A stretch of DNA of 64,000 nucleotides from Actinomycetota bacterium (lineage in GTDB: Bacteria; Actinomycetota; UBA4738; HRBIN12). Within the stretch, counting starts at the first letter, position 1; every line of letters begins with the position of its first letter. Position numbers and translations under genes: made by a program. Shown in pieces: positions 1-64,000 of the stretch. The notes beneath the pieces were generated by a model that was given only the letters and a program-made list of their open reading frames with translations, ran no database searches and was not told the origin of the DNA. The stretch is from positions 1-64,000 of the forward strand of contig DASSCU010000051.1 of assembly GCA_035697485.1 (NCBI GenBank), given 5' to 3'.

Positions 1-68
1 GTGTGCTCTCCTCGCGGTAGACGTCGACAACGCGTGCCACACCCGCTGTGAGCAGCGGGCTCCACCGG

Positions 69-140
69 TGGGCGCTAGAGGATTTGAACCTCTGACCTCT
101 TCCGCGTCAAGGAAGCGCTCTCCCCCTGAGCTAAGCGCCC
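69..140 (-). tRNA. tRNA-Val (GAC)
   Basis: Read on the minus strand, this folds as a full cloverleaf: a 7-bp acceptor stem GGCGC-type, a D-arm, the anticodon stem CTTCC/GGAAG enclosing loop TTGACGC, and the T-arm loop TTCAAAT. The anticodon is GAC, which reads valine codon GTC. The discriminator is A and CCA is not fully encoded. It is the last gene of a minus-strand tRNA series that runs Gly remnant, Cys, Val. Confidence 0.93.
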
Positions 141-171
141 GTGTGCCCCCTGATGCTACACGGGAGTGTCG

Positions 172-242
172 AGGCGGGGACCGGAATCGAACCGGTGTAC
201 GAGGCTTTGCAGGCCTCTGCCTAACCACTCGGCCACCCCGCC
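172..242 (-). tRNA. tRNA-Cys (GCA)
   Basis: The minus strand gives a cloverleaf with acceptor GGCGGGG/CCCCGCC and anticodon stem GAGGC/GCCTC around loop CTGCAAA, so the anticodon is GCA (cysteine). The discriminator base is U, as expected for tRNA-Cys. It lies 31 nt upstream of tRNA-Val and 73 nt downstream of a truncated tRNA-Gly copy on the same strand. Confidence 0.94.
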
Positions 243-285
243 GCTGCGTGCCGGCTCGCGGCGGTCAGTCTACGCGACGACGCAC

Positions 286-312
286 GAACGGCCGCCCCGA
301 AGGCGGCCGTTC
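286..312. terminator. 11-bp hairpin between tRNA-Gly remnant and tRNA-Cys
   Basis: A perfect inverted repeat: GAACGGCCGCC (286-296) pairs with GGCGGCCGTTC (302-312) around a 5-nt loop. No T-tract follows on either strand. It could be a U-less terminator or an RNA processing hairpin. It sits directly beside the truncated tRNA-Gly, at the proposed outer edge of an integrated block. Confidence 0.45.
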
Positions 313-315
313 ATC

Positions 316-364
316 GGAGCGGACGACGGGATTCGAACCCGCGACCCCCACCTTGGCAAGGTGG
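316..364 (-). repeat. 3' half of tRNA-Gly, direct repeat of the intact gene (putative att site)
   Basis: These 49 nt are identical to positions 8606-8654, which cover the 3' half of the intact tRNA-Gly(GCC): anticodon stem and loop, variable loop, T-arm, 3' acceptor strand, discriminator and the following CC. The D-arm and 5' acceptor strand are absent here, so no tRNA can form. Both copies lie on the minus strand. A duplicated tRNA 3' end is the usual scar of tyrosine-recombinase integration. The remnant stands in front of tRNA-Cys and tRNA-Val, where an intact tRNA-Gly would complete a Gly-Cys-Val cluster. Confidence 0.8.
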
Positions 365-579
365 GATGACTCGTTCGTCGAGTCGCTTCCTGTCCCGCTG
401 ACCTGCGTGTATGTCCGGAGGCCATCCCATCTGGTCGCGCCTCACCGGTCCTGGACTGCCGAGGTGGGTAGAACAGACGGGTAGAGCGGCCAGTCATCCA
501 AGGTGTTCCAGGCGAACGGGAGCGCTGAAGCAGCCGGACAGGGGGGATGCATAGCGGAACCCGTGTCACACTCCCGGCC

Positions 580-1143
580 ATGGCTGTCCTCACGATCGAC
601 GAATCGTTCCTGGAGCGCTGGAGCCAGCGGTATGCCGACCGCGCGACCGCAGCCGGGGCAGCGTTGGAGCGCCAACTATTCAACGACGTGGGGCCGGCCG
701 CGCGCGCTCGCATGCACCTCGAGATGGACGAGCTGCTCCAGATCGGCAGGTGGAAGGCCGCGCGCTCGGCAAGTCACCTCAGTCGAAACGACCCGATCAA
801 TGTTCGGCATGTCACGAGGGCGGCTTTCGCGCCGAAGGCTGTTGAACGCCTATCGATCCTCACGACGCTCTACGGCGTTCAGGATGCGATGGCGTCGTCG
901 ATCCTCACCGTGTGGAGCCCCGAGCAGTACACGGTCTGGGACGTTCGGGCGATCTGGACGATGCAACAAGCTGGGCTGATAGAAGACCGCGCCCCGTTCG
1001 GCTGGTACCTGATCTCTTGCCGCGCGCTCGCAGACTCGCTCGCTGTTTCGGCGACGGATGTCTCCAAGCTTCGCACCCTCGACCGGGCACTGTGGCAGTA
1101 CAGCAAGGAGAACCAGCCCCCCGTCGTGCGCGGTACTCGGTGA
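580..1143 (+). CDS. Hypothetical protein with a helix-hairpin-helix glycosylase-like segment
   Basis: A 187-aa soluble protein without signal peptide or membrane segment. The middle contains LYGVQDAMASSILTVWSP followed by a DVRA tetrapeptide. The spacing resembles the HhH hairpin (LPGVGPKTA) and following catalytic-Asp region of HhH-GPD and OGG-like DNA glycosylases. The lysine of classical bifunctional enzymes is not obvious. The start at 580 was chosen because MAVLTIDESF is the first plausible N-terminus; an upstream in-frame ATG at 547 has no Shine-Dalgarno sequence. It is the first gene inside the tRNA-Gly-bounded block. A role in DNA repair or defence is only an inference. Confidence 0.6.
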   Translation: MAVLTIDESFLERWSQRYADRATAAGAALERQLFNDVGPAARARMHLEMDELLQIGRWKAARSASHLSRNDPINVRHVTRAAFAPKAVERLSILTTLYGVQDAMASSILTVWSPEQYTVWDVRAIWTMQQAGLIEDRAPFGWYLISCRALADSLAVSATDVSKLRTLDRALWQYSKENQPPVVRGTR

Positions 1144-1598
1144 GTGTGTGCTCGAGTCTCTCGTCGTCGCATAGCTCGCCGTCCCTCGGGAGGTGCTGCA
1201 CAAGGATCGGGAGCATGGCCAGGCTAGCCCGTCACTCCACACGAGCGGGGTTACACATCGCCAGCCTGAGGATTAGTCTCTCGGGACCGACGCAACTCCG
1301 AATCGGTCGGAACCTACAACCCGCAGAAACCGGGGTCCGCGACCTAGGACACCCGTCGGCACGTAGAGGCCCCCGGGCTGCGGTTCCCCGGAGTACGGGG
1401 GTCGCTGCGCGTCTCGACCCGTCTCGTGGATCGTCTCGACCGAACCGTTCGCTCGCGTTCACAACCGCGGGTCTGCCTCGCTGCCACGAGGCTCTCCTGC
1501 CTGATGCGGAGGTCATCACGCAACGCCCGCGGGATGTCATCCGGCGACGGCATCGACACATGGGCATCGCCGGCGATGATGGGAGACGGCCCGACCCC
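1144..1598. other. Gene-poor stretch
   Basis: About 450 nt without a convincing coding region. Open frames here carry arginine/serine-rich, low-information translations typical of chance reading frames in GC-rich DNA. I see no tRNA, clear terminator or operator. It may contain further decayed sequence of the neighbouring DUF4386 remnant. Confidence 0.5.
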
Positions 1599-1809
1599 TT
1601 AACGACGCAGCGACAGCTCCCAGAGGAACTCGGGGATGGTCGCGATCCCTGGAGCGCGTCCCGCTCGAAGAGGCCGAGCATGATGGCGATCCCCGAGAGC
1701 ATGAGCAGCGGCCTCCGATGCGTCCCAGCATCGCCATGCCTGGTGGCACCAATTCGGCTCGGTACATCAGGTAGCCCAGGATCAGGCCGTTCGCGAGGCC
1801 GGCGAAGAA
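1599..1809 (-). pseudogene. Frameshifted C-terminal fragment of a DUF4386 membrane protein
   Basis: Three minus-strand frames, read in order, give one recognisable sequence. FFAGLANGLILGYLMYRAEL comes from 1809 downward. After a shift, PLLMLSGIAIMLGLFERDAL follows. After a second shift, GIATIPEFLWELSL leads to a TAA stop at 1599-1601. Continuous versions of this sequence (ANGLILGYLMYRS..., IGGPLLLLSGIA, ATIPEFxWELSLG) are typical of the C-terminal part of DUF4386 multi-pass membrane proteins. The first two thirds of the family are missing. It is a dead remnant unless the two frame changes are assembly errors. Confidence 0.7.
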
Positions 1810-1952
1810 CCTCGGCCTGGGGCGTGAGCCCCTCGGTTCCGCCGACCAGTCTTCCCGGCCCTCCGTGGCGAGGCTCCTCCGCCGGCTCACCACATGGAGG
1901 GTTCGCACGCCGGCCCATACGGGAGGACCATCCGTCGCGGTCGAGCCGCGCC

Positions 1953-3095
1953 TCAGGAGCCCTGCAGGGTGGACACGTTCGCCGACGGCTCGCGAACGGC
2001 GATCACGTTGAATGCCGGGATCGGCCTACGGAACCCCTTGAGCGTGAGCTCACCTCTGGGCTCCACTTCGACGTCTTCCTCGACCTCCGCGTGGAGACTC
2101 TGGGTGATCAGGACCTGGCCGCCCGTCGCTTCATCGGCGAGCCGCGCTGCGAGGTTGGTCACCGCCCCGATCGCCGCGTAGTCGGAGCGGCCCTCGAACC
2201 CGACCTCGCCGCACGTCGCGTAGCCGAGTGCGATGCCGGCCCCCAGGTCCAGCTCGTAGCCGCGCTTGCGCCACACCGGCGTCAGCGTCGCCATCTCTTC
2301 TCGGAGCGCACACGCGAGCCGAACCGCGCGCAGGGGCGCGTCTGGGATCTCGTGAGGGTCGTTGAAGAAGAGCTGGACCCCGTCGCCTTCGAGGAACCCC
2401 ACGGTCGCGTCGAACCGTTGCACGAGACCGCCGATCACAGAGTGGAACTCCCCGAGCACCTGCATCAGCTCCTCGGGCTCGACCGCGTCGACGAAGCTGG
2501 TCCATCCGCGCAGGTCGGCGAAGAGCATGGCGACCTTGCGGCGATGGCTGCGGAGGATCGCGTCGTCACCCGACGCGACGATCGCGTCGACGAGCTGCGG
2601 AGAGAGGAACCGCCGGAGCTTCCGGACCCGCTCGAGCTCCACGACCTGGTACTGCACCCGCTCCTCGAGCGTTCGATTCAGCTCGGTCAGCTCCACGGCC
2701 TGCGACGTGATCGTGTCGTGGTAGCGCTTGATCCGCAGGAGCGACCGGACCCGCGCGAGCAATTCGTCCTGGTCGAACGGCTTGGCGATCAGATCGTCCG
2801 CGCCCGCCCGGATCGCCTCGGTCTTCTCCGACGTGCTGGCCGTGATCATGATCACGGGCAACATCGCGGTCTCCTCGCGCTCCCGGATCCTGCGACACAC
2901 CGCGTACCCGTCCGGCTGCGGCATCACGACGTCGAGCATCACCAGGTCCGGCTTGGTCGACGCGACGAGCTCCAGCGCGCGCTCGCCGTCGGTCGCGGAG
3001 ACGACGTCGTAGCCGCGCGGCACGAGTATGGCCTCGAGCAGCCGCACGTTCGGAGCAACGTCGTCCACGACCAGGATCCGGCCCTCGCCGCTCAT
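1953..3095 (-). CDS. Response regulator with class III adenylate/guanylate cyclase output
   Basis: 380 aa. Residues 1-120 form a receiver (ILVVDD acidic pocket, phospho-acceptor Asp in LVMLDVVMP, Lys in AKPFD). A short coiled linker (130-165) leads to a class III nucleotide cyclase domain (about 175-360). The cyclase shows both metal aspartates, in AMLFADLRGWTSF and FLEGDGVQLFF, and the YAAIGAVTNLAARL segment with transition-state Asn and Arg. The protein should make cAMP or cGMP when phosphorylated; which nucleotide is not decidable here. Its ATG overlaps the upstream receiver's TGA (ATGA), so the kinase, receiver and cyclase genes are translationally coupled. Confidence 0.88.
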   Translation of the reverse strand: MSGEGRILVVDDVAPNVRLLEAILVPRGYDVVSATDGERALELVASTKPDLVMLDVVMPQPDGYAVCRRIREREETAMLPVIMITASTSEKTEAIRAGADDLIAKPFDQDELLARVRSLLRIKRYHDTITSQAVELTELNRTLEERVQYQVVELERVRKLRRFLSPQLVDAIVASGDDAILRSHRRKVAMLFADLRGWTSFVDAVEPEELMQVLGEFHSVIGGLVQRFDATVGFLEGDGVQLFFNDPHEIPDAPLRAVRLACALREEMATLTPVWRKRGYELDLGAGIALGYATCGEVGFEGRSDYAAIGAVTNLAARLADEATGGQVLITQSLHAEVEEDVEVEPRGELTLKGFRRPIPAFNVIAVREPSANVSTLQGS

Positions 3096-3472
3096 CCGAT
3101 CCGTCCTTCGCAGTGTTGCCGGACGATCCCGATCAGCTCCCGCACGTTCACGGGCTTCGACACGTAGCCGTCGAAGCCCTCCGCCAGGAACCGCTCGCGG
3201 TCCCCCTGCATCGCTTGTGCAGTCAGGGCAAGGACGGGGATCGTCGCCGTGCGCGCGTTCGCCCGCAGTCGATGGAGCGCTTGGACGCCGTCGAGGTCCG
3301 GGAGCTGGACGTCCATCAGCACGAGGTCCGGCGTGTGCTCGGATGCCATGTCGACCGCCTCGCCGCCCGTCGTCGCCTCGAGCGTTCTGAAACCGGTCGC
3401 GACCAGGACGTCACGGAAAAGCTTCATGTTCTTCTCGTTGTCCTCGACGACAAGGATCCGCTCGCCCGTCAT
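3092..3472 (-). CDS. Single-domain response regulator (REC only)
   Basis: 126 aa, a complete receiver with no output domain: ILVVEDNEKN acidic pair, phospho-acceptor Asp in LVLMDVQLPDLDG, Thr switch in LALTAQA and Lys in VSKPVN. It resembles CheY/DivK-type shuttles. It lies between a membrane histidine kinase and a receiver-cyclase and overlaps both by 4 nt, so it may compete for or relay phosphoryl groups from the kinase. A paralogue at 5764-6138 shares the C-terminal RxHCxGRxG ending. Confidence 0.88.
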   Translation of the reverse strand: MTGERILVVEDNEKNMKLFRDVLVATGFRTLEATTGGEAVDMASEHTPDLVLMDVQLPDLDGVQALHRLRANARTATIPVLALTAQAMQGDRERFLAEGFDGYVSKPVNVRELIGIVRQHCEGRIG

Positions 3473-5091
3473 GGCGTGAACGATCCCGCGGGCAGCGCGA
3501 ACGTGAACGTGCTCCCGCGACCGAGCTCGCTCTCGAGCCAGATCCGTCCGCCGTGGAGCTCCACGAACCGCTTCGAGAGCGCGAGGCCCAGGCCGGTTCC
3601 CTCGCGGTGCCCGACGCCCGTCTCGCTCTGCTGGAACTCCTCGAAGATCCGATCCCGATCCTCGGGAGCGATGCCCGGGCCGGTATCGGCGACGGAGACC
3701 CTGACCTCGCCGTTGACCCGCGTCGCGCTCACGTCGACCTCCCCGCCCGCGGGCGTGAACTTCACCGCGTTCGAGAGCAGATTGAAGATGACCTGCTTGA
3801 TCCGTCGCTCGTCTCCGTTGACCGGATCGACCTCCGGATCGGCGGCGAACGCGACGCGGACCCCGTCCTCCGTCGCGCGCTCGCGAACCATCACCACGCC
3901 GCGCTCGAGTGCCTCCCGTAGGGAGAACGGGTGCACCTCGAGCTCGACCTGTCCGGCCTCGACCTTGGAGAGGTCGAGGACGTCGTTGATGAGCGAGAGC
4001 AGATGGTTCCCCGAGGAGGTGATGTCGTCGAGGTACTCCGCCTGCTTCTCGTTCACCGAGCCCACCATCTCGTCGCGCAAAACTTGCGAGAATCCGATGA
4101 CCGCATTCAACGGTGTCCGGAGCTCGTGGGACATGTTGGCCAGGAATTCCGACTTGTGCTGACTTGCTTCCTCGAGCTCCGCGTACACGCTCCGGAGCTC
4201 GTCGTTCATCCGATTGACGTTGGCTGCCAGCGCTCCCAGTTCGTCGCGGTTCTCGACGTCGACGCGCCCCTCGAAGTCTCCCGACGCGATCGCCGCGAGT
4301 CGGACGTCGATGTTCTGGATCGGACCGATGAGCGACCACGACAGGATGAACCCCAGCAACAGCGCGAGCACGAGTGCAGCGGCTGCCACGCCGATGAACA
4401 GCGCCCGCGAGCTCGCGAACGAGCTGGCGTTCCGGGCGATCAGCTCCTCGACCTCGGCCCGCGTCCCGTCCGCCAGGTCCGCGGTGAAGGTCTTGAGGTC
4501 GCTCGAGAGTTTCTCCACTCTCACCCGGATCGGCAGTACCTCGTCGGCTGTGGCGTCCTCCTGGTAGAGGGGGATGAGCTCTTGGTCCAGCACCACCCAA
4601 AGACTGTGGGCGGTGTCCCTGATGGTCTCGAGGTCGCCATGATCCTCAGGGGGCGGCGTGAAGCCCAACTGATCCGCGGCCGTCCCGGCTTCGATGGCGC
4701 GAACCGCGGAGCTCGCGTGTCGGTCGATCGCCTCCAGATTCTCCCGCTGCGGGACCTCCGTCCAGACCTTGTAAAAGTCATCACCCACGTTCTCCGCCAA
4801 GAGGTTGCGGAGGTTCAACACGTCCCTCTGGAGCTGCGCGTAGCCGATCGCTCGCTCCCGGAGCGCTCCGAGACTCGCGACGCGATCGTTCGACTGCCCG
4901 AGGACGAGCTGCCCGAGCAGTCCCACCGCGACGAGGAGCATCGAGGTGCCGACGGACGCGAGCAGGAGCTTCGTGCGAACCGTGACCGGCAGACGGGCGA
5001 CGGCACGGACGAACGGATCGTCGATGCGGCTCAGCGGCCGCCGCTTGTGGACGACAGCCGCTCGCCGCTTGTCAGCACGCGCGTCGGGCAC
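3469..5091 (-). CDS. Membrane sensor histidine kinase with HAMP domain
   Basis: 540 aa. TM1 is near residues 40-62 and TM2 near 232-254. They enclose a roughly 165-residue helical extracytoplasmic sensor resembling four-helix-bundle ligand domains. A HAMP segment and coiled linker follow, then the HisKA box LANMSHELRTPLNAVIGF and a HATPase domain with N box NLLSNAVKFTP, G1 DTGPGI and G2 GTGLGLALS. All catalytic motifs look intact. The gene is 12 nt downstream of a lipoprotein gene and overlaps the receiver gene by ATGA. The N-terminal 25 residues are Arg/Lys-rich and cytoplasmic. The signal it senses is unknown. Confidence 0.92.
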   Translation of the reverse strand: MPDARADKRRAAVVHKRRPLSRIDDPFVRAVARLPVTVRTKLLLASVGTSMLLVAVGLLGQLVLGQSNDRVASLGALRERAIGYAQLQRDVLNLRNLLAENVGDDFYKVWTEVPQRENLEAIDRHASSAVRAIEAGTAADQLGFTPPPEDHGDLETIRDTAHSLWVVLDQELIPLYQEDATADEVLPIRVRVEKLSSDLKTFTADLADGTRAEVEELIARNASSFASSRALFIGVAAAALVLALLLGFILSWSLIGPIQNIDVRLAAIASGDFEGRVDVENRDELGALAANVNRMNDELRSVYAELEEASQHKSEFLANMSHELRTPLNAVIGFSQVLRDEMVGSVNEKQAEYLDDITSSGNHLLSLINDVLDLSKVEAGQVELEVHPFSLREALERGVVMVRERATEDGVRVAFAADPEVDPVNGDERRIKQVIFNLLSNAVKFTPAGGEVDVSATRVNGEVRVSVADTGPGIAPEDRDRIFEEFQQSETGVGHREGTGLGLALSKRFVELHGGRIWLESELGRGSTFTFALPAGSFTP

Positions 5092-5103
5092 AGGCTCGCA
5101 CGC

Positions 5104-5604
5104 CTAGAGCTCGGTCGTGCCGCCGACGAAGTTCGTGATCAGCCACTCCCCGTTGATCCGCGCGACGTCCGCATCGCCGGCCGTGACCGCCACCACCTTA
5201 CTGGTCGCGGCATCCACGAAGTGGCACTCGAAGTGCAGCGTCCCGCGGTCGCCGTTCACCGTGACCTCGAGCTTGTAGGCGGGGTGATCGGAGATCCAGG
5301 TGTTCGCGGGGTCGAACGCCGGCGACTTCTCAAGCCAGAACTCCCGGATCTCGTCCACGCCCACCGCGGTCTCTCCCCCGCCGACGGTGAAGGTCGCGTT
5401 GGGGGAGTACAGGCTCAGCATCAGGTCGATGTCCTTGTCCGATGTGGCCTGGTGGAAATGCTTCTCGAGCTTGTCGATCTCCCACATGTCTTGGAATCGT
5501 CGGGCCTCGGCGTCGGACGAGTCGGCGCTCGAGCCACCACAGGCCACGAGCACGACAGAGAGGAGGAAGATTCCGAGTCCCCCACCGATCACGAGCCTCC
5601 GCAT
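5104..5604 (-). CDS. SnoaL/NTF2-like lipoprotein
   Basis: 166 aa. The start at 5604 (MRRLVIGGG) was chosen because it gives a clean lipoprotein signal with lipobox LVAC and has an AAGGGG ribosome-binding site. Farther upstream starts would put charged residues before the signal. The mature part (EKHFHQATSDKDIDLMLSLY) has the NTF2/SnoaL fold signature used by ligand-binding or small enzymatic domains. It is the first gene of the sensor-kinase operon, so it may deliver a ligand or signal to the kinase's outer domain; that is inference. Confidence 0.72.
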   Translation of the reverse strand: MRRLVIGGGLGIFLLSVVLVACGGSSADSSDAEARRFQDMWEIDKLEKHFHQATSDKDIDLMLSLYSPNATFTVGGGETAVGVDEIREFWLEKSPAFDPANTWISDHPAYKLEVTVNGDRGTLHFECHFVDAATSKVVAVTAGDADVARINGEWLITNFVGGTTEL

Positions 5605-5763
5605 GGCGATACCCCTTCCGCTCAGGCCGCTTGGCCGTCGGCGCTCGACGATGTTCACACCGCCGAGCCGATCCGTCTAGAGGCTAGGGAGCGCGATGGT
5701 CTCGGCCCACCAGGCCAACCGTCCTTGTCTTGGGGATGCCAGCACGGTACGCCCTCGACCTCG

Positions 5764-6138
5764 TCACCCCGTCCTCCCCACGCAGTGACGGCGGACCTGC
5801 TCGGGAAACGTGCTCACGTGGATCGGCTTTTCGAGCCATCCCGCGAAGCCCGCGTCCTCGAGCCAGTCTTCGCTCCCTTCGAGCGATGATGCGCTCATCG
5901 CGACCACCGGGATGAGAGCCGTTCGCTCGTGTGCCGCGAGCCTCCGCGTCGCGTCCACGCCATCCATGTCGGGAAGCCGGAGGTCCATCAGGATCACGTC
6001 AGGCACGTGCTCCCGCGCGAGCGCGATCCCCTGCGCGGCCGTCTCAGCACCGAACGTCCGGAACCCCGCCGCGCCCAGGACATCGAGTGCGAGCTTGAGG
6101 TTCCGGTCGTTATCGTCAACGACGAGGACGCTGGTCAC
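5764..6138 (-). CDS. Single-domain response regulator (REC only), paralogue
   Basis: 124 aa, GTG start. It shows VLVVDDNDRN, the phospho-acceptor in ILMDLRLPDMDG and Lys in EKPI; the Thr switch is replaced by Ser (AMSASS). It is clearly related to the receiver at 3092-3472, including the shared HCxGRxG end, so the two probably arose by duplication within this block. Its start codon is only 17 nt from the divergent NarL-type gene, leaving no room for separate full promoters. Confidence 0.85.
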   Translation of the reverse strand: MTSVLVVDDNDRNLKLALDVLGAAGFRTFGAETAAQGIALAREHVPDVILMDLRLPDMDGVDATRRLAAHERTALIPVVAMSASSLEGSEDWLEDAGFAGWLEKPIHVSTFPEQVRRHCVGRTG

Positions 6139-6143
6139 AGGCG

Positions 6144-6149
6144 TATCCT
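6144..6149 (+). promoter_or_regulatory. -10 element TATCCT, leaderless start for the NarL-type regulator
   Basis: TATCCT ends 6 nt before the ATG at 6156 and no Shine-Dalgarno sequence is present. Transcription would begin at or near the start codon. Confidence 0.5.
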
Positions 6150-6155
6150 CGGGCC

Positions 6156-6821
6156 ATGCCGCTCCGGTTGGTGATCGCCGAGGATCATCTCTTCGTTCGC
6201 GAAGGTGTCCGGCGACTGCTCGAGGCGGACCCTGAGCTCGAGGTCGCGGCGGTGTGCGGCGACCTCGACTCCCTGTTCGCCGCGGTGGAGGCGGAGCGTC
6301 CGGACGTGGTCGTCACCGACATCCGCATGCCGCCCGGCAACAGCGACGAAGGGATCCGGGCGGCAGATCGGCTCCGCACCACCGATCCACACGTAGGCGT
6401 CGTCGTGCTCAGCCAGTACGCGACGCCGAGCTACGCCATCGCCCTCCTGGAGGGTGGCAGCGCCGGGCGCTCCTACCTCCTCAAGGAGCGTGTCCAGGAT
6501 CCGGGCGAGCTCGTGTCTGCGATCCGCGCGGTCGCGAACGGCGGCTCGGTGATCGACCCGATGGTCGTGGAGGCACTGGTCGCGGAGGATGCCCGCGGCG
6601 AGCGGTCGCCGCTCAAGAGCCTGACCGCACGCGAACGCGACGTGCTGCGTGAGATGGCGGCGGGCAAGAGCAACGAGGCGATCGGTGAGTCCCTCTTCCT
6701 CGCCGAGCGGTCGATCGAGAAGGTGATCCATTCGATCTTCCTCAAGCTCGGGCTCACGTGGGAGCCGTCGGTCAACAAGCGGGTCAAGGCCGTGATCCTG
6801 TACCTCGCAGAGAGCGACTAG
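6156..6821 (+). CDS. NarL/FixJ-family response regulator
   Basis: 221 aa. An N-terminal receiver (RLVIAEDHLFVREGVRRLL, phospho-acceptor Asp in VVVTDIRMPP) is joined to a C-terminal LuxR-type HTH (LTARERDVLREMAAGKSNEAI, then SIEKVIHSIFLKLGL). It is a DNA-binding transcription regulator. The gene is convergent with the kinase-like gene at 6824 (2 nt between stops), the probable cognate partner even though the two are not co-transcribed. Confidence 0.9.
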   Translation: MPLRLVIAEDHLFVREGVRRLLEADPELEVAAVCGDLDSLFAAVEAERPDVVVTDIRMPPGNSDEGIRAADRLRTTDPHVGVVVLSQYATPSYAIALLEGGSAGRSYLLKERVQDPGELVSAIRAVANGGSVIDPMVVEALVAEDARGERSPLKSLTARERDVLREMAAGKSNEAIGESLFLAERSIEKVIHSIFLKLGLTWEPSVNKRVKAVILYLAESD

Positions 6822-6823
6822 CG

Positions 6824-7432
6824 TCATCGTGGGAGCGGCAGTGAGCCGGTGACGGTGGTCCGGTCGCCCTCCGACGCGATCGTGACGCGCCCGCCCAACG
6901 CCTCGACGCGATCGTACGGGGCGCGACGCTCCGCTCCCAGGTCGCACTCCGCGACGACCTCGAACGCGAGCGCGCCCTCCTCACCTCGGACGCTCACCAC
7001 CGCCGAAGTGCCGGTCGGCGCGCGCTCCAACGAGTCGAGCACGCAGAAGTAGACGGCGCCGGCGATCTCCGGCGGCACGGTGACGTGCACGTCGACGTCG
7101 ATCCGCACCGCCACGCCTTCGCGGCTCGCCGCCGCGCGGAGCTCCGGGGCCAACCCGCCCGCGTCGAGAAGCGAAGGGATGATCCGGTTGGCGAGCTCCT
7201 GCATCTCCGTCAATGCCCGCCGCGCTTCGCGCTGCAGCTCGTCCAGGAGCGCTCTCGCCGCGGCGGGATCGGACTCCACCGATCGCGCCGCGACCTCGAG
7301 GTTGGCCGCGAGCCCCACCAGGTCCTGCTGCACGCCCTCGTGGAGGGCCCGCTCGATGCCGCGACGTTCGGCATCGGCGACCAGCGCGAGTCGTTTCCGA
7401 GACGCTCGGAGCTCCTCGATCTCGCGGCGCAA
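6824..7432 (-). CDS. HisKA_3-type histidine kinase-like protein with degenerate ATPase domain
   Basis: 202 aa from a TTG start; a CTG at 7474, 7 nt after an AGGAGG, would add 14 residues and may be the real start. The dimerisation box RRGIERALHEGVQQDLVGLA matches NarX/DegS-type kinases, with H followed by E-G instead of D-G. The C-terminal domain keeps the overall shape (YDRVEALGGRVTIASEGDRT) but lacks a recognisable N box and the DxGxG G1 motif. It also lacks sensor and transmembrane regions. ATP binding is doubtful; it may act as a phosphatase or adaptor for the adjacent NarL-type regulator. Confidence 0.7.
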   Translation of the reverse strand: MRREIEELRASRKRLALVADAERRGIERALHEGVQQDLVGLAANLEVAARSVESDPAAARALLDELQREARRALTEMQELANRIIPSLLDAGGLAPELRAAASREGVAVRIDVDVHVTVPPEIAGAVYFCVLDSLERAPTGTSAVVSVRGEEGALAFEVVAECDLGAERRAPYDRVEALGGRVTIASEGDRTTVTGSLPLPR

Positions 7433-7811
7433 CCCATCGAGGGTTGGCTGCTCGTCGCTCTGGTCGATCTCCAGCGGATGCCCTCCTGCGCCTGGGTCCC
7501 CGGCAGTTGTCCGTCATCGCTCGGGCGGCGTCAAGCGGCCCAGCACGGTATCGAGCCGGGATGGCAGCATCCCGGCGCTCGCCAGGCCGCCACCGTAGAG
7601 CCGGCCGGAACGACCTCGTAGCGTCGCGATGGACGAGCGCTCATCGCGCATCGAGAAAGGGGGGGAAGGCGATGAAGCTCAGCTCCGAGCGGGTTGACCC
7701 AGAACGAACCGGTCCCTGCGGCCGAGAAATGGCCGGGTTGGCGCAATCTCGTGGACCTCCTCGGCGGCCATTCCGGTCGAAACCAGCTCGCTTCGAAGGA
7801 AGGACGCCAAC
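7433..7811. other. Non-coding gap before the cupin gene
   Basis: About 380 nt with no supported gene. It contains the possible AGGAGG/CTG start region of the kinase-like gene and, near 7795-7804, an AAGGAAGGA ribosome-binding site for the cupin gene. A short plus-strand open frame from 7694 overlaps the cupin gene in another frame and matches nothing I recognise. Confidence 0.45.
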
Positions 7812-8249
7812 ATGAAGAAGAAGCGCGTAATCATCGCTCTGGCGGCTGTCCTGGTCCTCACGGTCGGGGCTGCGGTCGCGACGCCGAGCCGGGGCTACGT
7901 CGCCAAGGTCCTCGGGGCGACGACGATCGATTCGCTGTCCATCCAACCGGACGGGCCGAGCGTGACGTTGTTCGTCCGCGCCCAGCTAGAGCCCAACGGC
8001 ACCACCGGGTGGCATTCGCACCCAGCCCACGTCTTCGTCCTCGTGAAGCAGGGTCGCGTGGCGATCATCGAGGAGGGTGACTGCACCCGTAACGTGTACC
8101 GGCCCGGTGAGATCTTCGTTGAGACACCTGGTCACGTGCACAAGGCACTCAACGTGGGAGAGGACGGGGTCGTACTGGTTGCCACCTTCGTCGGGCTGCC
8201 ACCTGACACGCCACCGACCACCGATGAAGCGAATCCCTGCCTAGCCTGA
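7812..8249 (+). CDS. Secreted cupin-domain protein
   Basis: 145 aa with an N-terminal signal peptide (KKKRVIIALAAVLVLTVGAAVA). A single cupin fold follows: motif 1 contains GWHSHPAHVFVLVKQGRVAI and motif 2 contains PGEIFVETPGHVHKA. The histidines of both motifs and a glutamate could bind a metal. It probably acts outside the membrane; the substrate is unknown. AAGGAAGGA precedes the ATG at a normal distance. It stands alone between a gap and a decayed HTH gene. Confidence 0.8.
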   Translation: MKKKRVIIALAAVLVLTVGAAVATPSRGYVAKVLGATTIDSLSIQPDGPSVTLFVRAQLEPNGTTGWHSHPAHVFVLVKQGRVAIIEEGDCTRNVYRPGEIFVETPGHVHKALNVGEDGVVLVATFVGLPPDTPPTTDEANPCLA

Positions 8250-8316
8250 AGCTCCGATCAGGTCGTCGGGCAATGAGGGCGATGAGCCCGCCGGGTGTAC
8301 CCGCCCCGGTGGGCTC

Positions 8317-8535
8317 ACTGCTCTCGCCGCTCAGGCCGACGATGAAGGCAGCGCAGGTCGGGCTGAGCTCGCGGGGCCACCCACACGGCTCCACGATCCA
8401 CTCGTACAGGTCGTTCGAGAAGTGCAGCTCCCCCGCTTCGAGCAGCCGGTACTCGGCGAGCGTGAGCCCCAGCCGGCCCGCAATCTGAACCGGCGTAGCC
8501 CGAGGCGCTCGCGGAGGCGCTCGCGGCCCCTCGGT
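8317..8535 (-). pseudogene. Decayed XRE-type helix-turn-helix gene
   Basis: A minus-strand frame reads TPVQIAGRLGLTLAEYRLLE, then AGELHFSNDLYEWI and a GWP tripeptide. This is a typical helix-turn-helix followed by the E-x-GE and short tail seen in small actinobacterial XRE regulators. The expected first helix (RERLRERLGL) is present just upstream but in another frame, so a frameshift separates it. No good start or ribosome-binding site fits either frame. It lies next to the 3' end of tRNA-Gly, where integrases and their regulators usually sit in integrated elements. Confidence 0.55.
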
Positions 8536-8607
8536 AGGTTCTCAAACGAGGGGCCCCCGGGCTGGGTCGCACCCGGGACCTTCAGAGTTCCCACAGGTAG
8601 TTGCTGG

Positions 8608-8680
<73 letters not shown>

Positions 8681-8718
8681 GCGGCGCGCACCCATGCTAA
8701 CCCCGGCCTTGTGCACCT

Positions 8719-9228
8719 TCAACCGAAGGCCGGGTGCCAGCGAACTGCGCCCGCGAGTCGCGCCGCCCGTGCCTCGTCGAGCACGGCGATCTGAAAGTCC
8801 TCCTCGGCGACGACGAAGTCTCCCTCCTGCATGCCGCCGAACGGGTTCCGCAGTCCGTAGCGCGATCCCGGCGCGAACCCGAGCGGACCGTAGAGCGAGG
8901 GATCGCCCAACAGGATCACGGCCGGCTTCCCCCGGTCTCCCGCCTCCTCGAGCGCGGCCCGCACGAGCGACGATCCGATGCCACGCTGTTGACGGTCGGG
9001 GAGCACCCCGATCGGGCCGAGCGCCAGGACGTCGGTCTCCCCCACCTGAGCCCTGCTCATCTGCACGTGGCCGACGATGTCGCCGTCGATCTCGGCCACG
9101 AGCGCGAACGACCCGGCCTCGTCGCGAACCGCCTCGACGATCGTCGACTCCAGCGGTCGCTCGAAGGCGGCTCGCTCGACCTCGATCGAGGCGGAGCGAT
9201 CGGCGTGCGCTTCGAGCCTGACGATCAC
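8719..9228 (-). CDS. GNAT-family N-acetyltransferase
   Basis: 169 aa. The GTG start at 9228 overlaps the dut stop as GTGA; upstream starts would run deep into dut. The acetyl-CoA-binding motif A is clear: LGPIGVLPDRQQRGIGSSLV (R-Q-Q-R-G-I-G). LYGPLGFAPGSRYGLRNPF and GDFVVAE continue the YhbS-like subfamily pattern. The substrate is unknown. The overlap implies translational coupling with dut. Confidence 0.85.
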   Translation of the reverse strand: MIVRLEAHADRSASIEVERAAFERPLESTIVEAVRDEAGSFALVAEIDGDIVGHVQMSRAQVGETDVLALGPIGVLPDRQQRGIGSSLVRAALEEAGDRGKPAVILLGDPSLYGPLGFAPGSRYGLRNPFGGMQEGDFVVAEEDFQIAVLDEARAARLAGAVRWHPAFG

Positions 9229-9659
9229 GACGAGCCGGTCGAGCCGAAGCCACCGTCGCCCCGCTCGGACTCGGGCAACCCGTCGACCCATATCGGCTCG
9301 ACCTCAGGGATCCTGACGACCACCAACTGCGCGATGCGGTCGCCGCGCGCGATCTTCACAGCACCGGCGCGGTCCAGGTTCACCGCCGACACGATCACCT
9401 CGCCCCGGTAGCCCGCATCGATCAGCCCCGGGGCGTTGGCGAGCGTCAGGCCGTGCGTCGACGCGAGGCCGGATCTCGGCAGCACGAGTCCCGCGTGTCC
9501 GTCCGGGATCGCGACGGCGACGCCGGTGGGGATCATCGCCCGTTCGCCGGGGAGCACCTCGACGTCGACGTTGGCTCGCAGGTCGAGCCCGGCGTCGCCG
9601 GGATGCCTCGCAGACGGCAGTGCCGCCTCGTCGTCGAGCCGCCGGAACGGCAGCTCCAT
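9225..9659 (-). CDS. dut: dUTP diphosphatase
   Basis: 144 aa trimeric dUTPase that hydrolyses dUTP to dUMP and PPi, limiting uracil in DNA and feeding dTMP synthesis. Family motifs are in order: PGDAGLDLRA (1), PRSGLASTHGLTLAN (2), GLIDAGYRGE (3), KIARGDRIAQLVV (4) and the C-terminal RGDGGFGSTG (5). The start at 9659 shares one base with the upstream VOC gene's stop (TGATG). Linkage to ribonucleotide reductase fits nucleotide metabolism. Confidence 0.95.
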   Translation of the reverse strand: MELPFRRLDDEAALPSARHPGDAGLDLRANVDVEVLPGERAMIPTGVAVAIPDGHAGLVLPRSGLASTHGLTLANAPGLIDAGYRGEVIVSAVNLDRAGAVKIARGDRIAQLVVVRIPEVEPIWVDGLPESERGDGGFGSTGSS

Positions 9660-10042
9660 CAGGCTTTCGGCTCCACCAGCTCGATGCGGTTGCCGAACGG
9701 ATCGCGCACGTGACACCGGTGATACCCCTCGAGCGGTACGTCATCGGTCACCCGATACCCGGCCGCCTGGATCCGTTCCCGCAGGGTCTCGAGGTCCCTG
9801 ACGAGGAACGCGGGATGCGCCTTCACGGCCGGGGTGAACGGCTCCTCGATGCCCAGGTGCACCTCGAGGCTCCCGTCGCGGAACCACACACCGCCCCTGG
9901 GCGCGAGCTCGGGCGGCTTGGGCACCTGGGTGAGGCCGAGGATCGCGCCGTAGAAACGAACGGCGGCCTCTTCCTCTCCCGGAGGCATCGCGAGCTGCAC
10001 ATGGTGCAGGCCCTCGAGCCCGGCCCGGCCCTCATGCGTCAT
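9659..10042 (-). CDS. VOC (glyoxalase/bleomycin-resistance) family protein
   Basis: 127 aa. One glyoxalase-fold domain: LEGLHHVQLAMPPG opens the first beta-alpha-beta unit, AVRFYGAILGLTQVPKPP follows and CHVRDPFGNRIELVE ends the second. His in HHVQLA and Glu in RIELVE fit VOC metal ligands. The ATG at 10042 lies 6 nt after a TAGCCT -10 element. It is the first gene of the VOC-dut-GNAT overlapping set. Substrate unknown. Confidence 0.82.
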   Translation of the reverse strand: MTHEGRAGLEGLHHVQLAMPPGEEEAAVRFYGAILGLTQVPKPPELAPRGGVWFRDGSLEVHLGIEEPFTPAVKAHPAFLVRDLETLRERIQAAGYRVTDDVPLEGYHRCHVRDPFGNRIELVEPKA

Positions 10043-10048
10043 GCGCAC

Positions 10049-10054
10049 AGGCTA
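10049..10054 (-). promoter_or_regulatory. -10 element TAGCCT, leaderless start for the VOC gene
   Basis: TAGCCT on the minus strand ends 6 nt before the ATG at 10042, with no Shine-Dalgarno sequence in between. Confidence 0.5.
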
Positions 10055-10140
10055 CCGATGCATCGTGTGCGCGGCATCGCGACCCTGCGGCCTCACCGTG
10101 AGCCGGGCGCCGTCCCTCGCCCACGGATCGATCGCGGACG

Positions 10141-12876
10141 TCAGGAGCAGCCGCTCGTCGAGCCGCAGCTCGAGCAGACGTAGCAGGAGCCCGCCGGCTG
10201 CATCTTCGACCCGCAGCTGTAGCAGAGCGGCGCGTCGTTGGCCTTCGCGGACGGCTTCTCGGCCTGGTCGAGGACGAACGCCACGCCGTCGCCCGGCTCG
10301 AGTATCGACTGCTCGGGCTGCGCGGCGACCTCGGCCCGCACGGCCTCGGTGCGCTCGGCGATCGACTTGATGCCGAGCCCCTCACGCGTTTCCGCAGGCA
10401 GGTAGTCGAGCGCCAGCCTCCGGAACACGTAGTCGATCATCGAGGTCGCGAACCGGATGTCTGGATCGTTCGTCATGCCGCTGGGCTCGAACTTCGTGTT
10501 GATGAACTTCGACACGTAGGTCTCGAGCGGCACCCCGTACTGCAGCCCGATCGAGACGGCGATCGCGAAGGCATCCATCACGCCGGCGAGGGTCGACCCC
10601 TGCTTCGAGGTCTTCAGGAAGATCTCGCCGAGGCCGTCGTCCGGGTAGGAGCCGGCCGTGATGTAACCCTCGGCGTCACCCACCTGGAACGAGGTCGTGG
10701 TCGAGGGGCGCGACATCGGCAACCGCTTGCGGACCGGGTGCGCCAGGCCTGCAGGCTCCTGCGCCTCGGCGCCCTTCTTCTTGTCCGCGGACAGCGGCTG
10801 GGCCACCTTGCAGTTGTCTCGGTAGATCGCGACGGCCTTGAGACCGAGCTTCCAGCTCTCGACGAAGAGCTGTTCGACCTCCTCGACGGTGGCCTCCTCC
10901 GGCATGTTCACGGTCTTCGAGATGGCGCCGGAGATGAACGGCTGCGCGGCCGCCATCATGCGCACGTGCCCCATGTAGTGGATGGGCTGTGCGCCCATCG
11001 CCGTGTCGAAGACCGCGTGATGCTCGGCCTCGAGGTGCGGCGCGTCGGCCACCGAGTTGTGCTCGGCGATGAAGGAGACGATGTCCTCGATCTGGGACGC
11101 CTCGTACCCGAGCTTCTCGAGGGCCCGCGGCACCGTCTGGTTCACGAACTGCATCGTGCCCCCGCCGACCAGCTTCTTCGTCTTCACGAGCGCCAGTTCG
11201 GGCTCGATGCCGGTGGTGTCGCAGTCCATCATCAAGCCGATCGTGCCCGTGGGCGCCAGCACCGACGCCTGCGCGTTGCGGAACCCATGCTGCTCGCCGA
11301 GCGAGACCGCTTCGTCCCAGGCCTGCTTCGCCGCCGAGAGCATGCCCTCGGGCACCAGTTCGTGATCGATCTCGTCGGCCGCGGCGCGATGCTTGCGCAT
11401 CACTCTGAGCATCGCGTCGGCGTTGGGCTCATAACCCTCGAACGCACCCATCACCTCGGCGATACGTGCGCTCGTGCGATACGCGTGCCCGGTCATGGTC
11501 GAGGTGATCGCACCCGCCCATGCGCGACCGGCATCGGAGTCGTAGGGCAGACCCCTCGCCATCAACAGGGCACCGAGGTTCGCGTATCCGAGGCCGAGCT
11601 GACGGTACGCGCGGGCGTTCTCGGCGATCTTCTCGGTCGGGTAGTCGGACTCGCCGACCACGATCTCCTGCGCCGTGAACACCACCTCGACGGCGTGCTT
11701 GAAGCTCGCCACGTCGAAGGCACCGTCGTCGTCGAGGAACTTCATGAGGTTCAACGAGGCGAGGTTGCACGCGGAGTTGTCGAGGTGCATGTACTCGCTA
11801 CACGGGTTGGAGCCGTTGATCCGGCCCGACGCCGGGCACGTGTGCCATTCGTTGATCGTCGTGTCGTACTGCATGCCCGGGTCGGCGCACTCCCAGGCTG
11901 CCTTGGCGATCTGCCGCATGAGCTCACGGGCGCGAACGGTGTCGACCGTCTCTCCGGTCGTGACCGCCTTCAGCCTCCAATCCTGATCCTGTTCGTATGC
12001 GCGCATGAACTCGTCGGTCACCCGCACCGAGTTGTTGGCGTTCTGGTACTGGATCGACGCGCTGTCCTTGCCGTCGAGATCCATGTCGAACCCGGCGTCG
12101 CGCAGGGCTCGGGCCTTGTGCTCCTCGTTCGCCTTGCACCAGATGAAGTCCTCGACGTCGGGATGATCGACGTTCAGGATCACCATCTTCGCGGCGCGCC
12201 GCGTCTTGCCGCCCGACTTGATCGTGCCGGCGCTGGCATCGGCGCCTCGCATGAAGCTGACCGGCCCAGAGGCCGTGCCGCCGCCAGCGAGCGACTCCTT
12301 CGACGAGCGTATCTTCGAGAGGTTGATGCCCGAGCCCGAGCCCCCCTTGAAGATCGTGCCCTCCTCGACGTACCAATTGAGGATCGAGCTCATGTGATCG
12401 TCGACGGCGAGGATGAAGCAGGCCGAGCATTGCTGCGGCGTGTCGGGCACACCGACGTTGAACCAGACCGGCGAGTTGAACGCGGCCTTCTGGGTGACGA
12501 TCAGATGGGTCAGCTCGTCCGCGAAGACCTGGGCGTCGTGGTCCGTGGCGAAGTAGCCGTTCTTCTGACCCCACCTGGTGATCGTGTCGACGACCCGCCC
12601 GGCGAGCTGTCGGACGCTCGACTCGCGCTGAGGGGTGCCGAGGGTACCTCGGAAGTACTTCTGAGCGACGATGTTGGTGGCGTTCTGGGACCACGACGCC
12701 GGGAACTCGACGTCGCGCTGCTCGAAGGCGTTGCCGCCTTCCTTGTAGTTCGGGATGACCGCGTCGCGGATCTCCCACTCCACGTCGTCGAACGGGTGCT
12801 TCCCTTCGGTCGTGAAGTACCGTGAAAACGTCAAGCCCTCCCGGATGACCTCGACGTCGCCCTCTTTCGTCGCCAC
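10141..12876 (-). CDS. nrdJ: Adenosylcobalamin-dependent (class II) ribonucleotide reductase
   Basis: 911 aa, normal for the long actinobacterial NrdJ type. It reduces ribonucleotides to deoxyribonucleotides with adenosylcobalamin as radical source. Visible motifs: FNSPVWFNVG then QQCSACFILAVDD near 134-160 (substrate-reducing Cys); NPCSEYMHLDNSACNLASLN with the thiyl-radical Cys in the finger loop; APTGTIGLMMDCDTTGIEP; and a C-terminal Cys-rich tail (CYSCG...CYVCSSCG) for re-reduction. The GTG start at 12876 follows GAGGAGGGGG. No intein or insertion is seen. Tandem NrdR boxes lie 120-167 nt upstream, so NrdR repression is likely. A PduO adenosyltransferase at 40570 could supply the cofactor. 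Confidence 0.96.
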   Translation of the reverse strand: MATKEGDVEVIREGLTFSRYFTTEGKHPFDDVEWEIRDAVIPNYKEGGNAFEQRDVEFPASWSQNATNIVAQKYFRGTLGTPQRESSVRQLAGRVVDTITRWGQKNGYFATDHDAQVFADELTHLIVTQKAAFNSPVWFNVGVPDTPQQCSACFILAVDDHMSSILNWYVEEGTIFKGGSGSGINLSKIRSSKESLAGGGTASGPVSFMRGADASAGTIKSGGKTRRAAKMVILNVDHPDVEDFIWCKANEEHKARALRDAGFDMDLDGKDSASIQYQNANNSVRVTDEFMRAYEQDQDWRLKAVTTGETVDTVRARELMRQIAKAAWECADPGMQYDTTINEWHTCPASGRINGSNPCSEYMHLDNSACNLASLNLMKFLDDDGAFDVASFKHAVEVVFTAQEIVVGESDYPTEKIAENARAYRQLGLGYANLGALLMARGLPYDSDAGRAWAGAITSTMTGHAYRTSARIAEVMGAFEGYEPNADAMLRVMRKHRAAADEIDHELVPEGMLSAAKQAWDEAVSLGEQHGFRNAQASVLAPTGTIGLMMDCDTTGIEPELALVKTKKLVGGGTMQFVNQTVPRALEKLGYEASQIEDIVSFIAEHNSVADAPHLEAEHHAVFDTAMGAQPIHYMGHVRMMAAAQPFISGAISKTVNMPEEATVEEVEQLFVESWKLGLKAVAIYRDNCKVAQPLSADKKKGAEAQEPAGLAHPVRKRLPMSRPSTTTSFQVGDAEGYITAGSYPDDGLGEIFLKTSKQGSTLAGVMDAFAIAVSIGLQYGVPLETYVSKFINTKFEPSGMTNDPDIRFATSMIDYVFRRLALDYLPAETREGLGIKSIAERTEAVRAEVAAQPEQSILEPGDGVAFVLDQAEKPSAKANDAPLCYSCGSKMQPAGSCYVCSSCGSTSGCS

Positions 12877-12995
12877 CGGTAACCCCCTCCTCTGCTCGGC
12901 GGTCGTGGACCGCCCTGTGGAACAAGTGTGGATGGCTGGGGAAAAGCACACCCGTGTGATTACGGCTCGGTGATTCTGGACCTCCCGGTGCCCGC

Positions 12996-13043
12996 CGTCA
13001 ACATGCTGTGCCGAGAATTCTTGTCACACACTACATGTAGTAT
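12996..13043 (-). promoter_or_regulatory. Tandem NrdR boxes upstream of nrdJ
   Basis: Two sites resemble the NrdR box consensus acaCwAtATaTwGtgt. ACACTACATGTAGTAT (13028-13043) is strong and palindromic; CGTCAACATGCTGTGC (12996-13011) is weaker. They start 32 nt apart, about three helical turns, matching the usual NrdR box pairing. They lie between nrdR and nrdJ, upstream of nrdJ in its direction. Confidence 0.75.
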
Positions 13044-13111
13044 CTCATGGTCGACCCGCTTCGACCAAGGGCGGGTTGCCCGCAGGGAGTCGGAGGGCTG
13101 TCTGACGACGC

Positions 13112-13588
13112 CTAGCGCGTGCGGCGTCGCTTGGCCGGCTCCTTCTTCTGCAGCGAGACGAGCTCTCGCTCGAAGTCCGCGACACCTTCGAATTCCTTGT
13201 AGACGGAGGCGAATCGGAGGTACGCGACCTCGTCCGCCCGGCGGAGCGCTGCCAGCACCTCCTGGCCGACCAGGCTCGATGGGATCTCGGGCCCGCGCCG
13301 ACGCAGACGCCCCTGGATGCGATCGACCATGATCTCCACCTCGGTCGCGGTCACCGGTCGGTCGGCGAGCGCCTTGCGGATGCTGCTCGCGAGCTTCTCC
13401 CGATCGAACGGCTCCTTCGAGCCGTCGCGCTTGACCACGACCAGGCCGACCTCCTCGATCCGTTCGAAGGTCGTATACCGGCGGCTGCACGCGAGGCACT
13501 CGCGCCGCCGACGGATGGCCACGCCGCCTTCGGCCGGCCGGGAGTCGACGACGCGGTCTTCGTGAGCGTCGCACCAAGGGCATCGCAT
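13112..13588 (-). CDS. nrdR: Transcriptional repressor NrdR
   Basis: 158 aa from the ATG giving the canonical MRCPWCD N-terminus; a GTG five codons upstream is also possible. A zinc ribbon (CPWC, then CLAC near residue 34-37) is followed by RRYTTFERIEEVGLVVVKRD and an ATP-cone domain. It senses ATP/dATP and represses ribonucleotide reductase genes by binding NrdR boxes, two of which lie between it and nrdJ. The C-terminus is rich in Lys/Arg (KKEPAKRRRTR). Confidence 0.95.
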   Translation of the reverse strand: MRCPWCDAHEDRVVDSRPAEGGVAIRRRRECLACSRRYTTFERIEEVGLVVVKRDGSKEPFDREKLASSIRKALADRPVTATEVEIMVDRIQGRLRRRGPEIPSSLVGQEVLAALRRADEVAYLRFASVYKEFEGVADFERELVSLQKKEPAKRRRTR

Positions 13589-13683
13589 CGTGGTCGCAGC
13601 CACAAGATGTTGTGGCCGCGCGAACCGTACTCGCGGGGACCATCGGCGTCAACGCGATCGTGTGAAGGTGGCATCGGCCCGTC

Positions 13684-13971
13684 TCACGACGACGGCGGGA
13701 TCGACAGCGACCGTCCGGGCACGAGGCCGTCGATCGCGCTCTCGTTCAACCGCTCGAGCTCGAGGATCACGGCTCGAGGGTCGCGATCGGGTGCCAGCCG
13801 AGCGGCGATCGACCACAGCGTGTCGCCCTGCCGGACGACGTATGTCCTCGACACCGCAGGTTCGAGCGGATCGCCGGCCAGCCCCCGCGCCGCCTGCCCG
13901 CCCAGCGCGAGCATGATGCCGATCGTGGTCACGATTACGACGAGGCGGCGACGAACGTACGTTCGATGCAT
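13684..13971 (-). CDS. LysM-domain cell-division suppressor (YneA/ChiZ-like), SOS regulated
   Basis: 95 aa. A short basic N-terminus, one membrane segment (LVVIVTTIGIMLALGGQAA) and a C-terminal LysM peptidoglycan-binding domain (TYVVRQGDTLWSIAARLAPD...LVPGRSLSIPP). Gene order lexA <> LysM protein > nrdR matches the mycobacterial lexA-chiZ-nrdR and Bacillus lexA-yneA neighbourhoods, where the LysM protein delays division during DNA damage. The ATG at 13971 was chosen because it gives a clean membrane anchor. One LexA box covers codons 2-7 and another lies 16 nt upstream, so strong SOS control is expected. Confidence 0.85.
   Translation of the reverse strand: MHRTYVRRRLVVIVTTIGIMLALGGQAARGLAGDPLEPAVSRTYVVRQGDTLWSIAARLAPDRDPRAVILELERLNESAIDGLVPGRSLSIPPSS
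13952..13965. promoter_or_regulatory. LexA box 1, inside the first codons of the LysM gene
   Basis: CGAACGTACGTTCG is a perfect palindrome of the actinobacterial/Gram-positive SOS box (CGAAC-N4-GTTCG). It overlaps codons 2-7 of the LysM gene. Confidence 0.85.
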
Positions 13972-13986
13972 GGAGGAAGCTTCCTC

Positions 13987-13998
13987 GAACGCGTGTTC
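13987..13998. promoter_or_regulatory. LexA box 2, LysM gene promoter region
   Basis: GAACGCGTGTTC keeps both half-sites GAAC and GTTC with 4-nt spacing. It is 16 nt upstream of the LysM start codon, placing it over the expected core promoter. Confidence 0.85.
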
Positions 13999-14015
13999 GA
14001 AGTCAAGCGCGGTTC

Positions 14016-14029
14016 CGAACATATGTTTG
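14016..14029. promoter_or_regulatory. LexA box 3, lexA promoter (autoregulation)
   Basis: CGAACATATGTTTG has one mismatch in the right half-site. It overlaps a TTGCAC -35-like hexamer (14027-14032), 17 nt ahead of a TACGGT -10 (14050-14055) that leads into lexA. LexA binding here would block its own promoter. Confidence 0.8.
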
Positions 14030-14084
14030 CACCCTCTCGCATCGACTGCTACGGTCGCGCTCATCGAGAGGGAGGCTAGTGACC

Positions 14085-14699
14085 ATGTCTGACACGACGG
14101 CGATCAGCCAACGACAGCAGCGCATCCTCGACGTCATCGCCGAGACGATCCGCGAGCGTGGATACCCTCCGACGGTCCGCGAGATCGGCGAGGCCGTCGG
14201 CCTCACCTCCTCGTCGAGCGTGCACGCGCAACTCGCGAACCTCGAGCGCAAGGGCCTGTTGCACAAGGATCCGACCAAGCCACGGGCCATGGCCCTCTCC
14301 GAGCCGCGAGCGGGGGCCGTCACCGTTCCGTTGGTCGGCCGGATCGCCGCCGGTGCGCCGATCCTGGCCGATCAGAACGTCGAGGACCACATCGCGGTGC
14401 CCGAAGGCTACGCCGATGACCGCGACCACTTCGCCCTGACCGTGGTCGGGGACTCGATGATCGGGGCCGGCATCTTCGAGGGCGACGTCGTGGTGGTGCG
14501 GTCTCAGGACCACGCCCGCGACGGCGATATCGTCGCCGCGCTGCTGCCCGGCCCCGCCGAGGACGAGGCCACGGTGAAGCGGCTCGGCCACGACGGGACC
14601 CGCGTGATGCTGATCCCGGAGAACCCCACGCTCCAGCCCTTCGAGATGCCGGACGGCCGCATCCTCGGGAAGGTCGTGGCCGTGCTCAGGAAGCTCTAG
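14085..14699 (+). CDS. lexA: SOS repressor LexA
   Basis: 204 aa. The N-terminal winged HTH (GYPPTVREIGEAVGLTSSSS then VHAQLANLERKGLL) is followed by a C-terminal S24 autoprotease. The cleavage site is Ala89-Gly90 in GRIAAGAP, the nucleophile is Ser124 in GDSMI and the general base is Lys165 in ATVKR. RecA filaments trigger self-cleavage and induce the SOS genes. The ATG at 14085 is 9 nt after GGAGG; a GTG at 14079 is too close to it. Convergent with the RTX-repeat gene (6 nt apart). Confidence 0.96.
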   Translation: MSDTTAISQRQQRILDVIAETIRERGYPPTVREIGEAVGLTSSSSVHAQLANLERKGLLHKDPTKPRAMALSEPRAGAVTVPLVGRIAAGAPILADQNVEDHIAVPEGYADDRDHFALTVVGDSMIGAGIFEGDVVVVRSQDHARDGDIVAALLPGPAEDEATVKRLGHDGTRVMLIPENPTLQPFEMPDGRILGKVVAVLRKL

Positions 14700-14705
14700 G
14701 TCACC

Positions 14706-15404
14706 TCAGGCTTCGCATCCGTCCACCGTGTCGCCGGGATCGGTGGTGCAGGTGTCCGTCCCTCCCTGTCCTCGCACGAGGTCGTTCCCTCTCCCGTCGA
14801 CCGAGTTGAGCGTGTCGTTGCCCACTCGGCCGCGGAGCTGGTCGGCGTCCTTGCCGCCCACCACGAGGTCATCACCTTGACCGGCGGAGATCCGATCCTT
14901 CCCGGCCTCGCCGTACAACGAGTCGTTCCCCTTCGAGCCCCGCATCGTGTCGCCTTGGGTGCCACCTCGGACGACGTCGTCGTCGAGGCCGCCGGCCATG
15001 GTGTCCTTGCCCCCGCCGCCCCGCAGCGTGTCGTTGTCGTGCCCGCCCTGCATCACGTCACCGCGGGCACCGCCCTTCAGGATGTCCCGGCCGTCGCCAC
15101 CCAGTAGCTCGTCGCGGCCACCGCCGCCCTTGAGCACGTCGCGCCCGACGCTGCCTTCCAGGTGGTCGGCACCGGCCCCACCCTTCAGGATGTCGCTGCC
15201 ACGACCTCCCCTGATGACGTCGTTGCCTCCACGACCGCAGATCACGTCCCGACCCGCGGTGCCATTGAGCACGTCGTTCCCGGCGGTGCCGACGATCGTG
15301 CAACCGCCTCCACCTCCGGCCCCCGCTGTCGTGATCCCGACCGGTCCGACGACCGTCGCCACCCCGAGCAACGAGGCAATCGCCAACGTGATGCTCCGCT
15401 TCAT
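14706..15404 (-). CDS. Secreted RTX-type calcium-binding repeat protein
   Basis: 232 aa. A signal peptide (KRSITLAIASLLGVATVVGP) precedes nearly continuous nonapeptide repeats of the GGxGxDxLx type from about residue 40 to 205, for example GGNDVIRGGRGSDILKGG and GGAGADHLEG. These form a calcium-binding parallel beta roll. The end (TDTCTTDPGDTVDGCEA) has two cysteines. No catalytic or adhesin domain and no type I secretion genes are nearby; the Sec-type signal suggests ordinary export. GGAGGAGGGGCGC precedes the ATG. A structural or calcium-responsive surface role is possible. Confidence 0.85.
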   Translation of the reverse strand: MKRSITLAIASLLGVATVVGPVGITTAGAGGGGGCTIVGTAGNDVLNGTAGRDVICGRGGNDVIRGGRGSDILKGGAGADHLEGSVGRDVLKGGGGRDELLGGDGRDILKGGARGDVMQGGHDNDTLRGGGGKDTMAGGLDDDVVRGGTQGDTMRGSKGNDSLYGEAGKDRISAGQGDDLVVGGKDADQLRGRVGNDTLNSVDGRGNDLVRGQGGTDTCTTDPGDTVDGCEA

Positions 15405-15562
15405 GCGCCCCTCCTCCACGGTTCTGCCTACGCGCAGGGGTACTCCTACCAGAAACCGCTCATCGATGGAATGCCTCGGTGGTCGATGGCACCGCTGCTT
15501 CCGAAGCAGCAGGTCTCCGTCTAATCTGTCGGGGATCCACGCCCAGGAGGGGCCCCGGTCGA

Positions 15563-16555
15563 ATGGCAGCTGAGGGTGAGAGCGCGCTCGAGCGGCAGAT
15601 CCGATCGCAGCCTGCCGCCATCGAGCACATGTTGACGTCCCCCGCCGTGCGTCAGCAGGTCCACGTGGCGACCGAGGGGTTGCATCGGGCTCGCCGTCTC
15701 TGGGTCGTCGGCACCGGCACCAGCCTGCACGCGGCCGAGCTCGGTGCGGCGATGTTGATGGATGCCGGGCGGGCGGCGACGGCGGTGCCCGCGATGCAGT
15801 TCGTCACGCAAGCTCCGGTGATCGGTCCGAAGGACGGAGTGATCGTGATCACGCACACGGGTGAGACCGCCTACGCGCTGGCTGTCCGAGCGCTCGCGTT
15901 CACGGGCGGACTCGACACCGTCACGATCACGAAGCGCGGGAGCGACTTCCCCCGGGTGATCGAGACCGTCGAGGCCGAGACGAGCGAGACCTACACCGTC
16001 AGCTACACGACCGCGCTCGTGGCGCTCGCCCTCATCGCCCAGGAGCTCGGCGCGGCTTCGTTGTCCGACGACGCGCTGGCGCCGCTCCCCGCGGCTGTGC
16101 AGGCGGCGATCGACGACCCGTCGATCGGTTCCATCCCGCGTCCCGACCGCGCCTTGGCGATCACCGGCGCGGGACCTGCCGCGATCACCGCGCGGGAAGG
16201 GGCGCTGAAGGTCCGAGAAGCGGCCCGGGTCCTCGCCGAGGGCTACGACGTCGAGTATCTCCTACACGGCTCGGCCGTGCCGCTGGACCGGCGCGACCAC
16301 CTCGTGACGCTCGCGCCCCCCGAGGAGCCGTTGGTCGCAGGTGTGGCGGCGGCTGCCGCGGCCGAGGGCGTGGCTCACACACAGCTCCGGGAGTCCACGT
16401 CGCTGGCGGGGCTGCTCGCTCAGATCCCGCTCACCGTCCGCCTCCAGCTGCTCGCGCTCCGAATGGCCCAGGAGGGTCGCCACGACCCGGACCGTGTGAT
16501 CGTGGGCGCCTGGGCCGACGAGGCTCTGTGGCGCACCGGCGCCCCGGAGGAATGA
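15563..16555 (+). CDS. SIS-domain protein, GlmS C-terminal/AgaS-like
   Basis: 330 aa with two tandem SIS phosphosugar-binding domains and no glutaminase domain. The first contains LWVVGTGTSLHAAELGAAML and VIVITHTGETAYAL; the second contains ALAITGAGPAAITAREGALK and LKVREAARVLAEGYDVEYLL. This layout fits sugar-phosphate isomerases/deaminases such as AgaS or FrlB-like enzymes. The exact reaction is not assignable. The ATG at 15563 follows AGGAGGGG; a TAATCT -10 lies about 40 nt upstream. Convergent with hflX. Confidence 0.82.
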   Translation: MAAEGESALERQIRSQPAAIEHMLTSPAVRQQVHVATEGLHRARRLWVVGTGTSLHAAELGAAMLMDAGRAATAVPAMQFVTQAPVIGPKDGVIVITHTGETAYALAVRALAFTGGLDTVTITKRGSDFPRVIETVEAETSETYTVSYTTALVALALIAQELGAASLSDDALAPLPAAVQAAIDDPSIGSIPRPDRALAITGAGPAAITAREGALKVREAARVLAEGYDVEYLLHGSAVPLDRRDHLVTLAPPEEPLVAGVAAAAAAEGVAHTQLRESTSLAGLLAQIPLTVRLQLLALRMAQEGRHDPDRVIVGAWADEALWRTGAPEE

Positions 16556-16565
16556 GGAACCGGCG

Positions 16566-17906
16566 TCACCCGGTCCGTCGCTCGCTCCGCACGAAGCCGC
16601 GCACGGAGGCGAGCTCGCGGAGGCCCACCCTGGCGTGCACGACCGTTCCCTCGTCTTCGTGCGTCGTCGACAAGACCTCAGACTCGCGGTACAGGAGCGC
16701 GATCAGGTCCTCGCGCCCGTAGGGAACGAGGAGCTCCACCTCGACCGGTGGGTGCGGCAGCGTCAGCTCGAGGGTCTCGAGCAGTCCCTGAACGCCTTCC
16801 CCGGAGAGCGCCGAGACGGGCACGGAGCCCGGATAGCGGCGGGCGAGTCGAGCGCGTTCGGAGCCGCTCAGACGATCGATCTTGTTCAGCACCAGCACCT
16901 CGGGGATGGAGCCGGCGCCGATCTCGCCGAGCACCCGCCGGACCGCATCGACCTGGTCGGTCAGATCAAAGGATGCCGCGTCGGCAACGTGCACGACGAG
17001 CTCGGCGAGCGTCACCTCCTCGAGCGTGGACCGGAACGCCTCCACGAGGTCATGCGGCAGCCTGCTCACGAACCCGACGGTGTCGCTGATCGTGCAGCGG
17101 CGTCCCCCCGGCAGCTTCAACTGGCGAACGGTCGGATCGAGGGTCGCGAAGAGCTGGTCGGCCACCACGACGTCGGCGCCCGTCAGGCGATTCATCAGGG
17201 TCGACTTTCCGGCGTTGGTGTAGCCGGCGATCGCCGCCTGGGGGATACCGCTCGCCTGCCGGCGTGACCGCTTCGTCTCGCGGGTCCGCGCGAGCGTCTT
17301 GAGCTCGCGCCGGAGCTTCGCGATGCGACGGCCGATGTGCTGGCGGTCGACCTCCATCTTCGTCTCGCCGCCGCCGAACCGCGTGCCGACGCCGCCGCCG
17401 GCTCGGCTCATCGCCTCGCCCCACCCGCGCAGACGAGGCAGCAGGTAGTTGAGCTGGGCCAGCTCGACCTGCGCCTTGCCCTCGCGGCTGCGCGCGTGGA
17501 GGGCGAAGATGTCGAGGATCAATGCGGTGCGATCGATCACCTTCACGCCGATGCGTTCCTCCAGCGACCGGAGTTGTCCGGGCGTGAGCTCCTGGTCGAG
17601 GATCACGGAGTCCGCGCCGCCGCGATGAACCTCCGCGTGCACCTCCTCGAGCTTGCCCCGCCCGATGTACGTGGCGGGGTCCGGCTCCTGACGGCTCTGC
17701 ACGACGCGAGCGACCGCTTCGGCGCCGGCGGAATCGGCGAGCGCGTCGAGCTCGTCGAGATCGCCCTCGTCGATCCCCGGCCCCACGCCGACGAGGACCG
17801 CCTTCTCGCGGACCGCAGGTCGCCACGTCGCCGACAGTGGGGATTCGAGCACCTGGCGCTCGACGGGGCGGCGCGTGCGACTCGTCGGGCTCGAGGATCG
17901 GCTCAT
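16566..17906 (-). CDS. hflX: GTPase HflX
   Basis: 446 aa. The N-terminal HflX domain (PATYIGRGKLEEV, ILDQELTPGQLRSLEERIGV, TALILDIFALHARSREGK) is joined to a TRAFAC GTPase. G1 is GYTNAGKST, the switch I region includes LFATLDPTVR, G3 is DTVGF and G4 is NKID. HflX binds the 50S subunit and splits or rescues stalled ribosomes. The glycine-rich stretch GGGVGTRFGGGETKMEVDR before the G domain is characteristic. The gene is 11 nt after dapD and probably belongs to the same transcript. Confidence 0.95.
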   Translation of the reverse strand: MSRSSSPTSRTRRPVERQVLESPLSATWRPAVREKAVLVGVGPGIDEGDLDELDALADSAGAEAVARVVQSRQEPDPATYIGRGKLEEVHAEVHRGGADSVILDQELTPGQLRSLEERIGVKVIDRTALILDIFALHARSREGKAQVELAQLNYLLPRLRGWGEAMSRAGGGVGTRFGGGETKMEVDRQHIGRRIAKLRRELKTLARTRETKRSRRQASGIPQAAIAGYTNAGKSTLMNRLTGADVVVADQLFATLDPTVRQLKLPGGRRCTISDTVGFVSRLPHDLVEAFRSTLEEVTLAELVVHVADAASFDLTDQVDAVRRVLGEIGAGSIPEVLVLNKIDRLSGSERARLARRYPGSVPVSALSGEGVQGLLETLELTLPHPPVEVELLVPYGREDLIALLYRESEVLSTTHEDEGTVVHARVGLRELASVRGFVRSERRTG

Positions 17907-17917
17907 CGCACCGCCGC

Positions 17918-18748
17918 CTACCCCATCGACGAGCCGAAGTCGCGAAGCATCTCGTTCAGCCGCACCTTGTCGTCGGTCGCCTCCGTCCGGTGACCGATGA
18001 TAAGACCGCAGGGAAGCCCGAAGTGGCCCGCCGGAAACTCCCGCGTTCGGGTCCCCGGGATCACCACCGCACCCGAGGGGACCCGGCCACGGTGTTCGAC
18101 CGTGTCGGAACCGGTCACATCGATCACCGGGGTATTCCCCGTGAGCACGACGCCCGCCCCGAGCACGGCGTTCGCTCCCACGCGCACCCCCTCGACCACG
18201 ATGCACCGAGAGCCGATAAACGCGCCGTCCTCGATCACGACCGGCGCGGCCTGGAGCGGTTCGAGCACTCCCCCGATCCCGACGCCGCCGGCGAGGTGCA
18301 CGCCGGCGCCGATCTGGGCACACGAGCCCACGGTGGCCCACGTATCGACCATCGTGTCGGGTCCGACCCACGCCCCGATGTTCACGTAGCTCGGCATCAG
18401 CACGACACCCCGGGACAGGAACGACCCGTACCGCGCCGTCGCCGGCGGCACCACTCGCACACCAAGGGCGTCATACCCGTGCTTGAGGGGCAGCTTGTCG
18501 TGGTACTCGAACGGCCCGGCTGCGCTCACCTCGAGGCCGCGGATCCGGAAGTAGAGCAGCACGGCCTGCTTCACCCACGTGTGCACCACCCAGCCCGACC
18601 CGTCGGGCTCCGCGACTCGGACCTCACCCCGATCCAGCATGCCGATCGTCGCCTCGACGGCCTCGTGGTCGAGGCCAGCCTCCGGATCGCTAAAGCGGGC
18701 GACCCAGCTCGACTCAACGCGCTCGCACAGTTCCGCGACGCTGATCAC
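17918..18748 (-). CDS. dapD: Tetrahydrodipicolinate N-succinyltransferase
   Basis: 276 aa. It transfers succinyl from succinyl-CoA to tetrahydrodipicolinate, committing to the succinylase branch of lysine/DAP synthesis. The left-handed beta-helix hexapeptide repeats are clear: SRGVVLMPSYVNIGAWVGPD, TMVDTWATVGSCAQIGAGVH and GVLEPLQAAPVVIEDGAFIG. GTG start overlapping the dapC stop (GTGA), so dapE, dapC and dapD are coupled. Confidence 0.94.
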   Translation of the reverse strand: MISVAELCERVESSWVARFSDPEAGLDHEAVEATIGMLDRGEVRVAEPDGSGWVVHTWVKQAVLLYFRIRGLEVSAAGPFEYHDKLPLKHGYDALGVRVVPPATARYGSFLSRGVVLMPSYVNIGAWVGPDTMVDTWATVGSCAQIGAGVHLAGGVGIGGVLEPLQAAPVVIEDGAFIGSRCIVVEGVRVGANAVLGAGVVLTGNTPVIDVTGSDTVEHRGRVPSGAVVIPGTRTREFPAGHFGLPCGLIIGHRTEATDDKVRLNEMLRDFGSSMG

Positions 18749-19917
18749 GCGTGCACCCCGCTCAACGCCTCGTCGAGGCGCTCGACCGCGCGCTCGCACT
18801 CGGTCAACGTCGGCACCATCGCCATACGAACGTACCCCTCCCCGTCCGTGCCGAAGAAGGATCCGGGAGCGACGATCACCCCGGCGCGGTCGATCAGGTC
18901 GAGCGCCCAGTCGAGCGACGGTCGGCCACCGGGGACGGCGATCCACAGGTAGAAGGTCGCCACGCTGCCGGCGATGCGCACACCATGACGAGCGAACAGG
19001 TCGATGAAGACCTGCCGCTTCTCCGCGTACCGTGCCCGGTTGTCCTCCACGTGGGTCTCGTCGTTCCACGCGGCGATCGAGGCCCGCTGCACGAACTCCT
19101 GGGGAGTCACGCCCACGCTCGGGCGCAGCGCCTTGAGAGCTCCGATCAGGCCAGGGTCCCCCGCGGCGAAGGCGCTGCGGTAACCGGTCATCGACGACCG
19201 CTTGCTGAGGGTGTTGATCGCGAGGACGTTGGTGAGGTCACCCACCTGCAGGGCCGACACGGGCGGCGGTCCCTCGAACCAGAGCTCGCTGTAGGCCTCA
19301 TCGGAGGCGAGCAGCACGTCGTGGTGGCGGCATCGCTCCGCGGCATGGCGGAGGAAGTCGAGCGACGCGACCGCACCCGTCGGGTTGTTCGGGTAGTTCA
19401 ACCACAGGATGGACGTCCGGGTCCAGGTCGCCTCGTCGACGGCATCGAGATCCGGGAGGAAGCCGTCGGTCTCGAGCAGCGGCAGCCGACGGACGTCGCC
19501 ACCGACGTAGCGTGCGCCTCGTTCGGGGATCGTGTACCCCGGCGCGGTGACGAGCACGACGTCCTTCCCGGCATCGGGATCGAGCGTCGCCTGCGCGAGC
19601 GAGAACACGATCTCCTTCGATCCGAGTAGCGGCAGCACCTGGGTGTCGGGATCGACGTCGGCGCCGAACCGCCGCCCGATCCAGCCCGACACGGCGAGTC
19701 GCAGCTCCGGCAGACCGGCGGCCCGCGGGTAGGAGGACGTCGGCTCGATCGCTTCCCGCAGAGCGTCGCGGATGAACGGGGCGGTTACCTCCCGTGGATC
19801 GCCCACCCCGAAGTCGATGAGCTCCCGGCCCGCGCCGAGCGCCTCCGCCTTGCGCCGATCGAGCTCTTCGAACGGATACGGCTCGATACGCCGGATGCCC
19901 GGCGACAGATGCGTCAC
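18745..19917 (-). CDS. dapC: N-succinyldiaminopimelate aminotransferase (class I/II)
   Basis: 390 aa PLP enzyme of fold type I. Seen: SYPRAAGLPELRLAVSGWI, GSKEIVFSLAQATL, NYPNNPTGA (carboxylate/PLP contact), SDEAYSELWF and the Schiff-base lysine in NTLSKRSSMTGYRSAF. Its place between dapE and dapD, overlapping both by 4 nt, supports assignment to DapC over other aspartate-family aminotransferases. The GTG start at 19917 is preceded by AGGAGGGG. Confidence 0.9.
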   Translation of the reverse strand: MTHLSPGIRRIEPYPFEELDRRKAEALGAGRELIDFGVGDPREVTAPFIRDALREAIEPTSSYPRAAGLPELRLAVSGWIGRRFGADVDPDTQVLPLLGSKEIVFSLAQATLDPDAGKDVVLVTAPGYTIPERGARYVGGDVRRLPLLETDGFLPDLDAVDEATWTRTSILWLNYPNNPTGAVASLDFLRHAAERCRHHDVLLASDEAYSELWFEGPPPVSALQVGDLTNVLAINTLSKRSSMTGYRSAFAAGDPGLIGALKALRPSVGVTPQEFVQRASIAAWNDETHVEDNRARYAEKRQVFIDLFARHGVRIAGSVATFYLWIAVPGGRPSLDWALDLIDRAGVIVAPGSFFGTDGEGYVRMAMVPTLTECERAVERLDEALSGVHA

Positions 19918-21047
19918 GTCTTCGACCCCTCCTGCCCATCGCGACCGGCGGCCGCCCCGAGGCCCAGGAACGCGCGAAGGACCGCGTGGCATCGCACCAG
20001 CGAGTGCACCTCGACGCGTTCGTCGTCACGATGAGCGTACTGCGGGTCACCGGGGCCGAAGTTGACGGCGTCGACGCCGGCCAGGGCGAACTCCGCGACC
20101 GGTGTCCACGCCTGCTTGGGCCGCAGGGGCAGATCGCCGGCCTCGCGGAGACGCGTCACCAGCGGGTTGCGCACGCTCACCGCCCCGGGGGGCGCGTTCC
20201 CGTCGATGCGGACCTCGACGCGCGCGGGTGCCAGCAACTCCCGGAGCCGAGACTCGGCCTCGGCCGGGGCGTGTCCGGGCGCGTAGCGGTAGTTCACCCC
20301 CGCCTCGACATGGTCGGGGACGACGTTCGCGGCCACCCCGCCCGCGATCGTGGTCACGCTCACGACCTCCCGGAAGGTGAGCCCATCGATGATGACATCG
20401 CGCACGGGCAGGTCGGCGAGGGGGGCGAGCGCCGCGACCGCCCGGTGGATCGCGTTCTCGCCCTGCCACGGACGCGCGCTGTGCGCCGCTCTCCCCGTCA
20501 CGATGACCGTTGCGTTCAGGTTGCCGAGGCATCCGACCTCGACGGCGTTGTCGGTCGGCTCCATCACGATCGCGAGGTCGGGCGTGGCGGCGGGCGGGCA
20601 CCGATCGAACAGCGGCACGAGGGCGCTCTCGATGAATGGGAGCTCCTCACGTCCGAAGAAGAGCAAACCGACGTCGACGGAACCCGGATCGTCGGCGAGC
20701 TCGTCCGCAAGCTCCATGATCACGGCGAGGGCGCCCTTCATGTCGGCCGCACCCCGTCCCACCACCCTGCCGTGCTCGAGCAGGCCGGGTACGTTCCCGG
20801 CGATCGGTACGGTGTCGACGTGCCCGGCGAGCACGACGAACGGCCGCCCGGCCCGCCGCACCGCCGGGGCGACGAACAGGACGGTGTCGTGGTCGTCGAG
20901 CACCTCGAAGCTTCGCGGCAACGATGAGCGGATCGATGCCAGGATGTCCGCCTCGCCTCGGCTGACCGACGGCACGTCGATCAGGGCGAGCGCGCGGTCA
21001 CCGAGTCGATCCGCGAGCGCCGAGCCGGTCGGAGCATCCAGGCTCAT
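19914..21047 (-). CDS. dapE: Succinyl-diaminopimelate desuccinylase (M20 family)
   Basis: 377 aa. It hydrolyses N-succinyl-LL-DAP to LL-DAP and succinate. M20 motifs: GHVDTVP with metal His and Asp, GAADMKGALAVI with bridging Asp, the catalytic Glu pair in FFGREELPF, and a C-terminal FGPGDPQYAHRDDERVEVHS with metal His. ATG overlaps dapF (ATGA). The glycine in GRGAADMKG is the usual context. Context strongly supports DapE over other M20 peptidases. Confidence 0.92.
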   Translation of the reverse strand: MSLDAPTGSALADRLGDRALALIDVPSVSRGEADILASIRSSLPRSFEVLDDHDTVLFVAPAVRRAGRPFVVLAGHVDTVPIAGNVPGLLEHGRVVGRGAADMKGALAVIMELADELADDPGSVDVGLLFFGREELPFIESALVPLFDRCPPAATPDLAIVMEPTDNAVEVGCLGNLNATVIVTGRAAHSARPWQGENAIHRAVAALAPLADLPVRDVIIDGLTFREVVSVTTIAGGVAANVVPDHVEAGVNYRYAPGHAPAEAESRLRELLAPARVEVRIDGNAPPGAVSVRNPLVTRLREAGDLPLRPKQAWTPVAEFALAGVDAVNFGPGDPQYAHRDDERVEVHSLVRCHAVLRAFLGLGAAAGRDGQEGSKT

Positions 21048-21916
21048 GAGCCCACCAGCGCCTCGAGGTCGGCGACCCCCTCGAACACGCGCCGCGCCTC
21101 ACCCGTCAACAGCACCTCGCCGTCGTCCCGACGTTCGACCTCGAGGTCGCCACCCGGGAACCGCACGACGGTACGCGAGGAGACGAGGCCCGCCTCGTTC
21201 GCCGCGACCGCGGCGGCGCACGCGCCGCTGCCGCACGCCATCGTCTCCCCGCTCCCCCGCTCCCAGACCCGAGCGTGCACCACCCCGTCGTGCACGTACG
21301 CGAACTCCACGTTCGTGCCTTCTGGGAAGAGGTCGTGGCGCTCCAGCGCGGGCCCGATGTGGCCGACGTGCACGGTCGCCGGGTCGCCGTCGACGAAGAC
21401 GACGAGGTGAGGGTTGCCCATCGAGACGGCGGAGGCGGTCAGCGTGAGCCCGTCACCGATCTCGAGCGGCTGCGCCAGGAAGGTCTCCCAGGCCGGACCG
21501 CGCATCGGGATCGCCGCGCGTGTGAAGTTCGGCGTGCCCATCGTCGTGGTCGCCCGCCGCACACCCGTGGGTTCGGCATGCAGGGTGAGATGCCGGACGC
21601 CGGCGCGAGTGAGGACATCGACCGAGGTGATGTCGGTCAGTCCACGGTCGTGCAACAGCACGCCGACGCAGCGGATACCGTTGCCGCACATCTCGGCCAC
21701 CGATCCGTCGGCGTTCGCGTAGTCCATGAAGAACGATGCGCCCTCGCGGTCGGTTCGCACGATCCGGATCAGGCCATCGGCTCCCACCCCGGCCCGCCGA
21801 TCGCAGACCGCCGCCACCTCCTCGGCCGAGAGGGGTCGATCGTCGTCGAGGTCGACAACCATCACGAAGTCGTTGCCCGCCCCCTGGTACTTCGCGAACT
21901 CGAGCGATCCTCTCAC
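21044..21916 (-). CDS. dapF: Diaminopimelate epimerase
   Basis: 290 aa. It converts LL-DAP to meso-DAP for peptidoglycan and lysine. Both catalytic cysteines are present in their mirror motifs: MCGNGIRC and GETMACGSGACA. The N-terminus EFAKYQGAGNDFVMV is typical. GTG start overlapping the miaA stop as GTGA; a start farther upstream would lie inside miaA. Confidence 0.96.
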   Translation of the reverse strand: MRGSLEFAKYQGAGNDFVMVVDLDDDRPLSAEEVAAVCDRRAGVGADGLIRIVRTDREGASFFMDYANADGSVAEMCGNGIRCVGVLLHDRGLTDITSVDVLTRAGVRHLTLHAEPTGVRRATTTMGTPNFTRAAIPMRGPAWETFLAQPLEIGDGLTLTASAVSMGNPHLVVFVDGDPATVHVGHIGPALERHDLFPEGTNVEFAYVHDGVVHARVWERGSGETMACGSGACAAAVAANEAGLVSSRTVVRFPGGDLEVERRDDGEVLLTGEARRVFEGVADLEALVGS

Positions 21917-22836
21917 GACGTCAGGAACGCCCTCATGTCGTCGACGACCTCGACCGCCCCGCCCTCGCCGGCCTCGAACCAATGAATGCGAGGGTCACGC
22001 CGGAACCAGGCCATCTGCCTGCGGGCCAAACCCTTCGTGCGTCGCACCGTTCCCTCCCAGGCTTCCTCGAGGGAAAGCCTACCGTCGAGGTGGCGGACGA
22101 GTTCCGCGTACCCGATCGCCTGGCTCGAGGTGAGCCATGCGCCGAATCCGCGCCCGACGAGTCCACGCACCTCGTCGAGCCAGCCGGCAGCGAACATCGC
22201 CGCGACGCGATCCGCGATGCGGGCGGCCAGGGTTCTGGCCTCGACCGCGACCCCCGCCACGAGCACACGCGCGGGGTCGTAGCGGTCCCAGTCGGCGGCG
22301 AAGGCGCTGAACGGCGAGCCCGTGATCGCGGCGACCTCGAGCGCCCGCACGACGCGCCGCACGTTGCCCGGCTCGATCTTCGCCGCGGCGACCGGATCCA
22401 GGTCCTCGAGACGCCGGAAGAGTCGTCCGACACCGACGGCCTGGGCCTCATCCTCGAGCTGCGCTCGTACCGACGGGTCCTCGCCCGGGAAGATCAGCTC
22501 GTCGGCGAGCGCTCGGAAGTAGAGCCCCGACCCACCGACCAGCAGGGGCGGAAGGCCACGGGCCCGGATGCCCGAGATCGCCTCTCGCCCAAGGGCCTGG
22601 TAGCGGGCGACGGTGAACCGCTCGGAGGGCTCGGCGAGGTCCAGCAGGTGGTGCCGCACGAGCCCCCGTTGCTGGGCCGTCGGCTTGGCGGTCCCGATGT
22701 CCATGCCTCGGTACACGAGCATCGAATCGACCGAGCAGATCTCGGTACCCAGGGATCGAGCCAGCGCGATCCCCGCGTCCGTCTTGCCGCATGCGGTCGG
22801 TCCCACGAGCGCCAGGAGCCGCGGCCCGGTCGCCAT
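21913..22836 (-). CDS. miaA: tRNA dimethylallyltransferase
   Basis: 307 aa. It adds the isopentenyl group to A37 of tRNAs reading UNN codons. P-loop GPTACGKTDAGIAL, then SVDSMLVYRGMDIGTAKPT, LVGGSGLYFRAL and the C-terminal AIGYAELV...TKGLARRQMAWFRRD, all canonical MiaA elements. It lies 11 nt after miaB, whose product thiomethylates the same base, so the two act in sequence. Confidence 0.96.
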   Translation of the reverse strand: MATGPRLLALVGPTACGKTDAGIALARSLGTEICSVDSMLVYRGMDIGTAKPTAQQRGLVRHHLLDLAEPSERFTVARYQALGREAISGIRARGLPPLLVGGSGLYFRALADELIFPGEDPSVRAQLEDEAQAVGVGRLFRRLEDLDPVAAAKIEPGNVRRVVRALEVAAITGSPFSAFAADWDRYDPARVLVAGVAVEARTLAARIADRVAAMFAAGWLDEVRGLVGRGFGAWLTSSQAIGYAELVRHLDGRLSLEEAWEGTVRRTKGLARRQMAWFRRDPRIHWFEAGEGGAVEVVDDMRAFLTS

Positions 22837-22847
22837 CGTGCCGGCCG

Positions 22848-24191
22848 TCAGATGGCCGCGCCGACTCGGGCGTGCACGAGCTCGCCAGTGAGGTGGTGTG
22901 GGGCGGCCGCCACGATGCGGGCCCGCGCGAAGGTGCCCGGCTCCAGGGCGTCAGCGATGTGCACGATGCGGTTCGTTCGGGTCCGCGACTGTGTCGAGCG
23001 TCCCTTCCGGTCGCCGCCCTCCACCAACACCTCATGGGTCTCACCGACGAGCGCCGCGGCTCGGTCGGTCGAGACACGCTCCTGCAGCGCGACCAAACGG
23101 TCGAACCGCTCCTGCACGACCGGCTTGGGGACCTGCTCCTCGAAGCCCGCCGCCCTCGTGCCCGGACGGGGCGAGTACTGGAACATGTACGCGCTGTCGA
23201 AACGAGCGGCTTCCACCACCTCGAGCGTCTGCTCGAAGTCCTGCTCGGTCTCCCCCGGGAAGCCCACGATGATGTCGGTGGAGACGGCGATCCCATCGAT
23301 CGCCGTGCGGATGCGATCGAGCCAGCCCAGGTAGCGGTCGCGCCGGTACGACCGCTGCATGCGCCTAAGCACGGCGTCCGACCCCGACTGCAGCGGGAAG
23401 TGGATGTGTTCGCAGACGGACGGCGTCTCGGCCATAGCGTCGATGACGTCGGGCGTGAAGTCGTGCGGGTGCGGGCTGGTGAACCGAACCCGTCGGATCC
23501 CCTCGACCGCGCCCACCTGTCGCAAGAGATGGGCGAACAGCGGAGTGCGCGACGACCCGGGCACGGTGACGTCGCGACCGTACGTGTTCACGTTCTGGCC
23601 GAGCAGGGTCACCTCGACGACCCCCCGGGCGGCGAGCCCCTGGACCTCGGCCAAGATGTCGCCGACGGAGCGGGAACGCTGCGGCCCCCGGACGAGCGGC
23701 ACGATGCAGAACGTGCAGGCGTTGTCGCACCCCGGCGCGATCGAGACCCACGCGCGGAACGCGTCATCGCGGGCCGCCGGCAGCGCGCTCGGGAACGTCT
23801 CCGTCTGCTCGCGCACGTCCATCTGGGGGCCCTCGGTCTCCGAGCGTTCCAACAGGTCCAGGAGGTGCGGCAGCGCGTGGGTCCCGACGACCACGTCGAC
23901 CCAAGGGGCACGACGCTGGATCTCGCCCTGGTCCTTCTGGGCGAGGCACCCGCTGACGACGATCCGCATCTGGGGGTTGGCCGCCTTCAACGGCTTCAGA
24001 TGGCCGAGGTTGCCGTAGAGCTTGTTGTCGGCGTTCTCGCGGATCGCGCACGTGTTGAGCACCACCACGTGCGCGTCGGCGAATCGGTCGGCCGGGGTCA
24101 TGCCGTCGGCGAGGAGCAACCCGGCGATGCGCTCCGAGTCATGCTCGTTCATCTGGCACCCGAAGGTGCGGATCGCATACGTGCCCTCCAC
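22848..24191 (-). CDS. miaB: tRNA-2-methylthio-N6-dimethylallyladenosine synthase
   Basis: 447 aa radical SAM methylthiotransferase. The N-terminal UPF0004 domain holds three auxiliary-cluster cysteines (TFGCQMNEHDSE, NTCAIREN, VSGCLAQKD). The radical SAM cluster motif is APGCDNACTFCIVPLVRGPQ. A C-terminal TRAM RNA-binding domain ends at GELVHARVGAAI. GTG start with a TACCCT -10 element 9 nt upstream. First gene of the miaB-miaA-dapF-dapE-dapC-dapD chain. Confidence 0.96.
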   Translation of the reverse strand: MEGTYAIRTFGCQMNEHDSERIAGLLLADGMTPADRFADAHVVVLNTCAIRENADNKLYGNLGHLKPLKAANPQMRIVVSGCLAQKDQGEIQRRAPWVDVVVGTHALPHLLDLLERSETEGPQMDVREQTETFPSALPAARDDAFRAWVSIAPGCDNACTFCIVPLVRGPQRSRSVGDILAEVQGLAARGVVEVTLLGQNVNTYGRDVTVPGSSRTPLFAHLLRQVGAVEGIRRVRFTSPHPHDFTPDVIDAMAETPSVCEHIHFPLQSGSDAVLRRMQRSYRRDRYLGWLDRIRTAIDGIAVSTDIIVGFPGETEQDFEQTLEVVEAARFDSAYMFQYSPRPGTRAAGFEEQVPKPVVQERFDRLVALQERVSTDRAAALVGETHEVLVEGGDRKGRSTQSRTRTNRIVHIADALEPGTFARARIVAAAPHHLTGELVHARVGAAI

Positions 24192-24200
24192 GACCTCACG

Positions 24201-24206
24201 AGGGTA
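24201..24206 (-). promoter_or_regulatory. -10 element TACCCT near the miaB start
   Basis: TACCCT ends 9 nt before the miaB GTG on the minus strand. A transcript starting about 6-8 nt downstream would be leaderless or nearly so. Confidence 0.45.
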
Positions 24207-24334
24207 GCCGATGCCACCGGCCGGCTACCCAGATCGCACGAGATCCGCGGACACCTCTCAAGCCTGCATCACCACCGCCGATGTGGGGGAGGAACGACGA
24301 TCCCGCACGCCACAGTAGGAGGACCTCGGTCCAG

Positions 24335-26925
24335 ATGGACGCCGACAAGCCGAGCAAGAAGGCACGCCTCCGGGAGGCACGCGCCCAACTGAAGGAATCC
24401 CTTGCAGCCCAACGTGCGCTGGCTCGCCGAGTGGCGGAGCTCGAGACCTTGCGAGCCTCGACGGTTCGCTCGGAAGGGCTCGACGCCGGTGAGATCTTCG
24501 ATCTGGCCAGCCGTCTGGCATCGTCCGAGCGCGCCCTTCGCGCCGCGCTGCAGGCAGGTGCAGACGCGACGGAAGCATCGACCGCCACCGAGACGCTGCT
24601 CGCCGCAGCGGGCGCTCGCCTCGCAGAGCTGGGCAGCGTGGCCGACCGCGCCGACATCGCCGAGGGTCGCCTCGCCGAGGCGTCGGCGACGGTCGAGGAG
24701 CTGCGCGGTGAGCTGACCGACGCGCTCGAGGCGCTCGAGCAGGCACGGGAGACCGCGGCTCGACTCGCTGCAGAGGCACGGGAAGCCACCGTCAGGGCAG
24801 AATCCTCGGAGCGGGACCTCGAGCAGACCCGGAAGGACGAAGCGGGGGCCCGTGCTGAGCTCGAGCAGGCGAACGCACGGGTCGAGGCGGCGGAGCAACA
24901 GCTCGACGACGCTCGGTCCGCGTTGTCCGAGATCCGCAGCGAGCTCGCCGAGGCGAGGAACGCCGCCGAGCAGGCGGTCGCCGAGGGTGAGGAGGCCGTT
25001 CGGGCCGTCGACGAGCGTCTCGTCGCCGCCAAGATCGACGCGGAGCGCGCGACGGCGGACGCCGAGCGCGCGCGGGATGAAGCCGAAGAGGCTCGAGCCG
25101 ACGCGGAGCGTGCGCGCGCCGAGGCTGAGGAGGCGTACGCGGCGTCCCGCCGGGCGACGGAGGATGCCGACGCCGCTCGGACCGCAGCGGAGGCCGCGGA
25201 GGTCCGGGCGACGGACGCCGAACGGGCCACGGCCGCCGCGGAGTCCCGAGCTGACGAGGCTCGATCTCGGGCCGACGCGACGGAGTCCAAGATCGCCGAG
25301 GTCGAGGAACGCGCGGCGGTGCTGGAGGCGAACGTGGCTCGCGCACAGGGCCAGGCGACCCAGGCGGGATCGCGCGCCGACGCAGCCGAGGCGCGCGCGG
25401 CACAGGCCGATGCTCGCACAGCCGAGCATGAGAGGGCGCTGAACGAGGCGACCCGCATCGCCGACGAGGCATCCGCGAAGGTCGAGCAGCTGGTGGCCGC
25501 CGTGGTGGAACTCGAGGCCGCTGCGGTGCAGCGAGAGCTGGTGCTCGAGCGTCTGGAGGGCGAGGTCGCGGTCCTCGATGGGCACACGGACATGACCGCC
25601 GGCGAGCTCACGACTGCGCTCGAGGAGGCCGAGGCGCGAACCAAGGCCGATCTCGAAGCGGCCGAAGCCCGGGTCACCGCCGCGGAGACCAGGGCCCAGG
25701 AGGCAGAGTCGCGGGTTCAGTCGCTCGAAGCCGCCGCAGCCGAGGCAACGGCGCAGGTGGAAGCCGCCGCAACCAAGGCGGCACTCGAAGCGGCGGCGGC
25801 ACGCGCGGCGGCCGATCTCGCCGCAGCCAACGAGCGGGCCGCGGCTGCTGAGCAGCGCGCGGCCCACGCCGGGGAGCTGTCGACCGAGATCCAGGACGAG
25901 CTTCGAGCCGCACGCTCGGAGGTCGCCGCGGCGATGGCCGACGTCGACTCCATCAGGAACGAGCTCTCCCAGGCAACGGCCGAGGCGGAACGGGCGACGG
26001 CAGATCTCGCCGCAGCCAACGAGCAGGTCGCCGCCGCGGAGCGGCGAGCGGCCGAGGCCGAGGAGCGGGCCATGGCCGCTGAGCGTTCCGTCGAGGACGT
26101 GCGCGCCGACATCGAGCGAACGAAGGCGGACGAGCGTGCGGCAGAGGACGCCATCGCAGCAGCGCCGGCGGACGCCGACGGACCCAAGGAGGCGACCGCC
26201 GCGCTCGAGGCTGCGCTGGCGACAGCTCGATCCGGGCGATCCGAGGCCGAGGAAACGTTGGCGTCGGTCAGGGACGAACTCGCCGCCGCCGAGGATGCGG
26301 CGGTCGAAGCGAGAGCGAGAGCCGAAGCGGCGGAGCGCCGTATGCTCGAGCTGGAATCGACAGCCCAGGACGCCGCGCAGCACGTTGGTCAGCCGGCAGG
26401 GGCCCCCGATGACGCCGAGGTCGTCGACCTCAGGTCCCAGCTCCGCGACCTCGAGTCCCAACTGCTCCAGAGCGAGGCCCGCGCACGGAGCGCCTACGCG
26501 GCCACCGAGGCGGCCGAGGCGGCGCTGCGGATGGCCAAGGACGACGGCTTCATCCCTTCGATGCACTCCGAACAAGAGTTCAGAGAGCTGCGCTCACGAC
26601 TCGACGACGTGACGAGACGTGCCGACGAGGCGGAGCGCGCACTCCAGAAGACCGAGGCCGACCTCGCAGCCCTGCGCGCCGGTGTGGATCCCGACGCGCT
26701 CGCCGATCCGCTGGCGGCCGTCGACCCGATCGACGAGCCGGAGGCGCCGGCCCCGGCTGCGGCGCCACCGACTCCGGATGCGGCCCCAACGGCGTCGACA
26801 CCATCGACCGACGGCGACTCCTGGGTGGCCGGCCCACAGCCCTCGAAGGGCCTGAGCTTTCGGAAGTTGGCGGGAGCGGCCAGCGGGAAGAAGACCGCGA
26901 AGGCGACTCGCGACGCTGATCGGGA

Positions 26926-26929
<4 letters not shown>
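24335..26929 (+). CDS. Very long Ala/Glu-rich coiled-coil protein, unknown function
   Basis: 864 aa. From about residue 10 to 790 nearly every residue fits heptad-type coiled coil dominated by Ala, Glu, Arg and Asp (for example EAEEARADAERARAEAEEAY), almost without Pro, Trp or Cys. A short non-coiled patch with DGFIPSMHSEQEFRELRSRL lies near 745. The tail is Pro/Ala-rich and ends basic (SKGLSFRKLAGAASGKKTAK). No membrane segment, ATPase head or SMC hinge is visible. ATG follows GTAGGAGG. Its TAG stop overlaps the RNase Y stop. It could be a cytoskeletal or polar-scaffold protein of Scy/crescentin type by shape only. Confidence 0.85.
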
Positions 26930-28458
<1,529 letters not shown>

Positions 28459-28722
28459 GGCTCTCCTCCACAAACCTCGTCAGACGACGTTTGCGAGAAG
28501 GACCCTCCGGTCCGCGTTCGTTCGGTCAGACGCTGTGCGCGAGTGTGCGGATCGTCATGGTTCGCCGGTGATAGACACCCGGCTGGGTCTGGGCGGTCGG
28601 GTCGATGTGGGTCAGGGACAATGCTCGCTCACAGGTGGATTCGTTGAACGTGGTTTCGGAAGTGTTCCTCTCGTGCTCACGATGCTACGGCCGCGCCGTG
28701 CACCAGACAAGGTCCCATCGGC
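28459..28722. other. Intergenic region recX-rny
   Basis: 264 nt without a gene. A small hairpin (GGACC 28500-28504 / GGTCC 28509-28513) lies about 40 nt upstream of the rny start and could sit in its leader. No LexA box is present; TGAACGTGGTTTC near 28640 has a mismatched second half-site. Confidence 0.4.
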
Positions 28723-29232
28723 CTAGTCCTCGTCGTCGACCTCGAGGGCCCTGCGTGCTGCCGATCGCGCGACGTCGGGCGCATACCCGCGACGAACGAG
28801 CAGGGACGTCAGCCGGCCGAATGCCTTGACGGGCTCGACGCCGGTGAGCCGACCCACCCGTGATCGAGCCAGCTCGAGCGCCCGGTCGTGCTCGGCATCG
28901 GGGGCGTCCTCGGCGACGCGAGCGGCGAGCTCGGGGGCGATGCCCTTCGCCAGCAGCACGCTCGTCACGGCGCGACGACCTGCGCGGCGCGATCCGAACT
29001 GGTGGTCCGCCATCTGACGCGCGAACGACTCGTCGTCGATGAGCCCGACGCGCTCGAGACGCGCAAGCACGTCGTCGACCTCATCGACCTCGAATCCGGC
29101 AGCCAGGAGGCGACGCTCGAGCTCCCGGCGGGCCCGCGGACGCACCGCCAGGAGCCCCAGGGCCCGCTCGTGACAACTCCTCGGATGCTTGGCTGCGCCG
29201 GGCCCACGCCCGGAGGGTGAGGTCTCGCGCAC
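28723..29232 (-). CDS. recX: Regulatory protein RecX
   Basis: 169 aa. It caps and limits RecA filaments. Three-helix repeats are visible: ALGLLAVRPRARRELERRLL, VGLIDDESFARQMADHQFGS, and RLTSLLVRRGYAPDVARSAA at the end. The GTG at 29232 was chosen because it begins 4 nt after the recA stop; longer versions would overlap recA. Co-transcription with recA puts it under LexA control. Confidence 0.9.
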   Translation of the reverse strand: MRETSPSGRGPGAAKHPRSCHERALGLLAVRPRARRELERRLLAAGFEVDEVDDVLARLERVGLIDDESFARQMADHQFGSRRAGRRAVTSVLLAKGIAPELAARVAEDAPDAEHDRALELARSRVGRLTGVEPVKAFGRLTSLLVRRGYAPDVARSAARRALEVDDED

Positions 29233-29236
29233 CCGC

Positions 29237-30334
29237 CTATCCGTCGGCTCCGGCCTTGGCCTTCGCCTTGTCGTCCGCTGTGGGCTCGTCATCGAGCACC
29301 ACGTCGGGCACGATCTCGATCGGGGTCTCGTCTCCCTCGTCGCCGAAGGACGTGATGCCGACCGCCTCGCGTACCTTCCGCTCGATCTCGTCACGCACAT
29401 CGGTGTGTTCGGCGAGGAACGCGCGCGCGTTCTCGCGCCCCTGCCCGAGCTGCTCACCCTCGTACGTGAACCACGCGCCCGACTTCTTGATGATCTCGAG
29501 GTCGACGCCGACGTCGAGCAGGGAACCTTCCTTAGAGATGCCCTTGCCGTACATGATGTCGAACTCGCACTGCCGGAAGGGCGGGGCAACCTTGTTCTTG
29601 ACCACCTTCACCCTGGTGCGCGAGCCGACGACCTCGGTGCCGTCCTTGAGGTTCTCGATCTTGCGCACGTCGAGGCGGACCGACGAGTAGAACTTGAGGG
29701 CGCGGCCACCCGGGGTGGTCTCGGGGGAACCGAACATCACGCCGATCTTCTCGCGGAGCTGGTTGATGAAGATCGCCGTGGTGTCGAACTTGGAGAGCGA
29801 CCCCGAGAGTTTGCGCATCGCCTGGCTCATGAGCCTCGCCTGCAGGCCGACATGGGTGTCGCCCATCTCCCCCTCGATCTCGGCGCGAGGGACGAGCGCC
29901 GCGACCGAGTCGATGACCACGAGGTCGAGGGCGGCCGAGCGCACCAGCATGTCGGCGATCTCGAGGGCCTGCTCACCCGAGTCGGGTTGCGAGACCAGCA
30001 GCTCGTCGATGTTCACGCCCAACTCTCGCGCGTAGGTCGGGTCGAGCGCGTGCTCGGCGTCGATGAAGGCGGCGATGCCGCCGTTGGCCTGTGCCTCGGC
30101 GATGATGTGGAGGCAGACGGTGGTCTTGCCCGAGCCCTCGGGACCGAAGACCTCCATGATGCGCCCACGCGGCACACCGCCGATGCCGAGCGCGAGGTCG
30201 AGCGCGAGCGAGCCCGTGGGGATCACCGACACGCCCGCCCCCGCCGGGTGCTCACCGAGCTTCATGACGGCGCCTTTGCCGAACTGCTTCTCGATCTGCT
30301 GGAGCGTGACGTCGAGCATCTTTTCGCGGTCCAC
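29237..30334 (-). CDS. recA: Recombinase RecA
   Basis: 365 aa from a GTG preceded by AAGGAGG. The N-terminus [20 protein letters not shown] is standard. Walker A is GPEGSGKT (64-71); other core motifs are [21 protein letters not shown] and NQLREKIG. No intein. The C-terminus is acidic, ending in a Lys/Ala tail. An in-frame ATG at 30442, itself preceded by AGAGGTG and only about 27 nt from the predicted transcription start, would add 36 non-conserved residues. I take the GTG as the main start but both could be used. Confidence 0.96.
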
Positions 30335-30475
30335 CGTGGCCTCCTTCTCCCTGGCCCTCTGGCCCCTCGGCCCACCGGCGAGGAGGTGCCGTGCGAGCTC
30401 GTCTCCTGTTGGAACGCGCACGCTAGCGAGCGGGTCTGACATAAGTTACACCTCTGTGATCCCAGCCTGGCCGGC

Positions 30476-30504
30476 AGGGTACCCGAACACCTGTTCGGAT
30501 GCAA
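30476..30504 (-). promoter_or_regulatory. recA promoter with embedded LexA box
   Basis: On the minus strand, TTGCAT (-35, 30504-30499) and TACCCT (-10, 30481-30476) are separated by exactly 17 nt. A LexA box, CGAACAGGTGTTCG (30484-30497), fills most of the spacer. LexA binding would directly block RNA polymerase. This promoter should drive recA-recX. Confidence 0.88.
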
Positions 30505-30513
30505 CCACCCGGG

Positions 30514-31131
30514 TCAGACAGGCTCCGGAGATCCTCCCGGCCGTTCACCGCCTCCCAGCGCGAACGAGGCCACCCGCTCGTAGACGGGTGCGGGCCGGCG
30601 GACGTGACTCCTCATGAGCAGCAGCGCATCGACCCCGAACCGATCGCTCTCGAGGGACGTCTCCGCGAACGACGGGGGCAGGGCCAATGCGGGGTCGCTC
30701 CTCGCAACGGTGAGGTGCGCGCTGAACGGCCTGGCTTCGGGCGGGAACTCGCGGGCCAAGGAATCCCGCGCGGCGACGGCCAGCTTCGCGATCTCCCCGG
30801 CCCCGTCGTCGAGCCCGGCCCAGAGCACGCGTGCGCGGCCGACCGAAGGGAACGCCCCGAGCCCGCGCAGACGTGTCTCGAACGGCGGCGTCCGCGCCGC
30901 GACATCGGCCAGTTGCCCCTGCGCCCACGGGATGAGCCGGGGATAGGTCGACCCCAAGAACGCGAGCGTGACGTGCCAGTTCTCACGGGGCACCCACCGA
31001 GCCCGGGGGTAGGCCTCACGCCACGGACCGATCGCGGCCCCGACGGCGTCCGCGGCCTCGACGGGGATCGAGATGGCGACGAACAGCCGGTGCGGCTTCG
31101 CCTCGGGCCTCGCCGCACGATCCCTGGCCAC
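30514..31131 (-). CDS. thpR: RNA 2',3'-cyclic phosphodiesterase (2H family)
   Basis: 205 aa. Two HxT/S motifs 80-90 residues apart, NWHVTLAFLG and SAHLTVARSD, define the 2H phosphoesterase fold of the LigT/ThpR group. It opens 2',3'-cyclic phosphates on RNA ends. The GTG start at 31131 follows GAGGCGGACGAGC. It lies 19 nt after cinA and ends just upstream of the recA promoter. Confidence 0.9.
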   Translation of the reverse strand: MARDRAARPEAKPHRLFVAISIPVEAADAVGAAIGPWREAYPRARWVPRENWHVTLAFLGSTYPRLIPWAQGQLADVAARTPPFETRLRGLGAFPSVGRARVLWAGLDDGAGEIAKLAVAARDSLAREFPPEARPFSAHLTVARSDPALALPPSFAETSLESDRFGVDALLLMRSHVRRPAPVYERVASFALGGGERPGGSPEPV

Positions 31132-31150
31132 GCTCGTCCGCCTCGCGCCG

Positions 31151-32431
31151 TCAGATGATGCGGTCGCCCTCGGGCAGCGACCTACCCTCGAGGAAGCGCC
31201 GCACGAGGTCGAGCGCGGCCTGCTCAGCCCACCGACGCACCCGCGCCCGGTCACCCGACGCCACGTACCCGCGCGCGTGGGTGACGCCTTCCGCGTCGAG
31301 CCCGATCCACACCGTTCCGGGCTCCGCCCCGTCATGAGGATCGGGACCCGCGGCACCGGTGAGCGACACGGCGACGTCGGCTCCGTACAGGCGCCTGGCC
31401 CCTGCCGCCATCTCGAGCGCGCACTCGCGGCTGACGACCCCCGGGCCCTCGATCGTCTCGCGCGACACGCCGAGCACCCGCCGCTTCGCCTCGGCCGTGT
31501 ACACGACGGCCGACCCGACGAAGACCTTCGATGCGCCATCGGCGGCGGTCACGCGAGCACCGACGCTGCCGCCCGTGAGCGACTCGGCACAGGCGAGACG
31601 TCGCCCCGATGCCAGCAGGAGCCGCGAGACCGCTTCTTCCAGCGTCTCGTCGTCGAGCGTGAACACGAGGTCACCGAGGCGCCGGTGCACCTCGGTCGCG
31701 AGCGGGGCGATCATCGCCTCGGCCCGCTCCACGGTGTCGGCCTTCGCCGTGAGCCGCACCTTGACCTCGCCCGCTGACGCCAGGTAGGCGAGGCTCGGGT
31801 TCGACGAAGCCGGGAAGAGGTCCGCCAGCATCTCGGCGACCCTCGATTCCCCGATCCCCACGCATCGCAAGGTGCGGGAGCGCACCACGGCGGCCCCGAT
31901 CGAGGCGCCGAGCTCCGGCAGCACCGTGCTCCGCATCATCGCGATCATCTCTGCCGGGACCCCCGGCAGCGCGTAGATCCGCACGCCGCCCGACAGGTCG
32001 GCGACGAGCCCAGGGGCAGAGCCACGGTCGTTCTCGATCGTGCGGGCCCCCCGAGGCACGTCGGCCTGGCGCAGGTTGTTCTCGGGCATCGAACCAGCGC
32101 CGAACCCTGCGAACCGCTCGCGCAACCAGCGCTCGAGGCCGGGATCACGGTCGAGCGGCACACCCATCACCCGGGCGATCGCATCGCGGGTGATGTCGTC
32201 CTCGGTGGGCCCGAGTCCGCCGGTCGCGATCACGACGTCGGTTCGAGACGCGGCGAACTCCAGCACCGACACGATGCGGTCGAGGTTGTCCCCCACCACC
32301 TGATGGAACAGCACGTCGGCACCGATCTCCGCGAGCCGCTCACCGATCCAGCGAGCGTTGGTGTTCGCGATCTGGCCGAGCAGCAGCTCGGTGCCCACCC
32401 CGACGACCTCGACACGCACCGCTCGGCTCAC
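31151..32431 (-). CDS. cinA: CinA: competence/damage-inducible protein, NMN amidohydrolase
   Basis: 426 aa. The N-terminal MoCF-like COG1058 domain (VEVVGVGTELLLGQIANTNA, ATGGLGPTEDDITRDAIA, YALPGVPAEM) is joined to a C-terminal PncC amidohydrolase domain (LACAESLTGGSVGARVTAAD, GPGVVSRECALEMAAGAR, SLTGAAGP). It recycles NMN and related nucleotides. GTG start overlapping the RodZ-like gene stop as GTGA. The cinA-recA neighbourhood is conserved in many bacteria. Confidence 0.95.
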   Translation of the reverse strand: MSRAVRVEVVGVGTELLLGQIANTNARWIGERLAEIGADVLFHQVVGDNLDRIVSVLEFAASRTDVVIATGGLGPTEDDITRDAIARVMGVPLDRDPGLERWLRERFAGFGAGSMPENNLRQADVPRGARTIENDRGSAPGLVADLSGGVRIYALPGVPAEMIAMMRSTVLPELGASIGAAVVRSRTLRCVGIGESRVAEMLADLFPASSNPSLAYLASAGEVKVRLTAKADTVERAEAMIAPLATEVHRRLGDLVFTLDDETLEEAVSRLLLASGRRLACAESLTGGSVGARVTAADGASKVFVGSAVVYTAEAKRRVLGVSRETIEGPGVVSRECALEMAAGARRLYGADVAVSLTGAAGPDPHDGAEPGTVWIGLDAEGVTHARGYVASGDRARVRRWAEQAALDLVRRFLEGRSLPEGDRII

Positions 32432-33171
32432 GGCGCGGGCGATCCGGTGGTCGCGTCGGCCGAGGGGCGCACATCGAACGTGAAGGTGTCGGTCCACGCC
32501 GACCCGGGCTCTCCGGGCGCTCCCAGGTCTCGCCCGGCCACCGTCACCTGTACCGCTCCTCCGTCGGCGACGGTGAGCACGAGTTCCTCGTCGGCCGAGA
32601 AGGAGAGGGTCTCGCCCTCTTCCATGTCGCGAGTCTCGGGAGCGCCGTCGACCGTCACGGTGACCTCGACGGGCCGCAGCGCGACGAGCACGGCATCGAT
32701 CGTCGACGACACGCCCGCCGTCGGCGGTGCGTTCGTCGGGATCGCGGCCGGGGCAGGGGCGCCGCGGTCACGGGCGACGAGCCCGAACAACAGCAGGAGG
32801 AGGACGAGCGTCGCCGCCCCGAGGAGCAGGAACCGCTGGTTGTCGCGGATCCGCGTCGCCGCGATCGCTCGCTCGATGCGCCCGAGCCCCTCGGGGGGCG
32901 CGGGGGCGACGGGCTCGGCCGCGTGGCGCCCGTAGGCGCGGAGGACCTTGTCAGGATCGACACCCAGGTACTGGGCATACGTGCGCAGCGCGCCACGGAC
33001 GAAGGCGTCGTTGGGCAGCGCCGCGAAATCCTCGATCTCGAGTGCGGCGAGCTGGTCGACCCGGAGCCTCGTGTCGCGCGAAGCCTCGTCGAGCGAGAGC
33101 CCGCGGATGCGTCGTGCCTTCTCGAGCGCCGGGCCGACCCCGATGGGTCGATGCAGCGAGGTGCCGGCCAT
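32428..33171 (-). CDS. RodZ-like HTH membrane protein
   Basis: 247 aa. An N-terminal Xre-type HTH_25 (GPALEKARRIRGLSLDEASR, then AALEIEDFAALPNDAFVRG), a cytoplasmic basic linker, one TM (FLLLGAATLVLLLLLFGLVA, about 114-133) and a periplasmic DUF4115-like beta domain (VEVTVTVDGAPETRDMEEGE). This is the RodZ layout, linking MreB to the elongation machinery. It is first in the cinA-thpR direction. A TATCAT -10 lies 12 nt before the ATG, divergent from the ppa promoter. Confidence 0.85.
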   Translation of the reverse strand: MAGTSLHRPIGVGPALEKARRIRGLSLDEASRDTRLRVDQLAALEIEDFAALPNDAFVRGALRTYAQYLGVDPDKVLRAYGRHAAEPVAPAPPEGLGRIERAIAATRIRDNQRFLLLGAATLVLLLLLFGLVARDRGAPAPAAIPTNAPPTAGVSSTIDAVLVALRPVEVTVTVDGAPETRDMEEGETLSFSADEELVLTVADGGAVQVTVAGRDLGAPGEPGSAWTDTFTFDVRPSADATTGSPAP

Positions 33172-33196
33172 GGGAACCTCGGGATGATAGCGCCGT

Positions 33197-33202
33197 TACA
33201 CT
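33197..33202 (+). promoter_or_regulatory. -10 element TACACT, leaderless ppa promoter
   Basis: TACACT ends 7 nt before the ppa ATG, with only C/G-rich non-Shine-Dalgarno sequence between. A divergent TATCAT for the RodZ-like gene lies at 33184-33189. Confidence 0.55.
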
Positions 33203-33209
33203 CCCCCGC

Positions 33210-33698
33210 ATGACCAACGACGTCCTCACGGTGATCGTGGAGATCCCGAAGGGGTCACGCAACAAGTACGAGATGGACCACGACACCGGCGAGATCGTGC
33301 TCGACCGGATGCTCTTCACCTCGATGCAGTACCCGGCCGACTACGGGTTCATCGACGGCAGCCTCGGTGGCGACGGCGATCCCCTCGACGCCCTGGTGTT
33401 CGTGGGCGAGCCGACGTTCCCGGGGTGCCGCATCAACGTCCGACCGATCGGGTTGTTCCGCATGACCGACGAGAAGGGCGAGGACGAGAAGATCCTGTGC
33501 GTCCCGTTCCGCGACCCGATCTGGTCGCACGTCGGCGATCTCGCGGGGCTGCCGATGACCCTGCTGAACGAGATCGAGCACTTCTTCCAGGTCTACAAGG
33601 ACCTCGAAGGGCACAAGGTGAGCACCGAGGGCTTCGAGGACCGGGCGTCGGCCGAGCGTGTGATCGCCGAGGCGAGGGCCCGGGCGCTGGAGGCATGA
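33210..33698 (+). CDS. ppa: Inorganic pyrophosphatase
   Basis: 162 aa family I PPase; hydrolyses PPi and so drives biosynthetic reactions. Metal site motif DGDPLDALV (three Asp), plus IPKGSRNKYEMDHDTGEIVLD and MQYPADYGFI. Short actinobacterial-type enzyme. ATG is leaderless after TACACT. Its stop overlaps the next gene's start (ATGA). Confidence 0.97.
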   Translation: MTNDVLTVIVEIPKGSRNKYEMDHDTGEIVLDRMLFTSMQYPADYGFIDGSLGGDGDPLDALVFVGEPTFPGCRINVRPIGLFRMTDEKGEDEKILCVPFRDPIWSHVGDLAGLPMTLLNEIEHFFQVYKDLEGHKVSTEGFEDRASAERVIAEARARALEA

Positions 33699-34228
33699 CC
33701 CCCAGGGTCTTGCTGCGACCGCCGGTCGAGGCCGACCGTGCTGAGTTCATCGAGCGCCTCCTGGCGTCGAGCGAGCTCCACGACCCGTGGCTGGAACCCG
33801 GCGACCCGGCGCCCTGGTTCGAGCGGCTGTTGACGCGCAACCGGTCCGAGACGGACCGCTCCCTCCTGGTCTGCGACGCGGACGACGGTTCGATCGCCGG
33901 GGTGATGAACCTTTCGCAGATCGTCATGGACCCGTTCCGGAGCGCGTTCCTCGGCTACTACGCCTTCGAGCCGTTCGCCGGGCGGGGCTACATGCGCGCG
34001 GCGATGCCGCTGCTGCTGCGCTACGCGTTCGACGACCTCGGGCTGCATCGCGTGCAGGCGAACGTGCAGCCGGGGAACGAGGCCTCGATCGCGCTCGTCC
34101 GGGGCGCGGGATTCCGTCGCGAGGGTTTCTCGCCCCGGTACCTGTTCATCCGGGGCGCCTGGCGGGACCACGAGCAGTGGGTGAAGCTCGCCGACGACGC
34201 GCCCGCTGCTGTACGTGACCCGGCCTAA
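33695..34228 (+). CDS. RimJ/RimL-type GNAT acetyltransferase
   Basis: 177 aa. RimJ/L family signature: LGYYAFEPFAGRGYMRAAMP (acetyl-CoA loop), DLGLHRVQANVQPGNEASIA, and GFRREGFSPRYLFIRGAWRD followed by HEQW. These acetylate protein N-termini or small amines; the target is unknown. ATG overlaps the ppa stop by 4 nt, so expression is coupled to ppa. Confidence 0.88.
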   Translation: MTPRVLLRPPVEADRAEFIERLLASSELHDPWLEPGDPAPWFERLLTRNRSETDRSLLVCDADDGSIAGVMNLSQIVMDPFRSAFLGYYAFEPFAGRGYMRAAMPLLLRYAFDDLGLHRVQANVQPGNEASIALVRGAGFRREGFSPRYLFIRGAWRDHEQWVKLADDAPAAVRDPA

Positions 34229-34346
34229 GCCGCCGGTCGCCGAACTACCGACTTCCGACGGCCCCCGAGCGGGAAAACACCGACTTTCGCCGGGCGCGAC
34301 GGCCCCGTTCGGGGGATTAGTGTGCGCTCCGAGGGGGAGGGAACCC

Positions 34347-34742
34347 GTGCTGATGGAGCCTGACATGAACGACACGACCTGGAAGTCCTCGCCGCTCTCG
34401 GCGATCCGCGAACCCGTCACCGCGCCCGACACGCTCTCGGAGGGCCCGGTCAAGTTCCTGTTGGTCTCGGGCCAGCTCGACGACGGACGGTGGGGACTGG
34501 TCGGTGCCTACTGGCTCTCGATCGACGGGACCCGCGGCGGCTTCATCGTCGCTCCCCCGGCGATCTGGAGCGGCAGCGAGCTCGTCCGCAGTTACCGCAG
34601 CGGCGCCGAACGTGGCTGGCACGCTGAGCGCATCTACGCGTACTGGCAGGGCCAGGTAGGCATGGCGGGGCGGTTCATGATCGACCCGCAACAGCACGCC
34701 GACACGCTGTTCCAGGTCGCCCGGCGCGTCGGCGCCCTCTAG
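34347..34742 (+). CDS. Hypothetical protein
   Basis: 131 aa from a GTG placed 6-7 nt after GGGGGAGGG; ATGs at 34353 and 34365 are alternatives. No signal peptide, membrane segment or known motif. The core (KFLLVSGQLDDGRWGLVGAY, GTRGGFIVAPPAIWSG) is rich in Gly, Trp and Tyr and looks like a compact beta domain. I do not recognise the family. Convergent with the lipoprotein gene 6 nt away. Confidence 0.6.
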   Translation: MLMEPDMNDTTWKSSPLSAIREPVTAPDTLSEGPVKFLLVSGQLDDGRWGLVGAYWLSIDGTRGGFIVAPPAIWSGSELVRSYRSGAERGWHAERIYAYWQGQVGMAGRFMIDPQQHADTLFQVARRVGAL

Positions 34743-34748
34743 GGTTCG

Positions 34749-35450
34749 TCAGCCCCCAGCGACGTGGATGTCGGCGTCCTCGCAGATCGTCCCGCCGGGC
34801 GAGGACCACTCGCCGTCGAACCTCGCGAACGCGACCGACGCGACCACGACGCCGTCGCGCACGACGACGACTCCGGGGTCGTCGGCCGCCGGGTAGCCGG
34901 CGTATCCGACCTCGTCGTCAGCCCTCAATCCGCGCAGGCTGGCGCGGGCGACGTCGAGCGGGACCCGACCGACGGCTCGGTCTGGAGCGGTGGCGTAGTC
35001 CGCGATCCAGCTCATCGCGTTGCCGTCGCACGTCACCTCCCCCTCGAAGTACGAGCCGTCCGGATCCAGCACGTCGATCGAGTGCGTCAGAGGTTCGGTG
35101 CCGGAGTCGTGTGCGCTGTACCTCCAGCAGGCGGTCTCGATCGTTCCCGGAGCGGTGCCGGAGACGTGTCGGGTGGTGCCCGGCTCGACGTCGAAACCCC
35201 AGCCGTTGATGCTCGCAGGCTCGTCGAGATGGCTCACGACCTTGACGTGAACACCGTCGGATCGCACCAGCACCTGGGGCGTCCGCACCGAGGTCGAGCC
35301 GTCGGCCAGGCACTCGATCACGGCGACCGATGGAGTCTCGACGGCGCCGTCGTCGGAGAGCCGACCGGAACGCGGCGCATCGGCACAGGCCGCGACCGAG
35401 CCGATCACCAGGGCGAGGGCGACCGTTGACGCTCGCATCAGGAAGGACAT
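34749..35450 (-). CDS. Predicted lipoprotein, unknown function
   Basis: 233 aa. A short signal peptide with lipobox SVAAC (Cys near residue 22) is followed by a beta-rich domain. Pairs of Cys (IECLADG, TACWRYS, VTCDGNAMSW, TICEDADI) may form disulfides outside the cell. No enzyme motif is recognised. The ATG has an AAGGAGG site 10 nt upstream. It stands alone between two convergently or tandemly oriented units. Confidence 0.7.
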   Translation of the reverse strand: MSFLMRASTVALALVIGSVAACADAPRSGRLSDDGAVETPSVAVIECLADGSTSVRTPQVLVRSDGVHVKVVSHLDEPASINGWGFDVEPGTTRHVSGTAPGTIETACWRYSAHDSGTEPLTHSIDVLDPDGSYFEGEVTCDGNAMSWIADYATAPDRAVGRVPLDVARASLRGLRADDEVGYAGYPAADDPGVVVVRDGVVVASVAFARFDGEWSSPGGTICEDADIHVAGG

Positions 35451-35478
35451 GCCCGCTCCACCTCCTTCCGTGACCGCC

Positions 35479-37890
35479 TCAGGCGCCGCGACGCTCCTCC
35501 CACTCGTCCCATGTCACGAGCACGTCGCGGGCCTTCGATCCCTGGCTCGGACCCACGATGCCCTGCTCTTCCAAGAGATCCATGATGCGCCCGGCACGAG
35601 CGAACCCGACCTTCAGCTTGCGCTGCAGCATGCTGGTGGACCCCAGCTGAGAACGGATGATCAACTCGGCGGCCTGGCTCAGCAGATCGTCGTCGCTGTC
35701 CCCCGCGCCGCTCGTCCCGGCGGAGAGCTCGGCCTCGGTCGGCGGGATCCCGAGCCCCTCGACGTGCTGCTCGTAGACGACCTCACGCTGGGCACGGATG
35801 AACTCCGAGATGCCCTGGATCTCGGCCTCGGTGACCCACGCGCCCTGCAGCCGCGTCGGCTTCGAGGCGTTGGCGGGCGCGAAGAGCATGTCGCCGTGCC
35901 CGACGAGCTTCTCGGCGCCGTTCTGGTCGAGCACGACGCGTGAATCCGCCTGGCTCGAGGTCATGAGGGCGATGCGGCTCGGGATGTTCGCCTTGATCAG
36001 CCCGGTGACGACGTCGACGCTCGGGCGCTGGGTGGCGACGACGAGGTGGATGCCCACCGCGCGGGCCATCTGCGCGATGCGACAGATCGCGTCCTCGACC
36101 GCTCGGGGCGCCACCATCATCAGGTCGGCCAACTCGTCGATCACGACGACGATGTAGCTCATGTGCCGGTAGTCGTGCTCCCGTCCGACCGGCAGGCGCA
36201 GCGTGCCTTCACGCAGGCCCTCCTCGTAGCCGTCGATGTCGCGCACGCCGACCGTCGCGAGCATCTCGTAGCGCATCTCCATCTCGCGAACGATCCACTC
36301 GAGCGCCTCGGTGGCCCGCTTCGGGTGCACGATCACCGGGCTCAGCAGGTGCGGCACCTCGGCGAAGTGGCTGAGCTCCACTCGCTTGGGGTCGATGAGC
36401 ACCAGTCGCACGTCGTCGGGGCTCGTGCGCATCAGGATCGACGTGACGAAGCTGTTCACGAGGCTCGACTTGCCGGCGCCGGTCGCCCCGGCGATCAGCA
36501 CGTGCGGCATCGTCGCGAGGTTCACCATCTGGGCCTCGCCGTGGATGTCCTTCCCGAGGGCGACCTGCAGGGGATGGGTGGCCTGCTTGGCAGCCCTGGA
36601 GCGCAGGATATCCCCGAGCATCACGAAGTCGCGGTGACGGTTCGGCACCTCGATGCCGATCGCGGACTTGCCGGGGATCGGGGCGATGATGCGCACGTCG
36701 GGCGTCGCGAGCGCGTAGGCGATGTCGCTCGAGAGGTTCAGCACCTTGTTGACCTTGGTGCCCGACGCGACGGCCACCTCGTACATCGTCACCGTAGGCC
36801 CCCGATGGGCGGCGGTCACCCTGGCGTCGACGCCGAACGTCGAGAGCGTGTGTCCGAGCGCCTCCATGATGTCCTTCTCGTGCACGCCGTCGTTCGTCGA
36901 CGGTGGCGCGGTCCGCAACAGGTCGAGCGGCGGAAGCCGGTACGGCCCGTCGGCCGTCGTGATCGTGCGACCGCGAGCCTTCGTGGGCGCCGACGTGGAC
37001 CCGGAAGCCTCGTCGGCCGCATCCGGCGGCAGATCGAGGGTTCCGAGCGCCTCTGATTCCGGCAGCACGACCACCGGCTCGGTGAGTCCGAGCCGCTCCG
37101 TCAGCTTCGCCTTGGACCCCTTCTCGGCTTTCTCCATGGCGCGCTCGTCCTTCAGGCGCTGCTTCTCGAGCTTCGCCTCCGCCTTCGCCTGCTCGTCGGC
37201 GCGCTTCGCCTCGTACCTCTCGGCGAGTGACGCCCGGGCCCGTGCGACCTTCCGCCCGAGCTCGGCGAACGAGGTGCCCGTCATGATCAGCGTGCCGATC
37301 ACGGCGAGGCCCAGGTCGACGAGGGCCGCACCCGCAGGCGACATCACCTTCGAGAGCGGAGAGGCGCCCAGCGTGCCGAAGAATCCGGCGGCGTCCGAGA
37401 AGCCCTGCGTCACGCCGGCGCCGCGGACCTTCGTGTCGACGGCGGGAGCGAACACCCCGGGGTTGCCGCGGACGATCGACACGAGGCCGAGCACGCCGAG
37501 CCCCATGATTACGAACCCGATGAGCATGCGCATGCGCTCCTCGGGTGAGCGGTCGCGCAGCAGCGCGATGCCCCACCCGAGCCCGACGAGCGGGAACAGC
37601 ACGGCCGCGAGCCCGAAGCCCGTGTGCAGGAGGCGCGAGAACGCGTCGCCCATCGGCCCGGCGGCGTCGAACCACACGGACAGCACCGCGAGGCCGGCGA
37701 GGACCATGAGCCCGATGCCCAGCGTGTCCCTCGCGAACGGCGAGAGGATCTGGGTCGCGGGGGCCCGCTGCGGCTTCTTCTTCGGGGCCGGCTTCCTCCC
37801 GGAAGGGCGCTTCGCCGACGTCTTCTTGCCGGCAGGACGGCTGAACACACGCGACGACGAACGCCGCGACGGGGAAGTCTTCGTCGCCAT
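35479..37890 (-). CDS. ftsK: DNA translocase FtsK/SpoIIIE
   Basis: 803 aa. A basic N-terminal tail (about 1-50) precedes four TM helices (55-200), a coiled linker (205-260), and the RecA-like motor with Walker A GATGAGKSS, Walker B VVVIDELADLMM and the VATQRPSVDVVTGLIKANIP segment. The C-terminal gamma winged helix (DLLSQAAELIIRSQLGSTSM, GFARAGRIMDLLEEQGIVGP) reads KOPS-type sequences. It clears chromosome DNA from the division septum. MATKTS at 37890 was chosen; an upstream start would overlap the RNase J end. Confidence 0.96.
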   Translation of the reverse strand: MATKTSPSRRSSSRVFSRPAGKKTSAKRPSGRKPAPKKKPQRAPATQILSPFARDTLGIGLMVLAGLAVLSVWFDAAGPMGDAFSRLLHTGFGLAAVLFPLVGLGWGIALLRDRSPEERMRMLIGFVIMGLGVLGLVSIVRGNPGVFAPAVDTKVRGAGVTQGFSDAAGFFGTLGASPLSKVMSPAGAALVDLGLAVIGTLIMTGTSFAELGRKVARARASLAERYEAKRADEQAKAEAKLEKQRLKDERAMEKAEKGSKAKLTERLGLTEPVVVLPESEALGTLDLPPDAADEASGSTSAPTKARGRTITTADGPYRLPPLDLLRTAPPSTNDGVHEKDIMEALGHTLSTFGVDARVTAAHRGPTVTMYEVAVASGTKVNKVLNLSSDIAYALATPDVRIIAPIPGKSAIGIEVPNRHRDFVMLGDILRSRAAKQATHPLQVALGKDIHGEAQMVNLATMPHVLIAGATGAGKSSLVNSFVTSILMRTSPDDVRLVLIDPKRVELSHFAEVPHLLSPVIVHPKRATEALEWIVREMEMRYEMLATVGVRDIDGYEEGLREGTLRLPVGREHDYRHMSYIVVVIDELADLMMVAPRAVEDAICRIAQMARAVGIHLVVATQRPSVDVVTGLIKANIPSRIALMTSSQADSRVVLDQNGAEKLVGHGDMLFAPANASKPTRLQGAWVTEAEIQGISEFIRAQREVVYEQHVEGLGIPPTEAELSAGTSGAGDSDDDLLSQAAELIIRSQLGSTSMLQRKLKVGFARAGRIMDLLEEQGIVGPSQGSKARDVLVTWDEWEERRGA

Positions 37891-37946
37891 GAGGATGTCA
37901 GTCTGACGGGAAATCGGCCCGCTGCAAGCAACGACCGGAGCCCCGT

Positions 37947-39551
37947 TCACACCTCCATGACGACGGGGAGGATCACCGGCTTGCGCTGCGTCACCTCGTT
38001 GAAGTAGCGGCCGAGCGCGCGGCGGATGTCCTGCTGCAGCGCCGACGGGTCCGTGACATGCGCGTCGGCGGTCTCGCCGATCGCGGCGATCACGCGGTCG
38101 CGCGCCTCGTCGAGGATGTCCTGTGAGGTTTCCTCGTAGACGAAGCCCCGGTTCACGATGTCGGGACCGCCGACGAGCTCGCCTGTCTGGGAGTCGACCG
38201 TCACCACCACCACGACCACGCCGTCGCCTGCCAGCTTGCGGCGGTCACGCAGGACCTCGCCACCCACGTCGCCGATGCCGAGGCCGTCGACGAACGTCAT
38301 ACCCGCCTGCACCCGGTCGACGATCTCGACCCGCTTTCCCACCTCGACCATGTCGCCGTCCTCACAGATCACGATGTGGTCGCGCGGGATGCCGACCTCC
38401 TCGGCCAGTCGCGCGTGGTGCTGCAGGTGACGACGCTCCCCGTGGATCGGGATGAACCACCGCGGCCGCACGAGCGACAGCATCAGACGCAGCTCCTCGG
38501 CCGCGGCGTGGCCGCTCGCGTGCACAGGATCGGCGGGCATGTGGTAGACGTCCGCCCCCGTGCGGTAGACGGCGTCGACCACGCGGTGGATCGCCGGCTC
38601 GTTGCCGGGGATCAACGACGACGACAGCACGACGGTATCGCCCTCGTCGAGCTTCACCCACTTGTGCTGGCGCTGCGCCATCAAAGAGAGCGCGGAGAAC
38701 GGCTCGCCTTGGCTGCCGGTGCAGATCACGACGACGCGGCCGGGATCGAGGTCGGCGACCTCGGCGATGTCGATCACGTCTCGATCGTCGATCTGCAGGT
38801 AGCCGAGACGGCGTGCCGCCGCCACGGAGTTCAGCATCGAGCGCCCGAGGAACGCAACCACGCGCTCGTTCGCGCGCGCGGCGTTCACGATCTGCTGTAC
38901 GCGGTGGATGTGGCTCGAGAAGCAGGCCGCCACCACGATCCCCGGAGCGTGCTCGACGATGCGCTGCAGCACGGGGCCGACCGTGCGCTCGCTATCGGTG
39001 TAGCCGGCTTCCTCGGCGTTCGTGGAATCGCTCAGCAGGAGGTGCACGCCGCGGCCGCTCGCCTCCTCGGCGAGGCCGTGCAGGTCGGTCGGTCGGCCGT
39101 CGAGCGGCGTCTGGTCGATCTTGAAGTCGCCGGTGTGCAGAATCGCGCCGTGCGGCGTGTCGACGACGACGGCCATGCCGTCGGGGATCGAGTGCGTGAC
39201 CCGCAGGAACCGCATCGTGAACGAGCCGATACTCGCCCCCTCGCCGGGCACCGCGGTGCGCAGCTCGCATCGGTCGCTCACTTGATGCTCCTCGAGCTTG
39301 CCTTTTAGGAGCTCGAGCGTGAAGGGTGTCCCGTAGACGGGCACCTCGGCGATCTCGCGCAGCAGGTACGGCAGCGCGCCGATGTGGTCCTCGTGTCCGT
39401 GCGTGAGCACGATCGCGTCGATACGGCCGGCGTTGTTCCGCACGTAGTCGAAGTCGGGCAGCACGAGGTCGATGCCGGGCATGTCGCCCGACGGGAAGGA
39501 CAGGCCGACGTCGATGATCAAGATGCGCCCGTCGAGCTCGACACATGCCAT
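37947..39551 (-). CDS. rnj: Ribonuclease J
   Basis: 534 aa from the first ATG. A metallo-beta-lactamase/beta-CASP RNase with 5'-3' exo- and endonuclease activity. Metal motif LTHGHEDHIGALPYLL, then LHTGDFKID, SDSTNAEEAGYT, CFSSHIHRVQQIVNAA, and SGHAAAEELRLMLSLVRP. Odd point: the family's first strand (VVFLGGVGEVGRN) is encoded in frame directly upstream, to about 39590, but no ATG, GTG or TTG precedes it. Either a non-canonical start or a sequence error is involved, or the protein is shorter at its N-terminus. Downstream of dapA. Confidence 0.92.
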   Translation of the reverse strand: MACVELDGRILIIDVGLSFPSGDMPGIDLVLPDFDYVRNNAGRIDAIVLTHGHEDHIGALPYLLREIAEVPVYGTPFTLELLKGKLEEHQVSDRCELRTAVPGEGASIGSFTMRFLRVTHSIPDGMAVVVDTPHGAILHTGDFKIDQTPLDGRPTDLHGLAEEASGRGVHLLLSDSTNAEEAGYTDSERTVGPVLQRIVEHAPGIVVAACFSSHIHRVQQIVNAARANERVVAFLGRSMLNSVAAARRLGYLQIDDRDVIDIAEVADLDPGRVVVICTGSQGEPFSALSLMAQRQHKWVKLDEGDTVVLSSSLIPGNEPAIHRVVDAVYRTGADVYHMPADPVHASGHAAAEELRLMLSLVRPRWFIPIHGERRHLQHHARLAEEVGIPRDHIVICEDGDMVEVGKRVEIVDRVQAGMTFVDGLGIGDVGGEVLRDRRKLAGDGVVVVVVTVDSQTGELVGGPDIVNRGFVYEETSQDILDEARDRVIAAIGETADAHVTDPSALQQDIRRALGRYFNEVTQRKPVILPVVMEV

Positions 39552-39606
39552 GTTGCGGCCGACCTCCCCGACCCCGCCGAGGAAGACGACGCGACAGTGG
39601 TTCGCG

Positions 39607-40503
39607 CTAGAGGAGACCGGCGTCCTCCAATGCTGCGCGGACCCGTGCCCGTTCCTCGGTCGTCGCGGGAACGAGCGGCAGCCGCGGCACCCCGGCGGGG
39701 CGCCCGAGCATGTTCAGGGCGGCCTTCACCGGGATCGGGTTCGACGTGATGAAGAGCGCGTTGAACAACGGCGAGAGCTGCTCGTGGATCTTGCGGGCGG
39801 CGGGCACATCGCCCGTGCCGACCAGCTCGAGCATCTGATGGATCTGCGGGCCGACGAGGTGGCTCGCGACGCTCACGACCCCGACGGCACCCAGGCACGC
39901 GTACCCGAACGCTGCCCAGTCGTCGCCCGAGTAGACCTCGAAGCCGCTCGGCGCCTCGGCGATCAAACGCGAGGCCGCCTGGAAGTCGCCGGTCGAGTCC
40001 TTGACCGCCACGATGTTGGGGCGCTCGGCGAGCGTGAGCAACGTGTCGTGCTCGATGCGGATCGCCGTGCGGCCCGGGATGTTGTAGGCGATGATCGGCA
40101 GGTCGGTGGCGTCGGCCACGCGTTCGAAGTGCGCGATCAGGCCGCGCTGCGGCGGCTTGTTGTAGTAGGGCGTGACCACGAGCAGGCCGTCGGCGCCGGC
40201 GTCCTCGGCCGCCTCGGTGAGCTCGAGCGTCTCGGCGGTCGAGTACGTGCCCGTCCCGCAGATCAGCTTGGCGCGCCCTCGGATCGCCTCGCCGACAGCG
40301 CGGAACAGCTCCGCCTTCTCCCTGAAGCTGAGCGTGGGGGACTCGCCCGTAGACCCGGCCGCGACGACCGCGTCGGTGCCGTTGTCGACGAGCCACGACG
40401 CGAGCTGCTGCGCGCCGTCGAGGTCGACCGCGTGGTCGTTGTCTCGGAACGGCGTGACCATGGCGGTCACGACCGAGCCGAACCTGCCCGCGTGTCCGGT
40501 CAT
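39607..40503 (-). CDS. dapA: 4-hydroxy-tetrahydrodipicolinate synthase
   Basis: 298 aa TIM-barrel lyase; condenses pyruvate and aspartate semialdehyde. Motifs: AAGSTGESPTLS (substrate loop), VTPYYNKPPQRG with catalytic Tyr, YNIPGRT and the Schiff-base Lys in IVAVKDSTGD. ATG preceded by AGGAGAGG. Together with dapB, dapD, dapC, dapE and dapF elsewhere in the window it accounts for most of the DAP pathway. Confidence 0.95.
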   Translation of the reverse strand: MTGHAGRFGSVVTAMVTPFRDNDHAVDLDGAQQLASWLVDNGTDAVVAAGSTGESPTLSFREKAELFRAVGEAIRGRAKLICGTGTYSTAETLELTEAAEDAGADGLLVVTPYYNKPPQRGLIAHFERVADATDLPIIAYNIPGRTAIRIEHDTLLTLAERPNIVAVKDSTGDFQAASRLIAEAPSGFEVYSGDDWAAFGYACLGAVGVVSVASHLVGPQIHQMLELVGTGDVPAARKIHEQLSPLFNALFITSNPIPVKAALNMLGRPAGVPRLPLVPATTEERARVRAALEDAGLL

Positions 40504-40555
40504 CGGAAGCCTCTCCTCGTGCCGGGCGCCGCCTGGGGGGCGGCAGCGATGCGCC

Positions 40556-40561
40556 TATGCT
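40556..40561 (+). promoter_or_regulatory. -10 element TATGCT, leaderless promoter of the adenosyltransferase
   Basis: TATGCT ends 8 nt before the ATG at 40570; no Shine-Dalgarno sequence is present. Confidence 0.55.
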
Positions 40562-40569
40562 AGCGGGCC

Positions 40570-41118
40570 ATGCCGCGCATCTACACGAAGACCGGCGACG
40601 ACGGCACGACCGGGCTCCTCTACGGGGGTCGCGTGCCGAAGGACGACCTCGTGACCGAGGCCTACGGCACCACCGACGAGGCGGTGGCCGTGCTGGGGCT
40701 GGCGCGGTCGCTCTCGGGCGACACGTCGATGGCCGAGGAGATCCTCGCGCTGCAGCGGGAACTGTTCGTCGTCGGCGCCGATCTCGCGACGAACGCGGAT
40801 CATCGGGCCAAGCTGACGGCCGGCGTCTCCCTCGTGACCGGACGGATGACCCTGCGCCTCGAGTCGCGGATCGACGAGCTCGTGGCCGAGCGGCCCCTGC
40901 CCGAGGTCTTCATCGTGCCCGGCGCCGACCCGCCGAGCGCGGCACTCGACATCGCCAGGAGCACGATCCGCCGCGCCGAACGTGCGGTGGTCTCCCTCGA
41001 GCGGGCCGGTCGAACCGTCAACCCCGAGGTCCGTCGCTACCTGAACCGGCTGAGCGACCTGCTGTTCGTACTGGCTCGGCGGGCCGCCGGCGAGGGTGAA
41101 CCGGCCAGCCACGACTGA
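40570..41118 (+). CDS. Cob(I)alamin adenosyltransferase, PduO type
   Basis: 182 aa. It makes adenosylcobalamin from ATP and cob(I)alamin. N-terminal ATP-binding motif RIYTKTGDDGTTGLLYGGRV, then YGTTDEAVAVLGLAR (the usual E-L-N is replaced by E-A-V) and the C-terminal IRRAERAVVSLER, PEVRRYLNRLSDLLFVLAR. Monocistronic and leaderless. Its product is the cofactor of NrdJ encoded 28 kb away, a functional link although not an operon. Confidence 0.93.
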   Translation: MPRIYTKTGDDGTTGLLYGGRVPKDDLVTEAYGTTDEAVAVLGLARSLSGDTSMAEEILALQRELFVVGADLATNADHRAKLTAGVSLVTGRMTLRLESRIDELVAERPLPEVFIVPGADPPSAALDIARSTIRRAERAVVSLERAGRTVNPEVRRYLNRLSDLLFVLARRAAGEGEPASHD

Positions 41119-41123
41119 GCCGC

Positions 41124-41546
41124 TCAGCTGGCCCGGAAGTACGACCAGCCCGATCGCGCCGCCCGATGTTCCTGCGTCGGCTCGATCCGGACCCTGATCC
41201 TGAAGCGATACCCTCTCGGGACACCCCGCATCTCGAACAGCGCTCGGCTGTCGCGGTTCAGGATGGCGCTCGATCGGTCGAGTAGGCGCCACGCCCGCCC
41301 TTGACGACGCCACTCGAGCCGAGCCCGCACCGTCTCGCGTGGGAAGGCGGGCCACACACCCACCTGCAGCCGGGCGGTGGCTCCGGATCGGTAGATGTGG
41401 AACCCTCCCGCCCGCGACTCCCATCCGGTCATGCGGGTCCGCACGACCGGATCCTCGCGGGCCCCCGCGACGACCGGGGAGGCGAGCACTCCGAATACGC
41501 TCGCCGACACCCACACTGCGAGCGCCACGCGGATCGGTCGGGGCAT
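41124..41546 (-). CDS. Small secreted protein, unknown
   Basis: 140 aa. A signal peptide (PIRVALAVWVSASVFGVLAS) and cleavage region AGA are followed by an Arg/Trp-rich beta-type domain (SGATARLQVGVWPAFPRETV; GYRFRIRVRIEPTQEH) resembling an Ig-like fold. No catalytic motif or Cys. Convergent with the adenosyltransferase gene (5 nt between stops). Confidence 0.6.
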   Translation of the reverse strand: MPRPIRVALAVWVSASVFGVLASPVVAGAREDPVVRTRMTGWESRAGGFHIYRSGATARLQVGVWPAFPRETVRARLEWRRQGRAWRLLDRSSAILNRDSRALFEMRGVPRGYRFRIRVRIEPTQEHRAARSGWSYFRAS

Positions 41547-41606
41547 CGGGGGGACGTCCTTCCGGGCAGGGTCGGAACGAGTCTACCGTCGACGATCGTG
41601 CGGGGC

Positions 41607-42089
41607 TCAGGCGTTGGGTCTCGGCACCGGGGCCATCGCGCCCACGTTGTCGTCGCCGAACGATAGGATCGCGAGCCCGATCGTCTGCGGCGACACCGCG
41701 TCGGGGAACGTGAACTCCAGCGTGACCTGCTCACCCTCGGCGATCGGGATCGCGCCGTCGACCACCCCGTCGTAGCGCCGGTCGTCGGCACCGAGCACGT
41801 ACAGGGCCGGCGCGCCGAGGTCCGCTCCCGTGCCGTTGCGGACGTTCATCGTCGCGACGTTGCCCTCGAACGTGGCCTGGGCCGTGATGCTGTTGAACTG
41901 GTAGATGAATCGCCCGGGGATGAACTCGGTGTTGCCCGTATCCTCGCTCACCACCCCCTCGCCTGCGGGCGAAGACGTGGATGGCACGGCGCTCGCCCCG
42001 TCGTCGCCTCCGGTGCAGGCCGACGCCGCGACGGCGACGGCGAGCGTGAGTGTGAGGAATGGCAGGGAGATGCGACGCAGGGGGATCAC
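41607..42089 (-). CDS. Predicted lipoprotein with DUF4352-like domain
   Basis: 160 aa. GTG start 8 nt after TATCAT. Signal peptide with lipobox AASAC, a low-complexity Ser/Thr/Asp linker, then an Ig-like beta domain (FNSITAQATFEGNVATMNVR, GEQVTLEFTFPDAVSPQTIG) of the DUF4352/telomeric-repeat-like type that often accompanies membrane complexes. Function unknown. Divergent from the histidine-phosphatase gene. Confidence 0.72.
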   Translation of the reverse strand: MIPLRRISLPFLTLTLAVAVAASACTGGDDGASAVPSTSSPAGEGVVSEDTGNTEFIPGRFIYQFNSITAQATFEGNVATMNVRNGTGADLGAPALYVLGADDRRYDGVVDGAIPIAEGEQVTLEFTFPDAVSPQTIGLAILSFGDDNVGAMAPVPRPNA

Positions 42090-42097
42090 GGCGCGGC

Positions 42098-42103
42098 ATG
42101 ATA
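42098..42103 (-). promoter_or_regulatory. -10 element TATCAT, leaderless promoter of the 42089 lipoprotein
   Basis: TATCAT on the minus strand ends 8 nt before the GTG start at 42089. Confidence 0.5.
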
Positions 42104-42131
42104 CGCGAACCCTCAGGAGGCTCGATCGCCG

Positions 42132-42617
42132 GTGGAACAGCTCGAACTTCGACGACACGCACGCCGCGATCCTCATGCCGATGCCCTGACGGCCGAGGGG
42201 CGCGCCATGGCGGAAGACATCGGCCGCGCCACCACTCGCAGCTACGACCGGGTCTTCGTCTCCCCCACCGGACGGGCGGCCGAGACCGCCGCGTGGTTCC
42301 TGCGCGGGGCGATGCAGCAACTCCCCGACCACGCCGTGGTGCCCGGGCTCGGAGGGCACGATGCGAGCGGCGGCAGCCCGGAGGGCATGGCCGCCGGAGT
42401 GTTGGCCCTGCTCGACCAGCTTCCCGAGGGCGGCACGGGCCTCGCGATCAGCCACACCCCTCTGGTGGAACGCGCCGCGTTCGGCCTCACCGGCGCCGAG
42501 GTGGCGCCGTTCCGCGAGTGCGAGGGGATCCTCGTGCGCCGCGACGCCGACGGCTCGATCACGGTCGAGGAGCTGCGCTTCTCGACGGACCCCGGGCAGG
42601 GTAGGGCCGGCCCGTGA
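42132..42617 (+). CDS. SixA-like histidine phosphatase-superfamily protein
   Basis: 161 aa, GTG start after AGGAGG. The N-terminus LELRRHARRDPHADALTAEG aligns with the phosphohistidine motif, but the usual L-x-R-H-G/A-x-A reads RRHARRD. RVFVSPTGRAAETAAWF and the distal LAISHTPLVERAAFG supply the second Arg and second His. The core residues for catalysis appear present. A phosphohistidine phosphatase or small phosphomonoesterase is likely. Overlaps the LysE-family gene by 4 nt. Confidence 0.78.
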   Translation: MEQLELRRHARRDPHADALTAEGRAMAEDIGRATTRSYDRVFVSPTGRAAETAAWFLRGAMQQLPDHAVVPGLGGHDASGGSPEGMAAGVLALLDQLPEGGTGLAISHTPLVERAAFGLTGAEVAPFRECEGILVRRDADGSITVEELRFSTDPGQGRAGP

Positions 42618-43249
42618 ACGCCTGGAGCGATCACGTCGTGCCGGCCTTCGCGCTCGGCGCTGCCCTCGGCGCCGCGCCCGGGCCGGTCCAGCTCCTGATC
42701 CTGAACGAGACGGCGCGCCACGGGATCGGACAGGGGTTCCGGGTGATGCTCGGCGCCAACGGCATGCTGTTCGTCGTGCTCGTCACGCTGGCGTTGGGGT
42801 TCTCGACCGTGGAACCGTCGCCGGAGCTCGTCCGGGGCCTCCGCATCGTCGGCGGGGGCTTCCTCGTCTACCTCGCGGTGAACGAGCTCCGCGGCCTGCG
42901 GCGCGAGTCGGTCGGCGCGCCCACCGTCGAGCCGACCGGCTCCCGTCTGGGGCCCTCCGCACGCGGCGTCGTCCTCGTGATCGTGAACCCCGGCGCCTGG
43001 ATCTTCTTCGCCACCACGGCGGCAGCGGTGATGGCGGAGGCCAGCGCCCACGGTGGACGCGACGTCGCGCTGTTCACCGCGGTCGCGATGACCCTCGGCG
43101 TCTCGCTGACCGACTTCGGATCGGCCCTGGTCGGCACGGGCAGCCGGGCGCTGCTCGGCGAACGGGCGCTCGTGTGGACGAGGGCCGGGCTGTCGGTGCT
43201 GCTGCTCGCGATCGGGGTCGCGTTCGTGGTGCAGGGAGTGGGGGGTTAG
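42614..43249 (+). CDS. LysE/RhtB-family exporter
   Basis: 211 aa, six predicted TM helices, GTG start overlapping the phosphatase stop. The N-terminal signature GAALGAAPGPVQLLILNETA then GIGQGFRVMLGANGMLFVVL is that of LysE-type amino-acid/metabolite exporters, and a second G-x-x-x-NP element is VLVIVNPGAWIFFATTA. Substrate unknown. Convergent overlap (4 nt) with the decayed PIG-L gene. Confidence 0.85.
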   Translation: MNAWSDHVVPAFALGAALGAAPGPVQLLILNETARHGIGQGFRVMLGANGMLFVVLVTLALGFSTVEPSPELVRGLRIVGGGFLVYLAVNELRGLRRESVGAPTVEPTGSRLGPSARGVVLVIVNPGAWIFFATTAAAVMAEASAHGGRDVALFTAVAMTLGVSLTDFGSALVGTGSRALLGERALVWTRAGLSVLLLAIGVAFVVQGVGG

Positions 43250-43539
43250 TCGAGCCCCTCGAAGACGTCGGTGATCACGGGGCCGCCCGGACGCCACTGT
43301 GGCCAGGCGATCACGCCGCGCTCGCCCCGTGCCGACTTCGATACGCCGGTCCTCGGCGTCGTGTCGAGGTCCCCGCCTCGCCGAGCGTCGCCCTCGTCAC
43401 GAGCGTCGGATCGGAGATCTCGCCCGCCTCCCCGCTCGTCGCGTGAACGTGGGTCCTCGGCGTGTCGAGCGACGGTGGCAGCACACGCGTCGGTGTCGTC
43501 GTCGGGGTGGGCGACGACCACCGCCAGCCGCTTGCTCAC
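43246..43539 (-). pseudogene. Decayed PIG-L (LmbE-type) deacetylase
   Basis: A GTG start overlaps the dapB stop. The frame opens with LAVVVAHPDDDTDACAATVA, the zinc motif AHPDD of PIG-L deacetylases (GlcNAc-inositol, mycothiol/bacillithiol type). The next family segment (HATSGEAGEISDPTLVTRAT) is present but in another frame, and the frame then ends after WPQWRPGGPVITDVFEGLD. Only 97 codons remain of a usual 230-260, so an internal deletion and a frameshift have occurred. The family's distal HPDH motif is missing. Confidence 0.75.
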
Positions 43540-44318
43540 GTGAGCTCCAGCAGTGGCTCCAGCCCCTCCGTGAGACCCGGTCTCGTCGGAGCGGCCTTGA
43601 TCGCGAGTAGCACGCCAGGCATGAACGACGTTCGGTCGGTCGAGTCGTGACGCAGCGTCAAGGTCTGCCCCTGTCCGCCGAAGATCACCTCCTGGTGCGC
43701 GACGAGCCCCGGCAGCCGCACGGAGTGCACCCGTACGCCGCCGACGTCGGCGCCCCGCGCTCCGGGGAACGCATCGTCACCGCCCCGCGCGGTCGTGCCG
43801 CCCGCCCGTGTGGCCCCGATGCGCCTGGCCGTCAGCAGAGCCGTGCCGCTCGGCGCGTCGGCTTTCCCGTCGTGATGGAGCTCGATCACCTCGGCGGAAG
43901 GGAGGTGACGGGCGGCCTGCTCGGCGAAGCGCATCAGCAGCACGGCGCCGATCGCGAAGTTCGGAGCGACGACGACGCCCACGGGCGCCTCACGCCACTC
44001 CTCGTCGATCTCGAACCCGGTGGTGCCGACCACGACGTGAACGCCGTTGGCGATACCCCAGGCGACGTGATCCGAGGCGTACGCGGGTGCCGTGAAGTCG
44101 ACGAGCACATCGGGGCCCGCGTCGCGGACCCGATCGAGATGCTCGGCGAGCACGACAGCGCCCGCCTCGCCGTCGAGCCCGATCGCGTCGGCGAGCGATG
44201 CACCCGGTGCCGAGTGCGACACGGCGGCCACCAGAGCCAGGTCGGGGTCGGCCGCGACGGCCCGGCAGACCTCGCGACCCATGCGGCCCGTGGCGCCGAC
44301 GACCCCGACACGGATCAC
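43536..44318 (-). CDS. dapB: 4-hydroxy-tetrahydrodipicolinate reductase
   Basis: 260 aa NAD(P)H-dependent reductase. Rossmann motif VGVVGATGRMGREVCRAV, DFTAPAYA, GTTGF, catalytic ELHHDGKADAPSGTAL (His-His and Lys), and the C-terminal HDSTDRTSFMPGVLLAIKA. ATG overlaps the M16 protease gene stop (ATGA). Confidence 0.96.
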   Translation of the reverse strand: MIRVGVVGATGRMGREVCRAVAADPDLALVAAVSHSAPGASLADAIGLDGEAGAVVLAEHLDRVRDAGPDVLVDFTAPAYASDHVAWGIANGVHVVVGTTGFEIDEEWREAPVGVVVAPNFAIGAVLLMRFAEQAARHLPSAEVIELHHDGKADAPSGTALLTARRIGATRAGGTTARGGDDAFPGARGADVGGVRVHSVRLPGLVAHQEVIFGGQGQTLTLRHDSTDRTSFMPGVLLAIKAAPTRPGLTEGLEPLLELT

Positions 44319-45589
44319 GCCATGACCTCCCGGAACGATGAGGCGACGAAGGGGCCGAGCACCGTGAGCGTCATCGGCTGCGACAGTACCCGCTCGGCGA
44401 CACGATGCGCATCGTCGAGCGTGACGTGGTCGATGCGGCGGAGCGCCTGGTCGACGGAGAGGATCTCGCCGTGGGCGATCTCGGACTTCCCGAGCCGGCT
44501 CATGCGGCCGCCCGGATCCTCCAGGGAGAGCACCATGGAACCCTTCACGTGTCCCTTCGCCCGCTCGAACTCCTCCTCGGTCAACCCCCCGTCGCGTACG
44601 ATCTCGAGCTCACGCCGGAGCAGCGAGACGACCTCCTGCGCGCGACTCGGCGTCGTGCCCGCGTACGCGGAGAAGAGGCCCGCCTCCGTGTACTGGGCGT
44701 GATAGCTGTAGACCGTGTAGGCGAGGCCGCGTTTCTCGCGCACTTCCTGGAACAGCCTCGAGGACATGCCACCGCCGAGGGCGGTGTTCACGACGAGGAA
44801 CGCGAACCGATCGGGATCATTGCGCGCCAGCCCGTTCGTGCCGAGGCAGATGTGCGCTTGCTCGGTCTTGCGCCGCTTCACGAGGTGCTTGCCCGACGGC
44901 TTCGGAGTCCGTCCCGGTGCCCGCAGGTTCCAGACGGACGTATCCCGGGCGGATAGCCGCCGCCCGGTGTCCATGCGCTGCTTCAGCATGCGGATCAGGT
45001 CGTCGTGGCGCAAGTTCCCGGCCGCGGCGACGACGAGGTTCCCGGGCAGATAGTGGCGTCCGTAGAACCGTCGCACGGAGGCGCGGTTCGCGGCGAGGAT
45101 CGTCTCCACCGTGCCGAGGATCGGCCGTCCGAGTGGGTGCTCGGGCCACAGCGTCTGCGTGTACAGGTCGTGCACGACGTCCTCGGGTGAGTCCTCGTGC
45201 ATGTTGATCTCCTCGAGGATCACCTGACGCTCCGCATCGAGGTCGTCGGCCCTGATCACCGAGTGCTGGACCATGTCCGCCAGGTGATCGACGGCCATCT
45301 CGAGGTCGCCGTCGAGCACCCGCGCGTAGTAGCACGTGTACTCACGGGCGGTGAACGCGTTCACGTCGCCCCCGACGGCGTCGAAGTTCTCCGCGATCTC
45401 GAGCGCGGTGCGCCGGTCGGTGCCCTTGAACAGCAGGTGCTCGAGGAAGTGGCTGGAACCGCTGATCCGCGGCCGCTCGTCACGCGATCCGGCGAGCACC
45501 CAGAAGCCGAGCGACACGGAGCGGACGCCTGGCATCCGCTCCGTGACGACCCGCAGGCCCGAGCTGAACTCGGTCCGTTCGATGGGCAT
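44315..45589 (-). CDS. M16 family zinc metallopeptidase
   Basis: 424 aa. The inverted zinc motif HFLEHLLFKGT (H47-x-x-E-H51) and the distal Glu region lie in the N-terminal lobe; RLFQEVREKRGLAYTVYSYH marks the C-terminal lobe. Resembles the PNPase-adjacent M16 peptidases (YmxG-like) found in many Gram-positive bacteria, function unsettled. Lies between pnp and dapB in the same direction, 21 nt after pnp. Confidence 0.93.
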   Translation of the reverse strand: MPIERTEFSSGLRVVTERMPGVRSVSLGFWVLAGSRDERPRISGSSHFLEHLLFKGTDRRTALEIAENFDAVGGDVNAFTAREYTCYYARVLDGDLEMAVDHLADMVQHSVIRADDLDAERQVILEEINMHEDSPEDVVHDLYTQTLWPEHPLGRPILGTVETILAANRASVRRFYGRHYLPGNLVVAAAGNLRHDDLIRMLKQRMDTGRRLSARDTSVWNLRAPGRTPKPSGKHLVKRRKTEQAHICLGTNGLARNDPDRFAFLVVNTALGGGMSSRLFQEVREKRGLAYTVYSYHAQYTEAGLFSAYAGTTPSRAQEVVSLLRRELEIVRDGGLTEEEFERAKGHVKGSMVLSLEDPGGRMSRLGKSEIAHGEILSVDQALRRIDHVTLDDAHRVAERVLSQPMTLTVLGPFVASSFREVMA

Positions 45590-45610
45590 ATCGGAGTGAC
45601 CGGCTGGCGG

Positions 45611-47983
45611 CTACTCGCCTGCCGGCGCGTCGGGGGCCGGTGGCGCGTCGGAGGCCGCGGGCGGGTTGCTCCGCTCCGCTCCCTGCTCGTCGCGGAAGCG
45701 CCGGCCCCGGCGCTCGCCGCGGTCGCCGCGGTCGCCGCCTCGGCCGCCCCGGTCCCGTCCGCGATCGCGGCTGCCGCGATCGCGACCGCCGCCGGCGTCG
45801 CTTCCCGATTCCTTTCCCTGACCCTCGGGGATCGCCCACTCCTCGCCGACCGGCTTCAGGCTGATCTTGCCTTGGGAGTCGATGTCCTCCACGAGCACCG
45901 TGAGGTGTTCACCCTCCTTCACGGCCTCCTCGACGCTGCTGAGGCGCTTGCCCTTGCCGAGCTTCGAGATGTGCACGAGCCCGTCGCGTCCGGGCACGAG
46001 GTTCACGAAGGCGCCGAACGTGGTGGTCTTCACCACGGTGCCCTCGTACTGCTCGCCCACGAGCACCGGGCGCGGGTTCGCGATCTCGTCGATCATGCGC
46101 GACGCCTCGTCGGCGCCCTCGGCGCCGAGCGTGGAGCCGATCAGCACCGTGCCGTCGTCCTGGATGTCGATGTCGGCGCCGGTCATCGCGATGATCTCGT
46201 TGATGCGCTTGCCCTTCGGGCCGATCACCTCACCGATCTTGTCCACCGGGATCTGGATCGAGATGATGCGTGGCGCCTTCGCGTTGACCTCCTCGCGCGG
46301 GGCGGGGATCGCGGCCTCCATCACGTCGAGGATCTGGAAGCGGGCCTCGCGCGCCTGCTTCAGCGCATCGGCCAGCACGGAGCCGGGGAGCCCCGTGACC
46401 TTCATATCGAGCTGGATCGCGGTGACGAACTCGCGCGTGCCGGCGACCTTGAAGTCCATGTCGCCGAGCGCATCCTCGGCGCCCAGGATGTCGGTGAGGG
46501 TCACGAACGCGCCGTCGTCGGCGATCATGCCCATCGCGATGCCCGCGACCGGCGCCTTGATCGGCACGCCAGCGTCCATCAACGAGAGCGTCGAACCGCA
46601 GACGCTCGCCATCGACGTGGAGCCGTTCGAGCTCAGCACGTCGCTCACGAGCCGCAGCGCGTAAGGGAACTCGTCCTCGTGCGGCACCACCGGGATCAGA
46701 GCGCGTTCGGCGAGCGCGCCGTGACCGATCTCTCGGCGGCGTGGCGAGCCGACGCGGCCCGTCTCGCCGGTCGAGAACGGCGGGAAGTTGTAGTGGTGCA
46801 TGTACCGCTTCGTGTCCTCGAGGTCGAGCGTGTCGATCATCTGCGTCATGCGGAGCATGCCGAGGGTCGTGATGTTCAGCACCTGCGTGTCGCCGCGGCT
46901 GAACAGTGCCGAGCCGTGCGCGCGCTTGAGCACACCGACCTCTGCGGACAGCGGCCTGATCTCGGTGGGCGTGCGGCCGTCGAGGCGGATGCCCTCCTTG
47001 ATCACGCGGGCCCGCATCACCTTCTTCTGCACCTGCTTCCACGCGGCCCCGAACTCCCCGAGCCGGTCGATCCCGTCCTCGCCCAGCCGGACGGCGAGGT
47101 GCTCCTTCGCCTCCGCCTTCAGCGCGTCGAGCTTCTCCTCGCGCTCGGCCTTGTCGGGCACGATCGCCTCGCCGAGACGGTCGGCCGCGAAGGACGAGAC
47201 GATCTCGTAGACGTCGTCGCCGTAGAGCGGACGCGGGGTCCACTCCTGCTCGGTGACCCCGGCTTCGTCGACGAACGCCTGCTGGAAGCCGATCTGCTCA
47301 TCGATCGCGCGCTTCGCCGCCTCGAGCCCCTCGGCGACGGTCTCCTCGGTCGGTGCGGCGGCGCCTCCCGCGAGCAGGTCCCAGGTGTTGTCGGGCGCCT
47401 CGCCCTCGATCATCAGCACGTCGATCTCACCGGCGTCGTTCTTGCGGCCGGCGACGACCACGTCGAACGTCGCCTCCTCGACCTGCTGGAACGTGGGGTT
47501 CACGACCCACTGCCCGTCGATCAGGCCCATACGCACCGAGGCGACCGGGCCGTCGAACGGCAGGCCGGCAAGGCATGTGGCGACCGAGGCGGCGTTCATC
47601 GCGGGGATGTCGTACGGGTTCTCCCCGTCGACTCCCAGCACGGTGATGATCACCTGCACCTCGTCGCGGAACCCGTCCTTGAACGTCGGCCGCAGCGGGC
47701 GGTCGATCAGCCGACAGGTCAGGATCGCGGTCTCCGATGGCCGGCCCTCGCGGCGGAAGAAGCTGCCGGGGATCTTGCCCGCGGCGTACATGCGCTCTTC
47801 CACATCGATCGTGAGCGGGAAGAAGTCGATGCCCTCGCGAGGGTTGCTGCTGACGCAGGTGGCGAGGACCTGGGTCTCGCCGTAGGTGACGGCGACGGCG
47901 CCGTCGGCGAGCTTGGCCATGCGGCCGGTCTCGAGCGTGATGTCCCGGTCGCCGAACGCGTGGGACTTGGTGATGGTGGCCAT
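45611..47983 (-). CDS. pnp: Polyribonucleotide nucleotidyltransferase (PNPase)
   Basis: 790 aa. It degrades RNA 3'-5' by phosphorolysis. Two RNase PH domains (RREGRPSETAILTCRLIDRP; FSRGDTQVLNITTLGMLRM), then KH (KIGEVIGPKGKRINEI) and S1 (GEQYEGTVVKTTTFGAFVNL). The tail carries an unusual RG/RD-rich stretch (about 720-765, e.g. GSRDRGRDRGGRGGDRGDRG), as in RNA-binding degradosome scaffolds. ATG follows AAGGAGG. An rpsO leader lies upstream. Confidence 0.97.
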   Translation of the reverse strand: MATITKSHAFGDRDITLETGRMAKLADGAVAVTYGETQVLATCVSSNPREGIDFFPLTIDVEERMYAAGKIPGSFFRREGRPSETAILTCRLIDRPLRPTFKDGFRDEVQVIITVLGVDGENPYDIPAMNAASVATCLAGLPFDGPVASVRMGLIDGQWVVNPTFQQVEEATFDVVVAGRKNDAGEIDVLMIEGEAPDNTWDLLAGGAAAPTEETVAEGLEAAKRAIDEQIGFQQAFVDEAGVTEQEWTPRPLYGDDVYEIVSSFAADRLGEAIVPDKAEREEKLDALKAEAKEHLAVRLGEDGIDRLGEFGAAWKQVQKKVMRARVIKEGIRLDGRTPTEIRPLSAEVGVLKRAHGSALFSRGDTQVLNITTLGMLRMTQMIDTLDLEDTKRYMHHYNFPPFSTGETGRVGSPRRREIGHGALAERALIPVVPHEDEFPYALRLVSDVLSSNGSTSMASVCGSTLSLMDAGVPIKAPVAGIAMGMIADDGAFVTLTDILGAEDALGDMDFKVAGTREFVTAIQLDMKVTGLPGSVLADALKQAREARFQILDVMEAAIPAPREEVNAKAPRIISIQIPVDKIGEVIGPKGKRINEIIAMTGADIDIQDDGTVLIGSTLGAEGADEASRMIDEIANPRPVLVGEQYEGTVVKTTTFGAFVNLVPGRDGLVHISKLGKGKRLSSVEEAVKEGEHLTVLVEDIDSQGKISLKPVGEEWAIPEGQGKESGSDAGGGRDRGSRDRGRDRGGRGGDRGDRGERRGRRFRDEQGAERSNPPAASDAPPAPDAPAGE

Positions 47984-48130
47984 GTGGCCTTCCTCCTTGG
48001 TGTGGCGCACGCATCGGGCGTGCGCGGTACGGAAGGAGGCGGGTCGGCCGATCCTCAGTGGTGGGCCGCCGGGCGCCCGGCCGAAGCCGTGGAGCCGTCC
48101 GGAGGCTCGCTACTGATTACCGACCTGGAT

Positions 48131-48145
48131 CCCGCCTCCGGCGGG
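48131..48145. promoter_or_regulatory. Short GC hairpin between rpsO and pnp
   Basis: CCCGCC (48131-48136) pairs with GGCGGG (48140-48145) with a 3-nt loop. No T-tract follows on the minus strand, so it may be a processing or attenuation hairpin in the rpsO-pnp transcript, as known elsewhere. The rest of 47984-48219 shows no gene. Confidence 0.4.
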
Positions 48146-48219
48146 TCGTTGGGTCGTTCGCATCACTCCTTCGTGCCGTCCGGCGACGCGAAACCGCGCC
48201 GGAAACGGCTGCGCGAGCC

Positions 48220-48489
48220 TCAGCGGCGAAGGCCCAGACGCGCGATCACGTCGCGGTACCGCTCGATGTCCTCGTTGCGGAGGTAGTCGAGGAGGCGGCG
48301 GCGACGGCCGACCATCTTAAGCAGGCCGCGGCGGGACGCGTGGTCGTGCTTGTGGGTCTTGAGATGCTCAGTCAACTCGGCGATGCGGGTCGTCAGCACC
48401 GCGATCTGCACCTCGGCCGAGCCGGTATCGCCGTCGGACCGCGCGTACTCGGCGATGATCTGGGACTTCGATTCCTTGGTCAACGTCAT
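48220..48489 (-). CDS. rpsO: 30S ribosomal protein S15
   Basis: 89 aa, standard size. [40 protein letters not shown] and [20 protein letters not shown] are conserved S15 segments; S15 binds the 16S central domain. A TAGGCT -10 lies 12 nt before the ATG. Followed by pnp in the common rpsO-pnp order. Confidence 0.97.
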
Positions 48490-48491
48490 GG

Positions 48492-49847
48492 TCAGTCACC
48501 AAGCCTACCAGCGGGAACACCGGCCTGACCGAACCGATCCTCGGCCGTGACGGCGCCCACGGCCTCCACGAGGCGGTCGCGTCGGGCACGCAGGTCGTCG
48601 AGGGATGGGCCGACGCCGGCGAGCCTCCGGAGGTTGACGCGGGCCCGCCGGGCGCGCCGCAGCCGCGCTCCCAGCCACGCCGCCGCGAGGCCGCAGGCAG
48701 GGCCGATCACCGCCGTCACCCACCATGGGTGCGCCGTGTCGCGCACGGGTGGCAGGTAGCGGACGATGAGCCAGGTCAGCGGGAAGCAGACGATCGCGAC
48801 CAAGAACTTCACGGTCGCCCGGGTCACCGGCGCCATCGGACGCCGCCCCGAGAGCCAGGAGAGGGTTCCCGGCACCGCGTTGACGACCGCGCCCACCACG
48901 GCCGGCACGGCGAGCAGCGCCGCGGCCAGCAACCCCGCAAGGTGCACCCGTCGGTGCCGTCGAGGGTCGGTGGCGACCGCGGCATCGGAGATCGCGTTCG
49001 CTTCCAGCGCAGCTCGATAGGCGTCGGCGGCGTCACGGACCGCTGCCTGCTGCGCCTCGGGTGCATCGCCCAGCCGGGTGGTGAGATCCTCACGGGCCGA
49101 GAACGCGGGCCGCCACCCGGGGTCGGCGTCGAGGGGCCGCAGGGCGATCGTGGCGGCGAGCCCGAGCGACGACATCTGCGCCGCGCTGTCGAAGTCGAGG
49201 GCAACGGCGGCGAGTCGATCGCGGATCACCGCGGTGAGCGCGCCCACCGTCTCGCGATCGTCGTCCTCGGCGTCGCCCCCCGGCGGCACGAGGGTCCTGA
49301 GCTCGGTGTCGAGGTCGATCGGCAGGCCGACGCGGACGTAGACGCGCGCCCGCGCGGTGGACTTGTTCTCGTAGATCAGCCCGACCGGCACGACCCGCAG
49401 ACCCTCGGCCCCGGCGGCGCGCGAGCCGAGCGCGATGCGGGCGGCCCCCGTCTTCACGGGCAGCAGCCGTACCTCGTCGCTCGCCCGTCCCTCGGGGAAG
49501 ATCGCGACCGCGCCGTCGCCGGCGAGGACGTCGTGGCAGGCGGCGAACGCCCGCACGTTGGCCGATGTCGCGCCGTCGGAAGCGCGGACGACCGGGATCG
49601 CCCCCGCGAGCCACAGGAACGGCCTCGCCGCCGTGCGCCACAGGCCGGCCATCGCCAGGAAGCGCGGGAACCGCGGGAGCGTCGCGGCGAGCAGCACGGG
49701 GTCGACGAACCCCCCGTCGTGGTTGGCGACCACGAGCACCGGCCCGCGTGACGGCACCCGCTCGAGCCCGCTCGTCTCGACCGAGCGGAACCACCCGAGG
49801 GCGGCGAGCCGAGCGATCGAGCGCATCACCAGGTCACGTACCCGCAC
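48492..49847 (-). CDS. PlsC-type acyltransferase with C-terminal membrane extension
   Basis: 451 aa from a GTG 8 nt after GGGAGG. The N-terminal half is a lysophospholipid/glycerol-phosphate acyltransferase: [20 protein letters not shown] is the catalytic His-Asp block (HX5D spacing, as in GPAT-like enzymes) and [13 protein letters not shown] the EGR block. A C-terminal extension of about 200 residues has two or three TM helices ([38 protein letters not shown]). Probably makes or remodels phospholipids; substrate unproven. Two nt after rpsO but upstream of it in direction, divergent from the DUF998 gene. Confidence 0.82.
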
Positions 49848-49907
49848 GAGCGGATCCTCCCACGATCCGGTCCGGGCCCAGGACGGCCACGCCCGACCGG
49901 CCGTGAC

Positions 49908-49913
49908 TACCAT
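49908..49913 (+). promoter_or_regulatory. -10 element TACCAT, leaderless promoter of the DUF998 gene
   Basis: TACCAT ends 7 nt before the ATG at 49921; an in-frame ATG at 49912 overlaps it and is therefore unlikely to be the start. Confidence 0.5.
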
Positions 49914-49920
49914 GGCGACG

Positions 49921-50589
49921 ATGCCTCCCCTCGGTGACCGCCTGCTCCAGGCGTGCGGCCTGGTCGGCCCCGTGTTGTTCACGACCGCGTGGATCGGCGC
50001 GAGTCGCCGCCAGCCCAGCTACTCGCCCGCGAACGAGCACATCAGCGGCCTCGCGGCCCCCGACGCCAGCGCGCCGTTCGTCATGACCGCAGGCTTCTGG
50101 GCGCTCGGCATCGGCGCGATCGGATTCGCGGCCTCGCTCGAACGTCGGCTCGGTGACGCCGGGAACGGGCCCACGCTGCTGGGCGCATCGGGGCTCGCGA
50201 TCTGCGCCGCCGGGGGCATGCGTCGCGACCGCATGTCGAACTGGCCGATGCCGGGCGAGCCCATCGGACGCCAGTCGTGGATGAACGACGCCCACGACCT
50301 CGCCTCGGTGATCGGACACGTCTGCGCGACGGCCGGACTCCTGTCACTCGCGGCTCGCCTGCGCCGCGAACCCGAACTGCGGGACCTGGCCCTGCCGGCT
50401 GCGGGAGCGGCGATCGGCTCGAGCGGGGTGATGTCGTACTTCGCCCGGGACGTGGTGCGCCCGGGCAACGGCATCGTGCAGCGGGTCGGCATCACGATCC
50501 CGTTGGCCTACATGATGCGGCTCGCGTGGCGCCTGCTGCGGGAGGATCGGGCGGGTCGCCGACCCCGCGACGGTCACCGGTCGAGCTGA
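49921..50589 (+). CDS. DUF998-family membrane protein
   Basis: 222 aa, about six TM helices. The opening QACGLVGPVLFTTAWIGASR and YSPANEHISGLAAPDASAPF (the N-x-x-S/ISxL element) fit DUF998, a widespread actinobacterial membrane family of unknown role. Start decided by the TACCAT -10. Its last 16 nt overlap the ribF end tail to tail. Confidence 0.78.
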   Translation: MPPLGDRLLQACGLVGPVLFTTAWIGASRRQPSYSPANEHISGLAAPDASAPFVMTAGFWALGIGAIGFAASLERRLGDAGNGPTLLGASGLAICAAGGMRRDRMSNWPMPGEPIGRQSWMNDAHDLASVIGHVCATAGLLSLAARLRREPELRDLALPAAGAAIGSSGVMSYFARDVVRPGNGIVQRVGITIPLAYMMRLAWRLLREDRAGRRPRDGHRSS

Positions 50590-51518
50590 TCGTCGTGCAC
50601 GATCGCCCGCGTGCGTTCGACGTCGTCGGCGATCGCCGCGATCAGCTCGTCGATCGACTCGTACTGGATCTCGTCGCGCAGACGCTCCCAGAACTCGATC
50701 GCGAGCGGCTCCCCGCGGAGCTCGTCACCCTCGAAATCGAGCAGGAAAGCTTCGACGTGCAGCGGCTCCACGCCGAACGTGGGGTTCGTGCCGACGTCGA
50801 TCGCGGCCCGGTACCGGCGACCTCTGAGTTCGGCCACGCCCGCGTAGATCCCCTGCCCCGGCAGCATCAGGCGCGGCCAGGTCCGCAGGTTCGCCGTCGG
50901 GAAGCCGAGCCCCTTGCCGCGACCGTGCCCCGAGATCACCTCGCCGTCGAGCACGAAGCGCCGCCCGAGCGCCTCGGCCGGCCACGTCAGTTCGCCCGCG
51001 GCCAGGGCGTCGCGGATCGACGATGACGATACCGTGCGTCCATGGAGCTCGAACAGCGGCACCCCCTCGGCGGTCAAGCCGTACCGGGCCCCCATCTCGG
51101 ACAGCATCGCGACCGTGCCCGCTGCCTTGTAGCCGAACGTGAAGTTCGCACCCATCGCCGCGTGCCGTGCGTGCACGCCGTCGACGAGCACGGTGCGGAC
51201 GAAGTCCTCCGCGAGGATGTGCGAGAACTCCGGGGTGAACTCGAGCACCAGAAGAACATCGAGCCCACTCGCTCCGATGAGCGCCGCCTTTCGATCGACC
51301 GTGGTCAGCAGACGAGGTTCGTTGCCCGGGGTCAGGATCTCGCGAGGGTGGCGGTCGAAGGTGATGCCGATCGAACCGATGCCGCGGTCGCGGGCCCGAG
51401 CGACCGTGGTGTCGATCACCGACCGGTGCCCGAGGTGGACGCCGTCGAAGAAGCCGACGGTCACGACCGAGGGTGCCTCCAGCAGCGGCAACGCATCGAA
51501 CCCATGCACGACCTGCAT
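50574..51518 (-). CDS. ribF: Bifunctional riboflavin kinase/FMN adenylyltransferase
   Basis: 314 aa; converts riboflavin to FMN then FAD. FAD synthetase part: VVTVGFFDGVHLGHRSVIDT, ITFDRHPREILTP, GANFTFGYKAAGT and the SSSSIRDAL ISSS-like motif. Kinase part: VISGHGRGKGLGFPTANL, PGQGIYAGVAEL and FLLDFEGDEL. ATG leaderless after TAGGCT. In many genomes ribF is next to truB; here a 6.9-kb block separates them. Confidence 0.96.
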   Translation of the reverse strand: MQVVHGFDALPLLEAPSVVTVGFFDGVHLGHRSVIDTTVARARDRGIGSIGITFDRHPREILTPGNEPRLLTTVDRKAALIGASGLDVLLVLEFTPEFSHILAEDFVRTVLVDGVHARHAAMGANFTFGYKAAGTVAMLSEMGARYGLTAEGVPLFELHGRTVSSSSIRDALAAGELTWPAEALGRRFVLDGEVISGHGRGKGLGFPTANLRTWPRLMLPGQGIYAGVAELRGRRYRAAIDVGTNPTFGVEPLHVEAFLLDFEGDELRGEPLAIEFWERLRDEIQYESIDELIAAIADDVERTRAIVHDDQLDR

Positions 51519-51526
51519 CGCGCGAG

Positions 51527-51532
51527 AGCCTA
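51527..51532 (-). promoter_or_regulatory. -10 element TAGGCT, leaderless ribF promoter
   Basis: TAGGCT on the minus strand ends 8 nt before the ribF ATG (51518). Confidence 0.5.
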
Positions 51533-51597
51533 GCCGACGTCCCCCTGTGCCTGTCCCACGCGACACCCGGGCGCGACCCCCCGGCCCGTCGCTGGAG

Positions 51598-51603
51598 TAC
51601 GGT
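51598..51603 (+). promoter_or_regulatory. -10 element TACGGT, leaderless promoter of the binding-protein gene
   Basis: TACGGT ends 7 nt before the ATG at 51611; no Shine-Dalgarno sequence. Confidence 0.5.
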
Positions 51604-51610
51604 TCTCGGC

Positions 51611-52525
51611 ATGGGCGCGAGGACGATGGGTGTGCTGCTGGTCATGATCACGGCGTCGATCGCCGCATGTGGGCCGGCGACACCGGTGGACCACACGCTC
51701 GAGGACGATGCGATCACGATCGCGTCCTTCGACTTCGACGAGAGCGAGACGATCGCCGAGGTCTACGCCGGCGCGCTGCGAGCCCAGGGCTTCGAGGTCC
51801 GACACCTCCGCCGCGTCGGAGCACGAGAGGTCGTGCTGCCGGCGCTCGAGCGGGGATTGATCGAGATCGTGCCCGAGTACGCCGGAAGCGCGGTCGCGTT
51901 CTTGGGGGGTCGGCCCTCGGTCGACCCGGACTCGTCGCTGGCGACGCTGCGCGTCTCGCTCGGCTCCCGCGACATCGAAGTTCTCGACCCGGCTCCCGCC
52001 CAGAGCAGGAACGGCCTCGTGGTCACGACCGAGACCGCGACGGAGCATGCGCTGCGAACGGTGAGCGACCTGCGAAAGGTCGCCTCCGCAATGACGCTCG
52101 GAGGACCGCCTGAGTGCCCCGAGCGAGACCTCTGCCTGCTCGGCCTCACCCAGACCTACGGCCTGGAGTTCGCGTCGTTCCTACCCCTCGACGCGGGCGG
52201 ACCGATCACGGCTGCTGCGGTCCAGCAGGGGACGGTGGACGTCGGGGTGCTGTTCACGAGCGACGGAAGCCTCGCGGAGCACGGGCTCGTGCTGCTGCAG
52301 GACGATCGGCGCCTACAGCCTGCGGAGAACGTGACGCCGCTCGTGCGACGTGACGCCGTGGAACGCTTCGGCCCCGAACTGACCGAGGCGATCGACGCGG
52401 TGTCGGCCGAGCTGACCACCACCGAGCTCCGATCGCTCAACGCCCTCGTCAGCTCGGGCGTCGCTCCGGCCGTGGCGGCGGCCAGATGGTTGGACGAGCA
52501 CCACCTCGGGAACGCCTCCGGGTAG
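51611..52525 (+). CDS. OpuAC/ProX-like glycine-betaine-type binding lipoprotein
   Basis: 304 aa. Lipoprotein signal with lipobox SIAAC; then ITIASFDFDESETIAEVYAG, the typical opening of OpuBC/ProX quaternary-amine binding proteins, and IEIVPEYAGSAVAFLGG. The last lobe TTTELRSLNALVSSGVAPAV fits the family end. No ABC permease or ATPase gene is nearby, so it is an orphan. The ligand could be a compatible solute or choline; not decidable. Confidence 0.85.
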   Translation: MGARTMGVLLVMITASIAACGPATPVDHTLEDDAITIASFDFDESETIAEVYAGALRAQGFEVRHLRRVGAREVVLPALERGLIEIVPEYAGSAVAFLGGRPSVDPDSSLATLRVSLGSRDIEVLDPAPAQSRNGLVVTTETATEHALRTVSDLRKVASAMTLGGPPECPERDLCLLGLTQTYGLEFASFLPLDAGGPITAAAVQQGTVDVGVLFTSDGSLAEHGLVLLQDDRRLQPAENVTPLVRRDAVERFGPELTEAIDAVSAELTTTELRSLNALVSSGVAPAVAAARWLDEHHLGNASG

Positions 52526-52554
52526 CATCGCGCGGACGAGGGAAGAGGAACGAG

Positions 52555-54243
52555 ATGGACGCCGCCGAGCGGACGACCGAGACCACCCACGAGCATCGAC
52601 GACGCCAGCTCGGTCCCGACGTGCGGCGGCGCCCCTCGGGCGAGGCGCCGCCACTGCCGCGGGAGCTCGGGAAGAGCGGGAAGTTCTGGCTGTTCATGGC
52701 TGCCTACTTCCTGGCCACGGTGATCGGCATCGTGCTGTTCGAGCCGTCAGAACGCCTCTTCGAGCGGGTCGACACGGCGGTGCTGCGATGGTTCGCCTCG
52801 TGGCGCGCTGAGCCTCTCACCGACGTCATGGAGATGATCGCCCTCCTCACGTCCCGGTGGGCGATCCGCATCCTGCGATGGGGCACGATCGCGACGCTGA
52901 TCGTGGTCCGCCGGTGGCGTCACCTGCTCGTGTTCATCGGCGCCCTGATCGTCGAGGCCTTCGTGACGTACGGGCTGACACTGGCGATCCACCGGCCGCG
53001 GCCGCTCGACGTGATCACGATCGGGCCGTGGCAGGACTTCGGGATGCCGTCGAGGCAGCTCGCCGGCCTCGCCGTCACCCTGGTCGGCATCACGTACTCG
53101 TTGATCCCGCACGGACGGTGGCGAGAGGCCTCGAAGTGGGCCACCGGAGGCGTGCTCCTGGTCGTCGGCATCGCTCGGGTCTACCTCGCGGTCGACCACC
53201 CCACCGACGCGATCTTCGGCGCCGTGCTGGGGGTCGCGATCGGGCTCACTGCGTTCCGCTGGTTCGCGCCGAACGACGTCTTCCCGGTGACCTATCGACG
53301 CGGGAAGTCGGCGCATCTCGACGTCGGAGGCCGACGGGGTGAAGCGATCGCCACCGCCGTCCGCGATCAGCTCGGCTACCGCGTGCTCGACGTGGAACCC
53401 GTGGGGTTGGAAGGGTCTGGCGGCTCAACGCCCTTGCGATTGCGAGTACGCGAGGAAGGCTCCGGCACGGAGCGGGTGCTGTTCGCGAAGCTGTACGCGA
53501 AGAACCACGTCCGCGCCGATCGCTGGTACAAGCTCGGACGCACGATCTTGTACGGCAAGCTCGAGGACGAGACCCCGTTCCAGACGGTGCGCCGGTTCGT
53601 GGAGTACGAGGACTACACGCTCAGGCTGATGGAGGATCTCGACCTGCCCGTGCCGCGCCCGTACGGCGTCGTCGAGATCACCCCCGAACGCGAGTACATG
53701 ATCGTGATGGAGTTCTTCGTCGGTGCCGTCGAGATCGGCGAGGCGGAGGTCGACGACCGCGTGATCGACCAAGGACTGCGGCTCGTGCGCGAGATGTGGG
53801 ACGAGGGTCTGGCCCACCGTGACATCAAGCCCGCCAACCTCATGGTGCTCGGCGGAGACCTGAAGCTGATCGACGTCTTCTTCGTGCAGGTACGGCCCTC
53901 CCCCTGGCGTCAGGCCGTCGACCTCGCGAACATGATGATGGTCCTCGGCCTGCGCTCCGACGCGCAACGCGTGTACGAGCACGCCTTGCGCTTGTTCACT
54001 CCGGAGGAGATCGCGGAGGCATTCTCCGCGACCCGAGGCGTGGCGAGCCCCACCCAGCTACGCACGATGATGAAGGAGGACGGCCGCGACCTGCTGGCCG
54101 AGTTCCAGGCGCTCGCGCCCGAACGGGAGCCGATGAAGATCCAACGATGGAGCGTCCGGCGCATCCTGCTCACGATCGGGGTGGTGCTCGTGGCGTTCAT
54201 CGTGCTCGGGTTGTTGGTGTCGAACTGGACGGTGTTCGCGTGA
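52555..54243 (+). CDS. PAP2-like membrane domain fused to a RIO/APH-like kinase (paralogue A)
   Basis: 562 aa. Cytosolic N-terminus with RRRPSGEAPPLPRE (24-37), then about five TM helices (44-235) forming a PAP2-type region. PAP2 motif 1 is reduced to HRPRP (146), motif 2 reads PSRQ instead of PSGH (165-168) and motif 3 keeps Arg and His in RVYLAVDHPTD (208-218). The kinase domain (275-530) has a glycine loop LEGSGGSTPL (285), Lys312 in FAKLYA, the catalytic loop AHRDIKPANLMV (Asp423) and metal Asp440 in KLIDV. It ends with a TM (537-557). So phosphatase activity is doubtful while kinase activity looks possible. AGAGGAA ribosome-binding site; starts a three-gene run with the lipoprotein and PAP2 genes. 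Substrate unknown. Confidence 0.85.
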   Translation: MDAAERTTETTHEHRRRQLGPDVRRRPSGEAPPLPRELGKSGKFWLFMAAYFLATVIGIVLFEPSERLFERVDTAVLRWFASWRAEPLTDVMEMIALLTSRWAIRILRWGTIATLIVVRRWRHLLVFIGALIVEAFVTYGLTLAIHRPRPLDVITIGPWQDFGMPSRQLAGLAVTLVGITYSLIPHGRWREASKWATGGVLLVVGIARVYLAVDHPTDAIFGAVLGVAIGLTAFRWFAPNDVFPVTYRRGKSAHLDVGGRRGEAIATAVRDQLGYRVLDVEPVGLEGSGGSTPLRLRVREEGSGTERVLFAKLYAKNHVRADRWYKLGRTILYGKLEDETPFQTVRRFVEYEDYTLRLMEDLDLPVPRPYGVVEITPEREYMIVMEFFVGAVEIGEAEVDDRVIDQGLRLVREMWDEGLAHRDIKPANLMVLGGDLKLIDVFFVQVRPSPWRQAVDLANMMMVLGLRSDAQRVYEHALRLFTPEEIAEAFSATRGVASPTQLRTMMKEDGRDLLAEFQALAPEREPMKIQRWSVRRILLTIGVVLVAFIVLGLLVSNWTVFA

Positions 54244-54806
54244 GGTGGCCCACGATCGCGCTCTCGATCACGCTGATGTCGGGAGCGATCGCGTGTTCGG
54301 CGGACATCCCGCAACAGCCGGTCTGCGCCCACCTCGACGGCTCGATCCTCGTCCTGGAGGCTCAGTCGGTGCCCTCGGCCACCCGGATCCCCTGCATCGC
54401 CGAGCTCCCGATCGGATGGCGGTTCGCCGGGTCGCTCATACGCGACAGCGGGACCACGCTCTGGCTCGACCACGACCGAGCCGGGGTCCACGCCGTCGAG
54501 ATCGCGCTGATGGCGAGCTGTGACGTCAGCGAGGCCGTGGAGGTCCCCCCGGCACCCGACGAGATCGGCATGCGGACGTACCAGTTGCCCGAGAGTCTCG
54601 ATCCGTTCGTCGGATCGCGGATGCTCCTCTTCGACGGCGGGTGCATCGTGTATCGCTACCGCTTCGCTCAGGGCTCTGAACCCGCCCTCGTGATCGAGGC
54701 CGATCGCGCCGTGTCGACGCTGCCGCGGGCAACGATCGTGTCCGAGGTCCGTCGCGATCTCGACCTCACGGTCTGCGGGGCCGGGGCGCCACCGTGCGCA
54801 GGCTAG
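54240..54806 (+). CDS. Predicted lipoprotein in the PAP2-kinase cluster
   Basis: 188 aa. GTG overlaps the kinase stop (GTGA). Signal peptide with lipobox GAIAC, then a beta-rich domain with four Cys (VCAHLDG, IPCIAEL, ASCDVSEAV, GGCIVYRY) and a Cys pair at the end. No known motif. The overlap means it is co-translated with paralogue A, suggesting an external partner. Function unknown. Confidence 0.68.
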   Translation: MRWPTIALSITLMSGAIACSADIPQQPVCAHLDGSILVLEAQSVPSATRIPCIAELPIGWRFAGSLIRDSGTTLWLDHDRAGVHAVEIALMASCDVSEAVEVPPAPDEIGMRTYQLPESLDPFVGSRMLLFDGGCIVYRYRFAQGSEPALVIEADRAVSTLPRATIVSEVRRDLDLTVCGAGAPPCAG

Positions 54807-54809
54807 TCT
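54804..54809 (+). promoter_or_regulatory. -10 element TAGTCT, leaderless promoter of the PAP2 gene
   Basis: TAGTCT overlaps the previous stop codon and ends 8 nt before the ATG at 54818. Confidence 0.45.
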
Positions 54810-54817
54810 CGCCGACG

Positions 54818-55531
54818 ATGCTGACCGATCACCGACGAGCCTTCCGCTTCTCCCTCGGCCTGCTCGCGTGCCTCGCCTTCATGCTCGTCGCGGTGGGGCG
54901 CCATCCCGAGGAGCTGGCGCCGTTGACCACGGTGTCGTTCATCGGCGAGTTCGACGCCACGGTCGAGCGCTGGGCAGACGACGTGCGTGTCGGCGTGCTC
55001 ACTGGGTTCTTCACGTTCCTGAGCATCGTGGGCGGCGGCCTCGTCACGATCCCCCTCCGCATCGTGGTCGCGACGTGGCTGCTCTTCCGGCGGCGATGGG
55101 TGGCGTTCTCGACCTTCGTGCTCGCGTGGGTCGCGTCGGAGGCGGTGCTCACGTGGCTGAAGATCTTCTTCCACCGGGGGCGTCCGCCTGACCCCCTCGT
55201 GGAGACGAACGGGTTCTCGTTCCCGTCGGGGCATGCCGTGGCCGGCGCCGCGCTCGCCGTCTCCCTGGTGCTGGTGTTCTTCCCACCCGGGCAGCGGCGC
55301 CGCAAATGGGAGCTGCTCGCGGTCGGGTTCACGTTCGTGATGGCGCTGTCACGGGTCTACCTGTCGGCGCACTGGTTCTCCGACGTGGTGACCGGCGTGC
55401 TGCTCGGCACCGGCATCGCGATCGGCTCCGCAGCCCTCGTGACCGAGGTGACGAACGCTCTCAGTGCTCGAGGTGTGATCCCACGGCCGCCGACGCCGCC
55501 CGGCGACCCGCTCGACCCCCGGCTGTCCTGA
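54818..55531 (+). CDS. PAP2-family lipid phosphatase
   Basis: 237 aa, five to six TM helices. All three catalytic motifs are intact: KIFFHRGRP (115-123), FPSGHAV (135-141) and SRVYLSAHWFSD (178-189). Such enzymes dephosphorylate phosphatidate, undecaprenyl-PP or similar lipids. A GTG at 54794 is an alternative start overlapping the lipoprotein gene. It sits between two proteins carrying degenerate PAP2 domains, so it may supply the activity they have lost. Confidence 0.9.
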   Translation: MLTDHRRAFRFSLGLLACLAFMLVAVGRHPEELAPLTTVSFIGEFDATVERWADDVRVGVLTGFFTFLSIVGGGLVTIPLRIVVATWLLFRRRWVAFSTFVLAWVASEAVLTWLKIFFHRGRPPDPLVETNGFSFPSGHAVAGAALAVSLVLVFFPPGQRRRKWELLAVGFTFVMALSRVYLSAHWFSDVVTGVLLGTGIAIGSAALVTEVTNALSARGVIPRPPTPPGDPLDPRLS

Positions 55532-55542
55532 TGCCTCGGGGC

Positions 55543-56667
55543 CTAGGCCGGAGACGCCTGCTGCTCTGCGTCGCTCGGTGACTCCCGCCGCCAGTCCTTC
55601 TTGGCCTTCCAGATCAGGTAGGTGAACGCCCCGAGCGGGATCTGGATGCCGTAGGTCAAGGCACGGAACATCAACACCGCGGCGACGATGGCCGCCTTCT
55701 CGCCATCCGGCGCCGCGGCGGCGAGACCACCGATGTAGCCGAGGTCGATCACCCCGACCCCTCCCGGGGTGATCGGCACGGCGGTGAGCAGCCGGCTGAA
55801 CGAGAACACCGCGAACACCTGGGCGGCGCTCACGTCCTGCTCGGACACCCCCATATTCCGCAGGGAGAGCAGCAACACCAAGTAGAGGGCGACCTGGCTC
55901 AGGATCGTCGTGAGCGTCAGACGCACCCAACGACGCTCCACCAGCCCGATCGTGTCGGCCCGGAACATGACCGCCCGATCGCCCGAGTCGGTCCTCGCCG
56001 GCTTCCCGAACAGCTTCAGGAAGAACGAGAGGATCCGGCCGAACCCATCGCCGATACGACGGGCGAAACGCTCGCTCACGAAGAGCGCCGAGAGCAGGCC
56101 GACCGCGATCGCCAGCACGATCACCCCGACGACCGCCGCGACCACGTAGGCGGACCCACTCTCCCCGGCGATCACGAGGAAGACGAGCGAGATCACCGGC
56201 AGCGCGAGCTTCACGAAGATGTTCCAGATCCCCGTCACGCCGACGTACAGCGCGACGTCCGTGCCCGTGAACCCCCACGATTTGAGGATCGTGTACGTGA
56301 GGCCGACCGCGATCGCCCCGCCCCCCGGCAGCGTGTTCGCAACCGACGTCGTGGTCTGCGTGAGCACCGCCGCCCGGCTCAGCCTCAGGCCAGGGAGGGC
56401 GGCCATGTTCGCCCACCAGTAGGTGAACAGGTTGAAGACCGTGGCCGCGATCAGGGAGAGCAGCTCCAGTCCGGTGAGCGACTCGAACGCCTTCCAGACC
56501 GCGGAATAGTCGGCGACCTTCGGGATCGCGAAGAAGAAGATGCCCCCGACGATGAGGAGGGAGATGACGCCCGACACGATCCGCCTGGCCGGCGAGTGCT
56601 TCTTCGCGGCGTTGGCGGTTCCGTCGGCCGTCGACTCCTCCGCAACGGCGGCGGCAGGCTCGGTCAT
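55543..56667 (-). CDS. YbhN/UPF0104 flippase-like membrane protein
   Basis: 374 aa, about eight TM helices. Signature segments SVANTLPGGGAIAVGLTY and LTAVPITPGGVGVIDLGYIG are those of the lysylphosphatidylglycerol-synthase TM/AglD/YbhN superfamily, thought to flip or handle lipid-linked molecules. No catalytic aminoacyl-transfer domain is present. Leaderless start after TATCCT. Convergent with the PAP2 gene (11 nt) and divergent from paralogue B (90 nt). Confidence 0.88.
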   Translation of the reverse strand: MTEPAAAVAEESTADGTANAAKKHSPARRIVSGVISLLIVGGIFFFAIPKVADYSAVWKAFESLTGLELLSLIAATVFNLFTYWWANMAALPGLRLSRAAVLTQTTTSVANTLPGGGAIAVGLTYTILKSWGFTGTDVALYVGVTGIWNIFVKLALPVISLVFLVIAGESGSAYVVAAVVGVIVLAIAVGLLSALFVSERFARRIGDGFGRILSFFLKLFGKPARTDSGDRAVMFRADTIGLVERRWVRLTLTTILSQVALYLVLLLSLRNMGVSEQDVSAAQVFAVFSFSRLLTAVPITPGGVGVIDLGYIGGLAAAAPDGEKAAIVAAVLMFRALTYGIQIPLGAFTYLIWKAKKDWRRESPSDAEQQASPA

Positions 56668-56673
56668 CGGGTG

Positions 56674-56679
56674 AGGATA
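56674..56679 (-). promoter_or_regulatory. -10 element TATCCT, leaderless promoter of the flippase-like gene
   Basis: TATCCT on the minus strand ends 6 nt before the ATG at 56667. Confidence 0.5.
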
Positions 56680-56743
56680 GCGCGCCCCGACCGGAAGGAC
56701 CTCCGCACCGTGCGCGGGACCCACTCGCCGGGCGCCACTCCGC

Positions 56744-56749
56744 TAGGCT
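56744..56749 (+). promoter_or_regulatory. -10 element TAGGCT, leaderless promoter of paralogue B
   Basis: TAGGCT ends 8 nt before the ATG at 56758; no Shine-Dalgarno sequence. Confidence 0.5.
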
Positions 56750-56757
56750 CCCGCCTG

Positions 56758-58413
56758 ATGGAACGGCAGGCCACGACCTCGACCGCGCCCTCGTCCGCCG
56801 GGCGCGTGCATCGCCAGCGTCGGCCCTCGGGCGAGCCACCGCCACTCCCGCGCCCGTCGGGTTCGGCCCGGTGGTGGTGGGCGCTGGTGGGCGTGGTGCT
56901 GCTCGGCGTCGCGATCGAGCTCTGGGTCGCCAACTCCGACCAGCCGCACGCGTTCGGCGATGCGGTCCTCCGTGCCTTCGAGGACATCCGTACGCCTGTC
57001 CTCACCGACTTCGCCAAGCTGATCGCCGTGCTCACCACGTTCGGCGCCGTCCAGATCCTCCGGGTCGTGTTGGCGGGCGTGTTGGTCGTGACCAAGCGCT
57101 TCCGCCACCTGGTGGTGGCGCTCGCCACGTTCGTGGTCAGTGACTGGCTGGTGCTGACCTTCCTCGATGTGCAGCGCCCACCCGGAGACGTCGCTCCCCT
57201 GATCGACGCGACGGACTTCCGCTTCCCGTCATGGCCGATGACCGCCTTCGCGATCACGATGTTCGCGATGCCGTTCGTCCTGGCCCCGGCCGGCCGGGCA
57301 AGGAAGCGCGCGATGATCGCCGCCTGGATCGTGGTGGTGCTGGTCGCGCTCTCGCGCCTGTATCTCGCGGCGGACTACCCGTCGAACGTCGCCTACGCGG
57401 CGCTCCTCAGCTGGGTGCTGTCCGAGACGTTGTTCCGATGGTTCGTGCCCGACGAGTCGTTCCCCGTGAGCTACCGGCATGGCGGGAACGCCGCGCACCT
57501 CGACCTCGGAGGGGCGCGAGCCGAGGCCGTGAAGCACGCCATGGCCGACCAGGTCGGGCTCGAGGTGACCGAGGTGGAGCCGTTCGGGCTCGAGGGCTCG
57601 GGCGGATCGTCCCCGCTCCGCATGACGCTCGCCGACGGATCGCGGGTCTTCGGCAAGATCTACGCGACCAGTCACGTGCGAGCCGACCGCTGGTACCGCG
57701 TGGGGCGCACGATCCTCTACGGCAAGCTCGAGGACGAGACCCCCTTCGGATCGGTGCGCAGGCTGGCCGAGTACGAGGACTACGCTCTGCGCTACCTCGC
57801 GATGAACGACGTCACCGTGGCCCACACGTGGGGCATCGTGGAGCTGACGCCGAACCGCGAGTACATGCTCGTCACGGAGTTCTTCGAGGACGCGAAGAAC
57901 CTCGGCGACTCCGAGATCGACGACGTCGTGATCGACGAGGGCCTGCATCTGATCCGCCAGTTCTGGGCCATCGGGATCGCTCACCGCGACATCAAGCCCG
58001 CGAACCTGCTGGTGCAGCACGGGCACCTGCAGCTGGTCGATGTCTCCGGCCTCGAGGTTCGTCCGACGCCGTGGCGCCAGGCGGTCGACCTCGCCAACAT
58101 GATGCTCACCCTCGCGCTGCAGACCGACCCCGACCGTGTTTACGAGCGCGCCACCGCCGTCTTCACGCCGGACGAGATCGCCGAAGCCTTCGCCTGCGCC
58201 GTCGGCATGGCGGTGCCGACCGAGCTCTCCAGCCGGCTGAAGCAGGACCCTCGGCCGATCATGGACCGGTTCGAGGAGCTCGCCCCTCCGCACGAGCCGG
58301 TGTCGATCCAGACCTGGGATCTGCAGCGCATCGCCCTGACGGCCGCCGTCGTGGTCGGGGGACTCGTCCTCCTCGCGATGGCGATCGATTCGCTCTTCGC
58401 CGGACTGGACTGA
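56758..58413 (+). CDS. PAP2-like membrane domain fused to a RIO/APH-like kinase (paralogue B)
   Basis: 551 aa, colinear with paralogue A. Shared N-terminal RRPSGEPPPLPR (21-32), about five TM helices, kinase domain (265-520) and C-terminal TM (528-545). PAP2 motifs are more decayed: QRPPGD (139), PSWP (157-160) and SRLYLAADYPSN with Tyr207 in place of the catalytic His. Kinase motifs are complete: LEGSGGSSPL (278), Lys300 in FGKIYA, AHRDIKPANLLV (Asp411), LVDV (Asp428). Long blocks are near-identical to A, such as RTILYGKLEDETPF and PWRQAVDLANMM, so the kinase is under stronger constraint than the PAP2 part. Its end is convergent with truB. Confidence 0.85.
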   Translation: MERQATTSTAPSSAGRVHRQRRPSGEPPPLPRPSGSARWWWALVGVVLLGVAIELWVANSDQPHAFGDAVLRAFEDIRTPVLTDFAKLIAVLTTFGAVQILRVVLAGVLVVTKRFRHLVVALATFVVSDWLVLTFLDVQRPPGDVAPLIDATDFRFPSWPMTAFAITMFAMPFVLAPAGRARKRAMIAAWIVVVLVALSRLYLAADYPSNVAYAALLSWVLSETLFRWFVPDESFPVSYRHGGNAAHLDLGGARAEAVKHAMADQVGLEVTEVEPFGLEGSGGSSPLRMTLADGSRVFGKIYATSHVRADRWYRVGRTILYGKLEDETPFGSVRRLAEYEDYALRYLAMNDVTVAHTWGIVELTPNREYMLVTEFFEDAKNLGDSEIDDVVIDEGLHLIRQFWAIGIAHRDIKPANLLVQHGHLQLVDVSGLEVRPTPWRQAVDLANMMLTLALQTDPDRVYERATAVFTPDEIAEAFACAVGMAVPTELSSRLKQDPRPIMDRFEELAPPHEPVSIQTWDLQRIALTAAVVVGGLVLLAMAIDSLFAGLD

Positions 58414-58427
58414 GCCTGCTCAGCCAG
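58405..58427. terminator. Hairpin overlapping both convergent stop codons
   Basis: CTGG-A-CTGAGC (58405-58415) pairs with GCTCAGCCAG (58418-58427), one bulged A, tiny loop. It contains the TGA of paralogue B and the TGA of truB. No T-tract; it could be a bidirectional terminator. Confidence 0.4.
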
Positions 58428-59289
58428 GCACCAACACGACGAGCGGCTTCGCTTTGGGTCCGTCGTCCTCGAACACCGCGATCAGCCGTCCGTCGGGGTC
58501 GAGCACGGCGTACGGGCCGTCGATCCCCGCGGGCGCGAGGACGCGGCCGTGTCCCGCCGCCCGGGCCTCCTCGGCGTCGATACGCACGGAGGGGAGATGA
58601 GCGACGGTTTGCTCGATCGGCAGTGGCGCTCCAGGGTCGTCCGGATCGGTCGCGTCCGCGACGTCGAACGGTCCGATCGCGGTGCGTCGCAACGCCGTGA
58701 GGTGAGCCCCACACCCGACGGCCGCCCCGACGTCGGCTGCGAGCACCCGCACGTAGGTCCCCCCACCGCAGGTGACCCCGAGGTCGACGTCGTCGCCCCG
58801 CCGAGCCCGTACCTCGAAGCGGTCGACCCTGATCGGACGCGGCGCGGCCTCGAGCACGTCCCCCGTCCGGGCGGCCTCATAGAGCTTGCGACCTCTTACC
58901 TTGACGGCCGAGTATGCGGGAGGGCGCTGCATCGACGCACCGACGAGCGACGCGACGGCGGCCGCCAGACGATCATCGTCGACCGAGACCGGCTCGACCC
59001 TTGTGACCTCCCCGTCGGCGTCCAGGGTCGTGGTCTCGATGCCCAGGCGCATCGTGGCCTCGTACGTCTTGGGCAGGTCGCCGAGGAAGCGGAGGAGCCG
59101 GGTGGCCCGGCCGACGCCCATGACCAGCAGTCCCGTTGCCATCGGGTCGAGGGTGCCCGAGTGGCCGACCTTCCTCGTGCCGAGGGCCCGGCGAACCTTC
59201 GCCACGGCGTCGTGCGACGTGATACCCGCCGGCTTGTCGACGAGCAGCAGCCCTTCGGGTCCGCCCTCGGTGTCGGGGCGCAAGCTCAC
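58420..59289 (-). CDS. truB: tRNA pseudouridine(55) synthase
   Basis: 289 aa. Catalytic Asp in VGHSGTLDPMATGLLVMG; GLLLVDKPAGITSHD and RPPAYSAVKVRGRKLYEAAR are family segments; a C-terminal PUA-like tail ends with PKAKPLVVLV. GTG start overlapping the nrnA stop (GTGA). Confidence 0.96.
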   Translation of the reverse strand: MSLRPDTEGGPEGLLLVDKPAGITSHDAVAKVRRALGTRKVGHSGTLDPMATGLLVMGVGRATRLLRFLGDLPKTYEATMRLGIETTTLDADGEVTRVEPVSVDDDRLAAAVASLVGASMQRPPAYSAVKVRGRKLYEAARTGDVLEAAPRPIRVDRFEVRARRGDDVDLGVTCGGGTYVRVLAADVGAAVGCGAHLTALRRTAIGPFDVADATDPDDPGAPLPIEQTVAHLPSVRIDAEEARAAGHGRVLAPAGIDGPYAVLDPDGRLIAVFEDDGPKAKPLVVLVPG

Positions 59290-60266
59290 GCGGGAACGGG
59301 CTCGCCCCGGAGCGCCTTCGCGAGACGGTCGACGGTCTCGGCCGGACCGTGGGTCGACGTGTATCCGGCAGCGAGCCGGTGGCCGCCGCCGCCGAAGGCC
59401 GCCGCGACCTTCGCGAGATCGTGCCCGCCGCGCGAGCGCGCACTCACCTTGAAGCGACCGTCCTTCTGCTGCTTCACGATCGCCGCCACATCGACGTCGC
59501 GCGCCGTTCGGATCACGTCGATCAGGTCGTCGGTCTCGGCCGGGTGCACGCCCGCCTCCTGCAGGTCGGCCTGGGTGAGGTAGGTCCAGACGAGGTCGGC
59601 GTCGGCGACGTGCTCGAGCCGTCCCAACGCCACTCCGACGAGTTGCAGGTAGGTGGCGGGATTGTCCTCGTAGAGCGCCTGCACGAGCCGGGCGTGATCG
59701 AACGGGTGCTCGCGGAGCCGGGCGGCGATACGCAGCGTCGCGGGGGTGGTGGCCTCGTACTGGAACTTGCCCGTGTCGGTGACCAGGCCGGCGTACAGGC
59801 AGACCGCCGTCTCGTCGGGCATGTCACCGCCCATCGTCTCGATCAAACGGAAGACCATCTCGCAGGTCGACGAGGCCTCGGGATCGTTGAGAGGGATCGA
59901 GCCCAGCCCGTCGTTCGACCGGTGATGGTCGATCCAGATCACCTCGCCCGCCCGGTTCGCGACGTGCCCGAGTTGAGCGAGCCGGTCGAACGCGGCGCAG
60001 TCGCACGTGACCATCACCGCGGGTTCCTTCGGGAACTCCTTCGCCGGGACCAACCGCTCGGCGCCGGGCAGCATCTCGGCCCATCGCGGGAGTTCGAGCG
60101 GTTCGTTCGGGTACGAGCAGACGGTTTCGACCCCTCGCGACCGCAGGAAGGCGGCGAGCCCGAGCATCGAGCCGAGGGCGTCCGCGTCGGGGTTCACGTG
60201 ACAGGCGAGCGCGACCTCGGTCGCGTCGGCGAGCACCTGGGCGGCGCGCTCGAAGTCCGGAGTCAT
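59286..60266 (-). CDS. nrnA: DHH-family oligoribonuclease/pAp phosphatase
   Basis: 326 aa. DHH domain with CHVNPDADALGSMLGLAAF, CDCAAFDRLAQL and WIDHHRSN; DHHA1 domain with VSARSRGGHDLAKVAAAFGG followed by GGHRLAAG. It degrades short oligoribonucleotides and pAp, completing RNA decay started by RNase Y, RNase J and PNPase. ATG overlaps the rbfA stop (ATGA). Confidence 0.94.
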   Translation of the reverse strand: MTPDFERAAQVLADATEVALACHVNPDADALGSMLGLAAFLRSRGVETVCSYPNEPLELPRWAEMLPGAERLVPAKEFPKEPAVMVTCDCAAFDRLAQLGHVANRAGEVIWIDHHRSNDGLGSIPLNDPEASSTCEMVFRLIETMGGDMPDETAVCLYAGLVTDTGKFQYEATTPATLRIAARLREHPFDHARLVQALYEDNPATYLQLVGVALGRLEHVADADLVWTYLTQADLQEAGVHPAETDDLIDVIRTARDVDVAAIVKQQKDGRFKVSARSRGGHDLAKVAAAFGGGGHRLAAGYTSTHGPAETVDRLAKALRGEPVPA

Positions 60267-60619
60267 CGCTCGTCCTCCGCGCGATGAAGACCAGCGATCA
60301 GCTCGTCGATGCGCCGACCCTGCTCGTAGGTGGTGTCTTCCTCGAACTCGAGCTCGGGCAAGTACTTGAGACGTACCTGCCGCCCGATCACCGCCCGTAG
60401 GTGCGGTCGAGCGGAGCGCAGGGCTGCACGCGTGCCGGCCTTCGCCTTGTCATCGCCCATCGACGTGTACGCCACCCGGGCGTGTCGCAGGTCGGGGGAG
60501 ACCTTCACGCCCACGACGGTGACGAACCCCACGCGGGGATCCTTCAGCTTCGGGATCTCCTCGGCGAGGATCTCTCGGAATTCCTCGCCGACGCGATCGA
60601 TGCGAGCGCCCTGGGTCAT
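60263..60619 (-). CDS. rbfA: Ribosome-binding factor A
   Basis: 118 aa. RIDRVGEEFREILAEEIPKL, DPRVGFVTVVGVKVSPDLRH and LKYLPELEFEEDTTYEQG are conserved. It helps mature the 16S 5' end. The ATG at 60619 was preferred over a GTG at 60622 because it is 6 nt after a TAGGCT -10 element. Confidence 0.95.
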   Translation of the reverse strand: MTQGARIDRVGEEFREILAEEIPKLKDPRVGFVTVVGVKVSPDLRHARVAYTSMGDDKAKAGTRAALRSARPHLRAVIGRQVRLKYLPELEFEEDTTYEQGRRIDELIAGLHRAEDER

Positions 60620-60625
60620 CACTTC

Positions 60626-60631
60626 AGCCTA
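60626..60631 (-). promoter_or_regulatory. -10 element TAGGCT upstream of rbfA
   Basis: TAGGCT on the minus strand ends 6 nt before the rbfA ATG, so rbfA-nrnA-truB may also be transcribed from an internal leaderless promoter inside the nusA operon. Confidence 0.4.
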
Positions 60632-60638
60632 CCGGCGC

Positions 60639-60932
60639 TCAGTCGTCCGGGGCGTGCACCGTCACATCGACCTGGAGAACCTCGACCGCGGGCCACGTGT
60701 CGACGAATCGCTCGATCTCGCCGACGACCTTCCGCAGGTGGTACTCCTGGGCGCCGGCCACCGCGATCGCGATCGAGGCCCGTTGCCACAGGTCCTGGTG
60801 GTCGACCTCGGCCACGGAGACGTTGAATCGTTGCCGGAGCGCCGCGGTCAGCGCCTTCACGACGTGGCGTTTCTGCTTCAGGGAGTGGCTATCGCGGATA
60901 CGCAGGTCGAAGCGCTGCAGCGCGACGAACAT
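60639..60932 (-). CDS. DUF503 (YlxP-like) protein
   Basis: 97 aa. FVALQRFDLRIRDSHSLKQK, RHVVKALTAALRQRFNVSVA and EVDHQDLWQRASIAIAVAGA match DUF503/YlxP, small proteins regularly found between infB and rbfA. Probably a translation or ribosome-assembly accessory factor. Start shares one base with the infB stop (TGATG). Confidence 0.92.
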   Translation of the reverse strand: MFVALQRFDLRIRDSHSLKQKRHVVKALTAALRQRFNVSVAEVDHQDLWQRASIAIAVAGAQEYHLRKVVGEIERFVDTWPAVEVLQVDVTVHAPDD

Positions 60933-63130
60933 CAGATCGTGCGGGCCACCTCGCGCACCTCGAAGGCCTCGATCACGTCGCCCTCCTTGAGGTCTTGGTA
61001 CCCCTCGATCCCGATGCCGCACTCGTACCCGGCGGCCACGTCCTTCACGTCGTCCTTGAACCGACGCAGCGATCCGATCTTGCCCTCGTAGACGACGATG
61101 CCGTCGCGCACGAGTCGCACGCGGGCGTCACGCGGGATCGTGCCCTGGGTGACGTAGCAGCCGGCCACGACCCCGAGCCTCGGCACCCGGAACGTCTGGC
61201 GCACCTCGGCCTGCCCGAGCTCGTGCTCCTGCTTCTCGGGAGGCAGCATGCCCGAGAGCGCGGACTTGATGTCGTCGATCGCGTCGTAGATCACCCGGTA
61301 CGTGCGGATGTCGACCCCTTCCCGATCGGCGAGGTCGACGGCCTGCTTGTCGGGGCGCACGTTGAACCCGATCACGATCGCGTCGGACGCCATCGCGAGC
61401 GACACGTCGTTCTCCGTGATCCCGCCCGCGGCGCTGCGCACGATGTTCACGCGCACCTCGTCCTGCGGCAGCTTGAGGAACGCATCGGTCAACGCCCCCA
61501 GCGAGCCCTGCACGTCGGCCTTGACCACGAGGTTGAGCTCCGGGATCTCGGCCCGTTCGGCTTGGCGCAACAGGTCGGAGAGGGTCGGCGGTCGGCTGAT
61601 CACGAGCTCGGCCGCCCGGGCCTTCGCCTCACGCTCGCTGGCGACGTGACGCGCCTCGCGCTCGTCGGCGACCTCGCGGAACTCGTCGCCGGACGCGGGG
61701 ACGGCCTCCCACCCCAGCAGCTGCACCGGCTTCGACGGCCCCGCCACTTCGAGGGCGGTGCCGTTCTCGTCCTGCATCGCGCGGATCTTGCAGTAGGTGG
61801 TGCCGGAGACCAGGGCGTCGCCGATGTCGAGGGTGCCGCGCTGCACGAGCACGGTCGCGACGGGGCCCCGACCCTTGTCGAGGTGAGCCTCGATCACGGT
61901 GCCGCGTGCCCGGCCTGTGGGCACGCCCTTGAGCTCCTCGAGATCGGCGACGAGCAGGATCGTCTCGAGCAGCGTGTCGAGGTTCGTCTTCGCCTTGGCC
62001 GAGACGTCGACGAACTCGGTATCGCCGCCCCACTCCGACGGCACCAGGCTCCGCTCGACCAGCTGCTGACGCACGCGCGTCGGGTCGGCCGACTCCTTGT
62101 CGACCTTGTTCACGGCGACGACGATCGGCACCTCGGCCGCCTTCGCGTGGTCGAGGGCCTCGATCGTCTGCGGCATCACCCCGTCGTCGGCCGCCACGAC
62201 CAGCACCGCGATGTCGGTCACCTGCGCGCCGCGGGCGCGCATCGCGGTGAAGGCCTCGTGGCCGGGGGTGTCGATGAACGTGATGTCGCGGTCGCCCACG
62301 TGCGCCTGATAGGCGCCGATGTGCTGCGTGATGCCGCCGAACTCGCCGGCCACGACGTCGGTCTCGCGGATCGCGTCGAGCAGCTTCGTCTTCCCGTGGT
62401 CGACGTGCCCCATCACGGTGACCACCGGGGGTCGTGGGACGAGCAGCGCCTCGTCGGCCTCCTCGTCGGCCTCCTCGGCGACGAGCTCGTCCTCGAGGCC
62501 GATGATCTCGGCTTCCATGCCGAGCTCGTCCGCGACCAGTGCGATGGCCTCATCGGACAACGACGTGGTCGCCGTCGCCATCTCCTTGGCCATGAAGAGG
62601 ATCTTCACGATGTCGGCGGGGCCTTTGCCGACCTTCTCGGCGATGTCTTGCGGCGTCGCACCTCGCACGACCCGAAGCGTGGGCACGGCCGGCTCGGCCG
62701 GTGTGCGAGCGACGCGAGGCGGTCTCCTGGCGCCCGTGGGCGTCGGCGTGGGCGTCGGCTCGACGACGGGTTCGGTGGCCGTTGCGGCCGCAGCCGCCGG
62801 GGCGGCCGCCGTGGGAGCCACCGGGGTCGGCGCCGCGGGTGCGGGCTGCTCGGCCGACTCCTCACTCGTGGCGGCCGCGACCTCGGGCTGGGCAGGGGCG
62901 GGTTCCTTCTTCGCCTTGGCCTTCGGCTTGCGCGGGGCCGGGGGCGGCTCGAGCACCTCGCGTCGCTTCGGTGCCTCGGTGGCCTTCCCACCCGAGGCCC
63001 GCAACCTCGGCACGAGGTCCTCGGGCACGCTGGACGAGGCGGACTTGCCCGCCACACCCATCTGCTCCAACGTCACCAGCAACTCCTTGCTGGTGACCCC
63101 GAGTTCCTTCGCCAGTTCGTGGACCCTCAC
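60932..63130 (-). CDS. infB: Translation initiation factor IF-2
   Basis: 732 aa. IF2_N domain ([20 protein letters not shown]), a Pro/Ala-rich linker (55-160), a second N-terminal IF2 unit, G domain with G1 [15 protein letters not shown]3 DTPGHEAF and G4 NKVD, and domains II-IV. GTG start overlapping the ylxR stop. It brings initiator tRNA to the 30S subunit. Confidence 0.97.
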
Positions 63131-63402
63131 GCCGCTCCCATCCGCTCGATCTCGTGCATCAGCCTACCGACTTCGTCAGTACCCAGACCCGTGCGCAGCG
63201 CCCTGCCCAGCACCCCGGAGCGGCCCGCCGCCGCGAGGCACGCCGGGTCACGATGCACGTACGCACCGCGCCCGGGGGCGGTCCCGGCACGATCGATCCC
63301 CGGTCCCTCGGTCGAGACGGCGACCCGCACCAGCGCGGACTTCGGCGCCCGCTCGCGACACCCGACGCAGGTGCGGATCGGCTCGCGTGGCACGGTGTTC
63401 AC
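63127..63402 (-). CDS. YlxR-family RNA-binding protein
   Basis: 91 aa. [20 protein letters not shown] and [20 protein letters not shown] are the DUF448/YlxR signature (GRGAY-H). YlxR proteins bind RNase P RNA or act as regulators between nusA and infB. GTG start overlapping the nusA stop; ends overlapping infB. Confidence 0.93.
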
Positions 63403-64000
63403 TCCGTGACCGGCGCCTCCTCGGCTGCCTCGGCGGGGGCGTCGGGTTCGACGGACTCGGGAGCGGCCTCGGCGGGCTCGGACGGCTCGGACACGACCTC
63501 GTCGGCGGCCGGTTCAGCAGGGGCGGCCTGCGCGGCGGCCGCGGCGGTGCCCGCGCGCGCCTCGTCGGCCACTTGGGTCTCCGACTTGATGTCGATGCGC
63601 CAGCCGGTCAGGCGAGCGGCCAGGCGCGCGTTCTGCCCTTCCTTCCCGATCGCGAGCGAGAGCTGGTAGTCGGGCACGATCACCATGGCCGTGCCCGTGC
63701 TCTCGTCGATGCGGACCTCCTTCACCTTGGCCGGCTGCAACGCGTTCGCGACGAACTCGGCCGAGTTGTCGGACCAGGGCACGACGTCGATCTTCTCGCC
63801 GCGCAGCTCGTTGACCACCATGCGAACGCGCGAGCCCTTGGGGCCCACGCATGCGCCCACGGGGTCGACCCCCGGCTCGTTCGAGAGGACCCCGATCTTC
63901 GATCGGTGCCCGGGCTCTCGCGCGACGGCTTTGATCACGACGATGCCCTCCTCGACCTCGGGCACCTCCATCGCGAACAACGCCTTCAGCAACCCCGGGT
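63399..64000 (-). CDS. nusA: Transcription termination/antitermination factor NusA (5' part outside window)
   Basis: Only the C-terminal ~200 codons are in the window. KH1 includes [20 protein letters not shown] and [22 protein letters not shown]2 includes [20 protein letters not shown] then [10 protein letters not shown]. An acidic Ala/Glu/Pro tail of about 50 residues ends the protein, as in actinobacterial NusA. Controls pausing, termination and rRNA antitermination. Confidence 0.94.

Follow-up and report, generated by a model that had tools for sequence, protein, structure and literature searches.

The PASTA-type receptor kinases, represented by PknB, consist of a cytosolic kinase, a transmembrane (TM) helix and an outside sensing domain; PknB is not known to have a six-TM bundle. 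The proteins named by NCBI as bifunctional PAP2/diacylglycerol kinases carry the domain DAGK_cat (PF00781) in addition to PAP2. The flippase-type protein MviN has the MurJ/MOP fold, which is unlike PAP2 or YbhN. In mycobacteria, the MviN/MurJ-pseudokinase with FhaA represents the family ActPs3 (PMC12599244). The control of a kinase by a solute-binding protein has a precedent in mycobacteria and corynebacteria, the system GlnH-GlnX-PknG, where PknG is reported to be separate from its membrane partner (PMC6069109, PMC9769921). No description of the PAP2-kinase fusion studied here was found by a literature search that covered papers outside subscription.

We have analysed a window of 64,000 nucleotides (the whole stretch of DNA under study), where two such fusions, A and B, are found with other membrane genes. 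The features are the following:

50574..51566, minus strand: ribF, a flanking housekeeping gene outside the system
51611..52525, plus strand: OpuAC-type (PF04069) solute-binding lipoprotein, putative start upstream of the lipobox IAAC
52555..54243, plus strand: fusion A, predicted ORF of 562 aa
54240..54806, plus strand: lipoprotein (Cys-containing extracytoplasmic domain), its GTG start overlapping the stop of A
about 54794-55531, plus strand: intact PAP2-family phosphatase (PF01569 and motifs)
55543..56724, minus strand: YbhN-like, flippase-like protein (PF03706, LPG_synthase_TM), likely start ATG near 56667
56758..58413, plus strand: fusion B, predicted ORF of 551 aa, divergent to the YbhN-like gene
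58420..59289, minus strand: truB, a flanking housekeeping gene outside the system

A first, sequence-only reading of this DNA had described a block between ribF and truB, where two paralogues (562 and 551 aa) enclose the genes of an intact PAP2, a YbhN-like protein and a lipoprotein; the ORFs match this description and the coordinates confirm the placement. The OpuAC-type gene upstream (ending at 52525) is a partner of the cassette that this reading overlooked. Two extra fusion paralogues (C17 and C36), located elsewhere in the same genome, had also been missed.

In principle, the cassette resembles the MviN-pseudokinase and GlnH-GlnX-PknG. Like the latter, it would place a kinase under the control of a membrane protein plus a solute-binding protein, this control being predicted in the cassette. 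It differs in that a single chain comprises the kinase, the membrane bundle and, frequently, an outside domain, and in the bundle derived from PAP2 and the lipid-handling partners. The MviN/MurJ-pseudokinase likewise joins an actinobacterial lipid-flippase-type protein to a (pseudo)kinase and is paralleled by those fusions with YbhN that lack the Asp of HRD (see below), whereas the kinases of A and B appear catalytically complete from their residues. As in the bifunctional PAP2/diacylglycerol kinases, PAP2 is combined with a phosphotransferase; however, neither A nor B matches PF00781 in Pfam at E-values up to 1, and the plain name of lipid kinase (DAGK_cat) was dropped for this reason. Compared with PknB, the cassette contains no detected PASTA domain and its kinase is weakly similar (11-12 bits with the PASTA-kinase model).

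The two halves of the fusion proteins

Fusion A begins with a basic cytosolic tail (RRPSGxxPPLPR), followed by a degenerate six-TM PAP2 domain (about residues 40-238), a kinase domain (about 275-520) and a TM helix (534-559). The PAP2 fold is recognised by Pfam in A (PF01569, 1e-9, 38.7 bits for a cut-off of 27.2), and falls just below this cut-off in B (1.2e-5, 25.5 bits). B is a fast-evolving paralogue of A with a more decayed PAP2 part, where His and Asp of motif 3 are replaced by Tyr and Asn. The residues first read from the two proteins (PSRQ with the motif-3 His kept in A, PSWP with Tyr in B) are correct. The alignment of 48 fusions reveals that the motif-1 Lys and the motif-2 His of active PAP2 enzymes are conserved in no sequence (0/48 for both; the His is replaced by Pro in 44), and that motif 3 is partly retained (Arg 41/48, His 37/48, Asp 46/48). 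The pseudo-phosphatase proposed from A and B holds for the whole family, catalysis being lost in 48/48. This dead pocket may possibly hold a lipid phosphate.

Both A and B contain the kinase motifs described earlier as complete (GSGGS, Lys, HRDIKPAN and Asp), and the catalytic set of the protein kinase superfamily (Lys312, the alpha-C Glu352, HRDxKPxN and the metal-binding Asp440) is invariant in the 48 fusions. Matches to the kinase fold have E-values of about 1e-6, those of the model and of the profiles being protein kinases, and the HRDxKPxN loop is, by its residues, of the Ser/Thr protein-kinase form in all sequences. The Pfam matches of the kinase parts of A and B (Pkinase, RIO1 and Kdo) are all below threshold: Pkinase reaches 21.6 bits (cut-off 31.7) with a match ending at residue 440, RIO1 21.6 bits in A (22.0) and Kdo 13.7 bits in B (21.3). 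The alignments that extend beyond the catalytic Asp are with the Bud32 model TIGR03724 (residues 360-464 of A) and with the 226-residue kinase 8k20_B; their scores are weak (18.8 bits for a cut-off of 125, and 24.3 bits, respectively). Membership of the RIO, Bud32 or Kdo families was thus not obtained, nor does the domain correspond to a classical eukaryote-like protein kinase, whose activation segment carries DFG and APE ahead of the alpha-F Asp, since Asp440 and the invariant Asp456 are only 16 residues apart and the Gly of DFG is absent. A typical peptide-binding activation loop would not fit into so short a segment, and protein phosphorylation is therefore not assured; as in Bud32 and RIO, the segment would leave room for non-protein substrates. 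The anti-phage defence kinases PD-T4-6 and PglW were dropped as candidates, their PADLOC scores (12-22 bits) being confined to the catalytic loop.

Partners of the fusions and their recurrence

The lipoprotein encoded after A is a conserved extracytoplasmic domain, which in 25 copies is fused to the C-terminal end of the kinase by means of a TM helix. All 25 fused copies have a TM helix and no lipobox, whereas 54 of the 59 separate copies have a lipobox; the domain is fused to the kinase or adjoins it in 81 of 84 copies. Fusion B is not followed by an outside domain of its own. From these alternative anchors we deduce the full architecture pseudo-PAP2 / cytosolic kinase / TM / outside domain, which is, as read from the sequences, the layout of a receptor kinase. 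The kinase is predicted to be cytosolic and the extra domain to lie outside, the topology being based only on hydropathy, lipoboxes and the model. The outside domain is modelled with confidence (pLDDT 94.5). Pfam gives no significant match for it, PDB sequences include no relative, and the structural comparison with PDB yields nothing at E <= 0.001; even the top hits beyond this limit (BT_1490, Mtb Apa, PsbP and RseB) are too weak for a fold to be named.

The solute-binding lipoprotein has the OpuAC fold (PF04069, 1.3e-43, 149.9 bits for a cut-off of 21.2), which is also that of the OpuBC/OpuCC/EgtU-type binding proteins (members with a solved structure score up to 86 bits). It differs from them in the loss of most cage aromatics and in being an orphan, with no ABC permease or ATPase adjacent. 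The aromatic cage of OpuCC presumably consists of Y91, Y137, Y217 and Y241, a numbering consistent with the aligned chain. Among 47 cassette members, Y91 is kept in all, Y137 is replaced by Asn in 46, Y217 by Glu in 25 or Phe in 22, and Y241 by Glu in 46. With the choline/betaine cage lost and permease and ATPase absent from the adjoining genes, a betaine/choline uptake system was dropped. The same genome contains another orphan OpuAC gene, related to the first, which overlaps the gene of a membrane class III cyclase whose catalytic domain is confirmed by Pfam; judged from sequence, this pair is a second instance in which such a binding protein accompanies a signalling enzyme of the membrane.

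The stand-alone PAP2 belongs to PF01569 (5.2e-18, 65.5 bits), keeps all three motifs (K-IFFHRG-RP, i.e. K-x6-RP; PSGH; RVYLSAHWFSD, i.e. R-x6-H-x3-D) and is weakly similar to the SepP and PgpB models. The YbhN-like protein matches PF03706 over positions 2-302 of 302 (2.4e-19, 70.4 bits for a cut-off of 33.4), which makes it a LPG_synthase_TM/YbhN-like protein. The lysyl-PG synthase/flippase MprF, which has a C-terminal synthase domain besides its flippase region, was dropped, since PF03706 stands alone in this 393-aa protein and the MprF model gives 45.7 bits for 600.

The database search found the fusion with its neighbours at 79 named loci in other genomes. The cassette is present, with shuffled gene order, in Acidimicrobiia, Geodermatophilaceae, Frankiaceae and Micromonosporaceae, and is hence a functional unit; cultured carriers include Blastococcus, Geodermatophilus, Modestobacter and Virgisporangium. 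YbhN lies within 5 kb of 39 of the 44 well-flanked fusion copies (94/Mb within 5 kb vs 2/Mb beyond), in three arrangements (upstream on the same strand, downstream on the same strand, downstream on the opposite strand), and the OpuAC-type gene within 5 kb of 31 of them (68/Mb vs 0). Of the well-flanked copies, about 30% lack the solute-binding gene in their vicinity and about 32% the intact PAP2, so that the locus does not strictly require either of them. In a sister family, PAP2, kinase and YbhN are joined in one chain. The PAP2 motifs are complete in some of these triple fusions (L038 and L040), which unites kinase, phosphatase and flippase-like parts in one chain; 10 of 16 have lost the kinase Asp, and their kinase domains would act as scaffolds. 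The proximity of YbhN and the single-chain fusions support the earlier proposal that the YbhN-like protein and the intact PAP2 are true partners. A wider clustering of neighbourhoods, in which shadow ORFs of the GC-rich DNA predominated, allowed no further broadly conserved partner to be recognised apart from those of the cassette and the kinase-YbhN fusion.

The view that unrelated membrane genes came together by chance between ribF and truB could draw on the fact that this position is common to the close relatives L043, L045 and L047, where a hitch-hiking insertion could alone look conserved. The components co-occur, however, at unrelated genomic places (as in L044 and L049), with varied gene order and orientation and across several taxonomic orders, and they fuse together; we reject chance as scarcely credible. 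The genome comparison demonstrates that a pseudo-PAP2 with an intact kinase, a tethered domain, a solute-binding lipoprotein, PAP2 and YbhN are kept together in several actinobacterial orders.

Readings of the cassette

We tentatively consider the locus, short of calling it probable, as an envelope signalling and control module in which a ligand-gated membrane kinase governs the turnover or flipping of a lipid phosphate. The OpuAC-type protein, the outside domain or both would capture an outside ligand, which would switch the kinase, possibly together with a lipid phosphate in the dead PAP2 pocket. The kinase would phosphorylate itself and/or partner proteins, which would set the rate at which the intact PAP2 dephosphorylates, and the YbhN protein moves, a lipid phosphate, perhaps a carrier of undecaprenyl-phosphate type or a phospholipid. 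In the triple fusions, this control would be built into the flippase chain itself.

The lipid kinase of the sequence-only reading would phosphorylate a lipid alcohol (polyprenol, diacylglycerol or glycolipid) presented by the PAP2 bundle, with PAP2 reversing the reaction and YbhN flipping the lipid. In both families, the kinase is indeed joined to a fold of lipid-phosphate enzymes, PAP2 is complete in some triple fusions, and the short segment after Asp440 recalls the RIO, Bud32 and Kdo kinases, which are devoid of the classical peptide-binding loop. The kinase/phosphatase cycle nevertheless received no specific support: the catalytic loop with its invariant Lys and Pro and the matches of model and profiles are those of protein kinases, such a cycle leaves the conserved outside domain and the solute-binding protein without explanation, and the frequent loss of the kinase Asp in triple fusions would be odd for a biosynthetic enzyme. 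This cycle is unlikely, and less favoured than ligand-gated control. The protein could also respond to an outside solute as a receptor kinase of general type with non-lipid targets (e.g. central metabolism or transcription), the pseudo-PAP2 being a mere anchor and dimeriser. Its list of parts (binding lipoprotein, membrane protein, kinase) is like that of GlnH-GlnX-PknG, and the second orphan OpuAC stands beside a cyclase; but YbhN and the extra PAP2, which stay through changes of gene order, and the triple fusions would then be unexplained, and we judge it improbable. Very improbable is a Bud32/RIO-like ATPase or autokinase that would have no separate substrate and would switch the conformation of the membrane part: the alignments past the catalytic Asp point there, but at the weak scores given above.

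Ligand-gated control in its most specific form would define a new class of actinobacterial receptor kinases, with the dead PAP2 as sensor of lipid phosphate, the binding protein and outside domain reporting on the surface, and the kinase governing YbhN and the phosphatase; this is rather doubtful. Proteins of the YbhN/PF03706 type occur widely and, apart from MprF, few of them have a known substrate or mode of control. The cassette links YbhN to an intact membrane kinase, an intact lipid phosphatase, a solute-binding protein and an outside domain, a linkage evidenced by the single-chain fusions. Its occurrence in cultured genera makes it accessible to experiments, and it offers a direct handle on the role and regulation of the YbhN flippase-like proteins.

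Gene layout of the cassette in the window

The coordinates and domain calls of the sequence-only reading were borne out by the six-frame list and the Pfam scan. The locus is composed as follows:

51611-52525, plus strand: OpuAC-type binding lipoprotein (PF04069)
52555-54243, plus strand: fusion A, pseudo-PAP2 and kinase (562 aa)
54240-54806, plus strand: lipoprotein carrying a predicted extracytoplasmic domain (the outside domain)
54794-55531, plus strand: intact PAP2
55543-56724, minus strand: YbhN-like protein
56758-58413, plus strand: fusion B, paralogue of A (551 aa)

The fusions A and B are colinear and 46% identical (alignment A1). Fusion A, the lipoprotein and the PAP2 are encoded by three plus-strand genes that overlap at their ends; the lipoprotein gene begins with a GTG overlapping the TGA stop of A. 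The PAP2 gene lies tail to tail with the YbhN gene, which is divergent from B. The PF04069 gene, which has the same orientation as A and ends 29 bases upstream of it, belongs to the cassette. B evolves far faster than A (end branch 0.97 vs 0.11) and no outside domain of its own lies downstream of it.

The pseudo-PAP2 and kinase parts

The multi-alignment of 48 fusion sequences reveals that the PAP2 motif-1 Lys and motif-2 His are lost in all of them, the latter position being Pro in 44. Most sequences still have the RP, the Pro-Ser of motif 2 and the Arg/Asp of motif 3, and the nucleophile His is present in 37. The family profile matches the solved PAP2 structures YodM/PgpB (2e-15) over the membrane part. 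In the predicted structure (mean pLDDT 81), helices span the PAP2 part, and a mixed domain resembling a kinase and a final TM helix are also seen; protein kinases were its best matches in a structure search. Lys312, Glu352, HRDxKPxN and Asp440 (numbering of fusion A) are invariant in the 48 sequences. The following invariant Asp (Asp456) is only 16 residues away from Asp440, and this segment lacks the DFG glycine. A similarly short segment lacking this glycine occurs in Bud32/RIO-like kinases, and therefore the substrate type is not readable from sequence.

Distribution, partners and the outside domain

Two further fusions were found in the same genome (contigs C17 and C36), and copies in relatives display 48-81% identity. 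Among 292 good genomes drawn as a sample of the phylum, 30 contain matches; by count of rows, 13 of these have the close type (>=50% identity) and the remainder mostly a distant type whose open frames span about 800-980 residues. The named-genome scan gave 79 loci from Acidimicrobiia, Geodermatophilaceae, Frankiaceae, Micromonosporaceae, Pseudonocardiales and Nanopelagicales. A few carry other labels (for example "Acidobacteria" MAGs and an unverified "Bacillus") and may be mislabelled. One copy (L021:50-1759) has a C-terminus resembling, by eye, an aldo/keto reductase tail, and may be an assembly chimera or a real fusion.

Within 5 kb of the 44 fusion copies with good flanks, YbhN is present in 39 cases, OpuAC in 31, an additional PAP2 in 30, and all three together with the outside domain in 21. 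Across the fetched loci, YbhN occurs at 94 per Mb in the nearest 5 kb vs 2 farther out, and OpuAC at 68 vs 0. The copies being related, these counts are not independent; the profiles, too, were built from the same loci. Only three PF03706 regions exist in the whole genome of the window. YbhN is located upstream on the same strand or downstream on either strand, and OpuAC on the same or the opposite strand. Since gene order and strand vary among loci, this linkage argues for selection to keep the genes together.

The outside domain adjoins or is fused to the kinase in 81 of 84 copies. It is fused in 24 of them. In C17 and many relatives, the fused domain follows the last TM at the kinase C-terminus. 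With own-genome loci included, all 25 fused copies carry a TM segment and lack a lipobox, and 54 of 59 separate copies have a lipobox; because of these signals, both forms would lie at the outer face of the membrane. Cys11, 34, 76 and 117 (mature-protein numbering) are conserved. Neither Pfam nor PDB sequences gave a significant relative, and a structure search with its confident model gave no significant match. In one Acidimicrobiia group (L079:10089-10865, L081:11710-12492), the domain is longer, with an extra inserted stretch.

In OpuCC, four aromatic positions form a cage that holds quaternary amines (PMC9732360, PMC6207618). Among 47 cassette binding proteins, one aromatic is retained in all; the others are Asn (46), Glu (25) or Phe (22), and Glu (46). 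The ligand is therefore probably neither choline nor betaine. Elsewhere in the genome, one OpuAC lies within a normal ABC operon (L141), and on contig C29 (L140:2998-5267) a membrane class III adenylate/guanylate cyclase gene overlaps a related orphan OpuAC lipoprotein gene, which looks like a solute-sensing cyclase pair.

Triple fusions and overall reading

The distant type is a single PAP2(-like)-kinase-YbhN chain. Translations of L038 and L040 retain all PAP2 motifs. In the kinase tree (midpoint root, long branches), these triple fusions cluster together with full support, separately from the fusions. Ten of 16 have lost the HRD Asp, with HRS, HRA, HRG or HRH instead (L061:12133-14535, L069, L070, L073, L076, L082, L095, L100, L120, L129). 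All ten are in loci also holding a complete fusion and may be the source of the YbhN part there; pseudokinase and active-looking kinase are thus paired in these loci. The window's genome has an 870-aa frame of this type (L138:3916-6525, contig C25), with a PAP2-like N-terminal region, a strongly degenerate kinase region (HGRVDADRL where HRDxxxxN is expected) and a C-terminal PF03706.

At the level of sequence, the alignments and counts establish a PAP2 without catalytic residues, a complete kinase, a tethered outside domain, conserved partners and their fusions. We propose that a ligand would be sensed outside the cell, that the dead PAP2 pocket would bind a lipid phosphate and that phosphorylation would be directed at the envelope lipid machinery. 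The sequence-only reading had suggested a cycle in which the kinase phosphorylates a lipid or lipid-linked carrier, the intact PAP2 reverses this and the YbhN-like protein moves the product; we keep this cycle as a less likely rival. The cassette is a real, recurrent system, apparently undescribed, and the signalling reading would apparently place it within membrane kinase signalling, as a variant not seen before.
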